From assembly GCF_016900095.1 (NCBI RefSeq), contig NZ_JACJJP010000017.1, positions 1 to 64,000 of the forward strand: a stretch of 64,000 nucleotides of DNA. The letters are read 5' to 3'. This document shows, one piece after another, positions 1-64,000 of the stretch; within the stretch, counting starts at the first letter, position 1, and each line of letters begins with the position of its first letter. The notes under the pieces were generated by a model. That model was not told the origin of the DNA. It did no database searches and worked only from the letters and a program-made list of their open reading frames with translations. Origin of the DNA: Gemmiger formicilis. Its GTDB lineage: Bacteria; Bacillota; Clostridia; Oscillospirales; Ruminococcaceae. A program made the position numbers and the translations under genes.

Positions 1-58
1 CGGCGGGCCGTAACAAAGCCTTGCGCGGGCACCGCTCCACCGCATCATGCCCGGCGGA

Positions 59-86
59 AACGGTTCGAGTCCTGTACCGCGCACCA
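59..86 (+). other. tRNA 3'-end-like segment
   Basis: A T-loop signature (GGTTCGAGTCC) followed by ACCGCGC-A-CCA looks like the 3' end of a tRNA, and a terminator follows directly. The 5 bp T stem would carry two mismatches, and no convincing cloverleaf can be drawn from the 58 bases before it. GCGCGG at 23-28 can pair with CCGCGC at 77-82, but that would give an RNA of only 64 nt. It may be the end of a tRNA that starts outside the window, or a decayed tRNA. Confidence 0.25.
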
Positions 87-93
87 CATCAAA

Positions 94-119
94 AGCCGGA
101 CGGTTGGTCCGGCTTTTTT
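94..119 (+). terminator. intrinsic terminator
   Basis: A perfect 8 bp stem (AGCCGGAC / GTCCGGCT) with a 5 nt loop is followed by six T. It ends whatever RNA lies at the left edge. Confidence 0.85.
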
Positions 120-138
120 GTTTTGCCTTGTCATCGCA

Positions 139-175
139 AAATCCCGCCCGCCCCTGCCTGGGGACGGGCGGGATT
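139..175 (-). terminator. terminator of the LysR gene
   Basis: A 12 bp stem (AAATCCCGCCCG / CGGGCGGGATTT) lies just past the stop codon of the minus-strand LysR gene. On the minus strand it is followed by T-rich sequence. Confidence 0.65.
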
Positions 176-181
176 TGTGGT

Positions 182-1057
182 TTACGGCTGCAATTTGGCG
201 AAGACTTCCCGGTAATAGGGCGCAAAGACGCTGTTTTTCTGCCACAGGAAGGTGAAATCGTGGGCCAGGGTGAAGTCCGGCAGATCAATCTGCTGCAGAC
301 TGCCCGCGGCCAGCTCTTTGGCTACCACCGACCGGTAACAGAAGGTGATGCCGCAGTTTTCCAGCACCAGGGCCTTGATGGCGTTCAGGCTGCCCAGTTC
401 CGCCAGGTGGGGGAAGTCCGCCAGGGACAGCCCCCGCTCCTGCAAAGCCCGCTGGAGCATCTCCCGGGTGCCGGAACCTTCCTCCCGCACCAGCAGGTGG
501 GCGTCCAGCAGGTCCCGCAGCCGGTGGGTGCCGGCAGCCAGCGGGTGCTCCGGCGCGCAGACGGGGAGCATCTCCTCCCGGGTATAGACCAGCCCGTCGT
601 AGTCCTGCCGGGGGTAGAAGCCTTCAATGACCGCAAAGTCGATCTCCCCCCGGTCCAGCATAGCCAGCAGGGCGTCGGTGTTGTTCACCACCATCCGCAG
701 CCGCAGGTCCGGGTCGGTGCGCAGCAGCCGGGCCAGGGGACCGGGCATCAGGTATTCTCCGATGGTCAGGGTGGCCCCGAAATGCAGGGTGCGCCGCCCG
801 GCCGCCGCCCGCAGCAACTCTTTCAGGTGCAGATCGTCGTGCCGGGCCGCCGAGGCGGTGCGCAGGAACAGGGTGCCCGCCTCGGTGAGGGAAAGCTGCT
901 TGCCCTCGTATGTGAAGAACCGGGCGCCGTACTCCGCCTCCAGGGCGCGGATATGCTGGGACACCGCCGGCTGGGTGATGTGCAGCTGTTCGGCGGCCCG
1001 GGTGTAGTTCATGGTCTGGCACAGCGCCAGAAAGGTTTCCACTTTATGGTCCAGCAT
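182..1057 (-). CDS. LysR-family transcriptional regulator
   Basis: A 291-residue LysR-type regulator. The N-terminal winged helix-turn-helix (about residues 1-60) has the family pattern, with TRAAEQLHITQPAVSQHI and a following LEAEYGARFF. The rest is a periplasmic-binding-like effector domain. It is divergent from a YeiH-type exporter gene 160 bp away, the same arrangement as yeiE/yeiH in enterobacteria. It therefore probably controls that exporter, perhaps in response to a sulfur compound or anion; this is inferred from position. A TATAA-N8-TTATA dyad with T-N11-A geometry lies between the two genes. Confidence 0.9.
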   Translation of the reverse strand: MLDHKVETFLALCQTMNYTRAAEQLHITQPAVSQHIRALEAEYGARFFTYEGKQLSLTEAGTLFLRTASAARHDDLHLKELLRAAAGRRTLHFGATLTIGEYLMPGPLARLLRTDPDLRLRMVVNNTDALLAMLDRGEIDFAVIEGFYPRQDYDGLVYTREEMLPVCAPEHPLAAGTHRLRDLLDAHLLVREEGSGTREMLQRALQERGLSLADFPHLAELGSLNAIKALVLENCGITFCYRSVVAKELAAGSLQQIDLPDFTLAHDFTFLWQKNSVFAPYYREVFAKLQP

Positions 1058-1120
1058 GGGGTTTTCCTCACCTTTCCATATATTTCCTTTATTTTAGGGA
1101 AAGTATAACACATTTTTATC

Positions 1121-1138
1121 TATAAATAAAGAATTATA
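1121..1138. promoter_or_regulatory. putative LysR-type operator
   Basis: An AT-rich inverted repeat (TATAA-N8-TTATA) contains the T-N11-A geometry typical of LysR sites. It ends two bases upstream of the -35 box of the exporter promoter, the usual activation position. Confidence 0.5.
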
Positions 1139-1140
1139 AT

Positions 1141-1169
1141 TTTACATAATACTGAAAACACCATATACT
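1141..1169 (+). promoter_or_regulatory. promoter of the YeiH-type exporter
   Basis: TTTACA and TATACT are separated by 17 bp in the divergent intergenic region. The -10 box lies about 49 bp before the ATG. Confidence 0.7.
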
Positions 1170-1217
1170 GGTCGACGGAGAAAATCAACCAACCGACTTA
1201 CGGAGGAGAATCATACC

Positions 1218-2246
1218 ATGGAAAACGTAAAGAAACTGCTGCCCGGCATCGGCGCCTGCCTGGTCATTGCGGTGCCGTCCTGGCTGCTGGGCAAGGCCTT
1301 CCCGGTCATCGGCGGCGCGGTGTTCGCCATCCTCATCGGCATGGTCATTGCCCTGTTCTACAAGAACAAGACCCTGACCCAGCCGGGCATCACCTACACG
1401 TCCAAGAAGATCTTGCAGTATGCGGTCATCCTGCTGGGCTTCGGGCTGAACCTGTCCGAGATTGCCCGGGTGGGCGCCCAGAGCCTGCCGGTCATCGTGT
1501 CCACCATTACCACCTCGCTGGTGGTGGCCTTCCTGCTGCAGAAGGTCCTGCGTCTGCCGGGCAACACCTCCACCCTCATCGGTGTGGGGTCCTCCATCTG
1601 CGGCGGTTCCGCCATTGCCGCCACCGCCCCGGTCATCCACGCCGATGACGACGAGATTGCCCAGTCCATCTCGGTCATCTTCCTGTTCAACGTGCTGGCG
1701 GCCCTGATCTTCCCCTGGCTGGGCGGCCAGCTGGGCCTGAGCAACGAGGGCTTTGCCCTGTTTGCGGGCACCGCCGTCAACGATACCTCCTCAGTCACCG
1801 CGGCGGCGGCTTCCTGGGATGGGCTGCATCCCGGCGCCAACGCCCTGGAAGGCGCCACCATCGTCAAGCTGACCCGCACCCTGGCCATCATCCCCATCAC
1901 CCTGGTGCTGGCCATCCTCGGCGCCGCCAAGGCCCGCAAGAGCGGCGAAGCCCAGCAGGGCAGCTTCTCGCTGAAAAAGGTGTTTCCCTTCTTCATCCTC
2001 TTCTTCCTGCTGGCTTCGGTCATCACCACCGTCTGCGTGGCTTCCGGTGTGGATGCTTCCCTGTTCCAGCCCCTGAAGGAACTGTCCAAGTTCTTCATCG
2101 TCATGGCCATGGCGGCCATCGGCCTGAACACCGACCTGGTAAAGATGGTCCGCACCGGCGGCAAGGCCATCGTCATGGGCTTTGTGTGCTGGGTTGCCAT
2201 CACCGGCGTGAGCCTGGGCATGCAGCATATCATCGGTCTGTGGTAA
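1218..2246 (+). CDS. YeiH/UPF0324-family putative exporter
   Basis: A 342-residue polytopic membrane protein of the YeiH family (Cons_hypoth698), often annotated as putative sulfate exporter. About ten hydrophobic segments are visible. Family-typical stretches include [24 protein letters not shown] and [14 protein letters not shown]. The start follows GGAGGAG with good spacing. It stands alone behind its own promoter, divergent from a LysR gene, and ends at a strong terminator. The substrate cannot be read from the sequence; sulfate or a related anion is only the customary guess. Confidence 0.85.
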
Positions 2247-2270
2247 GCCGGTTTTATACGTAAATCAAAA

Positions 2271-2316
2271 ACAGCCCCTTCCCCGTGGTTGTCACGGCGG
2301 AAGGGGCTGTCTGTTT
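2271..2316. terminator. bidirectional terminator
   Basis: A 12 bp stem (ACAGCCCCTTCC / GGAAGGGGCTGT) lies between the convergent exporter and lactate dehydrogenase genes. It has T-rich sequence downstream on the plus strand and A-rich sequence upstream, so it serves both. Confidence 0.8.
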
Positions 2317-2327
2317 GTATGGGCGGA

Positions 2328-3323
2328 TTACTCGTGGACTTCGTTCACCAGTTTTTCGCCCCGCTCAAAGGCGCGGGCGTTTTCCATGGTGGTGATGGCG
2401 ATGCTCTGCAGCGCCGTGCGGGTGAAGAAGGCCTGGTGGCTGGTGACCACCACGTTGGGGAAGCTGAGCAGCACGGGGACCACCTCGTTCTGCAGCACGT
2501 CGTCGGAGAAGTCCTCGAACACCTGGCCGTCCTCGTCCTCGTACACGTCCAGGCCCACACCCGCAAACTTGCGGGCGCGCAGGGCGTCGATGAGGGCGTT
2601 GGTGTCGATGAGGCCGCCCCGGCTGGTGTTGACCAGGATGGCATTGTCCCGCATCTTGGCGATGGTCTCGGCGTTGATCAGGTGATGGCTTTCGGCGGTG
2701 AGGGGGCAGTGCAGGCTGATGAGGTCGGCGGCGCGAAGCAGCTCGTCCAGCTCCACGTACCGCACAATGCCTTCCAGCTCGGGGTTGTGGTACTGGTCAT
2801 AGGCCAGCACGGTCATGCCGTAGCCGTGGCAGATGCGGGCCATGGCCGCACCGATGCGCCCGGTGCCGATGATGCCGGCGCAGGAGCCGTAGAGGTTGTA
2901 GCCCAGCAGGCCGTCCAGGGCAAAGTTGTTGTTGCGCACCTTGATGTAGGCCTTGCAGATGCGCCGGTTGGCCGCCTGGGCCAGGGCCATGGCGTGTTCG
3001 GCCACCGCTTCGGGGCTGTAGCCGGGCACACGCAGCACCGTGATGCCCAGCCGCTTGGCGGCGGCCAGGTCCACGTTGTTGTAGCCCGCGCAGCGCATGA
3101 GCAGTAGACGGATGCCCGCCTCGTGCAGGGCTTCCAGCACGGGGGCGGAGCAGTCGCTGTTCACAAAGGCGCAGACCGCGTCCCCGCCCTTGGCCAGGGG
3201 GGCGGTGTCCACGTCCAGGTTGGCAGCCAGGAACCGGATGGAGCAGCCGTAGTCCGGGTCGGCTGCCAGCAGCTCAAAGTACAGGCGATCATAGTCGCGG
3301 GTACCGTAAAAAACAATCTTCAT
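2328..3323 (-). CDS. ldhA: D-lactate dehydrogenase (2-hydroxyacid dehydrogenase)
   Basis: An NAD-dependent D-2-hydroxyacid dehydrogenase of 331 residues, the usual length for D-lactate dehydrogenase, reducing pyruvate to D-lactate in fermentation. The Rossmann motif GTGRIG is at residues 153-158. Catalytic Arg235 is in NTSRGGLID, the acidic residue is in GVGLDVYEDE, and His296 is in SHQAFF. The reading frame is open 32 codons further upstream, but MKIVFYGTRDYD is the family-typical start and follows GGAGAG. A TATACT box (3367-3372) and a perfect inverted repeat lie upstream, suggesting regulated expression. Confidence 0.92.
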   Translation of the reverse strand: MKIVFYGTRDYDRLYFELLAADPDYGCSIRFLAANLDVDTAPLAKGGDAVCAFVNSDCSAPVLEALHEAGIRLLLMRCAGYNNVDLAAAKRLGITVLRVPGYSPEAVAEHAMALAQAANRRICKAYIKVRNNNFALDGLLGYNLYGSCAGIIGTGRIGAAMARICHGYGMTVLAYDQYHNPELEGIVRYVELDELLRAADLISLHCPLTAESHHLINAETIAKMRDNAILVNTSRGGLIDTNALIDALRARKFAGVGLDVYEDEDGQVFEDFSDDVLQNEVVPVLLSFPNVVVTSHQAFFTRTALQSIAITTMENARAFERGEKLVNEVHE

Positions 3324-3394
3324 ATATACTCTCCTATAAAATAGTTCCTTTTTCGTATCCGCTGTTAGTATACCCGGATTCCCGGATATATTCG

Positions 3395-3408
3395 GTTGCT
3401 TATGCAAC
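3395..3408. promoter_or_regulatory. inverted repeat upstream of ldhA
   Basis: A perfect GTTGC-N4-GCAAC palindrome lies 23 bp upstream of a TATACT -10 box of the minus-strand ldhA gene, next to where its -35 would be. It does not match the Rex consensus. The binding protein is unknown. Confidence 0.4.
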
Positions 3409-3431
3409 GGATATGACAAAGTAAGAGAATA

Positions 3432-4577
3432 TCACAATTCTTGCCGGATGTCCACACAGACGATCTCGGTGCGGCCGGCGGTGCGCAGCTTGTAGCCCCA
3501 GGTGCCGGTGCCGCCGCTGACCACGGCGGTACAGGTATCGGTGATGCGCTTGCGGCCGTAGTTGACCTCGTTGTACCGGAACAGCCGGGCCACCAGCCCC
3601 GCGGGCCAGATCTGCCCGCCGTGGGTGTGGCCGCTGAGAATCACATCCGCCCCGGCCGCGGCGGCATCCCGCAGTTCCCGGGGTTCGTGGTCCAGCCAGA
3701 GGGTGAACACCCCGTCCGGGCCGCCGGGCTGCAGTTCGGCGGGGGCCAGGCGCCTGCCCTTGGTATCCAGCCAGTCCTTGCGGCCCACCACCCGCACCGG
3801 TGCGGCGTCCCGGCCGGAAAAGGCCACCAGTTCCCCGCAGTCTTCCAGGATGGTGACCCCGGCGGCGGCAAATTGTTCTTCCAGCTCCTGCCGGGTGTAG
3901 CTGGGGGTGTGCCAGTAGTGGAAGAAATCGTGGTTGCCCGGCACGAACCACTTGCCCCCGGGCATCTGCCACCGGCCGAACAACTCGCAGAAGGCGTCGA
4001 AATCCTGGCGGGAGGTGTACTCGTCAAAGATGTCCCCGGTGAGCACCAGCAGATCCGGATGCAGCGCCGCCACCCGGTCATACAGTTCGGGGATGCGGTC
4101 CCGGTTCATGGCGCCGGTGCCGGGGTGCAGGTCGCTGAGCTGCACCACCCGCAGCCGCCCGCCGGGCAGCGGCTTTTGGGTGGTGAGGGTGTAGGTGGTG
4201 GTGCACAGCTTCACCGCCTTGCGCCAGCCCCACAGCAGCAGCACCGCCGTGACCTCCCAGGCCAGCAGTCCCCCCTGCCAGGCCAACCGCCAGACCTGCC
4301 ACACCGGCCCGTCCGCCAGATGGGCCAGCAGGGTGATCAGGTCCCCCGCCGCGTACACCCCGCACAGCTGGGCCGCGGCGGCCAGCCCCACGCCCAGCGG
4401 GTCCCGGGCCACCCAGACCAGCACCGCCAGCAGCAGAAAGGGCAGCCCGAAGAAGAGCACCGGCATCCCGGTCAGCGGCCGCAGAAAGGGCAGGGCCAGA
4501 AAGTTCAGATACAGCACCAGCGCAATAAGCCCCTGCCCGATGCGGGGGATGACGAACTGGATGAAACGGTTGTACAT
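3432..4577 (-). CDS. membrane-anchored metallophosphoesterase
   Basis: A calcineurin-like phosphoesterase of about 381 residues with three or four N-terminal membrane helices (roughly residues 5-135). The catalytic domain shows all metal motifs: QLSDLHPG, LTGDIFDE, PGNHDFFH and LSGHTHGGQIWP. The layout matches YaeI/YkuE-type membrane phosphodiesterases, some of which act on lipid-linked substrates; the substrate here is unknown. The chosen Met (MYNRFIQF) has AAGGAAAGGA about 11 bp upstream. The gene precedes ldhA on the same strand, with a 108 bp gap holding an ldhA promoter, so the two are probably separate units. Confidence 0.88.
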   Translation of the reverse strand: MYNRFIQFVIPRIGQGLIALVLYLNFLALPFLRPLTGMPVLFFGLPFLLLAVLVWVARDPLGVGLAAAAQLCGVYAAGDLITLLAHLADGPVWQVWRLAWQGGLLAWEVTAVLLLWGWRKAVKLCTTTYTLTTQKPLPGGRLRVVQLSDLHPGTGAMNRDRIPELYDRVAALHPDLLVLTGDIFDEYTSRQDFDAFCELFGRWQMPGGKWFVPGNHDFFHYWHTPSYTRQELEEQFAAAGVTILEDCGELVAFSGRDAAPVRVVGRKDWLDTKGRRLAPAELQPGGPDGVFTLWLDHEPRELRDAAAAGADVILSGHTHGGQIWPAGLVARLFRYNEVNYGRKRITDTCTAVVSGGTGTWGYKLRTAGRTEIVCVDIRQEL

Positions 4578-4614
4578 GGCGGAGAAGTCCTTTCCTTGGC
4601 GGCGCAAACGCAAA

Positions 4615-4660
4615 CAGGCCGCCCCGCCGTGCCCGGAACGGACGACGGCGCGGCGGCCTG
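4615..4660 (-). terminator. probable terminator of nfnB
   Basis: A long GC-rich hairpin (16 bp arms, one mismatch) sits between the nfnB stop codon and the phosphoesterase gene. Only a weak T tract (TGTTTGCGTTT) follows on the minus strand. Confidence 0.5.
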
Positions 4661-4697
4661 CGGTTAGTATACGCCGGTTGGCGGCAGGTATGCGCGC

Positions 4698-6095
4698 TTA
4701 CTGGTTTTTGGCCTTGATGGCGGCGTCGATGGCCTTGGCGGCCTCCTTGCCGGCGCCCATGGCCAGAATAACGGTGGCGGCGCCGGTGACGGCGTCACCG
4801 CCCGCGTAGACGAAGGGACGGCTGGTCAGCCCGTCGGGGCCGTTGGTGATGATGCAGCCGTGCTTGTCGGCGTCCAGGCCGGGGGTGGTGGACCGGATCA
4901 GGGGGTTGGGGCTGGTGCCCAGGGCCATGATCATGGTGTCCACGTCCAGCTCGAACTCGCTGCCTTCCTTGACGATGGGACGGCGACGGCCGGAAGCGTC
5001 CGGCTCACCCAGTTCCATTTCCACGCAGGTCATGCCCTTGACCCAGCCGTCCTCGTCGCCGAGAACCTCCACCGGGTTGGTCAGGGTCTTGAAGATGATG
5101 CCTTCCTCCTCGGCGTGCTCCACTTCCTCCTTACGGGCGGGCAGTTCGGCCATGCCGCGGCGGTAGACGATGTAGACGGTCTCGGCGCCCAGGCGTTTGG
5201 CGCAGCGGGCGGCGTCCATGGCCACGTTGCCGCCGCCCACGACGGCCACAGCCTTGGATTTCTTGATGGGGGTGTGGGAATCGGGCAGGTAGGCCTTCAT
5301 CAGGTTCACGCGGGTCAGGTACTCGTTGGCGGAGTAGACGCCCTTCAGGCTTTCGCCCGGGATGCCCATGAACCGGGGCAGGCCGGCGCCGGACGCGATG
5401 TACACGGCCTCGAAGCCGTATTCGTTGAGCAGTTCGTCGATGGTCAGCACCTTGCCGATGACCATGTTGCACTCAATATCCACGCCCAGGTCCTTCAGGC
5501 CGTCCACTTCCTTCTGGACGATGTCCTTGGGCAGACGGAATTCGGGAATGCCGTACATCAGCACGCCGCCGGCCACATGCAGGGCCTCGTAGATGGTGAC
5601 CTTGTAGCCCATCTTGGCCAGGTCGCCGGCTGCGGTCAGGCCGGAAGGACCGGCGCCGATGACCGCTACCTTATGGCCGTTGGGTTCGGGCTTGACGGCC
5701 GGGGTATGTACGTTTTCCCGGTGCCAGTCGGCCACAAAGCGTTCCAGACGGCCGATGCCCACCGGCTCGTTCTTGATGCCGCGGACACACTTGCCCTCGC
5801 ACTGGTTTTCCTGGGGGCAGACACGGCCGCAGACCGCGGGCAGGGCGCTGGACCGGGCAATGACCTGGTAGGCGGCCTTGAAATCGCCCTTGGCCACCTC
5901 GGCGATGAAGCCGGGGATGTCAATGTCCACGGGGCAGCCGGAACGGCAGGGATGGTTCTTGCACTGCAGGCAGCGCTTGGCCTCGTTCACGGCCATTTCG
6001 GCGGTGTAGCCCAGAGCCACTTCCTTGAAGTTCTTGTTGCGGACGTTGGGGTCCTGGCTGGGCATGGGGCACTTTTTGGGATCCATGTTGGGCAT
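4698..6095 (-). CDS. nfnB: NADH-dependent ferredoxin:NADP oxidoreductase, large subunit
   Basis: A GltD-like flavoprotein of 465 residues, the length expected for NfnB of the electron-bifurcating transhydrogenase. Two [4Fe-4S] cysteine groups are present (Cys42/45/50/54 and 89/93/99/103), then the FAD motif IGAGPSG (146-152) and a second nucleotide-binding motif VVGGGNVAMDAA. It could be labelled glutamate synthase small subunit, but no GltB gene is nearby and its partner is an NfnA-type protein. The start has an AAGGAGGT site inside the end of nfnA; only one base separates the nfnA stop from this ATG, implying translational coupling. The cytosolic NfnAB complex links NADH, NADPH and ferredoxin pools. 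Confidence 0.9.
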   Translation of the reverse strand: MPNMDPKKCPMPSQDPNVRNKNFKEVALGYTAEMAVNEAKRCLQCKNHPCRSGCPVDIDIPGFIAEVAKGDFKAAYQVIARSSALPAVCGRVCPQENQCEGKCVRGIKNEPVGIGRLERFVADWHRENVHTPAVKPEPNGHKVAVIGAGPSGLTAAGDLAKMGYKVTIYEALHVAGGVLMYGIPEFRLPKDIVQKEVDGLKDLGVDIECNMVIGKVLTIDELLNEYGFEAVYIASGAGLPRFMGIPGESLKGVYSANEYLTRVNLMKAYLPDSHTPIKKSKAVAVVGGGNVAMDAARCAKRLGAETVYIVYRRGMAELPARKEEVEHAEEEGIIFKTLTNPVEVLGDEDGWVKGMTCVEMELGEPDASGRRRPIVKEGSEFELDVDTMIMALGTSPNPLIRSTTPGLDADKHGCIITNGPDGLTSRPFVYAGGDAVTGAATVILAMGAGKEAAKAIDAAIKAKNQ

Positions 6096-6096
6096 T

Positions 6097-6939
6097 TTAC
6101 TCGACCTCCTTCTTGAACAGGTTGCAGGCCTCTTCCCGGGCATGGGTCTCGAATTCCTTGTACATGGTGCCGCGGTGCATAGCCTCGTCAAAATCCACCT
6201 CAAAGCCGTCGAAGTCCGGCCCGTCCACGCAGGCGAACTTGGTCTGGCCGCCCACGGTCAGGCGGCAGCCGCCGCACATGCCGGTGCCGTCCACCATGAT
6301 GGGGTTCATGGAGACGATGGTCTTGACATTGTGGGGTTTGGTGGTCTTGACCACAAACTTCATCATGATCAGGGGGCCGATGGTGATGACCTCGTCGAAG
6401 GTTTCGCCGCCGGAAAGCTTTTCTTCCAGGGGCACGGTGACCACGCCCTTGCGGCCGTAGGAACCGTCGTCGGTCATGATGATGAGCTCATCGCAGCAGG
6501 CGCGGAACTCATCTTCCAGAATGACCAGGTCCTTGTCACGGAAGCCCACGATGCCGGTGACCTTGGTGCCCTGGGCATGCAGGGCCTGGGCCACGGGCAG
6601 GGCGATGGCGCAGCCCACGCCGCCGCCCACCACGCAGACCTTCTTGAGGCCTTCGATCTCGGTGGCTTTGCCCAGCGGGCCCACAAAGTCGTGGACAAAA
6701 CCGCCCTCAGGCAGGGTGTTGAGTTCCATGGTGCCGGCGCCCACCACCTGGAAGATGATGGTGACGGTGCCCGCCTGCCGGTCATACCCCGCAATGGTCA
6801 GCGGGATGCGCTCGCTGTCCGCCTTGGCGCGGATGATGATGAACTGCCCTGCCTTGGCCTTTTTGGCGATCAGCGGTGCCTCGATGACCAGCTCGGTCAC
6901 CGTGGGGTTCAGTTCGCGTCTTTTCACGATTTTGAACAC
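6097..6939 (-). CDS. nfnA: NADH-dependent ferredoxin:NADP oxidoreductase, small subunit
   Basis: A 280-residue ferredoxin-NADP reductase-like protein of the dihydroorotate dehydrogenase electron-transfer/SudB family. It has the FAD-binding RIPLTIA (44-50), the NAD-binding VVGGGVGCA (103-111), and a C-terminal [2Fe-2S] site with Cys222, Cys225, Cys237 and Asp218. The Asp ligand and the adjacent GltD-like partner are typical of NfnA (NfnS). Translation appears to start at GTG, preceded by GCGAGGG. It is the first gene of a two-gene operon; a TATAAT box on the minus strand at 7025-7030 may be its promoter. Confidence 0.9.
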   Translation of the reverse strand: MFKIVKRRELNPTVTELVIEAPLIAKKAKAGQFIIIRAKADSERIPLTIAGYDRQAGTVTIIFQVVGAGTMELNTLPEGGFVHDFVGPLGKATEIEGLKKVCVVGGGVGCAIALPVAQALHAQGTKVTGIVGFRDKDLVILEDEFRACCDELIIMTDDGSYGRKGVVTVPLEEKLSGGETFDEVITIGPLIMMKFVVKTTKPHNVKTIVSMNPIMVDGTGMCGGCRLTVGGQTKFACVDGPDFDGFEVDFDEAMHRGTMYKEFETHAREEACNLFKKEVE

Positions 6940-7323
6940 TGTTGTACCCTCGCTTTTCCTGCGGGCGGCGCGGCGCGTACCGGCCTGGCCCGGTAATGTT
7001 TGCCGGCTGTGGGGCAGTCGGCCTATTATAAGTTATTGTACGGCATTTTTTTCCGAAAGTAAAGCACAAAAACCGTGCCTTTGCCCCGGTGCAGAACAGG
7101 CAGGGGGCTTTTCCCGCGGCGGGTTTTGTGCTATAATTGAAAATTATCGTATCGGACCATGGTTTCCGGCGCTTGTTTTCGGCTTTTTTTGCGCATTTTT
7201 CACCCGCAAAGCCAAAAAAGGCATTGCGCCCAAAAACGGTTTGGTATAAGATAAAGGTGGAACAGATTCGGAAACCTTCCCCGGTAATACCGGGAGATCT
7301 TTCTGTTAAGAGGAGCGCGACTT
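6940..7323. other. intergenic region between nfnA and transketolase
   Basis: A 384 bp divergent spacer with no gene-like reading frame. It holds a minus-strand TATAAT (7025-7030) for nfnA and two plus-strand -10 candidates (7132-7137 and 7245-7250) for transketolase. The leader between them is T- and A-rich and can form an imperfect hairpin (GGCTTT / AAAGCC around 7170-7215). No known riboswitch is evident. Confidence 0.5.
7129..7137 (+). promoter_or_regulatory. extended -10 promoter of the transketolase operon
   Basis: TGCTATAAT is a perfect extended -10. No good -35 is visible, as expected for this promoter type. It would give a leader of about 180 nt. Confidence 0.55.
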
Positions 7324-8193
7324 ATGTTAAAACAAGATATGTTGCAGCTGAAGATGACTGCAACCCGCGTGCGCATGGGCATCATTGAAGCAACCCATGC
7401 CGCCAAGAGCGGGCATCCCGGCGGCAGCCTTTCGGCCGCGGATGCGCTGACCTATCTGTACTTCAAGGAAATGCAGATCGACCCCGAAAACCCGCAGGCC
7501 CCCGACCGTGACCGGTTCGTGTTGTCCAAGGGCCATGCGGCACCGGGGTTGTATTCGGTGTTGGCGGAGCGGGGCTTCTTCCCGGTGGAAGACCTGCGCA
7601 CCCTGCGCCATCTGGGCAGCTACCTGGAAGGTCATCCCAACATGAACACCGTGCCCGGCGTTGACATGAGCACCGGCAGCCTGGGGCAGGGCGTTTCGGC
7701 AGCCTGCGGCATGGCGTTGGCCGCGCGCACCCAGAAGAAGGACATCAACGTCTACACCATCATGGGCGACGGCGAGATCGAAGAGGGCGAATGCTGGGAG
7801 GCTTTCATGTTTGCTTCCCACTACAAGCTGGACAATCTGTGCATCATGATCGATGTGAACGGGCTGCAGATCGACGGCGCCACCAGCTCCATCATGAACA
7901 GCGAACCTCTGGACCAGAAGATGGACGCCTTCGGCTTCAACACCATCGTGTGCAATGGCAACTCCTTCAACGATCTGGAGCAGGCCTTTGTGCTGTTTGA
8001 CCGGTCCCACGGCAGCGGCAAGCCCACCTGCATGCTGCTGCACACCACCAAGGGCATGGGCGTCAGCTTTATGGAGAATGCCGTTGCCTGGCACGGCAAA
8101 GGCCCCAACGATGAAGAATACCAGCGCGCCATGGCGGAGCTGCAGGCTGCCCATGATCAGCTGGAGAAGGAGTATGAACAATGGCTGAAGTAA
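7324..8193 (+). CDS. transketolase, N-terminal subunit
   Basis: The thiamine diphosphate-binding half of a split transketolase, 289 residues. Family motifs are KSGHPGGSLS, SKGHAAPGLY and the TPP/metal site MGDGEIEEGECWEA. It acts with the next gene product to move two-carbon units between sugar phosphates in the non-oxidative pentose phosphate pathway. GAGGAG precedes the ATG. Its 3' end overlaps the next gene by 13 bp. Split transketolases are common in clostridia and archaea. Confidence 0.95.
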   Translation: MLKQDMLQLKMTATRVRMGIIEATHAAKSGHPGGSLSAADALTYLYFKEMQIDPENPQAPDRDRFVLSKGHAAPGLYSVLAERGFFPVEDLRTLRHLGSYLEGHPNMNTVPGVDMSTGSLGQGVSAACGMALAARTQKKDINVYTIMGDGEIEEGECWEAFMFASHYKLDNLCIMIDVNGLQIDGATSSIMNSEPLDQKMDAFGFNTIVCNGNSFNDLEQAFVLFDRSHGSGKPTCMLLHTTKGMGVSFMENAVAWHGKGPNDEEYQRAMAELQAAHDQLEKEYEQWLK

Positions 8194-9134
8194 AAAAGAT
8201 CGCCACCCGTGACAGCTACGGCGCGGCACTGGTGGAACTGGCGGATGCCGGCCACGACGATCTGGTCGTATTTGACGCCGACCTTTCGGCTTCCACCAAG
8301 ACGGCTGTCTTCGCCAAGGCATACCCGGCCCGCTTCTTCAACTGCGGCATTGCCGAGGGCAACATGATGGGCGTGGCCGCCGGCATGAGCACCTTCGGCT
8401 ATGTGCCTTTTGTTTCCAGCTTTGCCATGTTTGCGGCCGGCCGCGCCTGGGAGCAGGTGCGCAACTCCATCGGCTACCCCCATCTGAACGTGAAGATCGC
8501 CGCCACCCACGGCGGTCTGTCGGTGGGTGAGGACGGCGCTTCCCACCAGTGCTGCGAGGACTTCGCCCTCATGCGGGTCATTCCCGGCATGACCGTGATC
8601 TGCCCCGCCGACGACGTGGAAGCCAAGGCCGCCGTGAAGGCCGCCTACTCCCACAACGGCCCGGTGTATCTGCGCCTGTCCCGTCTGGCCACCCCGGTGT
8701 TCCATGACCCCGAAAAGTATCATTTCGAGATCGGCAAGGGCGAAACCCTGACCGACGGCTTCGATATTGCGGTGATCTCCACCGGCCTGATGACCAGCGA
8801 GGCCCTGAAGGCCGCCCTGCAGCTGAAAAAGCAGGGCACCCTGAGCGTGCGGGTCATCAACATGCCCTGCATCAAGCCCCTGGACGAAGAGCTGGTTCTG
8901 CGCGCCGCCAGGGAGTGCAAGAAGATCGTCACGGTGGAAGAGCACAGCATCATCGGCGGCCTGGGCGAAGCGGTCTGCTCTCTGCTGGCCGAAAAGTGCC
9001 CCACCCCCGTACGCCGCATCGGCGTGAAGGACGCCTACGGCCACTCCGGTCCGGCCTGGGACGTGCTGCGTGAGTACGGCCTGACCGCCGAGGCCATCGC
9101 GGACGAAATCCAGGATTTCGCCAAAGAAGAGTAA
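8181..9134 (+). CDS. transketolase, C-terminal subunit
   Basis: The pyrimidine-binding and C-terminal half of split transketolase, 317 residues. It carries the catalytic-Glu segment NCGIAEGNMMGVAAGMSTFG and, later, the THGGLSVGEDGASHQ loop. The start overlaps the end of the N-terminal subunit gene, with AAGGAG inside that gene, so the two subunits should be made in a coupled way. A strong terminator follows. Confidence 0.95.
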   Translation: MAEVKKIATRDSYGAALVELADAGHDDLVVFDADLSASTKTAVFAKAYPARFFNCGIAEGNMMGVAAGMSTFGYVPFVSSFAMFAAGRAWEQVRNSIGYPHLNVKIAATHGGLSVGEDGASHQCCEDFALMRVIPGMTVICPADDVEAKAAVKAAYSHNGPVYLRLSRLATPVFHDPEKYHFEIGKGETLTDGFDIAVISTGLMTSEALKAALQLKKQGTLSVRVINMPCIKPLDEELVLRAARECKKIVTVEEHSIIGGLGEAVCSLLAEKCPTPVRRIGVKDAYGHSGPAWDVLREYGLTAEAIADEIQDFAKEE

Positions 9135-9148
9135 TCCAATAAAATATA

Positions 9149-9193
9149 ACAGCCCGGATGTTTCGCAGGAAGCATCCGGGCTGTTTTTGTTTT
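9149..9193. terminator. terminator after transketolase
   Basis: A 12 bp perfect stem (ACAGCCCGGATG / CATCCGGGCTGT) with a T-rich tail lies between convergent genes. It also lies downstream of the minus-strand glycan operon. Confidence 0.85.
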
Positions 9194-9215
9194 GTCCAAA
9201 GGCGTACAGGGGAAC

Positions 9216-9584
9216 TCAGTGAACAGGTGTTCCGATGTGTTTTTCCAGTCGCCACCGGGGAGCCGGACCATCGTCCGCCCAATATTCCTCCATAGAAGCG
9301 ATCCGATCCCCCCTGATTTTTATAAAGGAAGTCACATGGCAGGACAGGCTTTGATCCCTGGCGCGCACGTTGGTCACCGTGATGATCAGGTCGCGAAGAC
9401 GTTCCACCCGCTCCACCGTTCCTTCCCAGTCCCCCGGATATTCACAATTGGCAATCAGGAATTCATCAAGGGTAAACCGTTCATTGGTGCAATGCCAGGT
9501 CACCCGGGCATCCGGATGAAAATACTTTCTGATTTCCTGCGCGTTCTGGTCCAGTATTGCTTTCCAAAAGGCGTATATATCCAT
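9216..9584 (-). CDS. NTF2-like (SnoaL-like) domain protein
   Basis: A small protein of 122 residues with the pattern of NTF2/SnoaL-like alpha+beta barrels: an N-terminal helix (FWKAILDQNAQEIRKYF) followed by HPDARVTWHCTNERFT and a C-terminal EEYWADDGPAP segment. Such folds serve as small-molecule binders or enzymes; nothing here fixes the function. The start follows GGAGATACCGC. It lies 30 bp after the GT6 gene on the same strand, so it may be the last gene of the glycan operon, although its base composition is less GC-rich and it looks unrelated to glycan synthesis. Confidence 0.75.
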   Translation of the reverse strand: MDIYAFWKAILDQNAQEIRKYFHPDARVTWHCTNERFTLDEFLIANCEYPGDWEGTVERVERLRDLIITVTNVRARDQSLSCHVTSFIKIRGDRIASMEEYWADDGPAPRWRLEKHIGTPVH

Positions 9585-9614
9585 GCGGTATCTCCTATCC
9601 ACGCATCGTACCGG

Positions 9615-10460
9615 TCATTGCCCGCTCTTCACTTTCTTGCCCAGCAAGGTATCCCGGGCACAGAGAAGATAGGGCAGATAGTTTTCGCAGGCGGCCTCCC
9701 ACTTGCGGCGCACAAAGCTGCGCCGGGGGCCTTCGTTGTGTTTGATGGCTCCCACATTGATCCATTTGCTCTTCTGGCGCACCAGAAGATGGGGCGCAAA
9801 GGGCTGTTCCACGTCCTCCGGCATACAGTAGCCCGGGTCCAGCACCCGGAACCGCCGGGGCTGCTCCGCCACCAGGCGGTTGAGCTGGCTTTCGTCATGC
9901 CAGCGGGCAATGACCCCGTCGGCCAGATCGGCCTCGGTGCGGTCGTTGAGGGTGTGGCACAGCCAGAGGAACGCCTGGGCCGTGCCCCCGTTGAAGCCCC
10001 CCGCCACGTAGACCTGCCCGGCGTTGTAGGGCATGCAGGCCCGGCTGCGGGGGTTGCGGTCATAGGGCAGGAAGTACGGCTTTTTGTGCCAGTAACCCAG
10101 ATGGCAGGCCACCACCAGGTCTTCCCCCTTTTCCGGGCGGGGCAGAACGTCCGCCGGGGTGATTTGGGCGGTGCACAGCAGGTTGGCGTTGGCAAAATAC
10201 AGATAATCGCAGCTGCGCAGTTCCTCCTCCGCCTGCAGAAAGACCGCAAACCGCTTGAGGGTGCTGTAGGGCCAGTCGTAGGCTTTCTGGTAGATGCGGC
10301 GCACGGCGGGGTCGTCGTCATGGTCGATGCGCTCGGCGTCGGTGAAGACGTAGTAGGTTTTTTCCACGCCGGGAAGGAAGTTCTGTTGAAAACTTTGGAA
10401 AAAATCCGGCCAGAAGACGGTGTACGCCCCGGTGCAGATATACAGAATGCCGACTTTCAT
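9615..10460 (-). CDS. GT6-family glycosyltransferase (histo-blood-group ABO transferase homologue)
   Basis: A 281-residue family GT6 enzyme, the family of human A/B blood-group transferases and alpha-1,3-galactosyltransferase. Visible landmarks: FFQSFQQNFLPG, YDWPYSTLKRF (61-71), the DXD-equivalent FANANL with Asn-Ala-Asn at 91-93, AGGFNGG (153-159) and WHDESQLN (187-194). Bacterial GT6 enzymes are known to carry NXN instead of DXD and to work without metal. They transfer alpha-Gal or alpha-GalNAc to galactose, often only when that galactose is alpha-1,2-fucosylated. A fucosyltransferase gene lies three genes upstream in the same operon. The start overlaps the flippase stop by 4 bp (ATGA). 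Glycine at the position equivalent to residue 268 of the human enzymes hints at GalNAc; that is inference. Confidence 0.92.
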   Translation of the reverse strand: MKVGILYICTGAYTVFWPDFFQSFQQNFLPGVEKTYYVFTDAERIDHDDDPAVRRIYQKAYDWPYSTLKRFAVFLQAEEELRSCDYLYFANANLLCTAQITPADVLPRPEKGEDLVVACHLGYWHKKPYFLPYDRNPRSRACMPYNAGQVYVAGGFNGGTAQAFLWLCHTLNDRTEADLADGVIARWHDESQLNRLVAEQPRRFRVLDPGYCMPEDVEQPFAPHLLVRQKSKWINVGAIKHNEGPRRSFVRRKWEAACENYLPYLLCARDTLLGKKVKSGQ

Positions 10461-12007
10461 TGGTTTTCCCCCTTATGAAGACGTCCGGACAGTTTGCGGA
10501 CCAGATCCAGACCGCGGCCCCGGAGATAGGCGGCGTCGCTGGTCCAGCCGTACAGAAGCAGATTGCACAGGTTGGGCACCACCGCCACAAGGCACACCTT
10601 GCCGATGAAGGCCAGAATGCCCTGGCCACACAGTTCGCACAGCCGGGCGGTCAGGAACATGATGGCGAACAGGGTGACCCAGTGCAGCAGCTGCAGGCCC
10701 AGATACCGCCAGCCGCAGCCCTTCATGTAATGGCGGCAGACCACCCGGGCCCGGCCGATCCACATGAGGCAGTGGGCAAAGACGGTGGCCCCCACCACGC
10801 CGGCCAGCCCGAAGGGGATGACCAGGGCGAAGCTGAGCAGCACGTTGCTGGCGGCAGAAGCCACCATGAACCACTGGTCCTCCTCAAAATGGCCCAGCAC
10901 CGCCCGGTAGGAACCCAGCATGCGGTGGTTCCAGCCGATGTACTCGTTCATGCAGAACCAGAACACATAGGCCATGGGCAGCAGGTAGCTCTCCCCCATC
11001 CACAGCCGGATGAAGGGCTGGAACAGGCAGAAGTAGGCCACCGCCACAAAGCTGCCGAAACAATAGCTGAACAGATCCAGCCCCCAGAACACCGCTTTGG
11101 CGTGGCCGTCGGCCTCGGCGTCCCGGTCATAGACAATGCTGCCGATGGCGGCGGCGAAGGAGTCCAGAATCTTGTTGCAGATGTTGTTGACGCTGGTGGA
11201 GATGGTGGAATAGTTGCCGGTCTGGGTGACCAGCGCGGCGCCCCGCATGCTGGTGATGACGATGTTGTCCGAGGAACCGTAGATGGTGTTGGACAGCTTG
11301 TGCACCAGATAATACCGCAGATCGTGGAAGATGCCCAGATCCTTGAAATCGGACAGGGACACCTTCACATCGTACAGTTCGGGGAAGTCCTTGCGGTACC
11401 GCCGGGCCACCACCACGTTGGCCAGGGTGTTGAAGAGAATCTGGATGCCGAAATACAGGAAGTAGTTGGGAATCCACAGAGCAATGGCGATCTTGGCCAG
11501 GCTGGTGGCCACGTTGAAGCCCAGGTCGATCTTGGTACACACATAGCCCTGTTGGGTACAGGTGTACATGAGCCGCCGGGTGACAAGGAAGTAGCTGGAC
11601 AAGGTGGACAGGGCGGTCATGGCGTAGATGCCGTAGACCATGAGCCAGTCCGGTTCCTGTTCCTGCACCACCAGCAAGGGCAGGAAAAAGGCGCAGATCA
11701 CCGCCATCAGGGCGATGAAGGCGCCGATGGCCCGGTAGGCCCACTTGTACAGGGACATATACCGGCTGATGCGGTCGATGTCCTTGGCAGCGATCTGTTC
11801 ATACAGCCGGTAGCTGATGACGCTGCCCACCCCGAATTCGGCGATGGAGAAGAAGTTGAAGATGTTGTTGATGGTGTCCGAATACCCGGGGACGAAGGCG
11901 TCGAAGTTGGTGACGAAAAGTTTGCGGGTGACAAGGCCCAGCAAAAGCAGCACCAGGCTTTGCCCCAGGGTATAGACCAGATTGATGAGGGTGCGTTTGG
12001 TTCGCAA
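10457..12007 (-). CDS. Wzx-type polysaccharide flippase
   Basis: A 516-residue polytopic protein of the MOP/polysaccharide transport superfamily. It begins with the segment TLGQSLVLLLLGLVTRKLF and has about twelve to fourteen hydrophobic helices. Such proteins flip undecaprenyl-linked repeat units across the membrane. It lies inside the glycosyltransferase operon, 12 bp after the GT2 gene and overlapping GT6 by 4 bp, so it most likely exports the glycan made by this cluster. Confidence 0.88.
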   Translation of the reverse strand: MRTKRTLINLVYTLGQSLVLLLLGLVTRKLFVTNFDAFVPGYSDTINNIFNFFSIAEFGVGSVISYRLYEQIAAKDIDRISRYMSLYKWAYRAIGAFIALMAVICAFFLPLLVVQEQEPDWLMVYGIYAMTALSTLSSYFLVTRRLMYTCTQQGYVCTKIDLGFNVATSLAKIAIALWIPNYFLYFGIQILFNTLANVVVARRYRKDFPELYDVKVSLSDFKDLGIFHDLRYYLVHKLSNTIYGSSDNIVITSMRGAALVTQTGNYSTISTSVNNICNKILDSFAAAIGSIVYDRDAEADGHAKAVFWGLDLFSYCFGSFVAVAYFCLFQPFIRLWMGESYLLPMAYVFWFCMNEYIGWNHRMLGSYRAVLGHFEEDQWFMVASAASNVLLSFALVIPFGLAGVVGATVFAHCLMWIGRARVVCRHYMKGCGWRYLGLQLLHWVTLFAIMFLTARLCELCGQGILAFIGKVCLVAVVPNLCNLLLYGWTSDAAYLRGRGLDLVRKLSGRLHKGENQ

Positions 12008-12019
12008 GGCGGAATCTCC

Positions 12020-13048
12020 TTAGTGTTTCAGGTGTGCGGCCAGCCACAGTCCGGCCCGGGGGCCCAGCAGGGTGAGCATCCAGCGGAACAGCACCCAGTC
12101 GGTACGGCCGGAAGCCTGTTCCCCCTTGTTGTACAGATCCCGGCAGCGGGCGATGAGGGCGGCGCAGGCGCGGCGGGTGGCCTTGTCCTTCACGGCGGCG
12201 GCCCGGGCCTGGGGCCAGAACACGTTGGCCATCCGGCGCCAGACTTCCTGCTGTTCGGCGGCGCCGAAGCCCCCCGCATCCGGCCGGGCAAAGAGTTTGC
12301 GGAACCCCTTGCGGGCGGCCAGGATGCCCACAAAATGCTTGGGCAGATTGCTGTTCAGAAGACTGCCCGCCCGGTTGACCCGGTAGACGGTGAGGGGGAA
12401 ATCCAGAAAATACAGCCGGATGCAGTGATGGAGCAGGAGCAGGTCGAAGGGGTAATCCTCCGCCCAGACCACCTTGGGCCAGAACCGCACCCCGGTGCTT
12501 TCCAGAAAAGACCGGCGGATGCAGAACCGCCACACCGACCAGTTGCCGCTGGTGTACAGTTTCTCCACCCGCTCGGCGTAGTCGGCGTCGGTGAAGGGGC
12601 CGGGGACGAAATCCGGCAAAGGCGGGGCGGTGGGTTCTGTTTTGGGCGCGGCGGCGTCCAGTTCCAGATACCGTCCCACGTACCAGTCATACCCGGGGGC
12701 GGCGTCCAGGGCCGCCCGCAGATTTTGCAGCATGCCGGCGGGCCACAGGTCGTCGCTGTCCAGAAAGAGAATCCACTCTCCCCTGGCGGCGTCCAGGCCG
12801 GTGTTGCGGGCGGCGGCCAGGCCGCCGTTTTCCCGGTGAAGGGCCACCACCCCGGGGCAGGTCTCGGCAAAGAAATCACACATTCTGCCGCTCTGGTCGG
12901 TGGAGCCGTCGTCCACCAGGATGCACTCCCAGTCGGGGGCGCCGGGCTGCTCCACCACGCTCTTCACGCAGGCGGACAGGTAATTTTCCACATTATACAC
13001 CGGCACAATCACCGAAAACCGGATGGGTGTTTGTTCGTCGCGCCGCAT
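12020..13048 (-). CDS. GT2-family glycosyltransferase
   Basis: A 342-residue GT-A-fold glycosyltransferase. The N-terminus is classic GT2: FSVIVPVYNVENYLSACV, then LVDDGSTDQSG and a DXD-like FLDSDDLW. Such enzymes use a nucleotide sugar and add one sugar to a growing lipid-linked chain at the inner membrane face. The C-terminal part (about 230-340) is variable and shows no further motif. It is the seventh gene of the operon. The donor sugar is unknown. Confidence 0.9.
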   Translation of the reverse strand: MRRDEQTPIRFSVIVPVYNVENYLSACVKSVVEQPGAPDWECILVDDGSTDQSGRMCDFFAETCPGVVALHRENGGLAAARNTGLDAARGEWILFLDSDDLWPAGMLQNLRAALDAAPGYDWYVGRYLELDAAAPKTEPTAPPLPDFVPGPFTDADYAERVEKLYTSGNWSVWRFCIRRSFLESTGVRFWPKVVWAEDYPFDLLLLHHCIRLYFLDFPLTVYRVNRAGSLLNSNLPKHFVGILAARKGFRKLFARPDAGGFGAAEQQEVWRRMANVFWPQARAAAVKDKATRRACAALIARCRDLYNKGEQASGRTDWVLFRWMLTLLGPRAGLWLAAHLKH

Positions 13049-13060
13049 GGCGTACCTCCC

Positions 13061-13999
13061 TTATCCTTGGCGGGTGGGCAGCAGGGTCCAGTCGGCGGCA
13101 TACAGCGCGCTGCGCTTGCCATTGGCGTACCAGCGGTCGGGGGCAAAGACCCGACGGCCTTCCGGTTCGGCCAGATACTGTCCCCACCAGCTGAAGGTGG
13201 AATTGCTCAGGATAAAATGACGGCACCGGGCCATCAGGTCCAGGTCCCACACCGCGGGCCAGCTGCCCCGCACAAAGGTGGCGGGCAGGCCGGCGGTGTC
13301 CAGGTGCTGCTGCACATAGTCCGGTTCGTCGGAAAAGACAAAGAGTTCGGCTCCGGGCAGGGCTTTTCCCACCGCCCGGCAGGCATCGGCATAGTACCGG
13401 AGCCCGCAGACCTGCAGGGCTGCGTTTTCCGGCTTGCGGTAGTCCCCGCACCGCCAGTGCAGCGCCACCGGGCAGGGGGCCGCGGCGATCTGCGCCGCCA
13501 CCGGGGCGGCCGCCGGGGGCAGATCCCCCTGGGGGCGCAGCTCGGTGCGGATGGTGTGGGCGGCATCGGCAAAATAGCCCTCCGACTGGAAGTACCCCCA
13601 GGCCAGAAAGTCCCGGCTGTGCCCCCGGTGGGCAGGCAAAAAGCCGTCGGAGGCAAAATGCAGCCCCAGGGCATTGAGGACCGGAGCCATCCGCCGTTCA
13701 AAGACGGTGTAATCCCGGTTCATCATGCCGCCGCGCTGTTCATATTTGATCATCAGGGCCTTGGCGGCGTTCTGCCGGGGCAGATGGGCCTTGGCGAACC
13801 CCGGTTCGGCCAGAATCCGCACGTCCGGGGCAATGTTCAGCGCCTGCAGAGCGCAGTGGGTGTGGGCGGGAGCGCCGTCCCGCCAGTCCTGCCGGTCCAG
13901 CAGAGTCACGGGCTCGGCACAGCGCAGCCCCAGGGCCCGGGCAAAGGCGTAGATGAACATCTGGTTGCCCAGCCCCCCGGCCAGTTCGGCGTAGATCAT
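13061..13999 (-). CDS. GT11-family alpha-1,2-fucosyltransferase
   Basis: A fucosyltransferase of 312 residues. The start MIYAELAGGLGNQMFIYAFARAL is the hallmark GT11 N-terminus. The GDP-fucose motif is present as HWRCGDY instead of HxRRGDY: the first arginine is kept, the second is cysteine. Downstream are LFVFSDEPDYV and ILSNSTFSWWG, both conserved in GT11. These enzymes transfer fucose alpha-1,2 to galactose, giving an H-antigen-like structure. The ATG overlaps the stop of the preceding GT4 gene by 4 bp. The longer open frame upstream is an out-of-frame reading of that gene. Confidence 0.92.
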   Translation of the reverse strand: MIYAELAGGLGNQMFIYAFARALGLRCAEPVTLLDRQDWRDGAPAHTHCALQALNIAPDVRILAEPGFAKAHLPRQNAAKALMIKYEQRGGMMNRDYTVFERRMAPVLNALGLHFASDGFLPAHRGHSRDFLAWGYFQSEGYFADAAHTIRTELRPQGDLPPAAAPVAAQIAAAPCPVALHWRCGDYRKPENAALQVCGLRYYADACRAVGKALPGAELFVFSDEPDYVQQHLDTAGLPATFVRGSWPAVWDLDLMARCRHFILSNSTFSWWGQYLAEPEGRRVFAPDRWYANGKRSALYAADWTLLPTRQG

Positions 14000-15108
14000 T
14001 TGCTTCCCACCCCCGCCAGCAATTCGTACAAAGCCTGCATGCGCAGGGCGGCTTCCTGCTGTTCGTAGCCCGCCGCTTCCAGCTCGGCCCAATGGTCGGC
14101 GTGGGGACCGCCCGGGGCGGCTTCGTCGGCGGCTTCCACCCACTGTTTCAGCGGCGCGGTCAGGGGCAGGAACCGCACCAGGTCGGTGACGGCGCCGTCG
14201 TCCGGCACGTTGGTGGAGGCCAGGCAGGGGGTGCCGCAGCCCTGGGCTTCCACCAGGGTGATGGGGCTGCCCTCAAAGTTGCTGGGCAGCAAAAACAGGT
14301 CGAAGGCGTTCATGAAGGCGGGAATGTCCTCCTGCACGCCGGTCTGGATGACCTTGTTTTCCAACCCCAGGCTGGCAATCTTGCGGTCGATGGCCTCCCG
14401 GTCCTCGCCGGTGCCCACCATCATCAGGCGCCAGCGGCAGTCGTCCCGGACCATGGCGGCAAACACATCCAGCAAAAACAGCAGGTTTTTCTGGTGGTTG
14501 TACCGCCCCACAAACCCGCACAGCCGGGCATCGGGGGGCAGGTGATAGGCCTTCCGCACCCGGTTGCGGGCCGCCTCGTCGGGATAAAACCGACTGCGGT
14601 CCACCGCGTTGCAGGCCACCGAAAAGTTGGTTCTGCGGTCGATATGGTCGCCGAAGACGAACCGACCCGCCGCCACCCCGCAGCCCAGAAACCAGTGGGC
14701 GGTGAGCTGGTACAGCCCGTGAGCCAACCGCCAGACAAAAGTCATGGGCGGGTAGACGATGTGACTGTGCACGATGAGCTTGGCCCCCGGGCAATACAGC
14801 CGGATGAGCACGCAGGCCAGGGCGTTGACCTTGCTGGCGGTGTGCAGATGCACGATATCATACCCTTTGTGGGTGCGCAGGAACTTGACCAGGGCGGGCA
14901 GACGCTTTTTGTCGTCGTCCGGGATGGAATACCAGTGCACGCCGTGGGCTTCCAGGGCGGGGCCGGTGCTCTGCTGGTTGGGCGGACAGGGTCCGGCCAG
15001 CAGGTCCACCCGGTAGGTTTCGGTGTCCATATGCAGAAGCAGATTCTGGATATACCGCTGAACCCCGCTCTGGATGCCCAGGTTGTTGCCGATCATCAGG
15101 ATGCGCAT
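13996..15108 (-). CDS. GT4-family glycosyltransferase
   Basis: A 370-residue GT-B-fold glycosyltransferase. It starts MRILMIGNNLGIQSGVQRYI after AAAGGAGAG, has HLHTASKVNAL in the N-domain, and the C-domain motifs GFVGRYNHQKN and the EX7E-like region FEGSPITLVEAQGCGTPCLAS. This is the GT1_Gtr-like GT4 type found in capsule clusters. It is the fifth gene of the operon and overlaps the fucosyltransferase gene by 4 bp. Donor and acceptor are unknown. Confidence 0.9.
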   Translation of the reverse strand: MRILMIGNNLGIQSGVQRYIQNLLLHMDTETYRVDLLAGPCPPNQQSTGPALEAHGVHWYSIPDDDKKRLPALVKFLRTHKGYDIVHLHTASKVNALACVLIRLYCPGAKLIVHSHIVYPPMTFVWRLAHGLYQLTAHWFLGCGVAAGRFVFGDHIDRRTNFSVACNAVDRSRFYPDEAARNRVRKAYHLPPDARLCGFVGRYNHQKNLLFLLDVFAAMVRDDCRWRLMMVGTGEDREAIDRKIASLGLENKVIQTGVQEDIPAFMNAFDLFLLPSNFEGSPITLVEAQGCGTPCLASTNVPDDGAVTDLVRFLPLTAPLKQWVEAADEAAPGGPHADHWAELEAAGYEQQEAALRMQALYELLAGVGSK

Positions 15109-15130
15109 GAAACTCTCCTTTGGGATGTGT

Positions 15131-16039
15131 TTACCAGTAACTGCCGCCCTCCACCTTTTCCTTGGCGGCGGGCTGCTCCCTGGTGCCGGGACGCACCCAG
15201 GCATCGTTGTACAGCTTGCCGATGACCGGGTGGTCGTCCCACCGCTTGCCCTTGATGCCGAACAGCAGCTGGGTGGCGCCGCTCATCTGCACCGCCACGT
15301 GGCCGGTTTCCCGGGCGTGGGCGGCCAGGGGCAGGCCGTAGGCCCCCGCCCCGATGATGGCCACCTCATAGTCGGCGGCGTCCATAGCCGCTTCCATGGC
15401 GGCCAGGGCGTCAAACCAGGAGGCATACCCGGTGTCCTGCCCGGCCAGGCCCTGCACCGCCTGCACCACCGTCAGGGAGGCGAATTCCGGCAAAATGTCG
15501 GTGCCGGGGAAAAGTTTGTCCCGCTTTTGGTACTGGGACAGGATGCTTTCTTTGAATGGATGGACCACCAGCACCTTTTTGCCCGCCAGGGCGGCGCTCC
15601 AGGGGTGCTCATGGTAGTAGGGTTCCAGGGCCCGCAGCTGGGTGAAACGGGTGCGGGTGCAGCCCCGGATGACCTGCCGTTCCGCCCCCACATCCCACAA
15701 AGCCAGCAGGTCGGCCTGTTGGGCACAGCGGATATACAGTTCACAGAACCGGCGCAGGGTGTCGTCGTCGGTGGGAAACACCCCCGACAGGTCCCGGATC
15801 TCCCGCCGGATGCGGTCGGAAAAAGTCCGGCCGCCGTCCCGGTAGTATTCGGCCACGGTGCGCATCTCGGTGGCGCCGCAGCGGCCGAACAGGAAGGGCC
15901 GGCCGGCACGCACCGCCTCCCCCGCCAGGCGGTTGCCTTCGGCGGCGGGCAGCACGGTCACGCCCCGGTATTTCCAGCCGAACCGGGCGGACTTGACCAG
16001 GTTGCGGGCCAGTTCCAGCAGCTTGCCGTCATTGTCCAT
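15131..16039 (-). CDS. GT-D-like glycan biosynthesis protein
   Basis: A 302-residue cytosolic protein with no GT-A or GT-B motif. It has LFGRCGATEMRTV near residue 50, a central VLVVHPFKESI, and a C-terminal IIGAGAYGLPLAAHAR followed by GATQLLFGIKG and KRW. These resemble proteins of the GT-D glycosyltransferase fold (DUF1792-like) found in streptococcal glycosylation clusters; I make that link from pattern memory only. It lies in the middle of the operon and overlaps the upstream GT4 gene by 11 bp, so a role in glycan assembly is likely. Confidence 0.55.
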   Translation of the reverse strand: MDNDGKLLELARNLVKSARFGWKYRGVTVLPAAEGNRLAGEAVRAGRPFLFGRCGATEMRTVAEYYRDGGRTFSDRIRREIRDLSGVFPTDDDTLRRFCELYIRCAQQADLLALWDVGAERQVIRGCTRTRFTQLRALEPYYHEHPWSAALAGKKVLVVHPFKESILSQYQKRDKLFPGTDILPEFASLTVVQAVQGLAGQDTGYASWFDALAAMEAAMDAADYEVAIIGAGAYGLPLAAHARETGHVAVQMSGATQLLFGIKGKRWDDHPVIGKLYNDAWVRPGTREQPAAKEKVEGGSYW

Positions 16040-17159
16040 CCCGGTACACCCCTTCCTGTTGCAGCATGGTCAGCACGGTGCGGGCGCTGTTGTCCCACAG
16101 GAACTGCGTCCGGATGCGCTGCCGGGCGGCTTCGCCCATGGCAGCGTTGCAGGCGGCGGCCTGCACCCCGGCGGCAAAGACGGCGGCGTCCCCGTCCAGC
16201 AGAAGGCCGCTGACGCCGTCCTCAATGATCTGGTCCGGGCCGGGGGCATGGCGGGCCACCGGCACACAGCCGGCATACATAGCTTCCAGCAGGCTCATGC
16301 CGAAGATTTCGTGGTCGTTGAAGTTGACAAACACGTCACAGGCGTGGTAATAGGCATGTACTTCGGTGTTGGGCAGGCTGGGGATATACCGCCAGCGGCC
16401 GTCCAGCCCGGCGGCCTGCATCTGGCCCTGCAGCTGCTCGGCCAGAGCGCCGCTGCCGATGACCACCGCCTGCCAGTTTTCGGGCAGGGCGGCCAGCAGC
16501 GGTACCAGGTCCAGGGGGCGCTTGTAGGTGTCCAGCCGCCCCACAAAAAGCAGAATCTGGGCGTCCGGGTCCAGCCCCAGTTTGGCCCGCAGTTCGGCCT
16601 TGGTGCCCTCCACCGTGGGGATGATGGCGGTGTCCAGCCCCACGGGCAGCACCCCGGCGCAGGGCACGCCGCAGTCTTCCAGGGTATGCTGCACCGCCAG
16701 GGTCTTGGCGTAGGTGGGGGTTTTGCGGTAGACGGCCAGGTTGCGGCGGCAGAGCAGGTTCATCACCGCCCGCACCGCCGGGTTGCGGGCATCGGAGCGC
16801 ACCGCCCCCAGCTGGCTGTAAAAGAAGATGCCGTGCTCCCGGCAGAAGCGGTACAGCCCCGGCACGCCCAGGGAGTTATCCCCCATGACGTGGACGGCGT
16901 CCACCTGCTCGTCCAGCAGGGGCTGCCAGGTACTGTAGAAGGCATGGACCCGCCAGGCTTTGGCCGGGACATACAGGATCTTCACCCCGGGGGTGGGTTC
17001 CTCGGTTTCGATGGCGTCGGCGCCCACGGCCGGGTAGAGCACCACGGCCCGGCAGCCCCGACCGGCCAGAGCCCGGGCCAGGCCCACCTCCTGCCGGTTG
17101 TAGGCACCCTTTTTGCCCGAAGCCCCGCAGTACAGCTGGGGAATGGCGATGGTCAGCAT
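16029..17159 (-). CDS. GT4-family glycosyltransferase
   Basis: A 376-residue GT-B-fold enzyme. The start MLTIAIPQLYCGASGKKG follows AGGAGG with good spacing. The C-domain shows LLFVGRLDTYKRP and the EX7E region EIFGMSLLEAMYAGCVPVA, which bind the sugar nucleotide in GT4. The N-domain has GKKGAYNRQEVGLARAL, typical of retaining glycosyltransferases in capsule loci. Its start overlaps the end of the GINT1-like gene by 7 bp. Specificity is unknown. Confidence 0.9.
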   Translation of the reverse strand: MLTIAIPQLYCGASGKKGAYNRQEVGLARALAGRGCRAVVLYPAVGADAIETEEPTPGVKILYVPAKAWRVHAFYSTWQPLLDEQVDAVHVMGDNSLGVPGLYRFCREHGIFFYSQLGAVRSDARNPAVRAVMNLLCRRNLAVYRKTPTYAKTLAVQHTLEDCGVPCAGVLPVGLDTAIIPTVEGTKAELRAKLGLDPDAQILLFVGRLDTYKRPLDLVPLLAALPENWQAVVIGSGALAEQLQGQMQAAGLDGRWRYIPSLPNTEVHAYYHACDVFVNFNDHEIFGMSLLEAMYAGCVPVARHAPGPDQIIEDGVSGLLLDGDAAVFAAGVQAAACNAAMGEAARQRIRTQFLWDNSARTVLTMLQQEGVYRDGQ

Positions 17160-18118
17160 GACTTGGGGTCCTCCTGTCTGGGAATGGGGGCAACCTTGGC
17201 CAGATACCGGGCGTCGATGACCTCGATGTCCTCGTCCCGGCAGTAGGTGTGGATGCCGATGACCGACGCCGGGTCCAGCCCGGCGATGGTCACGTTGGCG
17301 GGCATGGCGGCGCACAGGGGCGTTTCCTTCTCCTGGCGGCAGGACCAGAACTGCAGGTAGACGCCGTAGTCCACCTTGGTGCTGACCTGGGCCGGGCGCA
17401 CCGTCTGCCCTGCCCACCGGAACAAGGGCCCGGCATTGCGGGCGCCCAAATCGTAGGTGCGGTGTTCCAGCCCGAAGGTCTCGTCCTCCTCCAGGGCAAA
17501 CCCGCCTTCCGCCTGCTCGTCCACCCGCAGGTCATACCGGCGGTACCGGGTGTACAGACCGTTTTCCGCCTTGACCTGGCTGCACAGCAAAGACAGCCCA
17601 CCCGGGCGGATGTCCAGCAGAATGGTGTCGGCCAGCTCCTGGTCCCCGGTGGAAAAGCTGTGGGCCAGCTCCCACTGGTCGGGGAACTGCTTGCAGCGGT
17701 AGAGGTTCAGGCTGTGGTTGGTGCCGGTCTCGGGAATCATCCAGATGCCCCCGTTCCATTCGAAGACGGTGGGAAAGGACAGGTGAAAGCTCTCGGTGAG
17801 CACCGTTTTGGGCGTTCCGGGATGGCGGGGGTCGGTGAGGTCGATGACCGCAATGTCCCCCTTGCCGGCGGCCATGTCAAAGGCTTCGCAGAACAGCCAG
17901 CGCTTGCCCTCGTGGTGGAACAGCAGCGGGTCGGCATACCAGGTGCCGGGCTGTTCGGGCAGGCGGATGTAGTCCCCCTCCCCCAAGGCGGGCAGAGGAT
18001 CGCACCCCGGGGCGGTGGGCACCGGGCGCAGGGCGATGGTGTAGATTTCCTTCCATCCGGCCAGCTTTTTGGCCAGGCGCGCCGGGGGCATGTGCAGGGC
18101 GCGGTACAGTTGGTTCAT
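17153..18118 (-). CDS. GINT1 N-terminal-like beta-propeller protein
   Basis: A 321-residue protein resembling the N-terminal domain of glucosamine inositolphosphorylceramide transferase 1 and GH43/GH32-like five-bladed propellers. Visible features are TWYADPLLFHHEGKRWLF, FCEAFD, FHLSFPTVFEWNGGIWMIPET and a repeated blade pattern. In plants the domain is joined to a GT64 catalytic domain; in bacteria it occurs in surface-polysaccharide loci with unclear role, possibly sugar binding or transfer. Here it stands alone. The start MNQLYRAL follows AAGGAGACACCCC, 11 bp after the upstream GT4 gene. Confidence 0.65.
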   Translation of the reverse strand: MNQLYRALHMPPARLAKKLAGWKEIYTIALRPVPTAPGCDPLPALGEGDYIRLPEQPGTWYADPLLFHHEGKRWLFCEAFDMAAGKGDIAVIDLTDPRHPGTPKTVLTESFHLSFPTVFEWNGGIWMIPETGTNHSLNLYRCKQFPDQWELAHSFSTGDQELADTILLDIRPGGLSLLCSQVKAENGLYTRYRRYDLRVDEQAEGGFALEEDETFGLEHRTYDLGARNAGPLFRWAGQTVRPAQVSTKVDYGVYLQFWSCRQEKETPLCAAMPANVTIAGLDPASVIGIHTYCRDEDIEVIDARYLAKVAPIPRQEDPKSC

Positions 18119-18129
18119 GGGGTGTCTCC

Positions 18130-19335
18130 TTATTGCGGCGCGGGGGTCCCGGTGAGGACGGCCCGGTAAATTTCCATCAGACGGCGGTAGTTTTCTTCCG
18201 GCGCAAAGGCGGCCAGGGCCCCGGCGCGCATGGCGTCGGGGTCGGCTTTGTCCCACAGGCCGGGCAGGGCCTGCACGGCGGCGGCCAGGGCGTCCGGGTC
18301 CCCGGGGGTGAAGCGCAGACCGTCCACCCCGGGGCGGACCATGGCCCCCACGTTGCCCAGATCACTGGCCAGCACCGGGGTGCCCATAAGATGGGCCTCC
18401 GCCGGGACCAGGGCAAAGCTCTCATAGCACAGGCTGGGAGCCAGCACCCCCAGGCTTTGGCCGAACAGGGCGTGCAGCTCCGCCCGGGGCAGGCGGCCCA
18501 GCAGCCGCACCCGGGGCACGGCCTGCTCTGCGGCCCAGTCGGCCAGGGGGCCATCCCCCACCACCAGCAGTTCGGGGGTGTCGGGGCTGTGGGGCATCCG
18601 CTTCCAGCCTTCCAGGGCGGTACGCAGGCCTTTCAGTTCCTCCAGCCGCCCCGCAAAGACGATCTGGTTTTTCCGACGGGACCGGGGCAGCACGGGGGGC
18701 AGCGGATCGTCCGGAGCCAGGGCGTTGGGCTTGACGCAGAGCCGGGCCGGATCGAACACCCGGTGCAGGGTGTTGAATTCCAGCAATTTTTGCTTGTCAA
18801 AGTCGGTGAGGGTGATGAGATTCACCCACCGGTAGGTGCCCAGCAGACGGTGAAAGGCATACACAAAGGCGCAGACGGCGCTCTGGGCCAGGCTGTCCCG
18901 GTAGCAACGGTACCGCACCGCCTGCCACAGTCCGCCCTTGCGGCGGGGGCAGTCCTCACAGACCCGGCCATCCCGCAGCAACACCCCGTTGGGGCAGAAG
19001 ATCCGGAAATTGTGCAGCGTCTGCACCACCGGCACCCCCAGCGACCGGGCCGCCCAGAACACCGACGGGCTGACGGTGAGCAGGGTGTTGTGTACATGCA
19101 CGATATCGATGTGGTGCCGACGGATGAGGGCCCGCACCTCCCGCCAGGTTTTCCAGCTGAACACCGCTTCCAGGCCCATGGCCAGGGCCCCGCCCTCGTT
19201 GGTGCGCTCATAGGTGAACACCTGATGGCCGTGGCGTTCCAGCATGGCCTTCTCGTCCGCAAAGACGGCGTCCTCGCCCCCGGCCAGGCGGTAATGGCAG
19301 TGGACCAGCAGGATATTGTATCTGTTTTTTTCCAC
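18130..19335 (-). CDS. GT4-family glycosyltransferase, first gene of the glycan operon
   Basis: A GT-B-fold enzyme of about 401 residues. The N-domain has LLVHCHYRLAGGEDAVF and DIVHVHNTLLTVSPSV; the C-domain has IVFAGRLEELKGL and ESFALVPAEAHLMGTPVLASD. A TTG two codons upstream is in frame, but GGAGG would abut it directly; GTG at 19333-19335 lies 7 bp after GGAGG and is the better start. A cluster of cysteines (FCPNG, CEDCPRR) in the N-domain is typical of one GT4 subgroup in capsule loci. A TATAAT box lies 39 bp upstream. Confidence 0.9.
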   Translation of the reverse strand: MEKNRYNILLVHCHYRLAGGEDAVFADEKAMLERHGHQVFTYERTNEGGALAMGLEAVFSWKTWREVRALIRRHHIDIVHVHNTLLTVSPSVFWAARSLGVPVVQTLHNFRIFCPNGVLLRDGRVCEDCPRRKGGLWQAVRYRCYRDSLAQSAVCAFVYAFHRLLGTYRWVNLITLTDFDKQKLLEFNTLHRVFDPARLCVKPNALAPDDPLPPVLPRSRRKNQIVFAGRLEELKGLRTALEGWKRMPHSPDTPELLVVGDGPLADWAAEQAVPRVRLLGRLPRAELHALFGQSLGVLAPSLCYESFALVPAEAHLMGTPVLASDLGNVGAMVRPGVDGLRFTPGDPDALAAAVQALPGLWDKADPDAMRAGALAAFAPEENYRRLMEIYRAVLTGTPAPQ

Positions 19336-19373
19336 CGTCAACCCTCCAACCCGTATATTTCGGCATTTTACCT

Positions 19374-19379
19374 ATTATA
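19374..19379 (-). promoter_or_regulatory. -10 box of the glycan operon
   Basis: A perfect TATAAT on the minus strand lies 38 bp before the first gene. No clear -35 box is seen at 17-18 bp (TTTCTT at best). Confidence 0.5.
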
Positions 19380-19430
19380 CCCCGTGCGGCCATAAAAAGA
19401 AAGAGACAGGGCGGATTTTGCCCCCTGAAC

Positions 19431-19459
19431 TTGACGGATCCGACACCCCGGCGTACAAT
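19431..19459 (+). promoter_or_regulatory. promoter of the GNAT gene
   Basis: TTGACG and TACAAT are separated by 17 bp, 46 bp before the ATG. Confidence 0.75.
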
Positions 19460-19505
19460 ACCCTCATCATCGAATCCCAAGCAGGAGAACAGAAAGGAGC
19501 CGCCC

Positions 19506-20018
19506 ATGGAACTGCAACTGATCCGGATGGAGGAATGCTATCGCCCCCTGGCGGAAGAACTGATGGCCGAGTGGACCGCCGCCGGGGAGAAGATCATCCC
19601 TTATGCCATCCGCAAAACCGATTACCGGGACTTTTCTGCCTGGCTGGACAGCCTGGAGGTGCACGAGCCCTGCCCGGAAGGACTGGTACCGGATTCCACC
19701 TATTTCTGTCTGGACGCAGAGCGGAACAAGCTGGTGGGGGCGGTGAACATCCGCCACCGGCTGAACGAAAGGCTGCTGCTGGATGGCGGGCACATCGGGG
19801 ACGGGGTGCGGCCGTCGGAGCGGGGCAAGGGCATCGGTACCCGGATGGTGGGGCTGGCGCTGGAAAAGTGCCGGGACCTGGGCCTGGACCGGGTTCTGAT
19901 GGTCTGCGACAAGGAGAATGTCGCTTCGGCCAGAACCATCCTGCGCAACGGCGGCGTGTTGGAAAACGAAGTGGTGGTGGACGGCGTGGCGGAACAGCGC
20001 TACTGGATCCAGCTGTAA
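19506..20018 (+). CDS. GNAT-family N-acetyltransferase
   Basis: A 170-residue GNAT acetyltransferase. The acetyl-CoA pyrophosphate-binding loop appears as RPSERGKGIGTRMVGLAL (Q/R-x-x-G-x-G/A pattern). It is followed by VLMVCDKENVASARTILRNGGVLENEV, typical of the YjaB/PhnO-like group. The start MELQLIRMEE follows AAAGGAG; the frame is open further upstream but overlaps the promoter. It is a single-gene unit divergent from the glycan operon. The substrate is unknown. Confidence 0.88.
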   Translation: MELQLIRMEECYRPLAEELMAEWTAAGEKIIPYAIRKTDYRDFSAWLDSLEVHEPCPEGLVPDSTYFCLDAERNKLVGAVNIRHRLNERLLLDGGHIGDGVRPSERGKGIGTRMVGLALEKCRDLGLDRVLMVCDKENVASARTILRNGGVLENEVVVDGVAEQRYWIQL

Positions 20019-20032
20019 GATAAATGCAAAAA

Positions 20033-20068
20033 GCCCCGCCTGCCTTTTGGGCAGACGGGGCATTTTTT
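20033..20068. terminator. bidirectional terminator
   Basis: A stem of GCCCCGCCTGCC / GGCAGACGGGGC (one mismatch) is flanked by A-rich and T-rich sequence. It separates the convergent GNAT and GGGtGRT genes. Confidence 0.85.
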
Positions 20069-20091
20069 GTTATGTCAGAGCGACGGAAAGA

Positions 20092-21090
20092 TTATTCCGC
20101 AACCTGAGAAGCCGCAACAGCGCAGGCGACGGTCATGCCGACCATCGGGTTGTTGCCAGCGCCGATCAGGCCCATCATCTCCACGTGAGCGGGCACGCTG
20201 GAGGAGCCGGCGAACTGAGCGTCACCGTGCATACGGCCCATGGAGTCGGTCAGGCCGTAGGAAGCCGGGCCGGCAGCCACGTTGTCGGGATGCAGGGTAC
20301 GGCCCGTACCGCCGCCGGAAGCGACGGAGAAGTACTTCTTGCCGTTCTCGATGGCCCACTTCTTGTAGGTGCCGGCCACCAGGTGCTGGAAGCGGGTGGG
20401 GTTGGTGGAGTTGCCGGTGATGGAAACTTCCACGCCTTCCATCTTCATGATGGCAACGCCTTCCAGAACGTCGTTGGCGCCGTAGCACTTGACAGCGGCG
20501 CGCTCGCCCTCGGAGTAGGGGATGGTCTCGACAACCTTGACCTCGCCAGTCTTGAAGTCGAAATCGGTCTTGACGTAGGTGAAGCCGTTGATGCGGCTGA
20601 TGATCATGGCAGCGTCCTTGCCCAGGCCGTTCAGGATAACCCGCAGGGGCTCCTTGCGGACCTTGTTGGCGGTACGGGCAATGCCGATGGCGCCTTCGGC
20701 GGCGGCGAAGGATTCGTGGCCGGCCAGGAAGCAGAAGCAATGGGTGTCTTCATGCAGCAGCATGGCGCCCAGGTTGCCGTGGCCCAGGCCAACATGGCGC
20801 TGTTCGGCAACGGAACCGGGGATGGTGAAGGCTTCCAGGCCTTCGCCGATGGCGGCGGCGCAGTCGGCAGCGTTCTTCAGGCCGCGCTTGACAGCGATGG
20901 CGGTGCCCAGGGTGTAAGCCCAGACAGCGTTATCGAAGCAGATGGGCTGCACGCCGCGGATGATCTTGTCGCAGTCGATGCCTTTGGAAAGGAGCAGCTC
21001 GTTGCAGGCGTCCAGGGATTCGAGGCCGTTGGCTTTCAGGCACTCGTTGATTTTGGGCATGCGGCGCTCCTGAGATTCAAAAGTAGCCAT
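20092..21090 (-). CDS. GGGtGRT protein (function unknown)
   Basis: A 332-residue protein recognised as the GGGtGRT family by its signature SGGGTGRTLHPDN near residue 275. It has several Gly-rich loops (GLGHGNLGAMLLHEDTH, GLIGAGNNPMVGMT) and conserved Cys/His residues (DTHCFCFLAGH). The family is widespread in strict anaerobes and almost always adjacent to a NifU-like scaffold gene, as here, but I know of no established function. No signal peptide is present, so it is probably cytosolic. A GGGAGGT site precedes the ATG, 20 bp after the NifU-like gene. Confidence 0.85.
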   Translation of the reverse strand: MATFESQERRMPKINECLKANGLESLDACNELLLSKGIDCDKIIRGVQPICFDNAVWAYTLGTAIAVKRGLKNAADCAAAIGEGLEAFTIPGSVAEQRHVGLGHGNLGAMLLHEDTHCFCFLAGHESFAAAEGAIGIARTANKVRKEPLRVILNGLGKDAAMIISRINGFTYVKTDFDFKTGEVKVVETIPYSEGERAAVKCYGANDVLEGVAIMKMEGVEVSITGNSTNPTRFQHLVAGTYKKWAIENGKKYFSVASGGGTGRTLHPDNVAAGPASYGLTDSMGRMHGDAQFAGSSSVPAHVEMMGLIGAGNNPMVGMTVACAVAASQVAE

Positions 21091-21110
21091 ATAGATGATA
21101 CCTCCCTGTC

Positions 21111-21812
21111 TTATTCTTCGCGCGGGTCGATGTACTTCACAGCGCCCTGCTCAGCGGAGAAGCGGCCATAGGTGCCGATGTTCTTCTCATACGCGGTCTT
21201 CGGGTCAACGCCGTGGCGGATGTCTTCCATCATCTTGCCCAGACGCACGAACTGATAGCCGATGACCTGGTTGTCCTTGTCCAGAGCGGTCTTCAGGATG
21301 TAGCCTTCGGTCAGTTCCAGGTAACGGACGCCCTTGGCCTTGGTGGAGAAGATGGTGCCGGTCATGCTGCGCAGACCCTTGCCCAGGTCATCCAGGCCGG
21401 CGCCGATGGGCAGGCCGTCTTCAGAGAAGGCAGTCTGGCTGCGGCCGTAGACGATCTGCAGGAACAGTTCGCGCATGGCCACGTTGATGGCGTCGCACAC
21501 CAGGTCGGTGTTCAGAGCTTCCAGAATGGTCTTGCCGGGCAGAATTTCGCCGGCCATAGCGGCGGAATGGGTCATGCCGGAGCAGCCGATGGTCTCGACC
21601 AGGGCTTCTTCGATGATGCCCTTCTTGATGTTCAGGCTCAGCTTGCAGGTGCCCTGCTGGGGGGCGCACCAGCCCACGCCGTGGGTGTAACCGCTGATGT
21701 CCTCAATCTTATAGGCCTTTACCCACTCGCCCTCTTCCGGAATGGGCGCGGGGCCGTGCTTCGGGCCTTTGGCGATGGGGCACATGTGTTCGACTTGTGC
21801 AGAGTAGGTCAT
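21111..21812 (-). CDS. NifU/IscU-like iron-sulfur scaffold protein partner of GGGtGRT
   Basis: A 233-residue protein with an IscU/NifU N-terminal-like fold. Cysteines lie in HGVGWCAPQQGTCKL, ETIGCSGMTHSA and LVCDAINVAM, in the order expected for an Fe-S assembly scaffold, though the spacing differs from canonical IscU. It is longer than IscU by a C-terminal extension (about residues 130-233) rich in charged residues. It is the first gene of a two-gene operon with the GGGtGRT gene, behind a strong promoter. AAAGGAGAG precedes the ATG. Confidence 0.8.
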   Translation of the reverse strand: MTYSAQVEHMCPIAKGPKHGPAPIPEEGEWVKAYKIEDISGYTHGVGWCAPQQGTCKLSLNIKKGIIEEALVETIGCSGMTHSAAMAGEILPGKTILEALNTDLVCDAINVAMRELFLQIVYGRSQTAFSEDGLPIGAGLDDLGKGLRSMTGTIFSTKAKGVRYLELTEGYILKTALDKDNQVIGYQFVRLGKMMEDIRHGVDPKTAYEKNIGTYGRFSAEQGAVKYIDPREE

Positions 21813-21890
21813 AATTTTCTCTCCTTTGCCTGTATTGTGCGCATGCCGAAGGCCAGCGCACGCCTTGTGAATTCATTCACAGCCAATTTT

Positions 21891-21919
21891 ATTATACGTC
21901 CCTGCCGGGCAATTTTCAA
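21891..21919 (-). promoter_or_regulatory. promoter of the NifU-like/GGGtGRT operon
   Basis: TTGAAA (minus strand, 21914-21919) and TATAAT (21891-21896) are 17 bp apart, a near-consensus promoter suggesting high expression. Confidence 0.8.
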
Positions 21920-22001
21920 GGTGTCTCGACGGAACTTTTACGGTTTTTGACGATTTGTTCGCCTGCACGGAAAAAGTTTTTCGTTTTGTTGTCACGGCAA
22001 C

Positions 22002-22030
22002 ATTACAAACGCCCCGCCATCGTGTATACT
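22002..22030 (+). promoter_or_regulatory. promoter of superoxide reductase
   Basis: ATTACA and TATACT are separated by 17 bp. It gives a leader of about 100 nt before the ATG. Confidence 0.5.
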
Positions 22031-22135
22031 AAAGGCACAGGCAAAGGCCATGCGCCTCCTGTGCTGATTCTGAACCAACGGCGGCAAGGCTGTGCCGCCC
22101 GTTTCACCCCCAACAACAAAACGGAGGTTATACTT

Positions 22136-22513
22136 ATGATCAAGATTTATCGCTGTGCCCATTGCGGCAACATCATCACCATGCTCCACGACTCCAACGT
22201 TCCCGTGTTCTGCTGCGGCCAGAAGATGGACCTGCTGGTTCCCGGCAGCGTAGACGCCGCCCAGGAAAAGCATGTTCCCGTGGCCACCGTCAATGGCAGT
22301 ACCGTGGACGTGAAGGTTGGTTCCGTGACCCATCCCATGACCGCCGAACACTGGATCGAGTGGATCCTGCTGGAGACCGACAAGGGCTTCGCCGTGAAGC
22401 ACCTGACCCCCGATGCTGCTCCCGCCGCCACCTTCGCTCTGGCCGAAGGCGAGACCGCCAAGACCGTTTACGCCTACTGCAATCTGCACGGCCTGTGGAA
22501 GACCGACCTGTAA
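22136..22513 (+). CDS. dfx: desulfoferrodoxin-type superoxide reductase
   Basis: A 125-residue two-iron superoxide reductase that reduces superoxide to hydrogen peroxide in the cytosol of anaerobes. The N-terminal desulforedoxin-like FeS4 site has Cys7, Cys10, Cys26 and Cys27. The catalytic Fe(His)4Cys site is formed by His46, His66, His72, Cys115 and His118. All ligands are present and the length is typical. ACGGAGG precedes the ATG. Electrons usually come from rubredoxin, for which no gene is in the window. It is transcribed alone and ends at a strong terminator. Confidence 0.95.
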   Translation: MIKIYRCAHCGNIITMLHDSNVPVFCCGQKMDLLVPGSVDAAQEKHVPVATVNGSTVDVKVGSVTHPMTAEHWIEWILLETDKGFAVKHLTPDAAPAATFALAEGETAKTVYAYCNLHGLWKTDL

Positions 22514-22566
22514 GGCGGGTCCTGTTTTCATCCAAACTTTCCCTTTTTTACTCTCCATACACCAAA

Positions 22567-22598
22567 AGCGGCGCCCGCATACGGACGCCGCTTTTTTT
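22567..22598. terminator. bidirectional terminator
   Basis: AGCGGCG / CGCCGCT with a 12 nt loop and seven T lies between convergent genes, with A-rich sequence on the other flank. Confidence 0.8.
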
Positions 22599-23935
22599 CA
22601 TTGTGTTTTTTCGGGCAACGGCCCGTGCACCCCGCCCCATTGCCGGGGCGCCTGGGCAAACACCACCCCCGCCAGCAGCAACGCCGCCGGGTTGGTGGTC
22701 AGGTGAAAACTCTGGCACTCGGTGTAGGCGTACACCAGCATGATCAGCAGGCAGCACACCTCCACCCGGCCGCCCCGCCGGGCAAAGCCCCACAGGGCCG
22801 CCAGAATGCCCAGCACCAGCAACACCGTCACCACCGGGCCGAACTGGTACAGGGAGAAGACAAAGCTGTTGTCGATGGCGGGCCATTCGGGCAGAACCTG
22901 GCCGGCGATCTTCACATCCAGCAGCCGGTAGGCCAGCCACACCTGGGAGAGCCGCCCGGTGAGCACATAGTCCAGCTTTTCCATCCAGTCGGGACCGAAA
23001 TCCGACCAGCCGGGGCCGTTCTTCACCATGGGCACGGGCAGCAGGAAGGCCAGGGCCGTCAGGCCCAGCACCGCCGCGGTGCACAGGTACCGGGCAAACC
23101 GGGGCAGCGGATGGTCCCGCCGCAGCCGGCACCAGGCCAGCAGCACCGCCAGTCCCAGGCAGCTCAGGGCCGCCGTGCGGGACGCCGGGCCCACCATGAG
23201 GAAGATCCCGGCCGCCGCCGCCACCGCGGCGTCAACCCAGCGGGGCTTTCTGGCCCGGAGCATGGCGTAGGCCAGCACCAGACCGAACACCAGTCCCCCG
23301 AAGGTATTGGGGTGGCCGTAGCCGTAGGTGCCGCGGATTTCATACACGTTGCGCTCCGCCGCCAGGCCCGGGGCCGGGGGCAGCAGCCCGGCAAAGTTCA
23401 GCCCGGCCACCAGCACCACCGCCGCCAGACCGCTGTACAAAAAGGCTTTGAGGCCCTTTTCCAGCGGCAGGTCCTTGGCGGCCATCACGGCCACCACCAG
23501 ACCGATCCACCAGATGTTGTGGCAGTTGAAGTAGACCCACCGGGCGATGAAGTACAGTGCCCCGGCTACCCCCAGGGTCCGCCAGGTGTACCTGGTGCCG
23601 AAGAGGATCTTGGCCCCGAAGAAGAGGAAGGCCGCCCAGTCCAGCACCGGCGCCAGCACCCCCTGCACCCAGGGCCAGGCATCCCGGGCCATGCTGTTGC
23701 AGAAAGCCACGCTGACCTCATAGGCAGCCAGACCCGCCGCAAAGCAGACCCCGCCGGCTTTGGTGCGCCAGGCGGCGCCCCAGTTGCCGAACAGATAATG
23801 GTCCTGCCCCCATAGCCAGCCGAAGGCACGCCCCGCCCGGCCGGGGCCCGGCGTCTGGGCAAGCCATGCCTGCCCCAGGTCCCATACCGCCGCCGCGAAC
23901 AACGCCAGCAGCAGTCCGTTTGCAAATCCGAACAC
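22598..23935 (-). CDS. O-antigen polymerase/ligase-like membrane protein (Wzy/WaaL type)
   Basis: A 445-residue protein with about ten to twelve membrane helices and the pattern of the Wzy_C (O-antigen ligase) superfamily: GYGHPNTFGGLVF, GPASRTAALS and a large loop with TGRLSQVWLAYRLL before the last helices. Such proteins polymerise or ligate undecaprenyl-linked sugar repeats outside the membrane. The glycan operon at 9.6-19.3 kb contains a flippase but no polymerase, so this gene, 3 kb away behind its own promoter, is a plausible partner. Translation starts at GTG after AAGGAGG. Confidence 0.78.
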   Translation of the reverse strand: MFGFANGLLLALFAAAVWDLGQAWLAQTPGPGRAGRAFGWLWGQDHYLFGNWGAAWRTKAGGVCFAAGLAAYEVSVAFCNSMARDAWPWVQGVLAPVLDWAAFLFFGAKILFGTRYTWRTLGVAGALYFIARWVYFNCHNIWWIGLVVAVMAAKDLPLEKGLKAFLYSGLAAVVLVAGLNFAGLLPPAPGLAAERNVYEIRGTYGYGHPNTFGGLVFGLVLAYAMLRARKPRWVDAAVAAAAGIFLMVGPASRTAALSCLGLAVLLAWCRLRRDHPLPRFARYLCTAAVLGLTALAFLLPVPMVKNGPGWSDFGPDWMEKLDYVLTGRLSQVWLAYRLLDVKIAGQVLPEWPAIDNSFVFSLYQFGPVVTVLLVLGILAALWGFARRGGRVEVCCLLIMLVYAYTECQSFHLTTNPAALLLAGVVFAQAPRQWGGVHGPLPEKTQ

Positions 23936-23972
23936 CCGGCCCGGCCTCCTTTACAAAAAACGTTCTGGGCCT

Positions 23973-24001
23973 ATTATACCTGCCGGGTCCCGGTTTGACA
24001 A
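23973..24001 (-). promoter_or_regulatory. promoter of the Wzy-like gene
   Basis: TTGTCA (minus strand, 23996-24001) and TATAAT (23973-23978) are 17 bp apart. The -35 box overlaps the -35 box of the divergent PAP2 promoter. Confidence 0.8.
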
Positions 24002-24023
24002 GCCGCACGGGGGATGGTATCCT
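23995..24023 (+). promoter_or_regulatory. promoter of the PAP2/lipoprotein operon
   Basis: TTGACA (23995-24000) and TATCCT (24018-24023) are 17 bp apart. The -35 shares five bases with the opposite-strand -35. Confidence 0.65.
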
Positions 24024-24084
24024 TGACCTGTACCTTATTATAAAGGAAAGCAACCCCGCCAAATTCCGGAAAGGAGGCCCCGCC

Positions 24085-24591
24085 ATGACCGCGGACCGTT
24101 ACCGGGCGGTAATCGGCTGGTTCAACGCCCGCCCCGCCGCCAAGAAGCTGCTGCGCGCCGTATCCCTGGGTTCGGTGGCGGCAGTGTACCTGCTGTATGC
24201 AGGGCTGGCCGTCCTGATGATGCTGCGGGGCAATTCCCTGCTGTGGCCTTTGCTGGCGGTGCCCGCCGTGGTGTTTGTGCTGGGCACCGCCCTGCGCCGG
24301 GCCATCAACCGTCCCCGCCCCTACGAGACCCTGGGCTTTGCGCCCCTGTTTCCCAAGGACACCAAGGGCCAGAGCCTGCCCAGCCGTCACTGCTTTTCGG
24401 CGGCCTGCATCGCGGTGGCGGCCATTCCGGTCAGTCCTGCCGCCGCGGCCGTGCTGGCCGGGCTGGCGGTGGTCATCGCCCTGACCCGGGTGCTGTGCGG
24501 GGTGCATTATATCAGCGACGTGCTGGTCGGGCTGGTGTTCGGCGCGGCGGCGTCCCGGCTGGGACTGATTCTGTATTTTACCCTGTTCTGA
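24085..24591 (+). CDS. PAP2-family phosphatase
   Basis: A 168-residue membrane phosphatase of the PAP2 superfamily. The three motifs are RRAINRPRP (71-79), PSRH with catalytic His102, and TRVLCGVHYISD (134-145) with His141 and Asp145. PSRH replaces the more common PSGH. Four to five hydrophobic segments surround them. Members hydrolyse phosphatidate, phosphatidylglycerol phosphate or undecaprenyl pyrophosphate; the last would fit the neighbouring polysaccharide genes, but this is not shown by sequence. AAAGGAGG precedes the ATG. Confidence 0.88.
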   Translation: MTADRYRAVIGWFNARPAAKKLLRAVSLGSVAAVYLLYAGLAVLMMLRGNSLLWPLLAVPAVVFVLGTALRRAINRPRPYETLGFAPLFPKDTKGQSLPSRHCFSAACIAVAAIPVSPAAAAVLAGLAVVIALTRVLCGVHYISDVLVGLVFGAAASRLGLILYFTLF

Positions 24592-24610
24592 CAAGGGGAA
24601 AGGAACCTTC

Positions 24611-25183
24611 ATGAAACACAAGATTTTGCTGTTCCTGACGGCGCTGGGGCTGGCCTTCGGGCTGAGTGCCTGTTCCTTCGGGGACTTCATGGCCTATCTG
24701 TACGGCAGCGAGAACGCCGCCAAGGACGCCCCGGCCTACGTCCAGTACGACGGGGCCAACGGGGTTTCGGTGATTTACGACACCAGCGTGTGGGAAGCTC
24801 CCACCGAACCCCAGCCGGACACGGTAAGCCTGATGTGCGGCACCAGCTTCAACTATACGGCGGTACTGCTGCAGGTCACCGATACCTACACCGATTTTCT
24901 GGCCCAGTCGGGGGCGGAACTGGCCAAGGAGACCACCGCCGCCGTGGAAGAGCCGATGGACTTTACCGTTCCCGATGCCGTCGTGAAGGCGGTGGGCTAC
25001 GACTGCGGCGGTTACCAGGCGGTGTTTGCCGAAGTCACCTACGACAGCGGCCTGACCGTGTATGTGTCCGCCATGACCCACTCCGCCGAGACCGACCACA
25101 TTGTGTCCCTGCTGCAGGGGGTATTTCCTACCGGTCAGACACCGGAGAGCGCCGCCCTGCTGACCGAAGACGCCGCGGCCTGA
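24611..25183 (+). CDS. lipoprotein of unknown function
   Basis: A 190-residue predicted lipoprotein. The N-terminus MKHKILLFLTALGLAFGLSAC gives a lipobox (LSAC) with the acylated Cys at about residue 21. The mature part is acidic, with Tyr- and Thr-rich beta-like segments (YDTSVWEAPTEPQPD, LLQVTDTYTDFL), and shows no family motif I recognise. It lies 19 bp after the PAP2 gene and is probably co-transcribed. Confidence 0.75.
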   Translation: MKHKILLFLTALGLAFGLSACSFGDFMAYLYGSENAAKDAPAYVQYDGANGVSVIYDTSVWEAPTEPQPDTVSLMCGTSFNYTAVLLQVTDTYTDFLAQSGAELAKETTAAVEEPMDFTVPDAVVKAVGYDCGGYQAVFAEVTYDSGLTVYVSAMTHSAETDHIVSLLQGVFPTGQTPESAALLTEDAAA

Positions 25184-25194
25184 CAGGCAACGCA

Positions 25195-25220
25195 AAAGGC
25201 CGGGGCAAGCCCCGGCCTTT
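25195..25220. terminator. bidirectional terminator
   Basis: A perfect 11 bp stem AAAGGCCGGGG / CCCCGGCCTTT with a 4 nt loop lies between the convergent lipoprotein and flavodoxin genes. Confidence 0.85.
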
Positions 25221-25230
25221 GTTGTCAGAT

Positions 25231-25851
25231 TCAGCGGATAAAGTTGGTGCGCAGCGCGTTTTCAGCCACCGGGGGTTCAATGCCCGCGGCGCGGCCTGCC
25301 TGGATGCACTTGAGCATCCAGGCCATGTTGTGGCCCAGGTTGCGCATGATCTGCATGCCTTCCTCGTCCTGGGCGGCCTGTTCGGCGTTGCTGCCGTGGA
25401 CCATGGGCCAGTAGGTGGAGCTGATCAGGGGCATCTCATAGAACTGGGGTACCTTTTCCAGGGCTTCCAGGGCGGAGGTAGTGCCCGCACGGCGGGCGCT
25501 GGTCACGATGGCCGCCGGCTTGTGGCGCAGGGTCCGCCCGGCGCTGTAGGCCAGCCGGTGCATGAAGCCCAGCATACCTGCCGCTGCGGTGGCGTAGTGC
25601 ACCGGCGCGCCGAAGACAAAGGCGTCGGCCTTTTCGGCCAGGGGCACCACATCGGCCACCGGGCCGCCGAAGACGCACTTGCCCGCCTTGGCGCAGCCGC
25701 CGCAGCCCACACAGCCGCCCACCGGGGCCGTCCCGATGTGGAAGATGGTGGTCTCGATGCCGTCGGCGTTCAGGGCCTTGGCCACCTCCTGCAGAGCGGC
25801 GTCGGTGCAGCCATGGGCGTGGGGGCTGCCGTTGATGAGCAAAACATTCAT
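25231..25851 (-). CDS. flavodoxin-like NAD(P)H-dependent oxidoreductase (iron-sulfur flavoprotein type)
   Basis: A 206-residue FMN-binding protein. The start MNVLLINGSPHAHGCTDAAL carries the phosphate-binding NGSPH loop, and AFVFGAPVHYATAAAGM is the second FMN loop. A cysteine cluster GCVGCGGCAKAGKCV near residue 50 marks the iron-sulfur flavoprotein/NADPH-dependent FMN reductase group. The substrate is unknown. GGAGGG precedes the ATG, and a TGGTATACT extended -10 lies upstream at 25912-25920 on the minus strand. Confidence 0.88.
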   Translation of the reverse strand: MNVLLINGSPHAHGCTDAALQEVAKALNADGIETTIFHIGTAPVGGCVGCGGCAKAGKCVFGGPVADVVPLAEKADAFVFGAPVHYATAAAGMLGFMHRLAYSAGRTLRHKPAAIVTSARRAGTTSALEALEKVPQFYEMPLISSTYWPMVHGSNAEQAAQDEEGMQIMRNLGHNMAWMLKCIQAGRAAGIEPPVAENALRTNFIR

Positions 25852-25990
25852 GATACAATCCCTCCGTGTGCGGCGCCGGACAAATCCGGGCCGGTAAATC
25901 ATTCCAATACCAGTATACCACAGGCGGCAAGCCCCCGGCCAGGCCGCCCCACCTTATACGCCCCACCTTATATATAAAGGAAGTTGCCCT

Positions 25991-27148
25991 ATGTCCACCC
26001 CGACCTGTCCCTTGCAGTCCCGCCGCTGCGGCGGCTGCCCCTTGCTGCACCTGCCCTACGAAGAGCAGCTGGCCCAAAAGCAGCAGAAAGCCCGGGCCCT
26101 GCTGGAACGCTATGCCCCCGTGGCCCCCATTCTGGGCCAGGCCGACCCCTGGCATTACCGCAACAAGGCCATCGCCACCTTCACCCAGGGCCGGGGCGGA
26201 CTGCAGGCGGGCATCTACGCCGCCGGCACCCATCATGTACTGCCCATGCCCCAGGCGGGATGTCTCTTGCAGGATGAGGTCCTCAACCAGACCCTGAAAG
26301 CCGCCCTGGATGCCGCCCGCACCTGCCGCTGGCCCGCCTTTGACGAGGACCGGGGGACTGGCCTGGTGCGCCATCTGCTGGTGCGCCGGGGCGTGCACAC
26401 CGGCCAGGTGATGGTGGTGCTCGTCACCTCCGACCCCCGTCTGCCGGGCAGCCGCAATTTTGTTGCCGCCCTGCGCAAGGCCGCCCCCTGGGTGACCACG
26501 GTGGTGCACAACTGCAACCCCCGCCGTACCAGCGCGGTGCTGGGCCGGGATGTGCGGGTGCTGTATGGTCCGGGGCATATCCTGGACACCCTGTGCGGGC
26601 TGAAATTCACCATCTCGGCTTCCAGCTTTTACCAGGTGAACCCCGCCCAGACCGAAGTGCTTTATCACAAAGCCATGGAAGCCGCCGCCCTCACCGGCAA
26701 GGAGACGGTGCTGGACGCCTACTGCGGCACCGGCACCATCGGGCTGTGCGCTATGGCCGCCGGGGCGGGACGGCTCATCGGGGTGGAGAAGACCCCCGCC
26801 GCCGTGAAGGACGCCGGGGCCAACGCCGCCCGCAACGGCATCCGGAACGCCCGGTTCTTCTGTGCCGACGCCACCCACTGGATCGGGGAAGCCGCCCGGG
26901 AAGGCCTCTCCCCCGACGTGGTGTTCCTGGACCCGCCCCGGGCGGGCACCACCCCGGAGTTCATCGCCGCCGTCACCGCCATGAAGCCCCAGCGCATAGT
27001 GTATGTGAGCTGTGACCCCGAAACCCTGGCCCGGGACGTGGCTCTCTTTGCCCGCCGGAGCTGGCAGGCCACCGGATTCCAGCCCGTGGACCTCTTCCCC
27101 CACACCGAACATCTGGAGACGGTGTGCACCCTGGTGCCGAAAAAGTAA
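25991..27148 (+). CDS. rlmD: 23S rRNA (uracil-5-)-methyltransferase RlmD/RumA-type
   Basis: A 385-residue RumA/TrmA-family SAM methyltransferase. The N-terminal [4Fe-4S] site is Cys6, Cys13, Cys16 plus the Cys in QAGCLLQD. SAM motifs are VLDAYCGTGTIGL and FLDPPRAGT, and the catalytic Cys is in YVSCDPETLARD. The protein is shorter than typical RumA (about 430-460) because it lacks the N-terminal TRAM RNA-binding domain and begins at the Fe-S site. Whether it modifies 23S rRNA U1939, U747 or a tRNA site cannot be told here. AAAGGA precedes the ATG. Confidence 0.85.
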   Translation: MSTPTCPLQSRRCGGCPLLHLPYEEQLAQKQQKARALLERYAPVAPILGQADPWHYRNKAIATFTQGRGGLQAGIYAAGTHHVLPMPQAGCLLQDEVLNQTLKAALDAARTCRWPAFDEDRGTGLVRHLLVRRGVHTGQVMVVLVTSDPRLPGSRNFVAALRKAAPWVTTVVHNCNPRRTSAVLGRDVRVLYGPGHILDTLCGLKFTISASSFYQVNPAQTEVLYHKAMEAAALTGKETVLDAYCGTGTIGLCAMAAGAGRLIGVEKTPAAVKDAGANAARNGIRNARFFCADATHWIGEAAREGLSPDVVFLDPPRAGTTPEFIAAVTAMKPQRIVYVSCDPETLARDVALFARRSWQATGFQPVDLFPHTEHLETVCTLVPKK

Positions 27149-27166
27149 AACGATGCCCACAGCAGC

Positions 27167-27199
27167 GCGGCGGCGGACTTTCGTCCGCCGCCGCTTTTT
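27167..27199. terminator. terminator between rlmD and tspO
   Basis: A perfect 11 bp stem GCGGCGGCGGA / TCCGCCGCCGC with a 6 nt loop and five T. Confidence 0.85.
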
Positions 27200-27202
27200 G
27201 TT

Positions 27203-27676
27203 TCAGTTCAACATCCACACGCCCAGGTTGAGATACCCCGCAAAGGTCAGCCAGGCCAGGTAGGGCCACTGCAGCCGGGCGGCCCACACATCCGCCTTCC
27301 CGAACCAGCGGATCATCACAAACACCAGCGCCCACAGCGCCGCCAGCCAGAGGAAGGCGAATCCGTACCACTGCAGGTTGAAGAAGATCAGGCTCCAGAA
27401 GAAGTTGAAGCCCAGCTGCACCAGATAGACGGTCAGCGCCCTGGTCCGGTCCTCACCGGCGGGGCTGCGGTCGATGACCGAAGCCCCGTAGCCCATCAGG
27501 GCGTACAGAATGGTCCAGGCGATGGGAAAGACGATTCCTGGCGGCGAAAACGGCGGTTTTTCGATCTGCTGGGCATACAGCTGGGCGCCGTCCCGGCTGA
27601 GCCACCCCGAAAAGGCCCCCACCGCCTCGGTCACAATGATCCAGAACGCGATATTTTTCCACCCTTGTTTGTTCAT
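27203..27676 (-). CDS. tspO: TspO/MBR-family membrane protein
   Basis: A 157-residue five-helix protein of the TspO/MBR (translocator protein) family, which binds porphyrins and related tetrapyrroles. Family landmarks are KPPFSPPGIVFPIAWTILYA, FNFFWSLIFFNLQWYG and the Trp-rich C-terminus WPYLAWLTFAGYLNLGVW. The length matches the family. The start is MNKQGWKNIAFW, preceded by AGAGGGTG. It is a single gene, convergent with rlmD and divergent from the CorA gene. A much longer in-frame reading upstream is only a shadow of corA. Confidence 0.93.
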   Translation of the reverse strand: MNKQGWKNIAFWIIVTEAVGAFSGWLSRDGAQLYAQQIEKPPFSPPGIVFPIAWTILYALMGYGASVIDRSPAGEDRTRALTVYLVQLGFNFFWSLIFFNLQWYGFAFLWLAALWALVFVMIRWFGKADVWAARLQWPYLAWLTFAGYLNLGVWMLN

Positions 27677-27790
27677 AACGGCATCACCCTCTGCCAGTAT
27701 ATGCAGTTTGTGCCGCCCTATGCCCCCTTTCCGGAATAGGGCGGTCCCGGCCGGGCCATACTTCCGCAAAGAGAAAAAGGAGGGTCTGCC

Positions 27791-28675
27791 ATGCGCCGCT
27801 ATCGCCTGGACCCCGCCGGACGGCTGCACACGGCGGCGGGCAATCAGGGCAACGTGTTTTTGCTCACCCCGGAGGAACTCCCCCGCTGTCCGGGGCTGCC
27901 CCACCGCCGGGCCCTGGCCGCCGCGCTGGAAAACATCCGCTACTGCCGGGCGGCCGCCTACCGGGACTGTGTGCAGGGCACCATCCGGCTGCCCACCGGG
28001 GGCATGCCCCTGCGGTTCTGTTTTTGCCTGAACGACGCCGAATTGTATCTGATTCCCGCACCGGAAAGTCCCGCTCCCCTGACCCCGGCCCTGCCGGCGG
28101 CGGCCCCCGCCACCCCCGCCGGGGTGCTGCTGGCCCTGCTGGAACAGCACATGGGGGCCGACGCCCTGGTGTTGCAGACCCTGGAAAAACGGCTCAACGC
28201 CCTGGAGGAAGCCCTGGCCGCCGGGCATATCCGGGGATTTGAGTCCACCGTCATGGCAGAGCGCCGCACCCTGGCCGCCCTGCACGGGGCCTATGCCCAG
28301 CTGGTGCTGCTGGGGGACGAACTGCAGGCCGACGCGCCCCGGATGCTGAACCGGGCGGAGCGGGCGGCCTGGCAGCGGGCCACCACCCGGGCCGCCCGCC
28401 TGCGGGACGAAGCTGAGACCCTGCGGGAATACATCCTGCAATTGTGGCAGGTATACCAGTCCCGCATTGAGCTGGAACAGAACCGGGTGGTCACCATGCT
28501 CACGGTGGTCACCACCCTGTTTTTGCCCCTGAGCCTGATTGTGGGCTGGTACGGCATGAACTTTGACGGCATGCTGGCCCCCAACGTGCCCTGGGGCTAC
28601 CCCACGGTGGGGGCAGTGTGTGCCCTGGTACTGGGGGCGGGGCTGCTGTTTTTCCGCCGCAAGGGGATGCTGTAA
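27791..28675 (+). CDS. CorA-family divalent cation transporter
   Basis: A 294-residue CorA-like magnesium transporter. A cytoplasmic N-domain (about 1-110) and a long helical stretch (about 110-230, including ETLREYILQLWQVYQSRI) lead into TM1 (VVTTLFLPLSLIVGWYG), the invariant YGMNFDGM signature and TM2. It is shorter than the usual 315-350 residues, the N-domain being reduced. AAAAAGGAGGG precedes the ATG. The ion (Mg2+, Co2+ or Ni2+) cannot be told. Confidence 0.9.
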   Translation: MRRYRLDPAGRLHTAAGNQGNVFLLTPEELPRCPGLPHRRALAAALENIRYCRAAAYRDCVQGTIRLPTGGMPLRFCFCLNDAELYLIPAPESPAPLTPALPAAAPATPAGVLLALLEQHMGADALVLQTLEKRLNALEEALAAGHIRGFESTVMAERRTLAALHGAYAQLVLLGDELQADAPRMLNRAERAAWQRATTRAARLRDEAETLREYILQLWQVYQSRIELEQNRVVTMLTVVTTLFLPLSLIVGWYGMNFDGMLAPNVPWGYPTVGAVCALVLGAGLLFFRRKGML

Positions 28676-28679
28676 ACAA

Positions 28680-28716
28680 AAAGAAGGACCCCGCCGCAAA
28701 CGGAGTCCTTCTTTCG
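28680..28716. terminator. bidirectional terminator
   Basis: A 10 bp stem AAAGAAGGAC / GTCCTTCTTT lies between the convergent corA and amt genes, with a T-rich tail also on the minus strand. Confidence 0.75.
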
Positions 28717-28744
28717 GGATGGCTGCTATGGCCGGGATGTGTGC

Positions 28745-30466
28745 TTACTCCACATCCTGCAGGGCGTCGTAGTCCACCTCACCGGTACGGACCTTGACAA
28801 CCTTGGCCACGTTGTAGACAAAGATCTTGCCGTCGCCGATATGGCCGGTGTACAGCGCCTTGGTGGCTGCATCGATGATCTTATCCACAGGAATCTTGCT
28901 GACGACGACTTCCACCTTGACCTTGGGCATCAGGGTGGCGTCGACCTCGGCACCACGGTATTTCTCGCCGCTGCCCTTCTGCAGGCCGCAGCCCATGACC
29001 TGGGTCACGGTCATGCCGGTCACGCCTACGGCGTTCAGGGCACGCTTCAGATCGTCGAACTTGGCCAGCTGCACGATCATGGAGACCTTGTGCATGCCGG
29101 AATCCAGATCGGCGGGCAGGGGGGCTTCCTTCTGGACCTTGATGGCGGCCGCCACCTGGGCGGGGCTGGCCTTTTCCAGATCGCTCTGGCCCAGGTCGGT
29201 GTTTTCGTTCACGGACAGATCAGCATAGCTGGCATCGCTGATGGCGAAACCGGCGTAGGCGCTGGCCAGGCCATGTTCGTGGATATCCAGGCCGTCGATT
29301 TCCTCCTTTTCGGAGACACGCAGGCCAACGAACTTCTTGATCAGGCTGAAGATGATGAACATGCTGACCAGGACCCAGGCAGCCACACAGACAACGCCCA
29401 GAGCCTGGATGCCCAGACGGGCGAAGCCGCCGCCGTAGAACAGGCCGCCATCGGTGGCGAACAGGCCCACGGCTAGGGTGCCCCAGGCACCGTTGGCGCA
29501 GTGGACGGAAACGGCACCCACAGGGTCATCGATGCGGGCGATCTTGTCGAAGAACTCAACCGAGAGGACAACCAGCACACCGGCGATGATGCCGATGATG
29601 GCGGCGCCGTAGGGATCGACCTCATCACAGCCGGCGGTGATGGCAACCAGGCCGGCCAGCGCGCCGTTGAAGGTCAGGGACACATCGGGCTTGCCGTAGC
29701 GCACCCAGGTGGTGATCAGGGCGGCCACGGTGGCCAGAGCAGCGGCCAGGTTGGTGTTGAAGCAGATCAGGCCGGCGGAGACCATGGTGTCGTCACCGGT
29801 CATGGAGACGGTGGAGCCGCCGTTGAAGCCGAACCAGCAGAACCACAGGATGAAGACGCCGAGAGCCATAGCGGTCATGTTGTGGCCGGGGATGGCGCGG
29901 GGCTTGCCGTCCTTGTCGTACTTGCCGATACGGGGACCCAGCATCCAGGCGCCCAGCATGGCGGTGACGCCGCCGACGAAGTGGACGGCCGTGGAACCGG
30001 CGAAATCATGGAAGCCCAGCTGGGACAGCCAGCCGCCGCCCCAGATCCAGTGGCCGGAGATGGGATAGACGATCAGGCTGATGGCGGCGGAGTACAGGCA
30101 GTAGGCGCTGAACTTGGTGCGCTCGGCCATGGAGCCGGAAACGATGGTGGCGGCGGTGGCGCAGAACACCGTCTGGAACACCACATACACCCAAACGGGC
30201 AGGGTGCCGAAGTCATAGCTGCCGCGGATGAACGGGTCGAACCCGCCGATCAGCGCGCCGGAGCCGGCGAACATCACGCCGAAACCTACCAGCCAGTAGC
30301 AAGGTGTGCCGATACAAAAGTCCATCATGTTCTTCATGAGGATGTTGCCCGTGTTCTTGGCACGGGTCAGGCCCGCTTCGCACAAAGCAAAGCCCGCCTG
30401 CATGAAGAACACCATAAACGCCGCTACCAGCGTCCATGTTACGTCTGCGGAATTGTACATATTCAT
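28745..30466 (-). CDS. amt: ammonium transporter fused to a PII signalling domain
   Basis: A 573-residue fusion. Residues 1-about 410 are an Amt ammonium channel with eleven helices (GFALCEAGLTRAKNT, GSTAVHFVGGV, FGFNGGS, HCANGAWGTLAVGLF). After a roughly 45-residue acidic linker, residues 457-573 form a complete GlnB/GlnK domain with the T-loop (496-515), TGHIGDGKIFV and RTGEVDYDAL. In normal Amt-GlnK pairs a separate PII protein blocks the channel; here the regulator is tethered. The T-loop keeps Tyr503 of YRGAE, but the tyrosine uridylylated in E. coli GlnB is Val508, so no uridylylation is expected. ATG at 30464-30466 follows GAGGGG; Met3 is an alternative start. Confidence 0.93.
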   Translation of the reverse strand: MNMYNSADVTWTLVAAFMVFFMQAGFALCEAGLTRAKNTGNILMKNMMDFCIGTPCYWLVGFGVMFAGSGALIGGFDPFIRGSYDFGTLPVWVYVVFQTVFCATAATIVSGSMAERTKFSAYCLYSAAISLIVYPISGHWIWGGGWLSQLGFHDFAGSTAVHFVGGVTAMLGAWMLGPRIGKYDKDGKPRAIPGHNMTAMALGVFILWFCWFGFNGGSTVSMTGDDTMVSAGLICFNTNLAAALATVAALITTWVRYGKPDVSLTFNGALAGLVAITAGCDEVDPYGAAIIGIIAGVLVVLSVEFFDKIARIDDPVGAVSVHCANGAWGTLAVGLFATDGGLFYGGGFARLGIQALGVVCVAAWVLVSMFIIFSLIKKFVGLRVSEKEEIDGLDIHEHGLASAYAGFAISDASYADLSVNENTDLGQSDLEKASPAQVAAAIKVQKEAPLPADLDSGMHKVSMIVQLAKFDDLKRALNAVGVTGMTVTQVMGCGLQKGSGEKYRGAEVDATLMPKVKVEVVVSKIPVDKIIDAATKALYTGHIGDGKIFVYNVAKVVKVRTGEVDYDALQDVE

Positions 30467-30500
30467 GTCTCCCCTCTTGCATGTTCAAAATCAAATGACA

Positions 30501-30537
30501 AAAGGCGCCGGGCGGTGTTTTACCGTCCGGCGCCTTT
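30501..30537 (-). promoter_or_regulatory. terminator-like hairpin in the amt leader
   Basis: A long stem (AAAGGCGCCGG / CCGGCGCCTTT plus inner pairs) with a T-rich tail lies between the amt promoter and its start codon. It may be an attenuator for amt or the terminator of the upstream Gfo/Idh/MocA gene, or both. Confidence 0.6.
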
Positions 30538-30558
30538 GCCATTTGCTTTGTTGTCCCC

Positions 30559-30587
30559 ATGCTAGCACAGCCGCGGCGGCGGGTCAA
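30559..30587 (-). promoter_or_regulatory. promoter of the amt-PII gene
   Basis: TTGACC (30582-30587) and TAGCAT (30559-30564) on the minus strand are 17 bp apart. The predicted transcript would begin near 30552 and include the hairpin at 30501-30537. Confidence 0.6.
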
Positions 30588-30687
30588 GGGGTTTTGTTCA
30601 CATTCCGTTCATCTTTGTGGGTTTTTGTGGGTGCAAAGGGAAAGTTTTCCACAATTCTTGTGCAATCCTGTTAAAAATCAGGAGGCA

Positions 30688-31674
30688 TTACTGTACGTCA
30701 TCGGCGTGCAGCCGGTCCAGCAGTTCCATCACAGCCAGGGTCCGGGTGCGGGCTTCAGCCTCGGCGGCCCGGTCCTTTTCCGCCACGATCCGGGCGAATT
30801 CCGCAAATTCGTAGGCCATACGGTGGCGGGTGGCCCGGGGTGCATCGGTGCGGGTTCCCCCGCCCCGGATGCCGCCCAGCACGGCGTACACCTCGTCCAG
30901 ACTGTTGGTGCCCCCGTGCAGCATCAGGTAGCCGCCGGGGCCCTGGATGCTGGCGAACTTTTCGCTCTCGCTGTCCTTGGCGGCCAGGGCCACGGCACAA
31001 AAATCCGGGTAATACAGCAGGGCGGTGCCCGCCGTGTCGATGCCGTTTTGCCCCAGGCTGGGCCGGTACTCGCACTCTTCCGGCATGCCCAGCAGTCCCC
31101 AGAAAAAGTGCAGGTTGTACACGTTCATATCATTGAGGGCGCCGCCGTTGCAGGCAGGGTCGAAGGTGGTGTTCCAGATGCCCTTGAGGTAGTCGTCGTA
31201 CCGGGCACTGCGGGCGCAGAAGCTGGCCATGGCCCCCCGCACCGGCCCGATATTGCCCATATTGTCCCGCAGGAAGCGGTAGGCGGGCAGGTAGGGGGTG
31301 GTGATGGCCTCAAAGAGGATGACCCCCTTGCGGTCGGCCAGGTCAAACAGCTCCCGGGCTTCGGCGGCGGTGGCGGTGAAGGGCTTTTCCAGAATCACAT
31401 GATACCCTGCTTCCAGAGCCTTTTTGGCCGCGGTGTAGTGCAGGTGGTTGGCGGTACCGATGTAGACGGCGTCGAAGCCGCCGGCGGCGTAGCAGGCGTC
31501 CTCGTCGGTAAAGACCCGGGGCACGCCGTGGGCTTCGGCCATGGCTCGGGCCTTGGCCTCGCTCTGGGGGCGGCAGCACAGGGCGGTGACCTGGATTTCG
31601 GGCATTTCGGTCAGATGGGCCATGAACTCCGCCACAATGCGGCTGGTGGACAAAACAGCCAGTTTCAGGGGCAT
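30688..31674 (-). CDS. Gfo/Idh/MocA-family oxidoreductase
   Basis: A 328-residue NAD(P)-dependent oxidoreductase of the glucose-fructose oxidoreductase/inositol dehydrogenase family. It starts MPLKLAVLSTSRIVAEFM (Rossmann segment, with the Gly-rich loop weakly conserved as LSTSRI). It then has FDAVYIGTANHLHY and the family hallmark HVILEKPFTATAAEA with the EKP lysine. The C-domain includes GGALNDMNVYNLHF. The sugar or polyol substrate is unknown. It is transcribed alone from a good promoter. A much longer in-frame extension upstream runs antisense to two genes and is rejected. Confidence 0.9.
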   Translation of the reverse strand: MPLKLAVLSTSRIVAEFMAHLTEMPEIQVTALCCRPQSEAKARAMAEAHGVPRVFTDEDACYAAGGFDAVYIGTANHLHYTAAKKALEAGYHVILEKPFTATAAEARELFDLADRKGVILFEAITTPYLPAYRFLRDNMGNIGPVRGAMASFCARSARYDDYLKGIWNTTFDPACNGGALNDMNVYNLHFFWGLLGMPEECEYRPSLGQNGIDTAGTALLYYPDFCAVALAAKDSESEKFASIQGPGGYLMLHGGTNSLDEVYAVLGGIRGGGTRTDAPRATRHRMAYEFAEFARIVAEKDRAAEAEARTRTLAVMELLDRLHADDVQ

Positions 31675-31740
31675 AAAAATCCCTGCCTTTCCTTGATTTG
31701 GGCGGCCGGTTCCCGGGGAAACAAAACCGCGTTTTTTTCC

Positions 31741-31769
31741 ATTATACCCCAGCCGGAATCCGGGTGCAA
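31741..31769 (-). promoter_or_regulatory. promoter of the Gfo/Idh/MocA gene
   Basis: TTGCAC (31764-31769) and TATAAT (31741-31746) on the minus strand are 17 bp apart. Confidence 0.75.
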
Positions 31770-31785
31770 TCGGGCGCACCGCCCC

Positions 31786-31814
31786 TTGTTTTTTGTTTTG
31801 TTCACCGTTATAAT
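31786..31814 (+). promoter_or_regulatory. promoter of the cytidylate-kinase-like/MATE operon
   Basis: TTGTTT and TATAAT are separated by 17 bp, 70 bp before the ATG. Confidence 0.7.
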
Positions 31815-31884
31815 GAGTATAGTGGGGATGGTGCGGCCTGCGCGGCCCCGCCAGCCTCAAAATTTGAACTGTGAGGTGGATTAT

Positions 31885-32487
31885 ATGGAACCCCTGGTCA
31901 TCACAATGGCACGTGAATACGCTTCCGGCGGCAGCGAAATTGCACAGCGCGTCGCAGATCTTCTGGGTGTGCCCCTGTACAACAAGGAGCTGATCACCCT
32001 GGCCGCCAAAAAGAGCGGTCTGACCGAAGAAGCCATTGCCGCCAGCGAGAATCAGCGCAGCGGCAGCCTGATCTACAGCCTGTATATGATGGGCAACACC
32101 ATGCCCCTGGCCGACCAGGTGTACATCCTGCAATCCAACGTGATCAAGGAGCTGGCCCAGCAGGGTTCCTGCGTGATTCTGGGCCGCTGCGGCGACTATG
32201 TCCTGCGGGACCGTCCCAACGTGCTGAGCACCTTTGTGTATGCGCCGCTGGATCTGCGCATCCGCAACGCCAAGGAACGTCCCGGCGCCAAGGACATGCC
32301 CGACCGTCTGTGGGAGACCGCCCTTGCCAAGCATGACCGCGCCCGCGCGAGTTATTATAACTATTACACCGAGAACCGTTGGGGCGAGGCCAAAAATTAT
32401 GACTTGTGCCTGAACGCTGCCCTGGGCCGGGAAGCCTGCGCCCAGCTGATCGTGCAGGCCGCCAAGGCAATGGAGGCATCCGTGTAA
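31885..32487 (+). CDS. cytidylate kinase-like family protein
   Basis: A 200-residue P-loop-like kinase of the cytidylate_kin2 group. It starts MEPLVITMAREYASGGSEIA, where the P-loop appears as the degenerate AREYASGGSEI typical of this group. It continues with GVPLYNKELITLAA, SCVILGRCGDYVLRD and DYVLRDRPNVLSTFVYAP. Members are common in clostridia and their real substrate is not established. GAGGTGG precedes the ATG. It is the first gene of an operon with MATE, DUF308 and a flavoprotein; the MATE start follows after only 3 bp. Confidence 0.85.
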   Translation: MEPLVITMAREYASGGSEIAQRVADLLGVPLYNKELITLAAKKSGLTEEAIAASENQRSGSLIYSLYMMGNTMPLADQVYILQSNVIKELAQQGSCVILGRCGDYVLRDRPNVLSTFVYAPLDLRIRNAKERPGAKDMPDRLWETALAKHDRARASYYNYYTENRWGEAKNYDLCLNAALGREACAQLIVQAAKAMEASV

Positions 32488-32490
32488 GAA

Positions 32491-33867
32491 ATGAGTAAGA
32501 CCGTATCCGCCGCCCGCATGGGCACCGAACCGCTGAATCCGCTGCTGCTTTCGCTGGCGATCCCCATGATGATCTCCATGCTGGTGCAGGCGCTGTACAA
32601 CGTGGTGGACAGCATCTTTGTATCCTACGTCAACGAGGCGGCCCTGTCCGCCGTCAGCCTGGCCTATCCCATCCAGAACCTGCTCATCGCCTTTGCGGTG
32701 GGCACCGCGGTGGGTGTGAACGCCTACCTGTCCAAGAATCTGGGCGAAGGCAACCACGCCGAGGCTGACCGCGCCGCCGCCAACGGCTTGTTCCTGGCCG
32801 TGTGCAGCGCCATCGCCTTCCTGCTCTTCGGGCTGTTCGGGGCCAGGGCCTTCATCCACGCCCAGACCTCCGATGCGCTGATTGCCCGCTACGGCTCCGA
32901 ATACCTGAGCATCTGCACCATCTTCAGCCTGGGCTGCTGTGTGCAGTGCATGATGGAAAAGATTCTGGTATCCACCGGACGCAGCACCTTTGCCATGACC
33001 ACCCAGCTTATCGGTGCCGTGACCAACATTGTACTGGACCCGGTGTTCATCTTCGGGCTGTTCGGCGTGCCCCGCATGGAGGCCGCCGGCGCCGCCGTGG
33101 CCACCGTCATCGGCCAGTTTGTGGGCGCGGGTGCGGCTTTGACCCTGCATTTCCTGTACAACAAGGACGTGCACATCTCTTTGCGGGGATTCCGTCCCGC
33201 CCCGCGCACCATCCTGCGCATCTACCAGGTGGGCATCCCCTCCATCGCCATGAACGCCATCGGCAGTGTGATGACCTTCGGCATGAACGCCATCCTCATC
33301 GCCTATTCCAGCACGGCGGTGGCGGTTTTCGGGGTATACTTCAAACTGCAGAGCTTTGTGTTCATGCCGGTGTTCGGGCTGAACAACGGCATGGTTCCCA
33401 TCGTCAGCTACAACTACGGCGCCCGCAAACCCGACCGCATCCTGGGCACCAAGCGCCTGGCCGCCATCTACGCTGTGGGCATCATGTGCCTGGGCTTCCT
33501 GGCCGGGCAGTTCCTGCCGGGGGTGATGCTCAGCATCTTCAACGCCAGCCCGGACATGCTCAGCCTGGGCACGGTGGCCCTGCGCATCATCTCCATCTCC
33601 TTCCTCATGGCCGGTTTCAACGTCATCTCCTCCGCCTACTTCCAGGCGCTGGGCCACGGCGTGCTGGCCTTGTGGGTGTCCATCATCCGCCAGCTGGTGG
33701 TGCTACTGCCCACCGCCTGGCTGCTGAGCCTGGCCGGCCGGGTGGAGCTGGTGTGGTGGGCCTTCCCCATCGCCGAAGTCTTCGCCTTTGTGCTGTGCAT
33801 CGCCTTCCAGCGGGTGTGCTACAACAAGATCATCCGCCCCATGCGCACTGCCGCGGCGGCGGCATGA
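32491..33867 (+). CDS. MATE-family efflux transporter
   Basis: A 458-residue MATE transporter with twelve membrane helices in two similar halves. Recognisable parts are PLLLSLAIPMMISMLVQALYN, VVDSIFVSYV, and NNGMVPIVSYNYGARKP in the second half. Such proteins export cationic drugs or metabolites using Na+ or H+. A GGAGG lies in the end of the preceding gene, 14 bp before the ATG, which fits coupled translation. The substrate is unknown. Confidence 0.92.
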   Translation: MSKTVSAARMGTEPLNPLLLSLAIPMMISMLVQALYNVVDSIFVSYVNEAALSAVSLAYPIQNLLIAFAVGTAVGVNAYLSKNLGEGNHAEADRAAANGLFLAVCSAIAFLLFGLFGARAFIHAQTSDALIARYGSEYLSICTIFSLGCCVQCMMEKILVSTGRSTFAMTTQLIGAVTNIVLDPVFIFGLFGVPRMEAAGAAVATVIGQFVGAGAALTLHFLYNKDVHISLRGFRPAPRTILRIYQVGIPSIAMNAIGSVMTFGMNAILIAYSSTAVAVFGVYFKLQSFVFMPVFGLNNGMVPIVSYNYGARKPDRILGTKRLAAIYAVGIMCLGFLAGQFLPGVMLSIFNASPDMLSLGTVALRIISISFLMAGFNVISSAYFQALGHGVLALWVSIIRQLVVLLPTAWLLSLAGRVELVWWAFPIAEVFAFVLCIAFQRVCYNKIIRPMRTAAAAA

Positions 33868-33892
33868 GACCTCTGCAAGGAGGGGTTTGACT

Positions 33893-34516
33893 ATGCTTCG
33901 CAACATGCGTACCGGTATGTTGATTCTCAGTGTGCTGTATTTTGTGCTGGGCCTGGCCCTGCTGGCCGCCCCCGCCACCAGTCTGCCCTGGATATGCGCC
34001 GGGTTCGGGGCGCTGATCGCCCTCACCGGTGCCCGCAGCCTGTGGCGGTATTCCCGCAACAAGGAGCGGGGCCTGGCCGCCCTGTTCACCCTGGCGGGCG
34101 GGGTGGTCACCCTGGCCCTGGGCCTGTTTTCCCTGCTGCGCCCCGATTTTGTACAGTGGGTGCTGCCGGTGGTGTTCGGCGCTTTCCTGATCGTGGACGG
34201 TGGTGCCCGGGAACAGAGCGCCTGGCAGCTGGTGCGCCGCAAGGGCCAGCGCTGGTGGGTGCTCATGCTGCTGGGCTTTGTCACCGGCATTGCGGGCATC
34301 CTGCTCATTATGCAGCCCTTTGCGGACTGGAAGGTGGATTCCATCTGGCTGTCCGGTCTGCTGCTGATCCTGGAGGGTGTGCTCAACGCCGGATGCACCG
34401 TCTACACCGCCATGCTCCTGCGGGATCTGGACAGGGTAGAAGCCGAACCGGAGGAACCGGCCCCATCCGTGGAAAGCGATGTGCTGCCCTCCGATCCCGA
34501 GGATTCCCGACCGTAA
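33893..34516 (+). CDS. DUF308/HdeD-like membrane protein
   Basis: A 207-residue protein with six hydrophobic helices in three pairs, the pattern of the DUF308 (HdeD-like) family: GMLILSVLYFVLGLALLAAP, LFTLAGGVVTLALGLFSLL and LLGFVTGIAGILLIMQPF. A charged, acidic tail follows (about 175-207). Function in this family is unclear beyond links to acid stress in E. coli. AAGGAGG precedes the ATG, 25 bp after the MATE gene. Confidence 0.8.
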   Translation: MLRNMRTGMLILSVLYFVLGLALLAAPATSLPWICAGFGALIALTGARSLWRYSRNKERGLAALFTLAGGVVTLALGLFSLLRPDFVQWVLPVVFGAFLIVDGGAREQSAWQLVRRKGQRWWVLMLLGFVTGIAGILLIMQPFADWKVDSIWLSGLLLILEGVLNAGCTVYTAMLLRDLDRVEAEPEEPAPSVESDVLPSDPEDSRP

Positions 34517-34552
34517 AGTTGAATTCACAAACAAAAGGAGACCCTTTTCCCT

Positions 34553-35983
34553 ATGGCAAACCAGTATGATCTGATCATCGTCGGCGCCGGCCCGGCCGGT
34601 ATCTTCACCGCCCTGGAACTGCTGCGCAAGAGCAGCCGTCCCGAGGCGCTCAAGATCCTGCTCATTGAAAAGGGCAAGCCGGTGGAGCGCCGCCATTGCC
34701 CCAAGGCCGAGGTGGGCCACTGTGTGAACTGCAAGCCCACCTGCGCCATCACCACCGGTTTTTCCGGTGCGGGAGCCTTCTCCGACGGCAAACTTTCCCT
34801 GTCCCGTGAGGTGGGCGGCGAACTGCCCGAGCTCATCGGGGAGGATTTTGCCCAGGACCTCATTGACTACACCGACAAGATCTATCTGGAATTCGGCGCC
34901 GACCCCCATGTGGAGGGCGTGTACGAGGGTGCCGAGATCAAGGAGATCCGCAAGCGCACCATCCAGGCCGGCCTGCAGCTGGTGGACTGCCCCATCCGTC
35001 ATCTGGGCACCGAAAAAGCCCAGCAGCTCTATCTGAACATCCAGAACTACCTGGCCGCCAAGGGCGTGGAGATGTGGTTTGACACCGAGTGCGACAACAT
35101 CCTGCTGGACGGGGATACCTGCCGGGGCGTGGTGGCCCGCAAGACCGGCGAGCCGGACACCGAGGCGGTGGAAGTGACCGCCCGCCAGGTGGTCATTGCC
35201 ACCGGACGCCGGGGCGCCGAATGGCTGGAAAAGATCTGCGCCGAGCACAACATCGCCCACCGTCCCGGCACTGTGGACATCGGTGTGCGTGTGGAATGCC
35301 GCAACGAGATCATGGAGACCATCAACAACGTGCTGTATGAGGGCAAGCTCATCGGCTATCCCAACCCCTGGAAGAACAAGGTGCGCACCTTCTGCCAGAA
35401 TCCCGGCGGCTTTGTGGCCCAGGAAAACTACGACAACGACCTGGCGGTGGTCAACGGCCACAGCTTCAAGGACCTGAAGAGCTCCAACACCAACCTGGCC
35501 ATTCTGGTCAGCCACAACTTCACCGAGCCCTTCAACCAGCCCATCGCCTACGCCCAGAAGGTGGGCGAGCTGACCAACATGCTGGGCGCGGGGCACATTC
35601 TGGTGCAGCGGTACGGGGATATCCTGAACGGCAAGCGCACCTGGCCCCAGGAACTGGCCCGCTCCAACGTCCGCCCCACCCTGAAGGATGCGGTGGCCGG
35701 GGACATCACCGCCGCCATGCCCTACCGGGCCATGGTGAACATCATCGAGTTCATCAAGATGGTGGACCATGTGGTGCCGGGCTTTGCCGCCCCCGAAACC
35801 CTGCTCTATTCCCCCGAGCTGAAGTTCTACTCCAACAAGGTGCGGATGGACACCGACCTGGAAACCAACGTGGCCAACCTGCACTGCCTGGGGGATTCCT
35901 CCGGCTGGACCCGCGGGCTGATGATGGCTTCGGTCATGGGCGTGCTCATGGGCCGCAAGCTCATTGAAAACCACGGCTTCTGA
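34553..35983 (+). CDS. FAD-dependent dehydrogenase (uncharacterised NAD(P)/FAD protein)
   Basis: A 476-residue flavoprotein. The FAD motif IIVGAGPAGIFTALEL is at residues 8-23, and VVIATGRRGAEWL is the ATG-like second motif. The C-terminus GDSSGWTRGLMMASVMGVLMG closes the FAD site. A cluster HCVNCKPTCAI near residue 60 is typical of this uncharacterised COG2509-like group. The substrate is unknown. AAAGGAG lies 13 bp before the ATG. It is the last gene of the operon and ends at a strong terminator. Confidence 0.85.
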   Translation: MANQYDLIIVGAGPAGIFTALELLRKSSRPEALKILLIEKGKPVERRHCPKAEVGHCVNCKPTCAITTGFSGAGAFSDGKLSLSREVGGELPELIGEDFAQDLIDYTDKIYLEFGADPHVEGVYEGAEIKEIRKRTIQAGLQLVDCPIRHLGTEKAQQLYLNIQNYLAAKGVEMWFDTECDNILLDGDTCRGVVARKTGEPDTEAVEVTARQVVIATGRRGAEWLEKICAEHNIAHRPGTVDIGVRVECRNEIMETINNVLYEGKLIGYPNPWKNKVRTFCQNPGGFVAQENYDNDLAVVNGHSFKDLKSSNTNLAILVSHNFTEPFNQPIAYAQKVGELTNMLGAGHILVQRYGDILNGKRTWPQELARSNVRPTLKDAVAGDITAAMPYRAMVNIIEFIKMVDHVVPGFAAPETLLYSPELKFYSNKVRMDTDLETNVANLHCLGDSSGWTRGLMMASVMGVLMGRKLIENHGF

Positions 35984-35994
35984 TCAAAACCAAA

Positions 35995-36041
35995 AAAATC
36001 CCCGGCACGAAGTTTTTGCCCTTCGTGCCGGGGATTTTCTA
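35995..36041. terminator. bidirectional terminator
   Basis: An 18 bp perfect stem (AAAATCCCCGGCACGAAG and its complement) with an 8 nt loop lies between the convergent flavoprotein and protease genes. Confidence 0.9.
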
Positions 36042-36080
36042 TTTCCTGGGAAAGGATTTCATGCTGTGCTGCGGATGGGA

Positions 36081-37580
36081 TCAGCCGGCGGCGTTCTCGG
36101 TGGTGGAAGCCGCGCTGGTGTTGGTGCCTTCGCCCAGCACCACCTGGTAGGTGGCCATCTTGCCGTCCCGCTCGATCTGCAGGTTGACGGTGTCGCCCAC
36201 CGCCTTCTGCTGCAGGTACCCGGTCAGGTCACTGCTCTCGGAGACGGAGTTGTCGTCAATGGCAATGATGCGGTCGCCCACCTGCAGGCCGGCGTTGGCC
36301 GCGCCGCTGCCCGGGGTAACCTGGTAGATATACACGCCGTAGTCGGACACACCGAACTGCATGGCGTTGTCCTGGGTGACGGTGATGACGGTCACACCCA
36401 GGGCCGGGCGCTTGACATAGCCGTTCTCAATCAGGTCCTGGGCAATGTCCATGGCCGTGTTGATGGGGATGGCAAAGCCCAGACCTTCGGCGTTGGTGGC
36501 TTCACCGGTGTTGGTGGTGGAGCCGCTCTTGGCGTTGACAATGCCGATGAGTTCGCCCTGGCCGTTGAACAGGCCGCCGCCGGAGTTGCCCGGGCTGATG
36601 GCCGCGTCGGTCTGGATCAGGCTCATCTCATTGCTTTCCACCTCCACCGAACGGTTCACCGCGCTGATGATGCCGTCGGTGACGGTGCCGCTCAGGGTGC
36701 CCAGGGGGTTGCCCACGGCCACCGCCAGTTCACCCACGGCCAGCGCGTCGGAATCGCCGATGGTGGCGGCGTTCAGGCCGGTGGCGTCAATCTTGACCAC
36801 CGCAATGTCGGAGGTGGTATCCTCGCCCACCACGGTGGCGGTGTATTCGGTGTCGTCGGGCAGCTGCACCGTGATGTTGGTGGCGCCGTTGACCACGTGG
36901 GCGCAGGTCAGGATGTAGCCGTCCTGGCTGATGATGACACCGGAACCGGCGCCGCTCTGCACATAGTTGCCGAACCAGCTGTTGGTGCTGACCATCTGTT
37001 CGGTGGTGATGGCCACCACGCTGGGCTGTGCCTTGGCCGCGATTTCGGTCATGGTCAGGTTGGTGCCGCCGGCGCTGCCCTGGTTGGAAGCGGTGGCGTT
37101 TTCGTCACGCTGCACCTGCTGCACCACCACCTGGTTGCCGTTGAGCCCGGCGCGGGTGGCGGCCACCGTGCCCAGCAGACCGCCGCCGAAGCCCAGCACC
37201 ACAACGCCCACACCGGCCAGCACACGCAGGCCGATCTTCTTGCCGTTCTTCTTGTGAGGACGGGGCGGCTGGGGCGGGGTGGTCTGGGTGCCGTAACCGT
37301 TCACCGGACCGGTGGGCCCGCCGGGATTGCCGTAGCTGCCGGCGCCGGGATTGGACGCGGTGTAGGTATGGGCCTCGCCGGAGTTGGGCGCATCGGCCGA
37401 AGCCTGGCTGGTATAGTCGGTACGGGCGGTGTTGGCGGTGTTCATGCCGCTGCTGCCCACGTTGGGATAGCCCCCCGCGGTGTTCTCGGTTGCGGAGCCC
37501 TGGGGCGGCGTGGTCCCGCCGGTGGGCGGGGTATTCTGCGGGTTCTGGTTATACAGACCCGAGTAATCGTATTCGCTCAT
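36081..37580 (-). CDS. htrA: HtrA/DegP-like membrane serine protease
   Basis: A 499-residue S1C protease. A disordered, Gly/Pro/Asn/Thr-rich cytoplasmic N-terminus (1-110) and one membrane helix (about 117-139) precede the trypsin-like domain with His228 (TCAHVV), Asp258 (TSDIAVV) and Ser333 (SPGNSGGG). A single PDZ domain (about 390-480) ends the protein. The layout matches the surface quality-control proteases HtrA/HtrB of Firmicutes. AAAAGGAG precedes the ATG. A TATACT box and a perfect inverted repeat lie upstream. Confidence 0.95.
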   Translation of the reverse strand: MSEYDYSGLYNQNPQNTPPTGGTTPPQGSATENTAGGYPNVGSSGMNTANTARTDYTSQASADAPNSGEAHTYTASNPGAGSYGNPGGPTGPVNGYGTQTTPPQPPRPHKKNGKKIGLRVLAGVGVVVLGFGGGLLGTVAATRAGLNGNQVVVQQVQRDENATASNQGSAGGTNLTMTEIAAKAQPSVVAITTEQMVSTNSWFGNYVQSGAGSGVIISQDGYILTCAHVVNGATNITVQLPDDTEYTATVVGEDTTSDIAVVKIDATGLNAATIGDSDALAVGELAVAVGNPLGTLSGTVTDGIISAVNRSVEVESNEMSLIQTDAAISPGNSGGGLFNGQGELIGIVNAKSGSTTNTGEATNAEGLGFAIPINTAMDIAQDLIENGYVKRPALGVTVITVTQDNAMQFGVSDYGVYIYQVTPGSGAANAGLQVGDRIIAIDDNSVSESSDLTGYLQQKAVGDTVNLQIERDGKMATYQVVLGEGTNTSAASTTENAAG

Positions 37581-37664
37581 GATTTGTGCACTCCTTTTAT
37601 CTATTCAATACGCGGGATCGGCGCCAAAGCGCCTCCGGCTCTCTTTCTTTCGAGCTTGTCTATG

Positions 37665-37690
37665 AGTATAGTCGCCAATTGTGAAATTGG
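37665..37690 (-). promoter_or_regulatory. htrA -10 box and adjacent inverted repeat
   Basis: TATACT on the minus strand (37665-37670) is preceded by the perfect palindrome CCAATT-N4-AATTGG (37675-37690). The palindrome fills the spacer up to the -35 position, a classic place for a repressor site. Confidence 0.5.
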
Positions 37691-37746
37691 TTTTTCCTGA
37701 CCGTGAAACAAATGTGAAAAGCCCGCGGCCATCGCCTTTGCCGGCC

Positions 37747-37776
37747 TTGACAAACCACGGTTCTTGGCCGTATTCT
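37747..37776 (+). promoter_or_regulatory. promoter of the GNAT-MnmM gene
   Basis: TTGACA and TATTCT are separated by 18 bp, 31 bp before the ATG. Confidence 0.65.
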
Positions 37777-37806
37777 AATGACAAATCACAGGAAAGGAGC
37801 CCCGCC

Positions 37807-38685
37807 ATGCAGGTCACCCGACAAGGCAACCGCTATCTACTGTACAAGGAATCCTCCCTCATCGGTCAGGCCGAGCTGGACGGCGACCGCATCACCCTGT
37901 TCACCGTCCATACCCAGTGGCGGGGTCGGGGATACGGCAGCTATCTGTTACGGGAAATGCTGCGGATGAACGACGGATTTGCCCGCCAGATTTCCAGCCG
38001 GTTTGTGGCCCCCGCCCCGGAAAACGACGCCGCCATGGCCCTGCTGCAAAAGTTCGGGTTTTCCCCCACGGGGGCGCCGGACGGGTCCTGGCAGCGGGTG
38101 CATGCCCCCGACCTGAGCGCCGTGGAGCTGTGCCACCGGTTTCTGGAAAGCACCATTCCCACCGGCGGGTCCTTTCTGGACGCCACCTGCGGCAACGGCC
38201 ACGACACCCTGTTTTTGTGCCGCAAGGCATCTCCCAACGGCCGGGTTCTGGCCATGGACATCCAGCCCGCCGCAGTGGAAGCCACCAACCGGCTGCTGGC
38301 CGAGCACGGCCTGCAGGGGGTGGGGCGGGCCATCGTCTGCAACCACCGGGACCTGGGGCATCTGATTCCGCCGGGCACCCTGGACGGGGTGATGTTCAAC
38401 TTCGGCTGGCTGCCCGGGGCGGACCACGCCGTCCACTCTGCCGCCGAAAGCACCCTGCCCGCTTTGCAGGCGGCGCTGGATGCCCTGAAACCCGGCGGCG
38501 TGCTGGCCGCGGTGCTGTACAGCGGCAAGGTCATCGGCGACGGGGAAAAGCAGGCGGCGCTGGAATTCTTCCGGTCTCTGCCCCTGACCAAGTACACCGT
38601 ACTGGTGTGCGAGTTCGCCAACTGGGCGCCCACGGCGCCTCTGCCCTGCTTTGTGCTGAAACGGCCCTTCCACACCGGTCTTTGA
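37807..38685 (+). CDS. GNAT domain fused to MnmM/YtqB-type tRNA methyltransferase
   Basis: A 292-residue two-domain protein. Residues 1-95 are a small GNAT domain with the acetyl-CoA loop QWRGRGYGSYLL (37-48). Residues 105-292 are a class I SAM methyltransferase of the YtqB/MnmM family: FLDATCGNGHDT (123-134), AMDIQPAAVEAT, the diagnostic FNFGWLPGADH (198-207), LKPGGVLAAVLYSG and a C-terminal CEFANW. MnmM makes the last step of mnm5s2U34 in tRNA wobble bases of Gram-positive bacteria. The GNAT part has no known role there. AAAGGAG precedes the ATG and the frame is continuous, so the fusion looks real. Confidence 0.85.
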   Translation: MQVTRQGNRYLLYKESSLIGQAELDGDRITLFTVHTQWRGRGYGSYLLREMLRMNDGFARQISSRFVAPAPENDAAMALLQKFGFSPTGAPDGSWQRVHAPDLSAVELCHRFLESTIPTGGSFLDATCGNGHDTLFLCRKASPNGRVLAMDIQPAAVEATNRLLAEHGLQGVGRAIVCNHRDLGHLIPPGTLDGVMFNFGWLPGADHAVHSAAESTLPALQAALDALKPGGVLAAVLYSGKVIGDGEKQAALEFFRSLPLTKYTVLVCEFANWAPTAPLPCFVLKRPFHTGL

Positions 38686-38698
38686 GTATTATACCACA

Positions 38699-38735
38699 CC
38701 CCGGGTTCGCCTCCAAGGCGGTCCGGGGCATTTTT
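38699..38735 (+). terminator. terminator after the GNAT-MnmM gene
   Basis: A GC-rich hairpin (CCCCGG...CCGGGG with inner CGCC/GGCG) is followed by five T. Confidence 0.75.
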
Positions 38736-38759
38736 CTGGCCCGGGAATGTAAAAATTCG

Positions 38760-38788
38760 TTGCAATTGCGCGCCAAACAGGGTATGAT
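38760..38788 (+). promoter_or_regulatory. promoter of prfC
   Basis: TTGCAA and TATGAT are separated by 17 bp. It predicts a leader of about 85 nt that contains the start-stop element. Confidence 0.7.
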
Positions 38789-38808
38789 AAAAGAGTATGT
38801 ATAGAATA

Positions 38809-38829
38809 GAGGAGTGTGCCCCCATGTGA
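38809..38829 (+). promoter_or_regulatory. start-stop element in the prfC leader
   Basis: GAGGAG is followed, after 9 bp, by ATG-TGA (38824-38829), a minimal reading frame of one codon and a stop. Four bases further, ATG at 38833 is in frame with prfC and would add 16 residues. A ribosome initiating here would terminate at once next to the release-factor gene. Confidence 0.5.
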
Positions 38830-38880
38830 CCGATGCCTTTTTGCCGTCACTGTCACAGATACGAAGGAGTAAAGGAAAAT

Positions 38881-40494
38881 ATGGCTTCATTGCGTGAAGA
38901 AATCGAAAGCCGGCGCACATTTGCGATCATCTCGCACCCCGACGCCGGCAAAACCACCCTGACCGAAAAGCTGCTTCTGTACGGGGGCGCCATCCAGACC
39001 GCCGGTTCGGTCAAGGGCAAGCAGAGTGCCAAGCACGCTGTGTCCGACTGGATGGACATTGAAAAGCAGCGCGGCATCTCGGTCACCTCGTCGGTGCTGC
39101 AGTTCCGCTACCAGGGCAAGTGCATCAACATTCTGGACACCCCCGGCCACCAGGACTTCTCCGAAGATACCTACCGCACCCTGATGGCGGCGGACTCTGC
39201 CGTCATGGTCATCGACGCGGCCAAGGGCGTGGAGGCCCAGACCATCAAGCTGTTCAAGGTCTGCACCCTGCGCCACATCCCCATCTTCACCTTCATCAAC
39301 AAGATGGACCGGGAGGCCCGGGACCCCTTTGAGCTGATGGAGAACATCGAGGAGATTCTGGGCATCAAGACCTATCCCATGAACTGGCCCATCGGCTGCG
39401 GCAAGGGCTTCAAGGGCGTGTTTGACCGGGCCAGCCGCCGGGTGCTGGCCTTTGAGGGCGACGGCCGCGCCAACGGCGTGCGGATGGTGGATGAGATTGA
39501 GGCAAGTCTGGGCGATGCCGCCCTGGACGAGCTCATCGGCACCGAAAACCACCAGCGCCTGGCCGACGACATCGAACTATTGGACGGCGCCGCCGAGGAG
39601 TTTGACCTGGAGGCGGTACACCGCGGCGAGCTGTCCCCGGTGTTCTTCGGCTCGGCGCTGACCAACTTCGGCGTGGAACCCTTCCTGCGGGACTTTTTGC
39701 GCCTGACCCCCACCCCGCTGCCCCGCAAGGACGCCGAGAGCGGCGAGCTGGTGGATCCCATGCGTTCGGATTTTTCCGGGTTCATCTTCAAGATCCAGGC
39801 CAACATGAACAAGAACCACCGGGACCGCATCGCCTTTGTGCGCATCTGCTCCGGCAAGTTCGAGCGCGGCATGGAAGCCTACCATGTGCAGGAGAACAAG
39901 AACATCAAACTGGCCACCGGCACCAGCATGATGGCCGACGACCGCGCCATTGTGGACGAAGCCTACGCCGGGGACATCATCGGCCTGTTTGACCCGGGCA
40001 TCTTCTCCATCGGCGACACCTTGTGCACTGGCAAGCCCCATGTGCGGTTTGCGGGCATTCCTACCTTCGCCCCCGAGCACTTTGCCCGGGTGACCCAGGT
40101 GGACACCATGAAGCGCAAGCAGTTCGTCAAGGGCATGGAACAGATCGCCCAGGAAGGCGCCATCCAGATCTTCCGGGACCTGGACGCCGGCATGGAAGAA
40201 GTCATCGTGGGCGTTGTGGGCGTGCTGCAGCTGGAAGTGCTGGAATACCGCCTGAAGAATGAATACAACGTGGATATCCGGATGCAGAACCTGCCTTACG
40301 AGTATATCCGCTGGATTCTGAACACCCCTGACGAGCTGGACCCCAAGACCCTGGACGTGACCAGCGACACCCGCTGTGTGGAGGACCTGAAGGGCAACCG
40401 CCTGCTGCTGTTCGGCAGCCCGTGGAGCATCAACTGGGCCCAGGAACACAACAGCGACCTGCGCTTGTCCGAGTTCGGCAACCTCACCTTCTGA
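38881..40494 (+). CDS. prfC: peptide chain release factor 3
   Basis: A 537-residue translational GTPase that recycles class I release factors. The G1 motif SHPDAGKTT is at residues 18-26, G3 is DTPGHQDF, G4 NKMD. The domain order and length fit RF3 rather than EF-G, and IEKQRGISVTSSV is the RF3 switch region. The start MASLREEIESRR follows AAAGGAAAAT. An in-frame ATG 48 bp upstream (38833) could give a longer form but has no ribosome site of its own. The leader contains a start-stop element. Confidence 0.95.
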   Translation: MASLREEIESRRTFAIISHPDAGKTTLTEKLLLYGGAIQTAGSVKGKQSAKHAVSDWMDIEKQRGISVTSSVLQFRYQGKCINILDTPGHQDFSEDTYRTLMAADSAVMVIDAAKGVEAQTIKLFKVCTLRHIPIFTFINKMDREARDPFELMENIEEILGIKTYPMNWPIGCGKGFKGVFDRASRRVLAFEGDGRANGVRMVDEIEASLGDAALDELIGTENHQRLADDIELLDGAAEEFDLEAVHRGELSPVFFGSALTNFGVEPFLRDFLRLTPTPLPRKDAESGELVDPMRSDFSGFIFKIQANMNKNHRDRIAFVRICSGKFERGMEAYHVQENKNIKLATGTSMMADDRAIVDEAYAGDIIGLFDPGIFSIGDTLCTGKPHVRFAGIPTFAPEHFARVTQVDTMKRKQFVKGMEQIAQEGAIQIFRDLDAGMEEVIVGVVGVLQLEVLEYRLKNEYNVDIRMQNLPYEYIRWILNTPDELDPKTLDVTSDTRCVEDLKGNRLLLFGSPWSINWAQEHNSDLRLSEFGNLTF

Positions 40495-40511
40495 TTGTAC
40501 GATGCACCGTT

Positions 40512-40547
40512 CACCCGTCCGCAGATTGCGGGCGGGTGTTTTTGTTT
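40512..40547 (+). terminator. terminator of prfC
   Basis: CACCCGTCCGCA / TGCGGGCGGGTG (one G-T pair) with a 3 nt loop is followed by a T run. Confidence 0.8.
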
Positions 40548-40561
40548 GTTGGGCACCGTCC

Positions 40562-40590
40562 TTGTCCTGTCCCCGGTTGTGTGGTATAAT
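40562..40590 (+). promoter_or_regulatory. promoter of the radical SAM operon
   Basis: TTGTCC and TATAAT are separated by 17 bp, and TGG precedes the -10. It is 83 bp before the first ATG. Confidence 0.75.
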
Positions 40591-40673
40591 AGCCACAAAT
40601 TTCTGAAACGTTTTTGTCTGGGTCGGTTTTGTGACCGAACCCACTTTTTGAATATGATACAGGAGGGTATCTC

Positions 40674-42062
40674 ATGCCGCTTTTGAGCCGGGCCGAGACC
40701 CAGTTTCTGCGCCGCCATCTGGACCACGTGTGCCACGTCACCCTGGACCCGGACGGTCCCGGCGCCCTGCGCATCCATCTGGTGCCCAGCCGGCACCAGC
40801 ACACCGCCGTACCCTTTGTGGCCATCCTCAACGGGCGGGACATTCTGCCCCTGAGTGTCTCCTGGGCCATTCTGCTGGCCAACCTGATGGAAGCCCTGCA
40901 GCCCTATGAGGGCCGCCGGATGGAGGAAGAAGAACAGAAACAGGCGGCCGAAACCGCCGTACAGGCCACCGCCGCCGTTTACAGACAAACGCCAACGGAA
41001 CAGATCGCCGCCGATTTGGATTCCATGATGACCTCCCTGCTGGCCATTGCCCGGGGCGAAACCCCGCCGGTGGAGGTACAGCCCATGGACCTGGGGGCCT
41101 ATGCCCCCCACATGGCGGCCCCCCACCGCGTGGACCTGCTCGTCAGCGCCATGGTCAAGGATGGCGCCTGGCACTGCAACCAGAAATGTCTGCACTGCTA
41201 CGCCGCCCGCCAGCCTTACGGCGAAACCGAGGAGCTGGACACCGACCAGTGGCTGGCCGTCATCCAGAAATGCCGCACCGCGGGCATTCCCCAGCTGACC
41301 TTTACCGGCGGCGAACCCACCCTGCGCCACGACCTGGTCAAGCTGGTGGACGCCGCCCAGTGGTTTGTGACCCGGCTGAACACCAACGGCCGGATGCTCA
41401 CCAGCGCCTTGTGCCACGATCTGTACGAGGCCAGCCTGGACAGCGTGCAGGTCACCCTGTATTCCGCCGAAGAATCGGTTCATAATACCCTGGTGGGGGC
41501 CCCCGGCTTTGCCGACACGGTGGCGGGCATCCGCAATGCCCTGGCCGCCGGGCTGAACGTGAGCATCAACACCCCGCTGTGCAGCCTGAACAAGGACTAC
41601 GCCGCCACCCTGGCCCTGGCCCACGAACTGGGCATCCGGTACGCCACCTGCAGCGGGCTGATCCCCGCCGGCAGCGCCCAGACCCCCGAAAGCCGGGGCA
41701 CCCGGCTGAGCCCCGGGGAGCTGACCCGGGTGCTGCGGGAAGCCCTGGACTTTGCCAATGCCCACGGGATGGAGCTGGATTTCACCAGCCCCGGCTGGCT
41801 GTCCGACGAAACCTTGCAGCAACTGGGCTTCAAACAGGTGCCCAGCTGCGGGGCCTGCCTGTCCAACATGGCCATTGCCCCGGACGGCACCGTCCTGCCC
41901 TGCCAGAGCTGGCTGTGCGGCCCTGGTCTGGGCAACATCCTGCACCAGCCCTGGCGGCGCATCTGGAACCACCCGGCCTGCCGGCGTATCCGCCGCCAAA
42001 GCGCCAAAATGCTGCACATCTGCCCCCTGGGTGAAACACCTTTGAAGGAGGACGCGCCATGA
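40674..42062 (+). CDS. radical SAM protein with SPASM-like C-terminus
   Basis: A 462-residue radical SAM enzyme. An N-terminal domain of about 150 residues has no recognised family. The core carries Cys168-x3-Cys172-x2-Cys175 (WHCNQKCLHCYAA) for the [4Fe-4S] cluster and TGGEPTLR (211-218) for SAM binding. The C-terminal part has further cysteines at 392, 395, 410, 415, 436 and 450 (SCGACLSNMAI, LPCQSW), the pattern of a SPASM or Twitch domain that holds auxiliary Fe-S clusters in peptide-modifying enzymes. AGGAGGG precedes the ATG. The stop overlaps the ATG of a membrane protein with a Cys-Ala tail, a possible substrate. Confidence 0.88.
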   Translation: MPLLSRAETQFLRRHLDHVCHVTLDPDGPGALRIHLVPSRHQHTAVPFVAILNGRDILPLSVSWAILLANLMEALQPYEGRRMEEEEQKQAAETAVQATAAVYRQTPTEQIAADLDSMMTSLLAIARGETPPVEVQPMDLGAYAPHMAAPHRVDLLVSAMVKDGAWHCNQKCLHCYAARQPYGETEELDTDQWLAVIQKCRTAGIPQLTFTGGEPTLRHDLVKLVDAAQWFVTRLNTNGRMLTSALCHDLYEASLDSVQVTLYSAEESVHNTLVGAPGFADTVAGIRNALAAGLNVSINTPLCSLNKDYAATLALAHELGIRYATCSGLIPAGSAQTPESRGTRLSPGELTRVLREALDFANAHGMELDFTSPGWLSDETLQQLGFKQVPSCGACLSNMAIAPDGTVLPCQSWLCGPGLGNILHQPWRRIWNHPACRRIRRQSAKMLHICPLGETPLKEDAP

Positions 42063-43162
42063 AAGCCTGTGTACGTTTCCGCCGTCGCCTGACCGCCCTG
42101 TGCGCCGTCCTGCTGCTGTTGCTGCTGGCTGTTCCCTCCGCCCACGCCCAGGAAGGGGACCTGGACCGCATCAACCAATACACCGTCACTGTGGACCCCC
42201 GGGTGGACGGCAGCGCCGACATCACCTACGACATTGACTGGGAGGTCATCGGCGGCAGTTCCGAGGACCCGCTTTCCTGGGTCAAGATCGGCCTGCCCAA
42301 CGACCAGGCCAACGACTTTGAAAATCTGACCCCCGACACCGTGTCCAGCGTACGGCTGCAGAAGGAAGGCAGCAACATTTTTGCCCGCGTCACCTTTGTG
42401 CGCCGCTACTACGAACCGGTGTACGCCGCCCAGGCGGGCCAGCAGAGCCGGGTGCAGTTTGCCTTCAAGGTGCACCAGAGCTATCTGTACACCCGCAACA
42501 GCGACGGCACTGCCAGCTACGTCTTCACCCCCGGCTGGTTCGACGACCTGGAAGTGCAGAATCTGACCATCCGGTGGAAGGCCGCCGACGGCATGACCGC
42601 CGACACCGACACCCTGGAAGACGGCTACTATGTGTGGGATTTCGGCACCCTGGACCACGGGGAGAAAGCCACCGTCCGGGTTCAGATGCCCGCCGCAGCG
42701 GTGGCCGCCTATGACCCCGCCACCGAAATGCCCGCTTCGGCCCAATCCGACCCCATGGGGACCGTGCTGGCGGTGCTGCTCTTTTCCGGTGTGCTGGGCC
42801 TGATCGTCTATCTCCTCTACCGGCAATCCGCCCGGCCCCACTGGCGGGGCGGCTTCAGCGACGGGGAGGTGCTGTGGTACACCAACGGGGTGCACACCAT
42901 CCACCTGGCCCCGGGAGCGGTGCCCCCTTCCGGGTACCGGCCTACCAATCCCCCCGCCGGGTTCCATGCCGACGGCGGGTCCTTCCGGGGCGGCGGCGCC
43001 GGACGCACCGGCGGCAGCTGTGCCTGCGCCTGTGTGGCCAGCTGTGCCTGTGCCTGCGCCTGTGCGGGCGGCGGACGAGCCGGCTGCAGCGTAAAGAACT
43101 TCTACCGCATTGCCGTGACCACCGGCAAGGAGGACGGCAAGGAGGAATCCCATGAGCATTGA
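42059..43162 (+). CDS. exported one-TM protein with Cys-Ala-rich cytoplasmic tail
   Basis: A 367-residue protein. A signal peptide (1-30, ending PSAHA) is followed by an extracellular domain (31-230) like the N-part of DUF2207 proteins (VDPRVDGSADITYDIDWEV). One membrane helix (about 233-254) and a cytoplasmic tail follow. The tail is Gly/Pro-rich and then carries an alternating Cys-Ala run (Cys321, 323, 325, 329, 331, 333, 335) plus Cys343 in GGGRAGCS. Function is unknown. The gene overlaps the radical SAM gene by 4 bp and the AAA+ gene by 11 bp, so all three are surely co-expressed. The cysteines could bind metal, or be modified by the radical SAM enzyme. Confidence 0.75.
   Translation: MKACVRFRRRLTALCAVLLLLLLAVPSAHAQEGDLDRINQYTVTVDPRVDGSADITYDIDWEVIGGSSEDPLSWVKIGLPNDQANDFENLTPDTVSSVRLQKEGSNIFARVTFVRRYYEPVYAAQAGQQSRVQFAFKVHQSYLYTRNSDGTASYVFTPGWFDDLEVQNLTIRWKAADGMTADTDTLEDGYYVWDFGTLDHGEKATVRVQMPAAAVAAYDPATEMPASAQSDPMGTVLAVLLFSGVLGLIVYLLYRQSARPHWRGGFSDGEVLWYTNGVHTIHLAPGAVPPSGYRPTNPPAGFHADGGSFRGGGAGRTGGSCACACVASCACACACAGGGRAGCSVKNFYRIAVTTGKEDGKEESHEH
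43016..43066 (+). repeat. Cys-Ala codon repeat
   Basis: A run of TGT/TGC and GCC codons (unit like TGTGCCTGCGCC) encodes the alternating Cys-Ala tail. Codons vary between TGT and TGC, so the pattern is kept at protein level and is not simply a slipped DNA repeat. Confidence 0.7.
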
Positions 43163-45197
43163 GGACGGATACGACGCCTGGGTGCGGGGCCTGATGGGCT
43201 CCGCCCGGGGCGCGGACAAGCAGCAGGCCGACGCAGCCGCCGCCAGCCTGGCGGACATGCAGGCCCAGCTGGATGCTCTGACCGCCGCCAAAAAGCGCAG
43301 CCGCGGCACCCGCAACGTGCTGGATGCGGTGGACAAGGCGGCGGCCGCCACCACCGAGAACGTGCGCCGGATGAGCAGCGAGCTCACCCGCAACCTGCGC
43401 ACCGACGGACTTTTGCAGAACGCCCCCGCCCAGCCTGCGGCCGCCCCGGCCCGGGGTGCGGGGTTCGAGGGCCTGGCCGCCGAGGTCCGCACCGAAGTGC
43501 TGGGCCAGGACGCCTTTGTGGCGGATGTGGTCAAGGCCTTCCGCCGTCCCTTTGTCATGGGCACCGAGGACCCCCGCAAAGCCCGGGGGCCCATGCTGCT
43601 CTGCGGGCCGGAGGGCACCGGCCGCCACTATACCCTGCGGTGTGTGGTGCGCCGGATGGCCGACCGGGGGCTTTTGCCCAACGCCGACATCGACACCCTG
43701 GACCTGGCGCTGTACCCCGGCCCCGCCCAGGAAAAACTGTTTTTGCAGGATCTGTACGCCGCCCTGCAGTCCCCCGCCCAGGTGCTGGCCTTTGACCATT
43801 ACGAGGCCTGTGCCGCCTCCTACCTGAACATGCTGGCCGATCTGGCCATGGACGGCACCCTGGCTTTGTCCAGCCGGTATGTATTGCAGCGGGGGATTCT
43901 GGTGGACGTGGGCACCGCCCTGGCCCCCGGCGCCGTGGGCGAGCTGAGCGCCAGTGGCAAATACTTCGTCTTTTTCTCCGAGAAGGACGAGGCCGCCCTG
44001 GCCGACCGGTTCGGCGCCCGGTTTGTGGACGCCCTGGCCGGGGATATCTGCCGCACCGATCCCTTCACCCCCGAAAGCCTGGCGGCCATCGCCGCCCGGG
44101 AGCTGAATTTTCTGGCCCAGAAAACCCGCCGCCAATGCGGGCTGGCCCTGTCCATGGGTGCCGACCTGCGGGACTACCTGGCCGCCCAGTACGGCAAGCG
44201 GGGCGGCATGAGCGCCATGCGGGACTTTGCCGACCGGCTTTTCCGGGCACTGGCGGAATACGTGCTTTCCTCCGACACCGCCCCCGCCGACGGCACCCCC
44301 GTCACCCTGACGGTGCGGGAGGGCCGGATCTTCGCCGACGTGAACGGGGGCGAGCCCTTTGACCTGCTGGCCCTTCTGCCCCAGCAATACCGGGGTGATG
44401 TGGAAGCGGTGGAGGCCGAGCTGGACCGGATTGTGGGCCTGGACGAGGTGAAAGCCTACGTGCGGGACATTGCCAAAAACGTGCAGGCCCAGCAGCGGCG
44501 CAAGGCCCAGGGTCTGCCGGTGGCGGAAATCAACATGCACATGATCTTTACCGGCAATCCCGGCACCGGCAAGACCACCATTGCCCGGATTCTGGCCAAG
44601 TACCTGAAAGCCATCGGGGCGCTGGCCGGCGGGCAGCTGGTGGAGGTGGGCCGGGCCGACCTGGTGGGCCGGTATGTGGGCCACACCGCCCCCCTGACCA
44701 ACCAGGTCATCAACAGTGCCCTGGGCGGGGTGCTCTTCATCGACGAAGCCTACAGCCTCTACCGCGGGGGCGAAGACAGCTTCGGCCTGGAGGCCATCGA
44801 CACCCTGGTCAAGGGCATTGAGGACCACCGCAACGACCTGGTGGTGGTGCTGGCCGGGTACACCCGGGAAATGCAGACCTTCCTGGCCGCCAACTCCGGG
44901 CTGGCCAGCCGGTTCCCCAACCAGATCGAGTTTCCCGACTACACCGCCGACGAGCTGTGGGCGATCACCCGGTCCCTGGCCCAGGCCAAGGGCTACCGCC
45001 TGGACGAGGGCTGCGCCCTGCCCCTGAAGAGCTGGTTTGCCCGCCGCCAGGCCACGGACGCCGCCAAGGCCGGCAACGGCCGCATGGCCCGCAACGTCCT
45101 GGAACGGGCCATCCTGAACCAGTCCCGCCGCCTGGTGGCCGACCCGGCCGCCCCCCTGGACCTGCTTTTGCCCGGGGATTTTGAGCTGGACGAATAA
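43152..45197 (+). CDS. two-module AAA+ ATPase (CbxX/SpoVK-type second module)
   Basis: A 681-residue AAA+ protein. An N-terminal helical, Ala-rich region (1-105) is followed by a ClpB-like first module whose Walker A is GPEGTGRH (152-159, the Lys replaced by Arg) and Walker B is VLAFDHYEA, so it is probably inactive. The second module (about 425-681) is of the CbxX/CfqX/SpoVK type with intact Walker A GNPGTGKTT (468-476), Walker B VLFIDEA (527-533) and GLASRFPNQIEF. AAGGAGG precedes the ATG, which lies inside the end of the Cys-Ala tail gene. CbxX-type ATPases remodel protein complexes; the client may be the neighbour. Confidence 0.85.
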   Translation: MSIEDGYDAWVRGLMGSARGADKQQADAAAASLADMQAQLDALTAAKKRSRGTRNVLDAVDKAAAATTENVRRMSSELTRNLRTDGLLQNAPAQPAAAPARGAGFEGLAAEVRTEVLGQDAFVADVVKAFRRPFVMGTEDPRKARGPMLLCGPEGTGRHYTLRCVVRRMADRGLLPNADIDTLDLALYPGPAQEKLFLQDLYAALQSPAQVLAFDHYEACAASYLNMLADLAMDGTLALSSRYVLQRGILVDVGTALAPGAVGELSASGKYFVFFSEKDEAALADRFGARFVDALAGDICRTDPFTPESLAAIAARELNFLAQKTRRQCGLALSMGADLRDYLAAQYGKRGGMSAMRDFADRLFRALAEYVLSSDTAPADGTPVTLTVREGRIFADVNGGEPFDLLALLPQQYRGDVEAVEAELDRIVGLDEVKAYVRDIAKNVQAQQRRKAQGLPVAEINMHMIFTGNPGTGKTTIARILAKYLKAIGALAGGQLVEVGRADLVGRYVGHTAPLTNQVINSALGGVLFIDEAYSLYRGGEDSFGLEAIDTLVKGIEDHRNDLVVVLAGYTREMQTFLAANSGLASRFPNQIEFPDYTADELWAITRSLAQAKGYRLDEGCALPLKSWFARRQATDAAKAGNGRMARNVLERAILNQSRRLVADPAAPLDLLLPGDFELDE

Positions 45198-45208
45198 AAC
45201 CGAAACAT

Positions 45209-45243
45209 GCCTTGCCCGGTTTTCCGGGCAGGGCTTTTTGTTT
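45209..45243 (+). terminator. terminator of the radical SAM operon
   Basis: GCCTTGCCCGG / CCGGGCAGGGC (one G-T pair) with a 4 nt loop and five T. Confidence 0.85.
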
Positions 45244-45584
45244 GGAACGGAAAAGAAATGATAAAAAAATTTTCTTTGCTTCATTTTCTTGATCTGTATC
45301 TATTTTTGTTGTTCAGTTGTCCAAAAGCCACCCTTTTGGGGTTCCGGTTGTGCAAATTGACCGTGCCCTGGTGCCAAACCGGTGCCACGGCACAAGGTAT
45401 GGTCGGGGATGCCCGCCACAGCGTCCTTTTTCCCGTATCGGCAAATTCGTTCCGTTCTTGACAATCTCCCCCCGCCGCGTGCATAATAGAGTAGGTTTCG
45501 TCTACCAAAATGTGGGGCGGACCCGATTGTCATCGCATTGTCAGCAATCATTTTTGTTTTTGATTCACAAAGGAGTTGTGGCGG
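45244..45584. other. intergenic region before degV
   Basis: A 341 bp spacer without a convincing gene. It has an AT-rich block (about 45256-45310), then a GC-rich part with a possible GTGCC...GGCAC hairpin (45363-45393) and a GGTGCC direct repeat. The degV promoter and a small GTAG...CTAC hairpin in its leader (about 45492-45506) follow. It is less GC-rich than its surroundings. A small RNA is possible but nothing proves it. Confidence 0.4.
45458..45487 (+). promoter_or_regulatory. promoter of the degV operon
   Basis: TTGACA and CATAAT are separated by 18 bp. It predicts a leader of about 90 nt. Confidence 0.7.
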
Positions 45585-46439
45585 ATGGTACATATTTTGA
45601 CCAATTCTGTCTGCGATCTGACCCCGCAGCAGTTGGAGGAACTGGGCGTCACCGCCATTCCGGACACCATCGCCTTCAGCCCCACCGAACAGTACCGCAA
45701 CAACATCGAAATCGACCCGCCCACCCTCTACCGCCGCCTGGAGGGCTGCGCCGAACTGCCCAAAACCGCCCACCCCAACCTGGACCAGTTCATGCAGGCT
45801 TTCCGGGAGGCCGCCGCGGCCCCGGGCTGTACCGAGCTGCTCTGCCTGAGCCTGACCAGCAAGATGTCCGGCTCCTGCAACACCGCCCGCACCGCCGTCA
45901 AGTTGCTGGAAGAGCAGGGCTTTGCCACCCCCGTCACCGTCTATGACAGCCAGCAGGTTTCCTACGGACTGGCGGTGCTGGTCAAGGAGGCTGCCCTTCT
46001 GGCAGCCCAGGGCCTGACCGCCGCCCAGATCGTGGAAAAGCTGGAGGCGCTGCGTCCCCACGTGGGGGTATACTTTGCCATGGAATCCCTGGCCAACGCC
46101 CGCAAGGGCGGCCGCGCCGGGGCCATCCGGGTGCTGGCCGCCGACCTGCTCAAGGTCAAACCCATCCTGGTGTTCAAGGACGGGCTGGTCAGCGATATCG
46201 GCATTGTGCGCGGGTTCGACCGCGCCGTGGACCGGGTGGTGGATATTTACCGGGAAAAAGCCGTCTACGGCGGCGAGGTGTTCCTTTTCCACGCCGACCG
46301 CACCGGGCTGGCCCAAACCGTGGCCGACCGGCTGCTGGCCATCGACCCCGACGCCCGGATCACCATCGGCTGGGTGGGCGCCGTCATCGGCATCTACACC
46401 GGGGCGGGCTGTCTGGGCCTGGCCTTCCGCCAGAAATGA
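45585..46439 (+). CDS. DegV-family fatty-acid-binding protein
   Basis: A 284-residue DegV protein. The start MVHILTNSVCDLTPQQLEELG and the motifs SLTSKMSGSCNTA, VYDSQQVSYG and FAMESLANARKGGRAG are typical. In Firmicutes, DegV (FakB) proteins hold a fatty acid in a buried tunnel and present it to the kinase FakA; no fakA is in the window. AAAGGAG precedes the ATG. It is the first gene of a four-gene operon. Confidence 0.92.
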   Translation: MVHILTNSVCDLTPQQLEELGVTAIPDTIAFSPTEQYRNNIEIDPPTLYRRLEGCAELPKTAHPNLDQFMQAFREAAAAPGCTELLCLSLTSKMSGSCNTARTAVKLLEEQGFATPVTVYDSQQVSYGLAVLVKEAALLAAQGLTAAQIVEKLEALRPHVGVYFAMESLANARKGGRAGAIRVLAADLLKVKPILVFKDGLVSDIGIVRGFDRAVDRVVDIYREKAVYGGEVFLFHADRTGLAQTVADRLLAIDPDARITIGWVGAVIGIYTGAGCLGLAFRQK

Positions 46440-47029
46440 CGGCGGTCCGGCTGTGCTGCCTGGGGTTGGGGGCCCTGGCTTTCGGGCTGATGGCTCTTTC
46501 CGATTACGCCCAGGTGCTCCGCGGCAAGCGGGGCGCCGGGATTCTGTTTCCCCTGGGCGGGGCGTTTCTGGCCCTGGCCACCGCCGTACTGGCCGCCGAT
46601 GCCTGGCGCCGGTACGCCCGGGGTCCGCTGTCCCCTTTGTGGGGCGCGGGTGCCCTGCTCATGCTGGCACTTTTGGTCTATACCCTGTTTTTTGCCCTGC
46701 CGGCGGGGGGCAGCAGCGTCACCACCGCCGAGAAGGATGTGCTCCGGCCCCTGGTGAACACCGGCGTGTTCGCCCTGTGCCGCCATCCCGGCGTGTTGTT
46801 CCTGGGCGGGTTTTACGCCTGCCTGTGGGGGGCCCTGGGGGGCTGGGCCCTGGGTGCCGCCTTCCTGCTTTTCACCGCCCTGGACGCCGCCTATGCTGCC
46901 TGGCAGGGGACCTGCGTGTTTCCCCGCAGCATCCGGGATTATGCGGCCTACTGCGCCGAAACACCCCGGTTTCTGCCCACCCTGCGCAGCCTGCAACGCT
47001 GCCTGCACACCCTGCGCACCCCGAAGTAA
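46436..47029 (+). CDS. membrane protein with ICMT/PEMT-like motif
   Basis: A 197-residue protein with five to six hydrophobic segments. The C-terminal part has LVNTGVFALCRHPGVLFLGGFYA and YAAYCAETPRFLPT. These match the RHPxYxG and C-terminal Tyr/Pro pattern of isoprenylcysteine carboxyl methyltransferase-like and phospholipid methyltransferase proteins, though Tyr is replaced and the second motif is weak. A SAM-dependent lipid or protein methyltransferase is possible but unproven. Its ATG overlaps the degV stop by 4 bp. Confidence 0.6.
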   Translation: MTAVRLCCLGLGALAFGLMALSDYAQVLRGKRGAGILFPLGGAFLALATAVLAADAWRRYARGPLSPLWGAGALLMLALLVYTLFFALPAGGSSVTTAEKDVLRPLVNTGVFALCRHPGVLFLGGFYACLWGALGGWALGAAFLLFTALDAAYAAWQGTCVFPRSIRDYAAYCAETPRFLPTLRSLQRCLHTLRTPK

Positions 47030-47053
47030 AATCTGGAAAAGGGATGGTTCACC

Positions 47054-48685
47054 ATGACCTTTGAGGAAAAACTGAAACAATGCCCGGCCGCCGAGGTCTG
47101 GCAGGAATATTGCGGCTTTCTGGACCTGAGCTTGCCCGAGTACATGCAGATCCAGAAACGCCTGGTCATGGAGCAGGTGGAGCTGATGGCGGCCTGCCCC
47201 CTGGGGCAGCGTCTGTTCAAGAACGGGGTGCCCCGCACTGTGGAAGAGTTCCGCACCATGGTCCCCCTGACCAAGTTTGAAGATTACGCCGACGTACTGC
47301 TGCCCCAGCGGGAGGAGATGCTGCCCGCCAAGCCGGTGGTGTGGCTGCACACCACCTGGGAGGGCGGCGACTTTCCTTCCAAGCGTGCGCCCTACACCGA
47401 GAGCATGCTGGAAGCCTACACCCGCAACATTCTGGCGGCCATGATCCTGTCCACCAGCACCGGCCGGGGGCACTTTCATGTGCGGCCCGGGGCCCGGGTG
47501 CTGTACAGCCTGGCCCCCATGCCTTACGCCACCGGCATGTTCCCGGACCTGATCCGCCCGCAGATCCGCCTGCGGTTCATGCCCTCGGTGCGGGAGGCCC
47601 GCAAGATGAGCTTCGGCCAGCAGACCCGCCTGGGGTACAAGCTGGCGGTGAAGCACGGCATGAACCTGTTTTTCGGCATGAGCAGCGTGCTGTACGGGGC
47701 CACCCGCAGCCTGGACGGGCTGGTCGGCAGCGGCGGGGGCGGCGGCAGCCTGAAGATGCTGTGGGGCATGAGTCCCCGCATGCTGGTGCGGCTGCTGTCG
47801 GCGCTGTACCGCTGCAAGCGGGACGGCACGCCCCTGCGGCCCCGGGACCTGTTCAAGCTGGACGGGTTCGTCTGCGTGGGCACCGACACCGCTTTGTACA
47901 AGAACGAGCTGGCGGAAGCCTGGGGCATCCGGCCGCTGGAACTGGCCGGCGGCACCGAGCCTTCCTGCATGGGCACCGAGACCTGGAGCAAGAACGGCCT
48001 GGTGCTCTTCCCCGACGCCTGTTTCTACGAATTCATCCCCGAGCACGAGTATATCCGGGAACTGGAAGATCCTTCCTACACGCCCCAGACCTATCTGATG
48101 GATGAGCTGGTGGCCGGCCAGAAATATGAGCTGGTCATCACGGTGCTCAAGGGCGGGGCCTTCCTGCGCTACCGGGTGGGGGACATCTACCGCTGCCTGC
48201 GGCTGCGCAATCCGGAAGACCAGCTGGACCTGCCCCAGTTCGAGTATGTGGACCGGATTCCCACCGTCATCGACATTGCGGGCTTTACCCGCATCACCAA
48301 GCGGGAAATCGAGAAGGTCATCACCCTGTCCCGGCTGCCGGTACGGCACTGGTTTGCGGTGAAGGAGTACGACGCCGACGGTCACTCCTACCTGGACCTG
48401 TATGTGGAGCTGGATGCCGTCGACGCCGGGTCCGCCGTCCTGACCAAACAGATTCTGCAGGAGCATCTGTCCATCTATTTCCGCTCCTACGACGGGGATT
48501 ACAAGGACCTGAAACGGCTGCTGGGCATGGACCCGCTGCGGGTCACGGTGCTGAAAGCTGGCACCATGGACGCCTACACCGCCCGCACCGGCCGCCATGT
48601 GCCGCCGGTGGGTGCCCCCCGGGAAATTGTGGTGGACATTTTGCACATGCAGGGTCCCGCCCCGGAAGGGGGTGAGGCCCGGTGA
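47054..48685 (+). CDS. GH3-family acyl-adenylating enzyme
   Basis: A 543-residue protein of the GH3 auxin-responsive promoter family, members of the acyl-adenylate-forming ANL fold. Recognisable parts are LWGMSPRMLVRLL, LELAGGTEPSCMGTE, YELVITVLKGGAFLRYRVGDIYRC and RIPTVIDIAGFTRITKREIEKVI. In plants, GH3 enzymes join jasmonate or auxin to amino acids; bacterial members have no settled substrate. It lies 24 bp after the ICMT-like gene and overlaps the next gene by 4 bp (GTGA). With DegV at the head of the operon, a fatty-acid substrate is a reasonable guess. Confidence 0.82.
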   Translation: MTFEEKLKQCPAAEVWQEYCGFLDLSLPEYMQIQKRLVMEQVELMAACPLGQRLFKNGVPRTVEEFRTMVPLTKFEDYADVLLPQREEMLPAKPVVWLHTTWEGGDFPSKRAPYTESMLEAYTRNILAAMILSTSTGRGHFHVRPGARVLYSLAPMPYATGMFPDLIRPQIRLRFMPSVREARKMSFGQQTRLGYKLAVKHGMNLFFGMSSVLYGATRSLDGLVGSGGGGGSLKMLWGMSPRMLVRLLSALYRCKRDGTPLRPRDLFKLDGFVCVGTDTALYKNELAEAWGIRPLELAGGTEPSCMGTETWSKNGLVLFPDACFYEFIPEHEYIRELEDPSYTPQTYLMDELVAGQKYELVITVLKGGAFLRYRVGDIYRCLRLRNPEDQLDLPQFEYVDRIPTVIDIAGFTRITKREIEKVITLSRLPVRHWFAVKEYDADGHSYLDLYVELDAVDAGSAVLTKQILQEHLSIYFRSYDGDYKDLKRLLGMDPLRVTVLKAGTMDAYTARTGRHVPPVGAPREIVVDILHMQGPAPEGGEAR

Positions 48686-51222
48686 GTCTGAACGAACGGC
48701 TTTTCATCGTTGTGCCGCTTCTTTCTCTGCTGTGCAACCTGTTTTTGTTCCTCACAGCCCTGAGCACCAAGAAAGACCGCCTGGTGTACGCCTTCATCGC
48801 CCTGCTGGGCGCCTTTACCATGTGGTCCGGCGGGTCGCTGTTCATGCGGCTGCAGCTGGCCCCGGGGTACCCGTTCTGGTACATGGTGTCCATCACCGGC
48901 ATCTTCCTGGTGCCCTTCCTCATCTACAACTTCATCTACCGGTTTACCGACACCAAAGCCCCCTTCTCCCATGTGGTACAGGGGCTTATCTGGCTGGTGA
49001 TCCTGCTGCTCAACGCGGGCAACGTGTTCATCACCAACCCCCACATGGTCAACGTGGGGCACGAAACCCGGTTTGAATACGGCACCTCTCCCCTGGTGAT
49101 CATTCCTATCCTCATGGCGGTGTACACCCTGCTGGCGGCCTGGCGGCTGGCTTACAAGAGCTGCCGGGACGGCCGGTCCGATCTGGCCCAGTTCCGCCCC
49201 ATGCTGGTGGGCGTGGCGGTCATGTTCGCCTGCACCGTCTCCGCCGTGCTGCCCCAGATGGTCTCTCTGCCGGTGGACACCTTCTCCTGCATGGTCAACG
49301 CCTGCTGCCTGTACTACATGCTGTACCGGCGCCGGCTGGTGCCCCTGCGCAGCTTTGCCTCCAACGGGCCGGTGTTTGCCATCGCCCTGATCTGCGCCAG
49401 CGTGCTGCTGGTCAGCGGCTACCGCGCCGCCGATGCCTTCTATGCCCGGTATTTCAGCCAGTTCATGGCCTACAAGACCATCGTCTTTTCGGTGGCGGTA
49501 TCGGTGCTCACGGTGCTGCTGTTCTGCCTTGTCCGGCGGCTGATGACCGCCATCCTGCTGAAGGGCGCCGAGCAGCAGAGCGAGGAGCTGCGCCGGTTCA
49601 GCACCGACGTGAACAAGACCCTGAGCCTGGACGCCCTGCTGCAGCTCTACCGGGATTACCTGCAGCACTCCATGCCCGGCTATACCGCCCGGGTGTTTGT
49701 GCTGGACAGCCGCACCGGCTGCTATGACATGTGCGACGCCACCGAAATGTCGGTGGCCTGCCGGGACAGCTTTGCCGCCGATGACCCCCTGATGGCCTGG
49801 CTGAAGACCCGGGGATGCTGTTCCCAGTATGTGGAATTCACCCGGTCCCGGCATTTCCGTGCCCTGTGGCAGAAGGAAAAGGACCGGCTGGAACAGATGC
49901 GGGTGGAACTGATGCTGCCCATCATGAGCGGGGAGGATATGACCGCCGTGACCCTGTTTTCCCGCCAGGACGACGCCCCCCGCCGGGCCCTGTCCCAGGA
50001 GCGGATGGGCATGCTGGATTCGGTGGCGGCGGTGCTGGCCATTGCGCTGAACAACGCTTCGCTGTACGAAGCCCTGCGCAAAAAGGCCCAGTTTGACCCC
50101 CTGACCGGGCTGTACAACCGCAGCTATTTCCAGGAAGTGCTGCAAAAGGACTTCGCCTTGGCCCGGCAGGCCCAGCTGTCGGTGCTGATCATCAGCTTTG
50201 ACGATTTCCGTCTGTACAACGAACTGTACGGCAGCGCCGAGGGCGACCGTATCCTGAAACGGTTTGCGGACGCGTTGCGGGTGCTGGTGGCCAGCCGGGG
50301 CACGGTGGCCCGGTACAGCGGCAAGGAATTCATTGTCAGCTTCCCCTTCTGCGCCCCCGATGTGGCCACCGACTGTGCCGAGCAGGCCCGCCGCTGGCTG
50401 GAACGGGAGGTGGTGGGCTCCGCCCAGCTGAACCGCCGGTTCCTGACCTTCTCCGCCGGTATCAGCAGCTATCCTTCCTGCGCCCGCAGCGTGGAGGAAC
50501 TGCTGACCTATGCGGGTATGGCCGTCTACTCGGCCAAGAACAGCGGCAAGAACCGCACCTGCCTGTACACCCCGGAACCGGAAGACAAGCGCATTGCCAA
50601 GAGCTACGCGTCCAAGCGGGCGCTGGCCGACAGCTGTTCTTCCACCATTTTCGCCCTCACCGCCGCCATCGACGCCAAGGACCACTACACCTTCAGCCAT
50701 TCCCAGCATGTGGCGGAGTATGCCGCCGCTCTGGCCCGGGCCGCCGGGCTGGACGCGGAACATGTGGAGATCATCCGCCAGGCCGGGCTGCTCCATGACA
50801 TCGGCAAGGTAGGCACCCCGGAAACCATCCTGACCAAGACCGGCCACCTGACCGACGAGGAATACGACATCATCAAACAGCATGTGGAATCCTCCACCTC
50901 CATGATCCGGTATCTGCCGTCCATGGACTATGTGATCCCCTCGGTGCTGGGCCACCACGAACGGTGGGACGGCAGCGGCTATCCCCGGGGCATTGCCGGG
51001 GAACAGATCCCCATCGGGGCACGGTGCCTGTGCCTGGCCGACTCCTTCGACGCCATGGTCTCCCGCCGCAGCTACAAGGATGCGCTCAGCGTGGAGCGGG
51101 CCTTGCAGGAGATCGAGGCAAACCTGGGTTCGCAGTTCGACCCCCGTCTGGGCAAGCTGTTCATTGACCTGGTGCGCAGCGGTAAGATGCGGGTCTATTC
51201 CGACCCGGTGCCCGAAACCTGA
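48682..51222 (+). CDS. 7TM sensor with degenerate GGDEF and HD-GYP domain
   Basis: An 846-residue signalling protein. Seven or eight N-terminal membrane helices (1-about 290) precede a GAF-like region (about 300-460), a GGDEF-like domain and an HD-GYP domain. The GGDEF signature is SGKEF (546-550), so diguanylate cyclase activity is unlikely. The phosphodiesterase domain is intact: His705-Asp706 in HDIGKVGTPE and HHERWDGSGYP (758-768). It should hydrolyse cyclic di-GMP (or a related dinucleotide) in response to a membrane signal. It starts at GTG, overlapping the GH3 stop. No flagellar or other c-di-GMP genes are in the window. Confidence 0.9.
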   Translation: MSLNERLFIVVPLLSLLCNLFLFLTALSTKKDRLVYAFIALLGAFTMWSGGSLFMRLQLAPGYPFWYMVSITGIFLVPFLIYNFIYRFTDTKAPFSHVVQGLIWLVILLLNAGNVFITNPHMVNVGHETRFEYGTSPLVIIPILMAVYTLLAAWRLAYKSCRDGRSDLAQFRPMLVGVAVMFACTVSAVLPQMVSLPVDTFSCMVNACCLYYMLYRRRLVPLRSFASNGPVFAIALICASVLLVSGYRAADAFYARYFSQFMAYKTIVFSVAVSVLTVLLFCLVRRLMTAILLKGAEQQSEELRRFSTDVNKTLSLDALLQLYRDYLQHSMPGYTARVFVLDSRTGCYDMCDATEMSVACRDSFAADDPLMAWLKTRGCCSQYVEFTRSRHFRALWQKEKDRLEQMRVELMLPIMSGEDMTAVTLFSRQDDAPRRALSQERMGMLDSVAAVLAIALNNASLYEALRKKAQFDPLTGLYNRSYFQEVLQKDFALARQAQLSVLIISFDDFRLYNELYGSAEGDRILKRFADALRVLVASRGTVARYSGKEFIVSFPFCAPDVATDCAEQARRWLEREVVGSAQLNRRFLTFSAGISSYPSCARSVEELLTYAGMAVYSAKNSGKNRTCLYTPEPEDKRIAKSYASKRALADSCSSTIFALTAAIDAKDHYTFSHSQHVAEYAAALARAAGLDAEHVEIIRQAGLLHDIGKVGTPETILTKTGHLTDEEYDIIKQHVESSTSMIRYLPSMDYVIPSVLGHHERWDGSGYPRGIAGEQIPIGARCLCLADSFDAMVSRRSYKDALSVERALQEIEANLGSQFDPRLGKLFIDLVRSGKMRVYSDPVPET

Positions 51223-51234
51223 ATTCCATAAAAC

Positions 51235-51279
51235 AAAACCGGCGCTCCCGCTTGTACACGGGAACGCCGGTTTTGCTTT
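51235..51279. terminator. bidirectional terminator
   Basis: A long stem AAAACCGGCG-C-TCCCG / CGGGA-A-CGCCGGTTTT with an 8 nt loop lies between convergent genes. Confidence 0.85.
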
Positions 51280-51334
51280 GGGGCAAAAGAAAAGCCCCTC
51301 CGCCGCGGGGGGACGGAAGGGCAAGGGGAAAGGT

Positions 51335-51919
51335 TCAGTGGTTCTTTTCGGTGCAGCTGTGGCTGTGGGCATGGTTGAACCGACGCAGGCCGGTGCGGTC
51401 CAATGCCACCATGAAGGCGGGGATGAACACCAGCTGCAGGATGATGCCGGGAACGGCGTTGGTGAAGGCCCCGGCCAGGAAGGCGGCCCAGGTGAACCCG
51501 GAACCTGTCAGGCCCAGCAGGACCACTTCCACCAGACCCCAGACCAGACGGCCGCCCAGCATGGCACCGATCAGGCAGACATACAGGGCCTTGAGGCACT
51601 TCCAGCGGGAATGGGCGTACAGCCAGCCGGCCAGGATGCCGTAGGCGGCCAGCTCAAAGGCCATGGCCACACCGGTGGGATAGATGGGCGGCATCCCGAA
51701 GAGCAGATAGCGCAGCAGGGGCAGCACAAAGCCCACCAGACCGCCGTACTGCCAGCCGCAGATCAGGCCGCACAGCAGCACGGGCAGGTGCATGGGCAGC
51801 AGCATGCTGCCGATCTGCGGAATCTGCCCGGTCAGGAAGGGCAGCACCAGGCCGATGGCCATGAACATGGCGGACAGGGCCAGATTCTGCACCCGCGGAT
51901 TCAGAGTGTTCTTTTGCAT
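51335..51919 (-). CDS. ECF transporter S component
   Basis: A 194-residue membrane protein with about six helices. The pattern LPMHLPVLLCGLICGW, GFVLPLLRYLLFGMPP and AMAFELAAYGILAG is typical of the substrate-binding S subunit of energy-coupling factor vitamin transporters. The shared EcfAA'T module is not in the window, as usual for group II systems. A His-rich C-terminus (HAHSHSC) could bind metal. The vitamin or metal transported is unknown and I see no riboswitch upstream. AAAAGGAG precedes the ATG. Confidence 0.85.
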   Translation of the reverse strand: MQKNTLNPRVQNLALSAMFMAIGLVLPFLTGQIPQIGSMLLPMHLPVLLCGLICGWQYGGLVGFVLPLLRYLLFGMPPIYPTGVAMAFELAAYGILAGWLYAHSRWKCLKALYVCLIGAMLGGRLVWGLVEVVLLGLTGSGFTWAAFLAGAFTNAVPGIILQLVFIPAFMVALDRTGLRRFNHAHSHSCTEKNH

Positions 51920-51981
51920 TACCAGAAATCTCCTTTTCGCAAAGCGTGTGCGGCCGGGGTAAGGCCGGCCGTACTGGTATT

Positions 51982-52011
51982 ATGATACCATATCCTTCCA
52001 ACGCCCTGCAA
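51982..52011 (-). promoter_or_regulatory. promoter of the ECF S component
   Basis: TTGCAG (52006-52011) and TATCAT (51982-51987) on the minus strand are 18 bp apart. Confidence 0.55.
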
Positions 52012-52018
52012 TATCAAA

Positions 52019-52438
52019 TCAGTGTAACTTTTGGTACTCTTGCGGGTCCACCGGTTCACACCATTCGTTGGAGGTTTCCTCCCCCGGCACCTCGATGGCC
52101 AGGTGCTGGAAGGCACTGTCGGGGGCAGCGCCGTGCCAGTGCTTGACTTCCGGCGGAATGTTCACCACATCCCCGGGATGCAGTTCCCGGGCAGGTTTTC
52201 CCCATTCCTGGTAATAGCCCCGGCCGGCAGTGACCAGCAGAATCTGCCCGCCGCCGCTCTTGGCGTGGTGGATATGCCAGTGGTTGCGGCAGCCTGGCTC
52301 AAAGCTCACGTTGGCAATGCCCACCTGGGTGGAAGACAGTCCCTGCAGCCAGCTCTGGCCGTCAAAATACTGGGCGTAGGCGTCGTTGGGTTCGCCCACG
52401 GGGAAGATGCTCTGCTGTTTCAGTTCGTTCCAATCCAT
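52019..52438 (-). CDS. cupin-domain protein
   Basis: A 139-residue single-domain cupin. Metal-binding residues appear in NHWHIHHAKSGGGQILLV (motif 1) and HPGDVVNIPPEVKHWHG (motif 2), with the intermotif length normal for the family. It resembles the cupin found beside carboxymuconolactone decarboxylase-like genes; the substrate is unknown. AGGAGGG precedes the ATG. A LysR regulator is divergently encoded 134 bp away and may control it. Confidence 0.88.
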   Translation of the reverse strand: MDWNELKQQSIFPVGEPNDAYAQYFDGQSWLQGLSSTQVGIANVSFEPGCRNHWHIHHAKSGGGQILLVTAGRGYYQEWGKPARELHPGDVVNIPPEVKHWHGAAPDSAFQHLAIEVPGEETSNEWCEPVDPQEYQKLH

Positions 52439-52505
52439 CGTATGACCCTCCTGTGTTTGGGGCCGGGAAAGCGGCCGTTTTTCTTTTATTGTACCCCTTC
52501 CGCCC

Positions 52506-52534
52506 TTGACAGGGAAGTGCCGGTTTTGTACCAT
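52506..52534 (+). promoter_or_regulatory. promoter of the LysR gene next to the cupin
   Basis: TTGACA and TACCAT are separated by 17 bp. A minus-strand TACAAT (52488-52493) for the cupin lies just beside it. Confidence 0.65.
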
Positions 52535-52572
52535 AGCATTAACCAAAAGTTTCTACTGCAAGGAGGGGTTCC

Positions 52573-53463
52573 ATGTTCAACCCACAACTGACCGCCTTTG
52601 TCCGGGTGGCGGACCTGGGCAGCTTCAACAAGGCGGCAGAAAGCCTGTTCATCTCCCCCACCGCCGTGATGAAGCAGGTCAACGCCCTGGAAAAGCATCT
52701 GGACCTGACCTTGTTGGTGCGCGGGCGCCGGGGGGTGTCCCTGACCCCCGAAGGCCGGGTCATCTACCGGTATGCCCGGCAGATGTTTGAGCAGTCGGCC
52801 AAAGCCGTCCAGGAGGCCCGGGCGGCGGCGGATTTTGCGGCCACCACCTTCTGTGTGGGCACCTCCATCCTCAATCCCTGCAAGCCCTTCATGGATTTGT
52901 GGGACAGGCTGGCGGGGCAGTTTCCCGGCTACCGGCTGCACATTGTCCCCTTTGAGGATGACCACGAAGGCATCCTCGGCGAGATCGGCGCATTGGGGGT
53001 GAAATTCGACTTTCTCATCGGTGCCTGCGATTCCCGCCAGTGGCTGGACCACTGCCGGTTTCTGCCCCTGGGAGAGTACCACCATTGTGTGGCGGTGCCC
53101 CGGGACCATCCCCTGGCCGGACGGCAGCGGCTGACCCTGCAGGATCTGTACGGCCAGACCCTGATGATGGTCAAGCGGGGGGATTCCCCCTCGGTGGACC
53201 GGGTACGGGCGGAGGTGGAGCGCCACCCCGCCATCCGCATCGAGGACACGCCCCAGTTCTACGACCTGGAGGTGTTCAACCGCTGTGCCCAGACCCGCCA
53301 ACCCCTGCTGACCCTGGATTGCTGGACGGAAGTACACCCTTCTCTGGTGACGCTGCCGGTGGACTGGGATTTCCACATTCCCTACGGGCTGATGTACCAG
53401 AAAGACCCCATCCCCGACGTAGCCCGGTTTGTGGAGCTGGCCCAGGCGCTGGTCCGACCGTAA
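52573..53463 (+). CDS. LysR-family transcriptional regulator
   Basis: A 296-residue LysR-type regulator. The helix-turn-helix region FVRVADLGSFNKAAESLF and ISPTAVMKQVNALEKHL is clear at residues 7-45, followed by a periplasmic-binding-like effector domain. AAGGAGG precedes the ATG. It is divergent from the cupin gene and convergent with a nitroreductase gene. The cupin is its most likely target. Confidence 0.92.
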   Translation: MFNPQLTAFVRVADLGSFNKAAESLFISPTAVMKQVNALEKHLDLTLLVRGRRGVSLTPEGRVIYRYARQMFEQSAKAVQEARAAADFAATTFCVGTSILNPCKPFMDLWDRLAGQFPGYRLHIVPFEDDHEGILGEIGALGVKFDFLIGACDSRQWLDHCRFLPLGEYHHCVAVPRDHPLAGRQRLTLQDLYGQTLMMVKRGDSPSVDRVRAEVERHPAIRIEDTPQFYDLEVFNRCAQTRQPLLTLDCWTEVHPSLVTLPVDWDFHIPYGLMYQKDPIPDVARFVELAQALVRP

Positions 53464-53475
53464 CGGGCCGACAAA

Positions 53476-53509
53476 AACAGGAGCCGTCCCGGCCGGGACG
53501 GCTCCTGTT
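53476..53509 (-). terminator. terminator of the DUF362/nitroreductase operon
   Basis: A perfect 34 bp palindrome without spacer (AACAGGAGCCGTCCCGG and its complement). On the minus strand a T run follows; on the plus strand the tail is poor, so it mainly serves the nitroreductase gene. Confidence 0.75.
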
Positions 53510-53520
53510 GCTGTAGGGGG

Positions 53521-54267
53521 TTATTCCACCCCGAAGGGGAAATCCTTCAGATAGACGGCCGCGCTGCGGCTCATCTCCCTGCTGAAATCGCTGTTGTACT
53601 TGAAGGCACAGAAGGGCGGAATCTTGGCGTCGAAGTCGTACTCGCCCCCGGCCCGGGCGGCAAAGTCCGCCCGCAGCTCCTCCTCGGTGCGGTCGCGGTA
53701 AACGTTCTCGCAGACGACGGCTTCGGCGGGGAAACGGGTGGGCTTTTTCCGGTCTTTCTGCTGCTGGGTTGGACGGCCGAAGATCAGCATGGCCGCCGGC
53801 ACCACCTGGGGCGGCAGATGCAAAGCGGCGCGCACCGCCTCGCAGTTTTCCAGCACGTCCCCGATATAGCAGCTGCCGATGCCCAGGCTTTCGGCGGCGG
53901 TCACGGCGTTCTGGGCCGCGATGCAGCTGTCTGCCACGGCCAGCAGCAGGTCCCCGGGACCGGGGTCCCGGATCTCCACCCCCGCTGCCCGGTAGGCCCG
54001 GGGCCAGCGGCGGCAGTCGGCCAGAAACACCAGGCACAGAGGCGCCTGGGCGATCATGGGCTGGTGGTCGCACAAATCGGCCATGGTCCGGCGCAGCTCA
54101 GGGTCGGTGATGTCCAGAATGGTATACAGCTGCTGGTTGCCGGCGGTGGGTGCCTGGAAGGCCGCTTCCAGAATGGCGGCCCGCTCCTCGGCGGTGACGG
54201 GTTCTTCGGTAAACACCCGCACGGATTTGCGGGCGCTCAGCTGCCGCAGGGTCTCGTTGTCCACCAT
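53521..54267 (-). CDS. nitroreductase-family FMN protein
   Basis: A 248-residue nitroreductase-like flavoprotein. RKSVRVFTEEPVTAEE with the FMN-binding arginines, QAPTAGNQQLYTI and ESLGIGSCYIGDVLEN are family features. AAGGTGTG precedes the ATG. It lies 4 bp after the DUF362 ferredoxin gene, so the two are co-transcribed; the ferredoxin-like protein might supply electrons. The substrate is unknown. Confidence 0.9.
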   Translation of the reverse strand: MVDNETLRQLSARKSVRVFTEEPVTAEERAAILEAAFQAPTAGNQQLYTILDITDPELRRTMADLCDHQPMIAQAPLCLVFLADCRRWPRAYRAAGVEIRDPGPGDLLLAVADSCIAAQNAVTAAESLGIGSCYIGDVLENCEAVRAALHLPPQVVPAAMLIFGRPTQQQKDRKKPTRFPAEAVVCENVYRDRTEEELRADFAARAGGEYDFDAKIPPFCAFKYNSDFSREMSRSAAVYLKDFPFGVE

Positions 54268-54271
54268 CCGA

Positions 54272-55393
54272 TCACACCTTCTTCAGCACGTAGTCCTGGG
54301 TGCCCAGGCCGATCTTCTCGGCATGGTCCAGGCATTCCTTCCAGGTAGCGGCGGGGGTCACATCGATGAAGTTGTCCCCGCAGCAGCTGAAGTTCTTGTC
54401 CGCCCGGTGCTCGCCCAGCAGGCTGTCGGGCAGGGGCTCGGCGGCCTGCACGGCGTCGGCGCAGGCGCGGTCCAGGGCCACCGGGTCAAAGCTGGCAAAC
54501 ATGCCGATGTCCGGCACGATGGGGGCGTCGTTCTCCCCGTGGCAGTCGCAGAAGGGGGACACGTCCATCACCAGGCTGATGTGGAAGTTGGGACGGCCGT
54601 GGCAGACCGCCATGGCGTACTCGGCCATCTTGCAGTCCAGCAGGGCGTTGGCGTTGTCGTCGGGGGCGTAGATGGCGTCAAAGTTGCACCGGCCGATGCA
54701 CCGGCCGCAGCCCTTGCACAGATCCTGGTCGATGACCGCCTTGCCGGTGTCGTAGCTGATGGCGTCGGAGCCGCACTCCTTGGCGCACTGCTGGCAGTTG
54801 CGGCAAAGACCTTCCTGCACCACCGGCTTGCCGGCCTTGTGCTGTTCCATCTTGCCGGCGCGGGAGCCGCAGCCCATGCCCAGGTTCTTCAGCGCGCCGC
54901 CGAAGCCGGTGGACTCGTGGCCCTTGAAGTGGTTCAGGGAGATGACAATGTCCGCGTCCATGATGGCCCGGCCGATCTTGGCGGTGGGGCAGTACTCGGC
55001 GTTGGGCACCGGCACTTCGATGTCATCGGTGCCGCGCAGGCCGTCCGCAATGATGACCTGGCAGCCGGTAGTCATGGGCCAGAAGCCGTTTTCCTGGGCG
55101 GCGCCCAGGTGTTCCAGGGCGTTCTTGCGGCGGCCCGGATACAGGGTATTGCAGTCGGTCAGGAAGGGCAGGCCGCCCTGGGCCTTGACCACGTCCGCCA
55201 CCGTCTTGGCCCAGTTGGGGCGCAGGAAAGCCAGGTTGCCCGGCTCGCCGAAGTGAATCTTGATGGCCACGAACTTGCCGTCCATGTCGATCTGGCCGAT
55301 GCCGGCGGCCTTGATGAGCCGTTCCAGCTTTTCCTGCAGACTGGTGCCGGGATGTACCCGGAAGTCGGTATAATACACGGTTGCTTTTTCCAT
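54272..55393 (-). CDS. DUF362 protein with two [4Fe-4S] ferredoxin motifs
   Basis: A 373-residue protein. A DUF362 domain (about 1-180, with KIHFGEPGN, DCNTLYPGRR and LNHFKGH) is joined to a bacterial ferredoxin-type insert with CRNCQQCAKEC and CKGCGRCIGRC, each giving a [4Fe-4S] cluster. Function in this family is unknown; an electron-transfer role is likely. MEKATVYYTD is the family-typical start with AAAGG upstream; an earlier in-frame Met would run into the promoter. It is the first gene of a two-gene operon with nitroreductase. Confidence 0.88.
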   Translation of the reverse strand: MEKATVYYTDFRVHPGTSLQEKLERLIKAAGIGQIDMDGKFVAIKIHFGEPGNLAFLRPNWAKTVADVVKAQGGLPFLTDCNTLYPGRRKNALEHLGAAQENGFWPMTTGCQVIIADGLRGTDDIEVPVPNAEYCPTAKIGRAIMDADIVISLNHFKGHESTGFGGALKNLGMGCGSRAGKMEQHKAGKPVVQEGLCRNCQQCAKECGSDAISYDTGKAVIDQDLCKGCGRCIGRCNFDAIYAPDDNANALLDCKMAEYAMAVCHGRPNFHISLVMDVSPFCDCHGENDAPIVPDIGMFASFDPVALDRACADAVQAAEPLPDSLLGEHRADKNFSCCGDNFIDVTPAATWKECLDHAEKIGLGTQDYVLKKV

Positions 55394-55450
55394 AATAGAC
55401 ACAGCCTTTCCCAATAAAGCTTCCGAATCAGGGAAATCTTTCCCACCCAT

Positions 55451-55479
55451 ATTATAAAACCGATGGTGCCGTTTTGCAA
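55451..55479 (-). promoter_or_regulatory. promoter of the DUF362/nitroreductase operon
   Basis: TTGCAA (55474-55479) and TATAAT (55451-55456) on the minus strand are 17 bp apart. Confidence 0.8.
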
Positions 55480-55505
55480 ATTCCTGGAATTTCACATTTT
55501 AACGC

Positions 55506-55534
55506 GTGACATGGTGCAAACCTTATGGTATACT
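55506..55534 (+). promoter_or_regulatory. promoter of the exported protein gene
   Basis: GTGACA and TATACT are separated by 17 bp, with TGG before the -10. It is the only plus-strand promoter seen before 55623. Confidence 0.7.
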
Positions 55535-55622
55535 AAAGAATACAATTTGATTACAAAAGCCGTGCACGGCGGGAGATTTCTTCCGCCGCGCTTACTTTGA
55601 GCCTTGGAGGTGCGTTTCCACG

Positions 55623-56810
55623 ATTTCTGCAACCAAACGTCTGCGCCGCTGGCTGGCCGGCGGCGCGGCCGCCTGTCTGCTGGCTTTCGGGCTGCCTGCG
55701 CAGGCCCATGCGGCCGATACCTTTGACGCCACCCTGGACCAGCTCAGCGAGCTGCAGTCCCTGGCCGAAACCTACACCCAGGAAAAGGGCAGCGGGGACG
55801 ATCCCCTCGTCCTGATGCTGGCCTACACCCGGATGGGATCCTACAACGATACGGTCTGGCAGCTCACCGCCGGGTCCAAGGACCCGGATTTCGAGACCTA
55901 TGTGCTGGACAAGAACAGCGACCTGGGCGATTTGATGGGCATGGGGGAACTTTCCCTGCCCAACGGCCAGACGGTGGACTTCGGGCATCTGCTGGCCTCC
56001 ATCAACCTGGTGTACCGGGGTTTGCCCATCACCGGCAGCTGGGGCGGCGACTGCATGGAGCTGGCCCAACAGTATGAGGGCCAGGCTTCGGACGCCGAAG
56101 GCTACCGCAGCCTGATGGAAGGCGCCCTGGGCGGCGACGATGCCACCAGCATGTTCGGTGCCAGCGACCTGCGCTCCGACCTGGATTCGGTGAACATCGG
56201 GTCCCAGCTCACCGCCGATTCCAACCTGGCCGACCTGATGCGCACTTACTATACCGACCTGGATGATTACAACCGCGCCTACCAGTTCGTGGCCCTGAGC
56301 TTCGGCAACACCGACACCGGCAACACCGACCAGTTCCGGGAAACGGTGTACAACGCCCTGGTTTCGGACACCGGCATGCAGCTGCTGCTGTATATGAAAG
56401 GGATGTGGACCTCCGACGGCTGGACCCTGAAGAGTGAGTACGAACCCGCCCTGCGGGGTGCCGCCTACGCCTTTGCGGACAATCTTTCCGCCACCCTCAA
56501 CGGGGAGACGGTCAAGTCCGAGGGCAGCGGGCTGAAGGTCATGTCCGGCCAGTCGTTGTCCGATGCCCTCAACGCCCTGGGCGAAGGGGACGCCGCCAAC
56601 GCGGCCCTGGGTGCCCTGAGCAGCGCCGCCAGCACGGTGACCGATTCCGACGCGGTTTCCGGTGCGTTGGACGAGGCCACCGCCACCCTGAAATCCGGCT
56701 TTAATGCCCAGGTGTTCCAGCTGGTGCTGCTGGTGATTGCCGCCGCTGCCCTGTTCGGGGTGATCATCTTCCTGGCGCTTATGTCCCAGCAGGTACGGCG
56801 CCGCCGCTGA
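55623..56810 (+). CDS. exported protein with C-terminal membrane anchor, apparent non-standard start
   Basis: About 396 codons. The first ATG in frame is at 55815, but the same frame is open back to 55551 and encodes a clear signal peptide just after TTGGAGG: SATKRLRRWLAGG, then AAACLLAFGLPAQAHA. No ATG, GTG or TTG lies in frame between the upstream stop and the signal peptide. ATT at 55623, 12 bp after GGAGG, or ACG at 55620 are the candidates. The mature part (about 35-365) is acidic, rich in Asp, Ser and Thr, and ends in a membrane helix (VFQLVLLVIAAAALFGVIIF) and RRRR. No known family was recognised. Confidence 0.7.
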   Translation: MSATKRLRRWLAGGAAACLLAFGLPAQAHAADTFDATLDQLSELQSLAETYTQEKGSGDDPLVLMLAYTRMGSYNDTVWQLTAGSKDPDFETYVLDKNSDLGDLMGMGELSLPNGQTVDFGHLLASINLVYRGLPITGSWGGDCMELAQQYEGQASDAEGYRSLMEGALGGDDATSMFGASDLRSDLDSVNIGSQLTADSNLADLMRTYYTDLDDYNRAYQFVALSFGNTDTGNTDQFRETVYNALVSDTGMQLLLYMKGMWTSDGWTLKSEYEPALRGAAYAFADNLSATLNGETVKSEGSGLKVMSGQSLSDALNALGEGDAANAALGALSSAASTVTDSDAVSGALDEATATLKSGFNAQVFQLVLLVIAAAALFGVIIFLALMSQQVRRRR

Positions 56811-56822
56811 GTTCTGCACATG

Positions 56823-56860
56823 AAAAAACCGCTCTGCCAAATTGGCAGGGCGGTTTTTGT
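56823..56860. terminator. bidirectional terminator
   Basis: AAAAACCGCTCTGCC / GGCAGGGCGGTTTTT (one G-T pair) with a 5 nt loop lies between convergent genes. Confidence 0.85.
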
Positions 56861-56876
56861 TTGCTTTATGGGGTTT

Positions 56877-57761
56877 TCAGGCCGCGGCCGGGGCGGCGGG
56901 CGTCTTGAGCACAAAGGTCTGCACCAGCCAGATGACCAGGACCACCACACCCAGGACGATGCGGTACCAGCCGAAGACGGTGAAGGTATGGCGCTTGACG
57001 TAGTCCATCAGGAAGCGGATGGCCAGCATGGACACCAGGAAGGCCACCACGCAGCCCACCAGCAGCACAATGACCTCGGTGGCGGTGAGAGCGTTGCCTT
57101 CCAGGAAGAACTTGACCAGCTTCAGCGCGCTGGCGCCGGCCATGACCGGAATGGCCAGAAAGAAGGTGAACTGGGACGCGCAGGGGCGGGACAGCCCGCA
57201 CAGCATGCCGCCCAGGATGGTAGAGCCGCTGCGGGAGGTGCCGGGGATCATAGCCAGCACCTGCCAGGCACCCACCTGGAAGGCCTGCTTGTAGCCGATA
57301 TGGCTGAGCTTGGTGGTGCGGGGCGGGCGGGGCCGGCGCTCGATGAGGATGAAGGCCACGCCGTAGAGGATGAGCATGGCGGCCACCGTGATGCTGTTGT
57401 ACAGGTGGGCGTCCAGCCAGTCATCCAGCAAAAAGCCCAGCACCGCCGCCGGCAGGCAGGCCACGATGATCTTGCACCACAGCCGGACCACCGGCCACCG
57501 GAAATGGCGGCCAAAACCGCTGTCACGGCCGTTGTCGGCGCAGAAGGGCCACAGTTTTTTGAAGTAGAGCACCAGCACAGCCAGGATGGCACCCAGCTGG
57601 ATGACCACCCGGAACATGGACATAAAGGCGTCGCTGAACTGGAATTTCAGCACCTGTTCGGCCAGGATCATGTGCCCGGTGCTGGAAATGGGCAACCATT
57701 CGGTCACGCCTTCAATCACGCCGTACACAATGGCTTTCAGGATTTCGATAAACAATTCCAT
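56877..57761 (-). CDS. uppP: undecaprenyl-diphosphate phosphatase
   Basis: A 294-residue BacA/UppP membrane phosphatase that recycles undecaprenyl pyrophosphate to the monophosphate used for peptidoglycan and surface polysaccharides. The two signature motifs are present: EGVTEWLPISSTGH (17-30) and PGTSRSGSTILGG. About eight helices are visible. AGGGGGATATACC precedes the ATG. It stands alone, divergent from a HAD phosphatase gene, and may serve the glycan operon as well as the cell wall. Confidence 0.96.
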   Translation of the reverse strand: MELFIEILKAIVYGVIEGVTEWLPISSTGHMILAEQVLKFQFSDAFMSMFRVVIQLGAILAVLVLYFKKLWPFCADNGRDSGFGRHFRWPVVRLWCKIIVACLPAAVLGFLLDDWLDAHLYNSITVAAMLILYGVAFILIERRPRPPRTTKLSHIGYKQAFQVGAWQVLAMIPGTSRSGSTILGGMLCGLSRPCASQFTFFLAIPVMAGASALKLVKFFLEGNALTATEVIVLLVGCVVAFLVSMLAIRFLMDYVKRHTFTVFGWYRIVLGVVVLVIWLVQTFVLKTPAAPAAA

Positions 57762-57839
57762 CGGTATATCCCCCTATCGTATCCCTTATCATAGCACATT
57801 TTTATGCGTTTGGCACCTGTTTTTTTACCTTTTACAACT

Positions 57840-57868
57840 TTGGGGCCGATTGACAGCCGCGGTATAAT
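57840..57868 (+). promoter_or_regulatory. promoter of the HAD/aminotransferase genes
   Basis: TTGGGG and TATAAT are separated by 17 bp, 31 bp before the ATG. The -10 is perfect; the -35 is weak. Confidence 0.6.
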
Positions 57869-57898
57869 GAATACATAAGGATTCTGAGGTGGAAAAGT

Positions 57899-58564
57899 AT
57901 GTACAATACCGTGATCTTTGACCTGGACGGCACCTTGCTGAACACCCTGGACGACCTGGCCGACGCCGGGAACCGTCTGTGCGCGGCGCGGGGCTGGCCG
58001 CAGCACCCCACGGATGCCTACCGCTATTTTGTGGGCAACGGCATTCCCAAACTCATCGAACGCCTGGCCCCGCCGGAGCAGCGCACGCCGGAAATCCTGG
58101 CCGACGCCCTGGCCTGGTTCAAGGCGGACTACGGCGCCCACATGCGGGACAAAACCGCCCCCTACCCCGGCATCCGGGAGATGCTGGCCCGGCTGCATGC
58201 GGCGGGGGTGCAGATGGCGGTGTTTTCCAACAAGGCCGACGCTCTGGCCAAGGGGGTGGTGGCCGATTACTTTGACCCCGCCCTGTTTGCGGAGGTGCGG
58301 GGCCAGCGCCCGGAGGTGCCCACCAAGCCCGCACCGGAGGGCACCCGCGCCCTGCTGGCCCAGCTGCAGGCCGACCCGGCCCGCACCCTGTATGTGGGGG
58401 ACAGCAACGTGGACATGGAAACCGCCAACAACGCCGCGCTGGACGGATGCGGCGTGCTGTGGGGATTCCGCACCCGGCAGGAACTGGAGGAGGCCGGCGC
58501 CAGATACCTGGCCACCGACGCCGGAGAACTGGAACGCATTGTGCTGAACGGCTGCAAGGAATGA
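57899..58564 (+). CDS. HAD-superfamily phosphatase (phosphoglycolate phosphatase-like)
   Basis: A 221-residue HAD hydrolase with DLDGTLLNT (motif I, nucleophile Asp), FSNKAD (motif II), KPAPEG (motif III Lys) and YVGDSNVDMETA (motif IV). The helical cap between motifs I and II is of the Gph/PGP type. The natural substrate could be phosphoglycolate, a nucleotide or another small phosphate ester. GAGGTGG precedes the ATG. The aminotransferase gene follows after 23 bp. Confidence 0.9.
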   Translation: MYNTVIFDLDGTLLNTLDDLADAGNRLCAARGWPQHPTDAYRYFVGNGIPKLIERLAPPEQRTPEILADALAWFKADYGAHMRDKTAPYPGIREMLARLHAAGVQMAVFSNKADALAKGVVADYFDPALFAEVRGQRPEVPTKPAPEGTRALLAQLQADPARTLYVGDSNVDMETANNAALDGCGVLWGFRTRQELEEAGARYLATDAGELERIVLNGCKE

Positions 58565-58587
58565 GAAATTAAGGAAGGGGTACCAAG

Positions 58588-59778
58588 ATGATTGCACAAC
58601 ACTACGTAGACATGCTGGGCGGCAAGTCGGTGATCCGGCAGCTGTCCGAATGGAGCACCGCCCGGGGCACCGAGATCGGGTACGAGAACGTCTTTGACTA
58701 TTCCCTGGGAAATCCCAGCGTACCCTGCCCGCCCAAGTTCACCCAGACCATGCTGCGCCTGCTGCAGACCTGCGACCCGGTCACCCTGCACGGCTACAGC
58801 CCCACCCTGACCATCCCGTCGGTGCGGGCCGCCGTGGCGGAAAATCTGCGCAGCCGGTTCGGAGTGCCTTACACCGCCGACCACATCTTCATGACCACCG
58901 GCGCGGCGGGGGCCCTGGCCCATGCCTTGCGCTGCGTGGGGGTGCCGGGGCAGAACGTCATCACCTTTGCCCCCTATTTTTCCGAGTACAAACCCTATGT
59001 GGAGGGCGCCGACATGACCCTGCGGGTGGTGCCGCCCCGGGTGGAGGATTTCCAGATTGACTTTGACGGCCTGGAGGCCCTGCTGGACAAGGACACCGCC
59101 GCCGTGCTCATCAACACCCCCAACAATCCCTCCGGCGTGGCCTACAGCCCCGAAACCCTGCGCAATCTGGCTTCCTGCCTGCAGGCGGCCTCAGCAAAGT
59201 TCGGGCACCACATCTTCCTGATTTCCGACGAGCCCTACCGGGAAATCGTCTTCGGCGGCGCTGCCCAGCAGCACCCCGCCGCCTACTACGCCGATACCCT
59301 GACCTGCTATTCCTTCAGCAAGAGCCTGTCCCTGCCCGGGGAACGCATCGGGTATGTGGCCGCCAATCCCGCCTGTGAGAAGGCCGAACTCATTGTGCCC
59401 ATGTGCGGCCAGATCAGCCGCGGCACCGGCCACAACTGCCCGGCCAGCCTGATCCAGCTGGCGGTGGCCGAATGTCTGGACGTGACCAGCGACCTTTCGG
59501 TGTATGAGCGGAACATGGAACTGATCTACGCCGAGCTGGTGCGCCTGGGCTTCACCGTCCTCAAGCCGGGCGGCACCTTCTACATCTTCCCCAAAGCCCT
59601 GGAGGAGGATGCCACCGCCTTCTGCCGCAAGGCCCAGGACTACGACCTGGCCCTGGTGCCCGGCGACGGCTTCGGCTGCCCGGGATACTTCCGCATGGCC
59701 TACTGCATCGACACCAAAAAGGTGGAGCGCAGCTTTGACGCCCTGCGCCGGTTTGTGCGGGACTGCTACGGCCGCTGA
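58588..59778 (+). CDS. class I/II pyridoxal-phosphate aminotransferase
   Basis: A 396-residue aminotransferase of fold type I. Landmarks are NTPNNPSG (176-183), SDEPYRE with Asp214, and YSFSKSLSLPGERIGY with PLP-binding Lys245. It fits the aspartate/aromatic aminotransferase group by sequence; amino acid specificity is not determined. AAGGAAGGGG precedes the ATG. Confidence 0.92.
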   Translation: MIAQHYVDMLGGKSVIRQLSEWSTARGTEIGYENVFDYSLGNPSVPCPPKFTQTMLRLLQTCDPVTLHGYSPTLTIPSVRAAVAENLRSRFGVPYTADHIFMTTGAAGALAHALRCVGVPGQNVITFAPYFSEYKPYVEGADMTLRVVPPRVEDFQIDFDGLEALLDKDTAAVLINTPNNPSGVAYSPETLRNLASCLQAASAKFGHHIFLISDEPYREIVFGGAAQQHPAAYYADTLTCYSFSKSLSLPGERIGYVAANPACEKAELIVPMCGQISRGTGHNCPASLIQLAVAECLDVTSDLSVYERNMELIYAELVRLGFTVLKPGGTFYIFPKALEEDATAFCRKAQDYDLALVPGDGFGCPGYFRMAYCIDTKKVERSFDALRRFVRDCYGR

Positions 59779-59874
59779 TGGTAAATTCCGGCAGGATGCG
59801 CACAACCCGCTGCCGCCGCACATACTGACAGGGGGTTCCATGCCCCGTACCATGAACGCAAAGGGGAATCGCCG

Positions 59875-60981
59875 ATGTCCACATCCAAACGACCCGACCG
59901 CCGTCCCGTCGCCCGACGCCAGGCTGCCCGGCGCAGGGCGGCCCGTCTTCGCAAAGCCCGCAGCACCCTGTTAGGGTGTGTGGCGGCGCTGCTCATCGTC
60001 TGCCTGGGGTCCGGGTTGCTGCTCACCCAGGGCAAGGCGCCCAAACCCGCCGCCGACACCGGGGATTCGCCGGACACCACCGTGATGGCCGACGCCAACG
60101 CCGAGAGCGATGCCGCCGGCACCACCGATGCCACCGCCGCCCCCGCTCTCAGCGAGGCGGAACAGCGCATCGCGGATGCCACGGCCCAGGCTTCGGCCAA
60201 CACCACCGGCAACGCCCCCACCGTCACCGACCCGGACACCTGGAACGCCAAGGGCAAGGAGCTCATGGACCGGCTGAGCGCCGACGAGTTCTTTGTCAGT
60301 GAGGGCATCAACGTCAACGAGAAGGAAGGGTTTCCCTACCTGATTGCGGTGAACCGGGCGGCTTCCACCGTCACCGTCTACACCCTGGACGAGGAAGGCC
60401 GCTACACCGTGCCCTATATGGCCATGGTGTGTTCCGGCGGCTCGGATACCCCTCTGGGCTTTTTTGCCACCCCGGTGGACTATCCCTGGCGGCTGCTCAG
60501 CGGCCCCTGCTACGGCCAGTACGCCACCCGCATCTGGGATGCCTACCTCTTCCACAGCGTGCCCTACTACACCCAGCACAAGGACGACCTGGAATATGAC
60601 CAGTACAACCAGCTGGGCACCCCGGCATCCCTGGGCTGCATCCGGCTGGCCGTGGTGGACGTGAAGTGGATTTACGACAACTGTGACCTGGGCACCCGGG
60701 TGATCATCTACGACGACGAGAACGATCCCGGCCCTATGGGCAAGCCGGGCACCATCTACACCGACCCCGCCGACGAGACCCTGCGGGGCTGGGACCCCAC
60801 CGACCCCGACCCGGAAAACCCCTGGGACGACAAATACCTGAGCGGCACGGCCATCCGCAGCCAGTCCGCCTGGGACGAATGGAACGCCGCCCAGGCCGAC
60901 GGCCGCTGGTCCGGCAGCCTGACCCCCACCGACCTGCAGGGGTACAGCACCGATTCCAGCGTTGTGGGAACCCGGGGATAA
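59875..60981 (+). CDS. L,D-transpeptidase (YkuD domain), membrane-anchored
   Basis: A 368-residue protein with a strongly basic, Arg-rich N-terminus (1-28), one membrane helix (about 30-50), a Thr/Ala/Asp-rich linker (55-125) and a YkuD domain (about 150-300). The catalytic signature is complete: His227 in FHSVPY and Cys255 in GTPASLGCIRL. Such enzymes make 3-3 cross-links in peptidoglycan or attach proteins to it outside the membrane. An acidic, Asp/Pro-rich C-terminal tail (about 285-368) is unusual. AAAGGGG precedes the ATG. Confidence 0.92.
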   Translation: MSTSKRPDRRPVARRQAARRRAARLRKARSTLLGCVAALLIVCLGSGLLLTQGKAPKPAADTGDSPDTTVMADANAESDAAGTTDATAAPALSEAEQRIADATAQASANTTGNAPTVTDPDTWNAKGKELMDRLSADEFFVSEGINVNEKEGFPYLIAVNRAASTVTVYTLDEEGRYTVPYMAMVCSGGSDTPLGFFATPVDYPWRLLSGPCYGQYATRIWDAYLFHSVPYYTQHKDDLEYDQYNQLGTPASLGCIRLAVVDVKWIYDNCDLGTRVIIYDDENDPGPMGKPGTIYTDPADETLRGWDPTDPDPENPWDDKYLSGTAIRSQSAWDEWNAAQADGRWSGSLTPTDLQGYSTDSSVVGTRG

Positions 60982-60991
60982 ACCATATGTA

Positions 60992-61028
60992 AAAAAGCAG
61001 ATACCCGCTGTGGGTATCTGCTTTTTGT
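60992..61028. terminator. bidirectional terminator
   Basis: A perfect 15 bp stem AAAAAGCAGATACCC / GGGTATCTGCTTTTT with a 5 nt loop lies between the convergent transpeptidase and aroD genes. Confidence 0.9.
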
Positions 61029-61814
61029 TTATTCCAGTGCCTGGCCCACCGCCTGCACCGCCGCCCGCAGATGGCGGGCATCGGGCTGGCCGGGGGCGCT
61101 GGCCGCGCCGCCCACGGCGCCAAAGCTGGCACACACGCCGAAGGCCCCGCCGCACAGCCGGGTCACGGCGCCTGCCGCCCCCATGGCCATGGTGATCAGG
61201 GGCGTTTCGGGCCGGCGGGCCGCCGCCTCGGCGGTGGCCTGCAGCAGCCGGGCTCCGTCCGCCGGGCTCTGGGGCATTACCGCCAGCTTGGCTATATCCG
61301 CCCCGGCGTTGGCCATGGACACCAGCAGGTCCACCATGGCCCCCGTGGCCGGGGTTCTGGCAAAATCGTGGCAGCTGCACACCACCTTTGCCCCCGCCTT
61401 GTGGGCGGCGTCCAGCAGGGTGCTCCGCCAGGGGTCCCCCACCGAAAATTCCACATCCAGCAGATCAAACCCGCCGGGGGCTGCCTCACACAGTCCGGTG
61501 AGCAGTTCCCCGTAGGCGTCGGGGGTCAGGTCGGCCGGGCCGCCCTCCCGGGCGGTGCGCACTGTGGCCAGAACGGCCCGCTGGGGGGCCGCTTTCCGCA
61601 CCGCAGCCAGGGCTTCGGCCGCTGTGGCGGGGTTCATGTCCGCCAGTGCGTCCAGCCGCACCTCCAGAATATCCGCCGCCGGAGCCGCTTCGGCCGCCAG
61701 CGTTCCCAGTTCCGTCGCCGTGGGCGCCGTCAGGGGGACAATCACCTTGCAGTCCCCCGCCTTCATCCGGCAGGGCGCCGAAAGCACCGTGCCGCGCACC
61801 GCAACATCCGCCAT
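61029..61814 (-). CDS. aroD: type I 3-dehydroquinate dehydratase
   Basis: A 261-residue type I dehydroquinase, the third step of the shikimate pathway. The family pattern is present: LEVRLDALADM, CSCHDF with the catalytic His, AKLAVMPQSP with the Schiff-base Lys, and ITMAMGAAGAVTR. The length matches AroD. GAAGGAGG precedes the ATG. It lies 13 bp after a flippase gene on the same strand; no other shikimate genes are in the window. Confidence 0.93.
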   Translation of the reverse strand: MADVAVRGTVLSAPCRMKAGDCKVIVPLTAPTATELGTLAAEAAPAADILEVRLDALADMNPATAAEALAAVRKAAPQRAVLATVRTAREGGPADLTPDAYGELLTGLCEAAPGGFDLLDVEFSVGDPWRSTLLDAAHKAGAKVVCSCHDFARTPATGAMVDLLVSMANAGADIAKLAVMPQSPADGARLLQATAEAAARRPETPLITMAMGAAGAVTRLCGGAFGVCASFGAVGGAASAPGQPDARHLRAAVQAVGQALE

Positions 61815-61827
61815 CTGTATGCCTCCT

Positions 61828-63267
61828 TCAGGCTTTTTTGTGATGCAGCCGCCCGGCCACCATGCCAAGCAGCTTCTGGGCCATGCTGTACACTTCCCGG
61901 AAGTTCAGCCCGCAGACCACCATGGTCAGGATGGTCACCGGGGCCACCCAGTTTTCCACATAGAACAGCACCCAGATTTCCACCAGAATCAATCCCAGGT
62001 TCACGATCATCCACTTGGGATGGAAGTCGATGTACAGCAGACCCCGGGTGGAGTAAGCCCGCAGCAAAAACACCAGCAGCAGCGAAAGGAAGCTGGCCGA
62101 GGTGGCGCCCACCGGGCCCATCCACAGGATGAACAGATAGTTCAGCACCAGGTTGAGCAGGGCGCCTGCCAGCATGGTATACAAGGAACCGGAAGATTTT
62201 TTGTACACCACGTACACGCTGTTCAGGAAGTTGTTCAGGCAGGTGCACATGGACGCCAACACCAGGAAGGGCACAAACTGCCAGGCGTCGTAGTAGTCGG
62301 CCCGGAACAGGTGCATCATGGGCTGGCACAGCCAGATGATGCCCGCCGCACAGCAGAAAAGCACGCTGGCATACACCCGGAACACCTTGCTGAAGAAGGC
62401 TTCCCGGTCCTCCTCCACCGTCACGGCGGAAAGCTGCCAGGCTTCGTAGAAGAACTGTCCCACAAAGGTGATGATCTGGGGCAGATAGTACCCCGTGCTG
62501 AGCAGGCCCACCCAGGCTTCGCTGCTGCGGCCCTCGTAGCCGCCGCACATGGCCTGGACATAGAACTGGTCGGAAGCGTTGATGATCCAGAAGCTGATGG
62601 ACGCCGGGATCATGGGCACGCAGTAGCGCAGCATCTCCTTCCAGAGGGAAAGGCTGAACTTGCGCAGGTTGAAGTAATGCCGGCACCCGCCCGCCAGGAA
62701 CACAAAGGCCGCCGAGCAGATATCCGAGCAGAACAGGGCCAGCAGATAGCCGGTGGCCCCCATGTTGAAGACGCTCAGATACAGGAAATAGAAGCCCAGC
62801 AGGGTCAGGGTGGTGAGCACGCCGTCCACGGCCACCAGCCGGTTGCACATGCGGGCGCGGATGAACTGGGTGCACAGGGTGCGCAGGCAGCTGGCCAGCA
62901 CGCACAGATACAGCAGCACCAGATAGGAGGCCGCGTTGGGGATCATGCGCACCAGCGGCCAGAACAGCACCATGAGGGCGAACCCGGCCAGGATGGTGGC
63001 CAGGCCGTTCATGAAGACGCTGGATTTGTCCTTGGTTTTGTCCAGCCCGAAGCGGATGACCGCATAGCTCACCCCCAGGCTGACCACCGGGATGAGCAGG
63101 TTGGTCACGCTCTGCATAAGCTTGATGACGCCCATGACGTCGGGGCTTTCCAACGCATAGGTCAAATAGGGCTGGATGAACAGGCTGACCAGCTTGGAGC
63201 TGAAGTTGGAGATGGCAAACAGCAGTGTGTTGCTGACCAGCATGGAATATTTCTTGTTGTCAGACAA
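61828..63267 (-). CDS. second Wzx-type polysaccharide flippase
   Basis: A 479-residue polytopic protein of the MOP/polysaccharide exporter superfamily with about fourteen helices, starting LLFAISNFSSKLVSLFIQP and including PMIPASISFWIINASDQFYV, which is typical of Wzx/RfbX. It starts at TTG, preceded by AGGGAGG. It is not next to any glycosyltransferase gene but lies between a metallopeptidase gene and aroD on the same strand, which is an unusual place for a flippase. Confidence 0.88.
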   Translation of the reverse strand: MSDNKKYSMLVSNTLLFAISNFSSKLVSLFIQPYLTYALESPDVMGVIKLMQSVTNLLIPVVSLGVSYAVIRFGLDKTKDKSSVFMNGLATILAGFALMVLFWPLVRMIPNAASYLVLLYLCVLASCLRTLCTQFIRARMCNRLVAVDGVLTTLTLLGFYFLYLSVFNMGATGYLLALFCSDICSAAFVFLAGGCRHYFNLRKFSLSLWKEMLRYCVPMIPASISFWIINASDQFYVQAMCGGYEGRSSEAWVGLLSTGYYLPQIITFVGQFFYEAWQLSAVTVEEDREAFFSKVFRVYASVLFCCAAGIIWLCQPMMHLFRADYYDAWQFVPFLVLASMCTCLNNFLNSVYVVYKKSSGSLYTMLAGALLNLVLNYLFILWMGPVGATSASFLSLLLVFLLRAYSTRGLLYIDFHPKWMIVNLGLILVEIWVLFYVENWVAPVTILTMVVCGLNFREVYSMAQKLLGMVAGRLHHKKA

Positions 63268-63303
63268 AGGGTGGGCCTCCCTGCTTTTTTTATAGTGTAT
63301 GGG

Positions 63304-63885
63304 TCAGTCTATGCCGGGACCGGGCGGCGGGGTGCGCAGCATGGCACGGCGGGCGCGGTAGTCGGGCAGAACCCGCCCCACCGCCGCCCAGAAGGCCGGG
63401 CTGTGGTCCGGATGGGCAAAATGGCAGAATTCGTGTACCACCACATATTCCTGGGCGGCGGCGGGCATGGTGCACAGCCGCAGGGAAAACGCCAGGGTGC
63501 CGGTGCGCAGGCTGCAGGACCCCCACCGGGTGTGCATGTTCCGCACCGCCACCTTGGGCATCCTGCCGCCGGGGCAGGTAGAGGCAAACAGCGGGTAGTA
63601 GGCTTCGCACAGGGCCCGCATATGGGCCAGGGCCTCCGCCTTTCCGGGCAAGGGGGCGGCGGCTTCGGCCTCGCTGCGGGCAGCCACCCGCTGCCGGGCC
63701 CGGCAGACCCAGTCCGCCCGGGCGGCCACAAAGGCATCCACCGCCGACGCCGGTACCCAGGAGGCCGCCGACGCCGCCACGCTGCCGTCCGCCCGCACCC
63801 GCAGGTTGATGTTGCGCACCCGGCGCCGGGTCAGGGTGTATTCCACCCCGCCTGCACGACGCACCGCGGTTTTTGGCTGCGCCAT
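63304..63885 (-). CDS. YgjP/M48-type zinc metallopeptidase domain protein
   Basis: A 193-residue protein of the DUF45/YgjP-like metallopeptidase group. The zinc motif HEFCH is at 151-155 with a nearby HPDHSPAFW, and the typical RNMHTRWGSCS is at 115-125. There are no membrane segments, so it is probably cytosolic. AAAGGAGG precedes the ATG. The flippase gene follows after 36 bp on the same strand. Confidence 0.9.
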   Translation of the reverse strand: MAQPKTAVRRAGGVEYTLTRRRVRNINLRVRADGSVAASAASWVPASAVDAFVAARADWVCRARQRVAARSEAEAAAPLPGKAEALAHMRALCEAYYPLFASTCPGGRMPKVAVRNMHTRWGSCSLRTGTLAFSLRLCTMPAAAQEYVVVHEFCHFAHPDHSPAFWAAVGRVLPDYRARRAMLRTPPPGPGID

Positions 63886-63922
63886 GGTCCTCGCCTCCTT
63901 TCGACCCGTTTCTTCTGTGCCT

Positions 63923-63951
63923 ATTGTACACGTTTTCACCGGCAAAGGCAA
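63923..63951 (-). promoter_or_regulatory. promoter of the metallopeptidase gene
   Basis: TTGCCT (63946-63951) and TACAAT (63923-63928) on the minus strand are 17 bp apart. Confidence 0.65.
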
Positions 63952-63988
63952 ATATTCCCCGCTTCTTCCGGGGCCAGGCCTTCTATGG

Positions 63989-63994
63989 TATAAT
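63989..63994 (+). promoter_or_regulatory. -10 box of a gene beyond the window
   Basis: TGGTATAAT near the right edge is an extended -10 for a plus-strand gene outside the window. Confidence 0.5.
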
Positions 63995-64000
63995 GATGGG

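Follow-up and report, generated by a model that had tools for sequence, protein, structure and literature searches.

The window analysed here, a 64,000-nucleotide stretch of Gemmiger formicilis DNA (contig NZ_JACJJP010000017.1, positions 1 to 64,000), harbours three open reading frames that were read directly from the sequence, lie on the plus strand and are each preceded by an AGGAGG-like site. The first two, encoding a radical SAM enzyme and a membrane protein with a Cys-Ala tail, overlap by 4 bp, and the tail gene overlaps the following AAA+ gene by 11 bp. A promoter-like site is located 3' of the terminator of the upstream gene (40512-40538), and a terminator-like hairpin follows the third gene. 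The sequence-only reading had assigned a radical SAM protein, a one-TM Cys-Ala-tailed protein and an AAA+ protein to one overlapping operon, and the reading frames, their overlaps and the promoter- and terminator-like sites confirm this layout. The features are:

40562..40590, plus strand: promoter-like site TTGTCC-17-TATAAT, 10 of 12 consensus positions matched (consensus match only)
40674..42062, plus strand: radical SAM enzyme, 462 aa (Pfam matches, alignment, structural comparison)
40674..41051, plus strand: N-terminal domain of the enzyme, residues 1-126, RRE-like by fold only (predicted secondary structure, Foldseek)
41175..41198, plus strand: CX3CX2C motif CNQKCLHC for the SAM-binding [4Fe-4S] cluster (Cys invariant in the alignment)
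41847..42023, plus strand: Twitch/SPASM-like region with invariant C392, C395, C410 and C450 (Pfam and alignment)
42059..43162, plus strand: exported membrane protein, 367 aa, with DUF2207-like ectodomain, TM helix and predicted cytoplasmic tail (Pfam, structure model, hydropathy)
42164..42688, plus strand: beta-sandwich ectodomain, residues 36-210 (model, block means mostly above 90 pLDDT)
42752..42832, plus strand: transmembrane helix, residues 232-258 (model, hydropathy)
43019..43090, plus strand: Cys-Ala tail CACACVASCACACACAGGGRAGCS, proposed enzyme substrate (alignment, constraint, motif counts)
43152..45197, plus strand: two-module AAA+ protein, a lineage-specific neighbour and not a core part (Pfam, NCBIfam, locus and genome counts)
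45209..45234, plus strand: terminator-like hairpin followed by a T-run (consensus match only)

The product of the first gene is a member of the radical SAM superfamily, with the corresponding fold (Radical_SAM PF04055, 65 bits) and a CX3CX2C motif whose three cysteines are invariant in all 35 aligned enzyme rows. The extra C-terminal cysteines noticed earlier are borne out by a SPASM match (PF13186, 36.7 bits, cut-off 21.5) and by the four invariant residues listed above. The window enzyme and nine other near relatives contain CX9GX4C and lack CX2CX5CX3C, and from its sequence the auxiliary cluster region is Twitch-like; both motifs are found in five of six distant enzymes. Assignment of the enzyme to any named NCBIfam radical SAM family was rejected, because no curated cut-off is passed among the matches listed: the best equivalog for the window enzyme (best 25 of 57 rows) reaches 90.7 bits with a cut-off of 500, and three relatives pass none among the 25 matches listed for each.

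A profile search of PDB sequences places SkfB first (E 7e-19), and Foldseek returns SkfB and SuiB as the best matches for the enzyme model, with CteB and TigE within the first 16. The superposition on SkfB is modest (TM-score 0.51 of the query, rmsd 7.3). The alignments span 407 columns for SkfB, 424-452 for SuiB and 439-472 for CteB, as compared to 304-331 for anSME, BlsE and PqqE, column counts that include gaps; some enzymes that superpose poorly attain similar values, HydG for example 385. BlsE and anSME are not known to carry an RRE. The predicted N-terminal domain of the window enzyme comprises a helix, four strands and three helices and is perhaps RRE-like, as judged from fold and not from sequence; a Pfam PqqD match was absent from all seven enzyme N-terminal pieces searched. 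Overall, the enzyme models best on the RRE-radical SAM-SPASM/Twitch maturases SkfB and SuiB.

The second gene product begins with a signal-like N-terminus. It scores below the gathering cut-off for DUF2207 (PF09972, 21.4 bits, cut-off 24.4), and six relatives have no DUF2207 match at E 0.01; a profile comparison ties the f93 protein to the family of the window tail protein at 99.5%. The tail protein resembles the DUF2207 family in its layout, which is described as a large extracellular N-terminal part, a transmembrane segment and an intracellular Gly/Ser-rich C-terminal part (PMC10457818). An ordinary-looking relative (L157, genome G041) differs in that its Gly/Ser tail is without the Cys repeat and no radical SAM gene accompanies it. 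At the f134 locus L148, TPM-domain and LemA genes lie 3' of the tail protein gene. TPM proteins often accompany DUF2207. Pairs of DUF2207 and LemA have also been noted (PMC12631010). A fold search with the ectodomain returned ribophorin-like, LppM and M1-aminopeptidase beta-sandwich matches with low TM-scores and yielded no functional lead.

The tail (C321-S344) had been described as seven cysteines alternating with alanine plus an eighth in GGGRAGCS. This description is accurate, except that the alternation is broken once (VAS). The structure model has low confidence here (residues 305-367 under pLDDT 50). Of the parts tested, constraint is strongest on the tail core: across 14 Gemmiger-like rows its pN/pS is 0.020, as compared to 0.502 for the ectodomain. 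Since codons vary while amino acids are kept, the tail pattern reflects more than chance. Among 36 distinct tail strings, 120 cysteines precede both the four C-A pairs of the search pattern and the last Cys; the next residue is Ala in 97 cases, Val in 20, His in 2 and Tyr in 1. The tail ends in a conserved (G/S)(G/S)GRAGC(S/T)xK. In 30 of 33 rows there is more positive charge after the TM helix than before it; hydropathy scores the tail itself as a hydrophobic segment in 6 of the 33, including the window, and its cytoplasmic location is therefore a prediction.

The uncut tails contain six to eleven closely spaced cysteines, some with His or Ser between them, and a zinc-ribbon-like stretch follows the TM helix beside the tail in 10 of 33 rows. 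Such a composition would suit a tail that binds metal or Fe-S in the cytoplasm, in the manner of a metallothionein or as a sensor, and whose metal site the enzyme would help to load or build without any covalent change. We consider this improbable, as almost all cysteines are followed by Ala or Val, including those beyond the part covered by the search pattern, which exceeds the needs of metal binding, and the partner enzyme has the build of a peptide maturase.

The distribution of the two genes ties them together. Among 391 genomes of the class, the radical SAM gene is present in 10, all of which carry the tail, and the only other convincing tail occurs in a genome whose radical SAM gene is cut at a contig edge (G553). 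Both genes are found in 7 of 197 family genomes. A complete tail is adjacent to the enzyme in 41 of 46 named loci, the remaining 5 of which end at or near a contig edge, and the tail gene adjoins the enzyme in 12 of 13 distant radical SAM genomes from other classes; in the thirteenth (G915), a contig end and 186 N occupy the place where the tail gene would stand. The pair is kept while gene order varies, with the enzyme first, with two tail genes preceding the enzyme (L084) or with the tail gene first (L152-L154). Four class genomes without the enzyme (G253, G286, G229, G449) gave weak tail matches that look spurious once translated. G511 and G058 have a broken tail gene beside the enzyme gene, and the tail gene of L035 runs into a stop after 103 aa, at 39 bases from the end of the contig.

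The sequence-only reading had proposed the tail as a substrate of the enzyme, to be checked by genome co-occurrence and refuted by tails occurring widely without the radical SAM gene. The search revealed no such spread, and the coincidence of both genes in the class and family genomes supports the proposal, a weak tail match without the enzyme (G702, E 0.003) being the exception. A shared lineage as the sole explanation was rejected, because the enzyme occurs in 8 families of the class and in other classes, and the G043 copy groups with Lachnospiraceae. Enzyme and tail form a close pair with a strong substrate link, and we put the probability that the tail is the substrate of the enzyme at a little under nine in ten. 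A phage origin was likewise rejected, as a scan of viral contigs with the tail pattern and the enzyme profile found no relative, and so was a defence system, where the PADLOC matches at E 1e-5 were of the viperin-type radical SAM and generic AAA kinds.

The AAA+ protein behaves differently. Its C-terminal module is SpoVK/CbbX-like with intact GNPGTGKT and FIDEA motifs. In the N-terminal module, GxGRH takes the place expected for a Walker A lysine in each of 24 aligned rows, which represent 22 distinct proteins, the window and G081 being in twice; one dead and one live module, as suggested before, holds as a motif reading. Among the equivalogs, SpoVK and CbbX are nearest by similarity, with scores of 303.6 and 237.8 bits that stay below the cut-offs of 422.95 and 459.25. 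The overlapping operon of the window, and an AAA+ gene that adjoins the pair in 18 of 46 named loci and in 6 of the 7 family genomes that have both genes, would fit a single three-gene machine, in which the ATPase remodels or extracts the modified membrane protein. However, 16 of the 22 family genomes with a full-length AAA+ orthologue lack the radical SAM gene and the pair, adjacency is limited to two clades, and 21 named loci that have the pair, and whose sequence continues for 1 kb or more downstream, contain no AAA+ gene; nor does one adjoin the pair in the distant loci inspected. In one genome (locus L144), the upstream genes are shared (HtrA-like, methyltransferase, prfC) and the AAA+ gene is present, and both the radical SAM gene and the tail gene are missing between them. 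The earlier view of the ATPase as a motor belonging to the system is not supported, and a three-gene system was rejected for its poor fit to this distribution; we regard it as quite improbable.

The first two genes are best read as an unrecognised maturation pair that would act on the cytoplasmic tail of DUF2207-like membrane proteins. Underlying this cassette are the observed pairing, conservation and constraint, along with the modelled enzyme architecture; topology, binding and modification of the tail we infer as follows. A signal peptide would export the membrane protein, the DUF2207-like domain would fold outside and the TM helix would anchor it, leaving the Gly-rich, Cys-Ala-rich tail in the cytoplasm. 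The enzyme would bind the tail, perhaps via its RRE-like N-terminal domain and the (G/S)(G/S)GRAGC(S/T)xK end, generate a 5'-deoxyadenosyl radical and modify the C-A units, while the Twitch/SPASM auxiliary cluster would bind Cys or take an electron. The outcome would be a crosslinked, rigid or metal/redox-tuned tail that stays on the membrane protein, rather than being cut off and secreted.

That the tail undergoes some covalent radical SAM modification at its Cys or Ala residues appears probable. A run of thioethers from Cys to a neighbouring Ala (or Val) carbon is the likeliest product, for which we see about even odds; SkfB is described as working with Ala as acceptor (PMC8326336). Another covalent change, such as Cys oxidation as in sulfatase maturases, epimerisation or C-C bonds at Ala, would share the substrate and differ solely in the bond. 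The reactions of SPASM/Twitch enzymes are diverse, the Foldseek matches include anSME structures, and SuiB, second among these matches, cross-links two side chains (PMC6231123). Yet, the top match by both profile and fold is the thioether former SkfB, and Cys donors are dense in the tail; we hold another bond to be less likely. More tentatively, the C-A-C-A tail of DUF2207-type membrane proteins may throughout the Firmicutes become a thioether ladder with Ala, a permanent crosslinked or metal-holding device and not a secreted peptide, in which Cys would be joined to the alpha carbon or, by radical chemistry, to the beta carbon as lanthionine.

In the open-access literature we recognised no description of this enzyme-tail pair; subscription papers and preprint servers were outside this scope, which makes it weak evidence of absence. 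SkfB, AlbA and related sactisynthases resemble the pair in predicted domain order, CX3CX2C motif, Twitch-like Cys set and a Cys-containing substrate encoded alongside (PMC6231123), but their substrates are small peptides as opposed to a 367-aa membrane protein, and the window enzyme reaches 45.9 bits with an SkfB equivalog cut-off of 300. QhpD, by its description and not by sequence comparison, is alike in forming several thioethers inside a functional subunit from its own operon, the QhpC of quinohemoprotein amine dehydrogenase, which differs in its Asp/Glu acceptors and a 28-residue leader removed before periplasmic translocation (PMC7876137). The SCIFF/ranthipeptide maturases CteB and PapB share multi-Cys substrates and, for CteB, the RRE-SPASM build; SCIFFs are widespread in Clostridia, and their substrates differ as short peptides with Thr/Asp/Asn acceptors (PMC8326336). 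The PapB model reaches 62 of 340 bits for a distant relative and is not among the best 25 of 57 for the window enzyme. Radical SAM clusters 59 and 115 likewise combine an uncharacterised radical SAM enzyme with an alternating Cys motif, but as Asp-Cys repeat peptides with a recombinase or several radical SAM genes, and section 4 of the source names no membrane protein (PMC9062424).

The window enzyme carries the SPASM or Twitch auxiliary domain of RRE-radical SAM maturases; its partner is a membrane protein (344-472 aa in 33 aligned rows) without the small leader-core form of usual RiPP precursors, which counts against the cassette. The enzyme architecture would also fit a secreted bacteriocin-type RiPP with an unusually long precursor. 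This is very improbable for a precursor that is a membrane protein with a predicted folded ectodomain, and for an enzyme that occurs, like a stable trait, in 31 of the 35 genomes sampled from the genus to which the window belongs; neighbour families, which were clustered and not individually annotated, recur mostly within clades and in at most 11 of 56 loci. Among the three window genes, Pfam and NCBIfam indicate no dedicated peptidase or exporter.

The known targets of radical SAM maturases are small peptides and a few enzyme subunits. The pair described here looks like a previously unrecognised enzyme-substrate pair, in which the enzyme is predicted to act on a membrane protein's tail and not on a small peptide, and it is found in several classes of gut and related Firmicutes. 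If true, the proposed maturation would extend radical protein modification to integral membrane proteins, give access to the function of DUF2207-type proteins and provide a simple two-gene test system.

The window corresponds to contig 8 in a 98-contig genome of 3.26 Mb, and its nearest named relatives are Gemmiger. Read directly, it shows the terminator of an upstream gene, followed by three overlapping genes and their own terminator-like hairpin:

40674-42062, + strand, gene 1: radical SAM protein of 462 amino acids with a SPASM-type C-terminus (the enzyme)
42059-43162, + strand, gene 2: exported one-TM protein of 367 amino acids with a Cys-Ala tail (the tail protein)
43152-45197, + strand, gene 3: two-module AAA+ protein of 681 amino acids

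The tail protein starts with a signal-like N-terminus, followed by an ectodomain predicted to be a beta-sandwich, a TM helix and a tail rich in Gly; this tail is without structure in the model and ends with CACACVASCACACACAGGGRAGCS plus 23 residues. The three-gene operon described in the sequence-only reading proved accurate when re-read in its genes, overlaps (4 and 11 bp), enzyme, tail and AAA+ modules.

A one-protein scan of contigs from 84,980 species, which reaches close relatives only, returned 46 loci, and in 41 of these a complete tail directly adjoins the enzyme. At four loci (L014, L032, L041 and L056) the contig edge is reached before or within the tail. In L035 the enzyme's partner gene (7381-7692) stops after 103 amino acids, 39 bases short of the contig end, and the contigs of L041, L089, L095 and L156 terminate within or beside the repeat tail. 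Since contigs often end in such places, counts from draft genomes probably miss some tails.

Among 391 genomes of the class, a 20-row enzyme profile (E 1e-60) matches 10 and a 17-row tail profile (E 0.01) matches 15, namely each of the 10 enzyme carriers, G553, in which the contig starts inside the enzyme gene, and four weak matches (G253, G286, G229 and G449), the translations of which show no such tail. In G391 and G430 tail match and enzyme lie on separate contigs, both running into contig ends; in G570 the contig end truncates the enzyme-adjacent tail, and another contig carries a further tail match at its end. Within the family the enzyme occurs in 7 of 197 genomes, and the same 7 carry the tail protein. 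There are two extra weak tail matches: the one in G041 is a DUF2207-like protein whose tail is of Gly/Ser type and which has a LemA-like gene upstream but no radical SAM gene, and the one in G092 is a stretch containing seven stops. In the genus, 31 of 35 members harbour the enzyme among the 61 nearest relatives scanned, where no match scores between 65.4 and 706 bits. The co-occurrence across genomes that the sequence-only reading had proposed to look for is thus found in 10/10 class and 7/7 family carriers, and a tail widespread without the enzyme, which it had named as contrary evidence, was not found in these 391 and 197 genomes, a weak match in the more distant G702 aside.

Beyond the class, a phylum scan at E 1e-60 recovered the enzyme in 14 of 398 genomes: the window, 10 of families f134 and f196 (316-350 bits) and three of family f93 (205-218 bits). 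A repeat-bearing protein adjoins the enzyme in all nine neighbourhoods fetched from the 13 distant genomes, although that of G805 is cut within the tail. In G935, G757 and G953 a tail match lies about 1.1-1.3 kb from the enzyme; no tail was seen in the fetched piece of G915, which contains 186 N and whose contig ends 1.2 kb past the enzyme. The small class to which G629 belongs comprises 17 genomes; the enzyme (E 1e-40) is present in 12 of them and the tail profile (E 0.01) matches 10, nine of these being enzyme carriers. The carriers without a tail match are G805, where the cut tail is still visible, and G915 and G965, whose contigs run out shortly past the enzyme. The tail match without an enzyme is that of G702 (E 0.003; contig 128, 75001-75087, L175, minus-strand frame). 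In the class of G588, 3 of 5 genomes carry the enzyme. The f93 partner is extended by a long additional cytoplasmic region, its C-terminal end is exactly CACACACACASSGGCT, and profile comparison (99.5%) shows its ectodomain to be distantly related to the family of the window's tail protein.

At L148 (7166-8469), an f134 locus in another class, the tail protein is followed by genes encoding a TPM-domain protein and LemA, and L149-L150 contain similar-looking ORFs. DUF2207-LemA gene pairs have been noted (PMC12631010), and the L148 neighbours appear to link the tail protein to this group of unknown function.

The tail itself is under purifying selection. Across 14 Gemmiger-like rows, pN/pS is 0.02 in the 18-residue tail core (pN 0.011, pS 0.546), 0.50 in the ectodomain (pN 0.257, pS 0.511) and 0.565 in the 21 residues C-terminal to the core; across all 33 rows, core and ectodomain reach 0.12 and 0.63. 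In the core, therefore, codons vary freely while residues stay fixed. Composition was assessed in 36 distinct tail strings, a set that excludes copies of the window and in which several loci cover the same place. The residue after a non-final Cys (n=264) is Ala in 241 cases, Val in 20, His in 2 and Tyr in 1, but the search pattern, which requires CACACACA or a near variant ahead of the end motif, itself fixes four Ala per string (144 in all); outside these positions (n=120) the counts are 97, 20, 2 and 1. The tails are built of C-A or C-V units, between which S, SS or HSS-like spacers may stand, and the last Cys is distinct, lying within GRAGC, GRVGC, GGAGC, RGAGC or SSGGCT. Its codon (window 43085-43087) is TGC in 32 of 33 rows, the remaining tail Cys codons being mixed. 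Judged by its sequence, the Cys-Ala tail is real biology.

Some loci are irregular. The tail-protein gene of L087 (G511, 7660-10592) is split in two, with three opposite-strand ORFs between and the tail piece open, as if an element had inserted. In L160 (G058, 6149-8634) a stop or frame break, which may be an assembly error, interrupts this gene, enzyme and tail parts being kept. L084 (G436, 6782-10078) has a tandem pair of tail-protein genes ahead of a single enzyme gene. In L047 (5803-8481) one 892-amino acid ORF spans enzyme and tail protein and a further piece of the enzyme lies in a different frame, a probable assembly indel.

A TM-like segment is found in 33/33 aligned partners and a strongly hydrophobic N-terminus in 32/33. 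In 30/33 the stretch C-terminal to the TM segment is more positive than the N-terminal one, as expected for a tail on the inner side. A contrary sign is that in 6/33, window included, the Cys-Ala tail scores above the hydropathy threshold itself. A zinc-ribbon-like stretch follows the TM segment in 10/33. DUF2207 proteins are reported to have an extracellular N-terminal and an intracellular Gly/Ser-rich C-terminal part (PMC10457818).

The enzyme has a maturase-like predicted fold. A model from 35 sequences (mean pLDDT 82) shows a helix, four strands and three helices, followed by the radical SAM barrel and, at the end, a short Twitch-like part. Its top Foldseek match is SkfB (E 4e-14, 407 columns, TM 0.51 of query, rmsd 7.3), followed by SuiB (424-452 columns) and, further down, CteB (439-472) and TigE (466), counts that include gaps and, for the last two, poor superpositions (rmsd 13.7-16.1); anSME, BlsE and PqqE align across 304-331 columns. 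SkfB, CteB and SuiB are reported to contain an N-terminal RRE (PMC6231123), and PqqE is described as lacking one (PMC8326336). Because the RRE enzymes align longer than anSME, BlsE and PqqE, the N-terminal domain may be called RRE-like, not a clean distinction, as HydG (385 columns) and biotin synthase (369-370) likewise give long but poor alignments. Sequence searches with this domain returned no match, and no NCBIfam model among the matches listed reaches its cut-off for enzyme or tail protein. Of the seven-Cys SPASM motif given in PMC6231123, the window enzyme and nine other near relatives checked possess CX9GX4C and lack CX2CX5CX3C, and five of six distant enzymes checked contain both.

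We infer that the tail lies in the cytoplasm, where the radical SAM enzyme would bind and modify it; the proposed reaction takes a hydrogen atom from Ala and forms a C-S bond. Both halves of this proposal have precedent, since SkfB is reported to use Ala as acceptor with abstraction of the alpha hydrogen (PMC8326336) and QhpD to put three thioethers into a protein subunit (PMC7876137). Possible alternatives are that the tail is a metal-binding site, as the sequence-only reading had also considered, or that the enzyme makes some other covalent change on it.

Of the 46 named loci, 18 have the AAA+ gene after the pair and 21 lack it although 1 kb or more of downstream sequence is available; on an enzyme tree of 51 rows this adjacency (18 rows) takes two changes. 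Full-length AAA+ orthologues occur in 22/197 family genomes, 16 of them without the enzyme, and all six inspected regions of enzyme-less genomes (L141-L146) are devoid of an enzyme or tail gene near the AAA+ gene. In L144, HtrA-like, methyltransferase and prfC genes lie upstream of it, as in the window. Judged by this distribution and context, the AAA+ gene probably occupied the locus before the pair arrived next to it. The AAA+ protein, earlier proposed as a motor acting on the tail, might conceivably work on this membrane protein in the window's lineage. The enzyme copy of the family member G043 (L007/L147) groups with Lachnospiraceae copies, which suggests acquisition by transfer.

No published description of the pair was found in the open-access literature searched, where the nearest analogue found to the Cys-Ala tail is a set of uncharacterised Asp-Cys repeats (reported in PMC9062424). 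We rate the enzyme/tail pair as radical SAM maturation, a known process, with what would be a new class of substrate.
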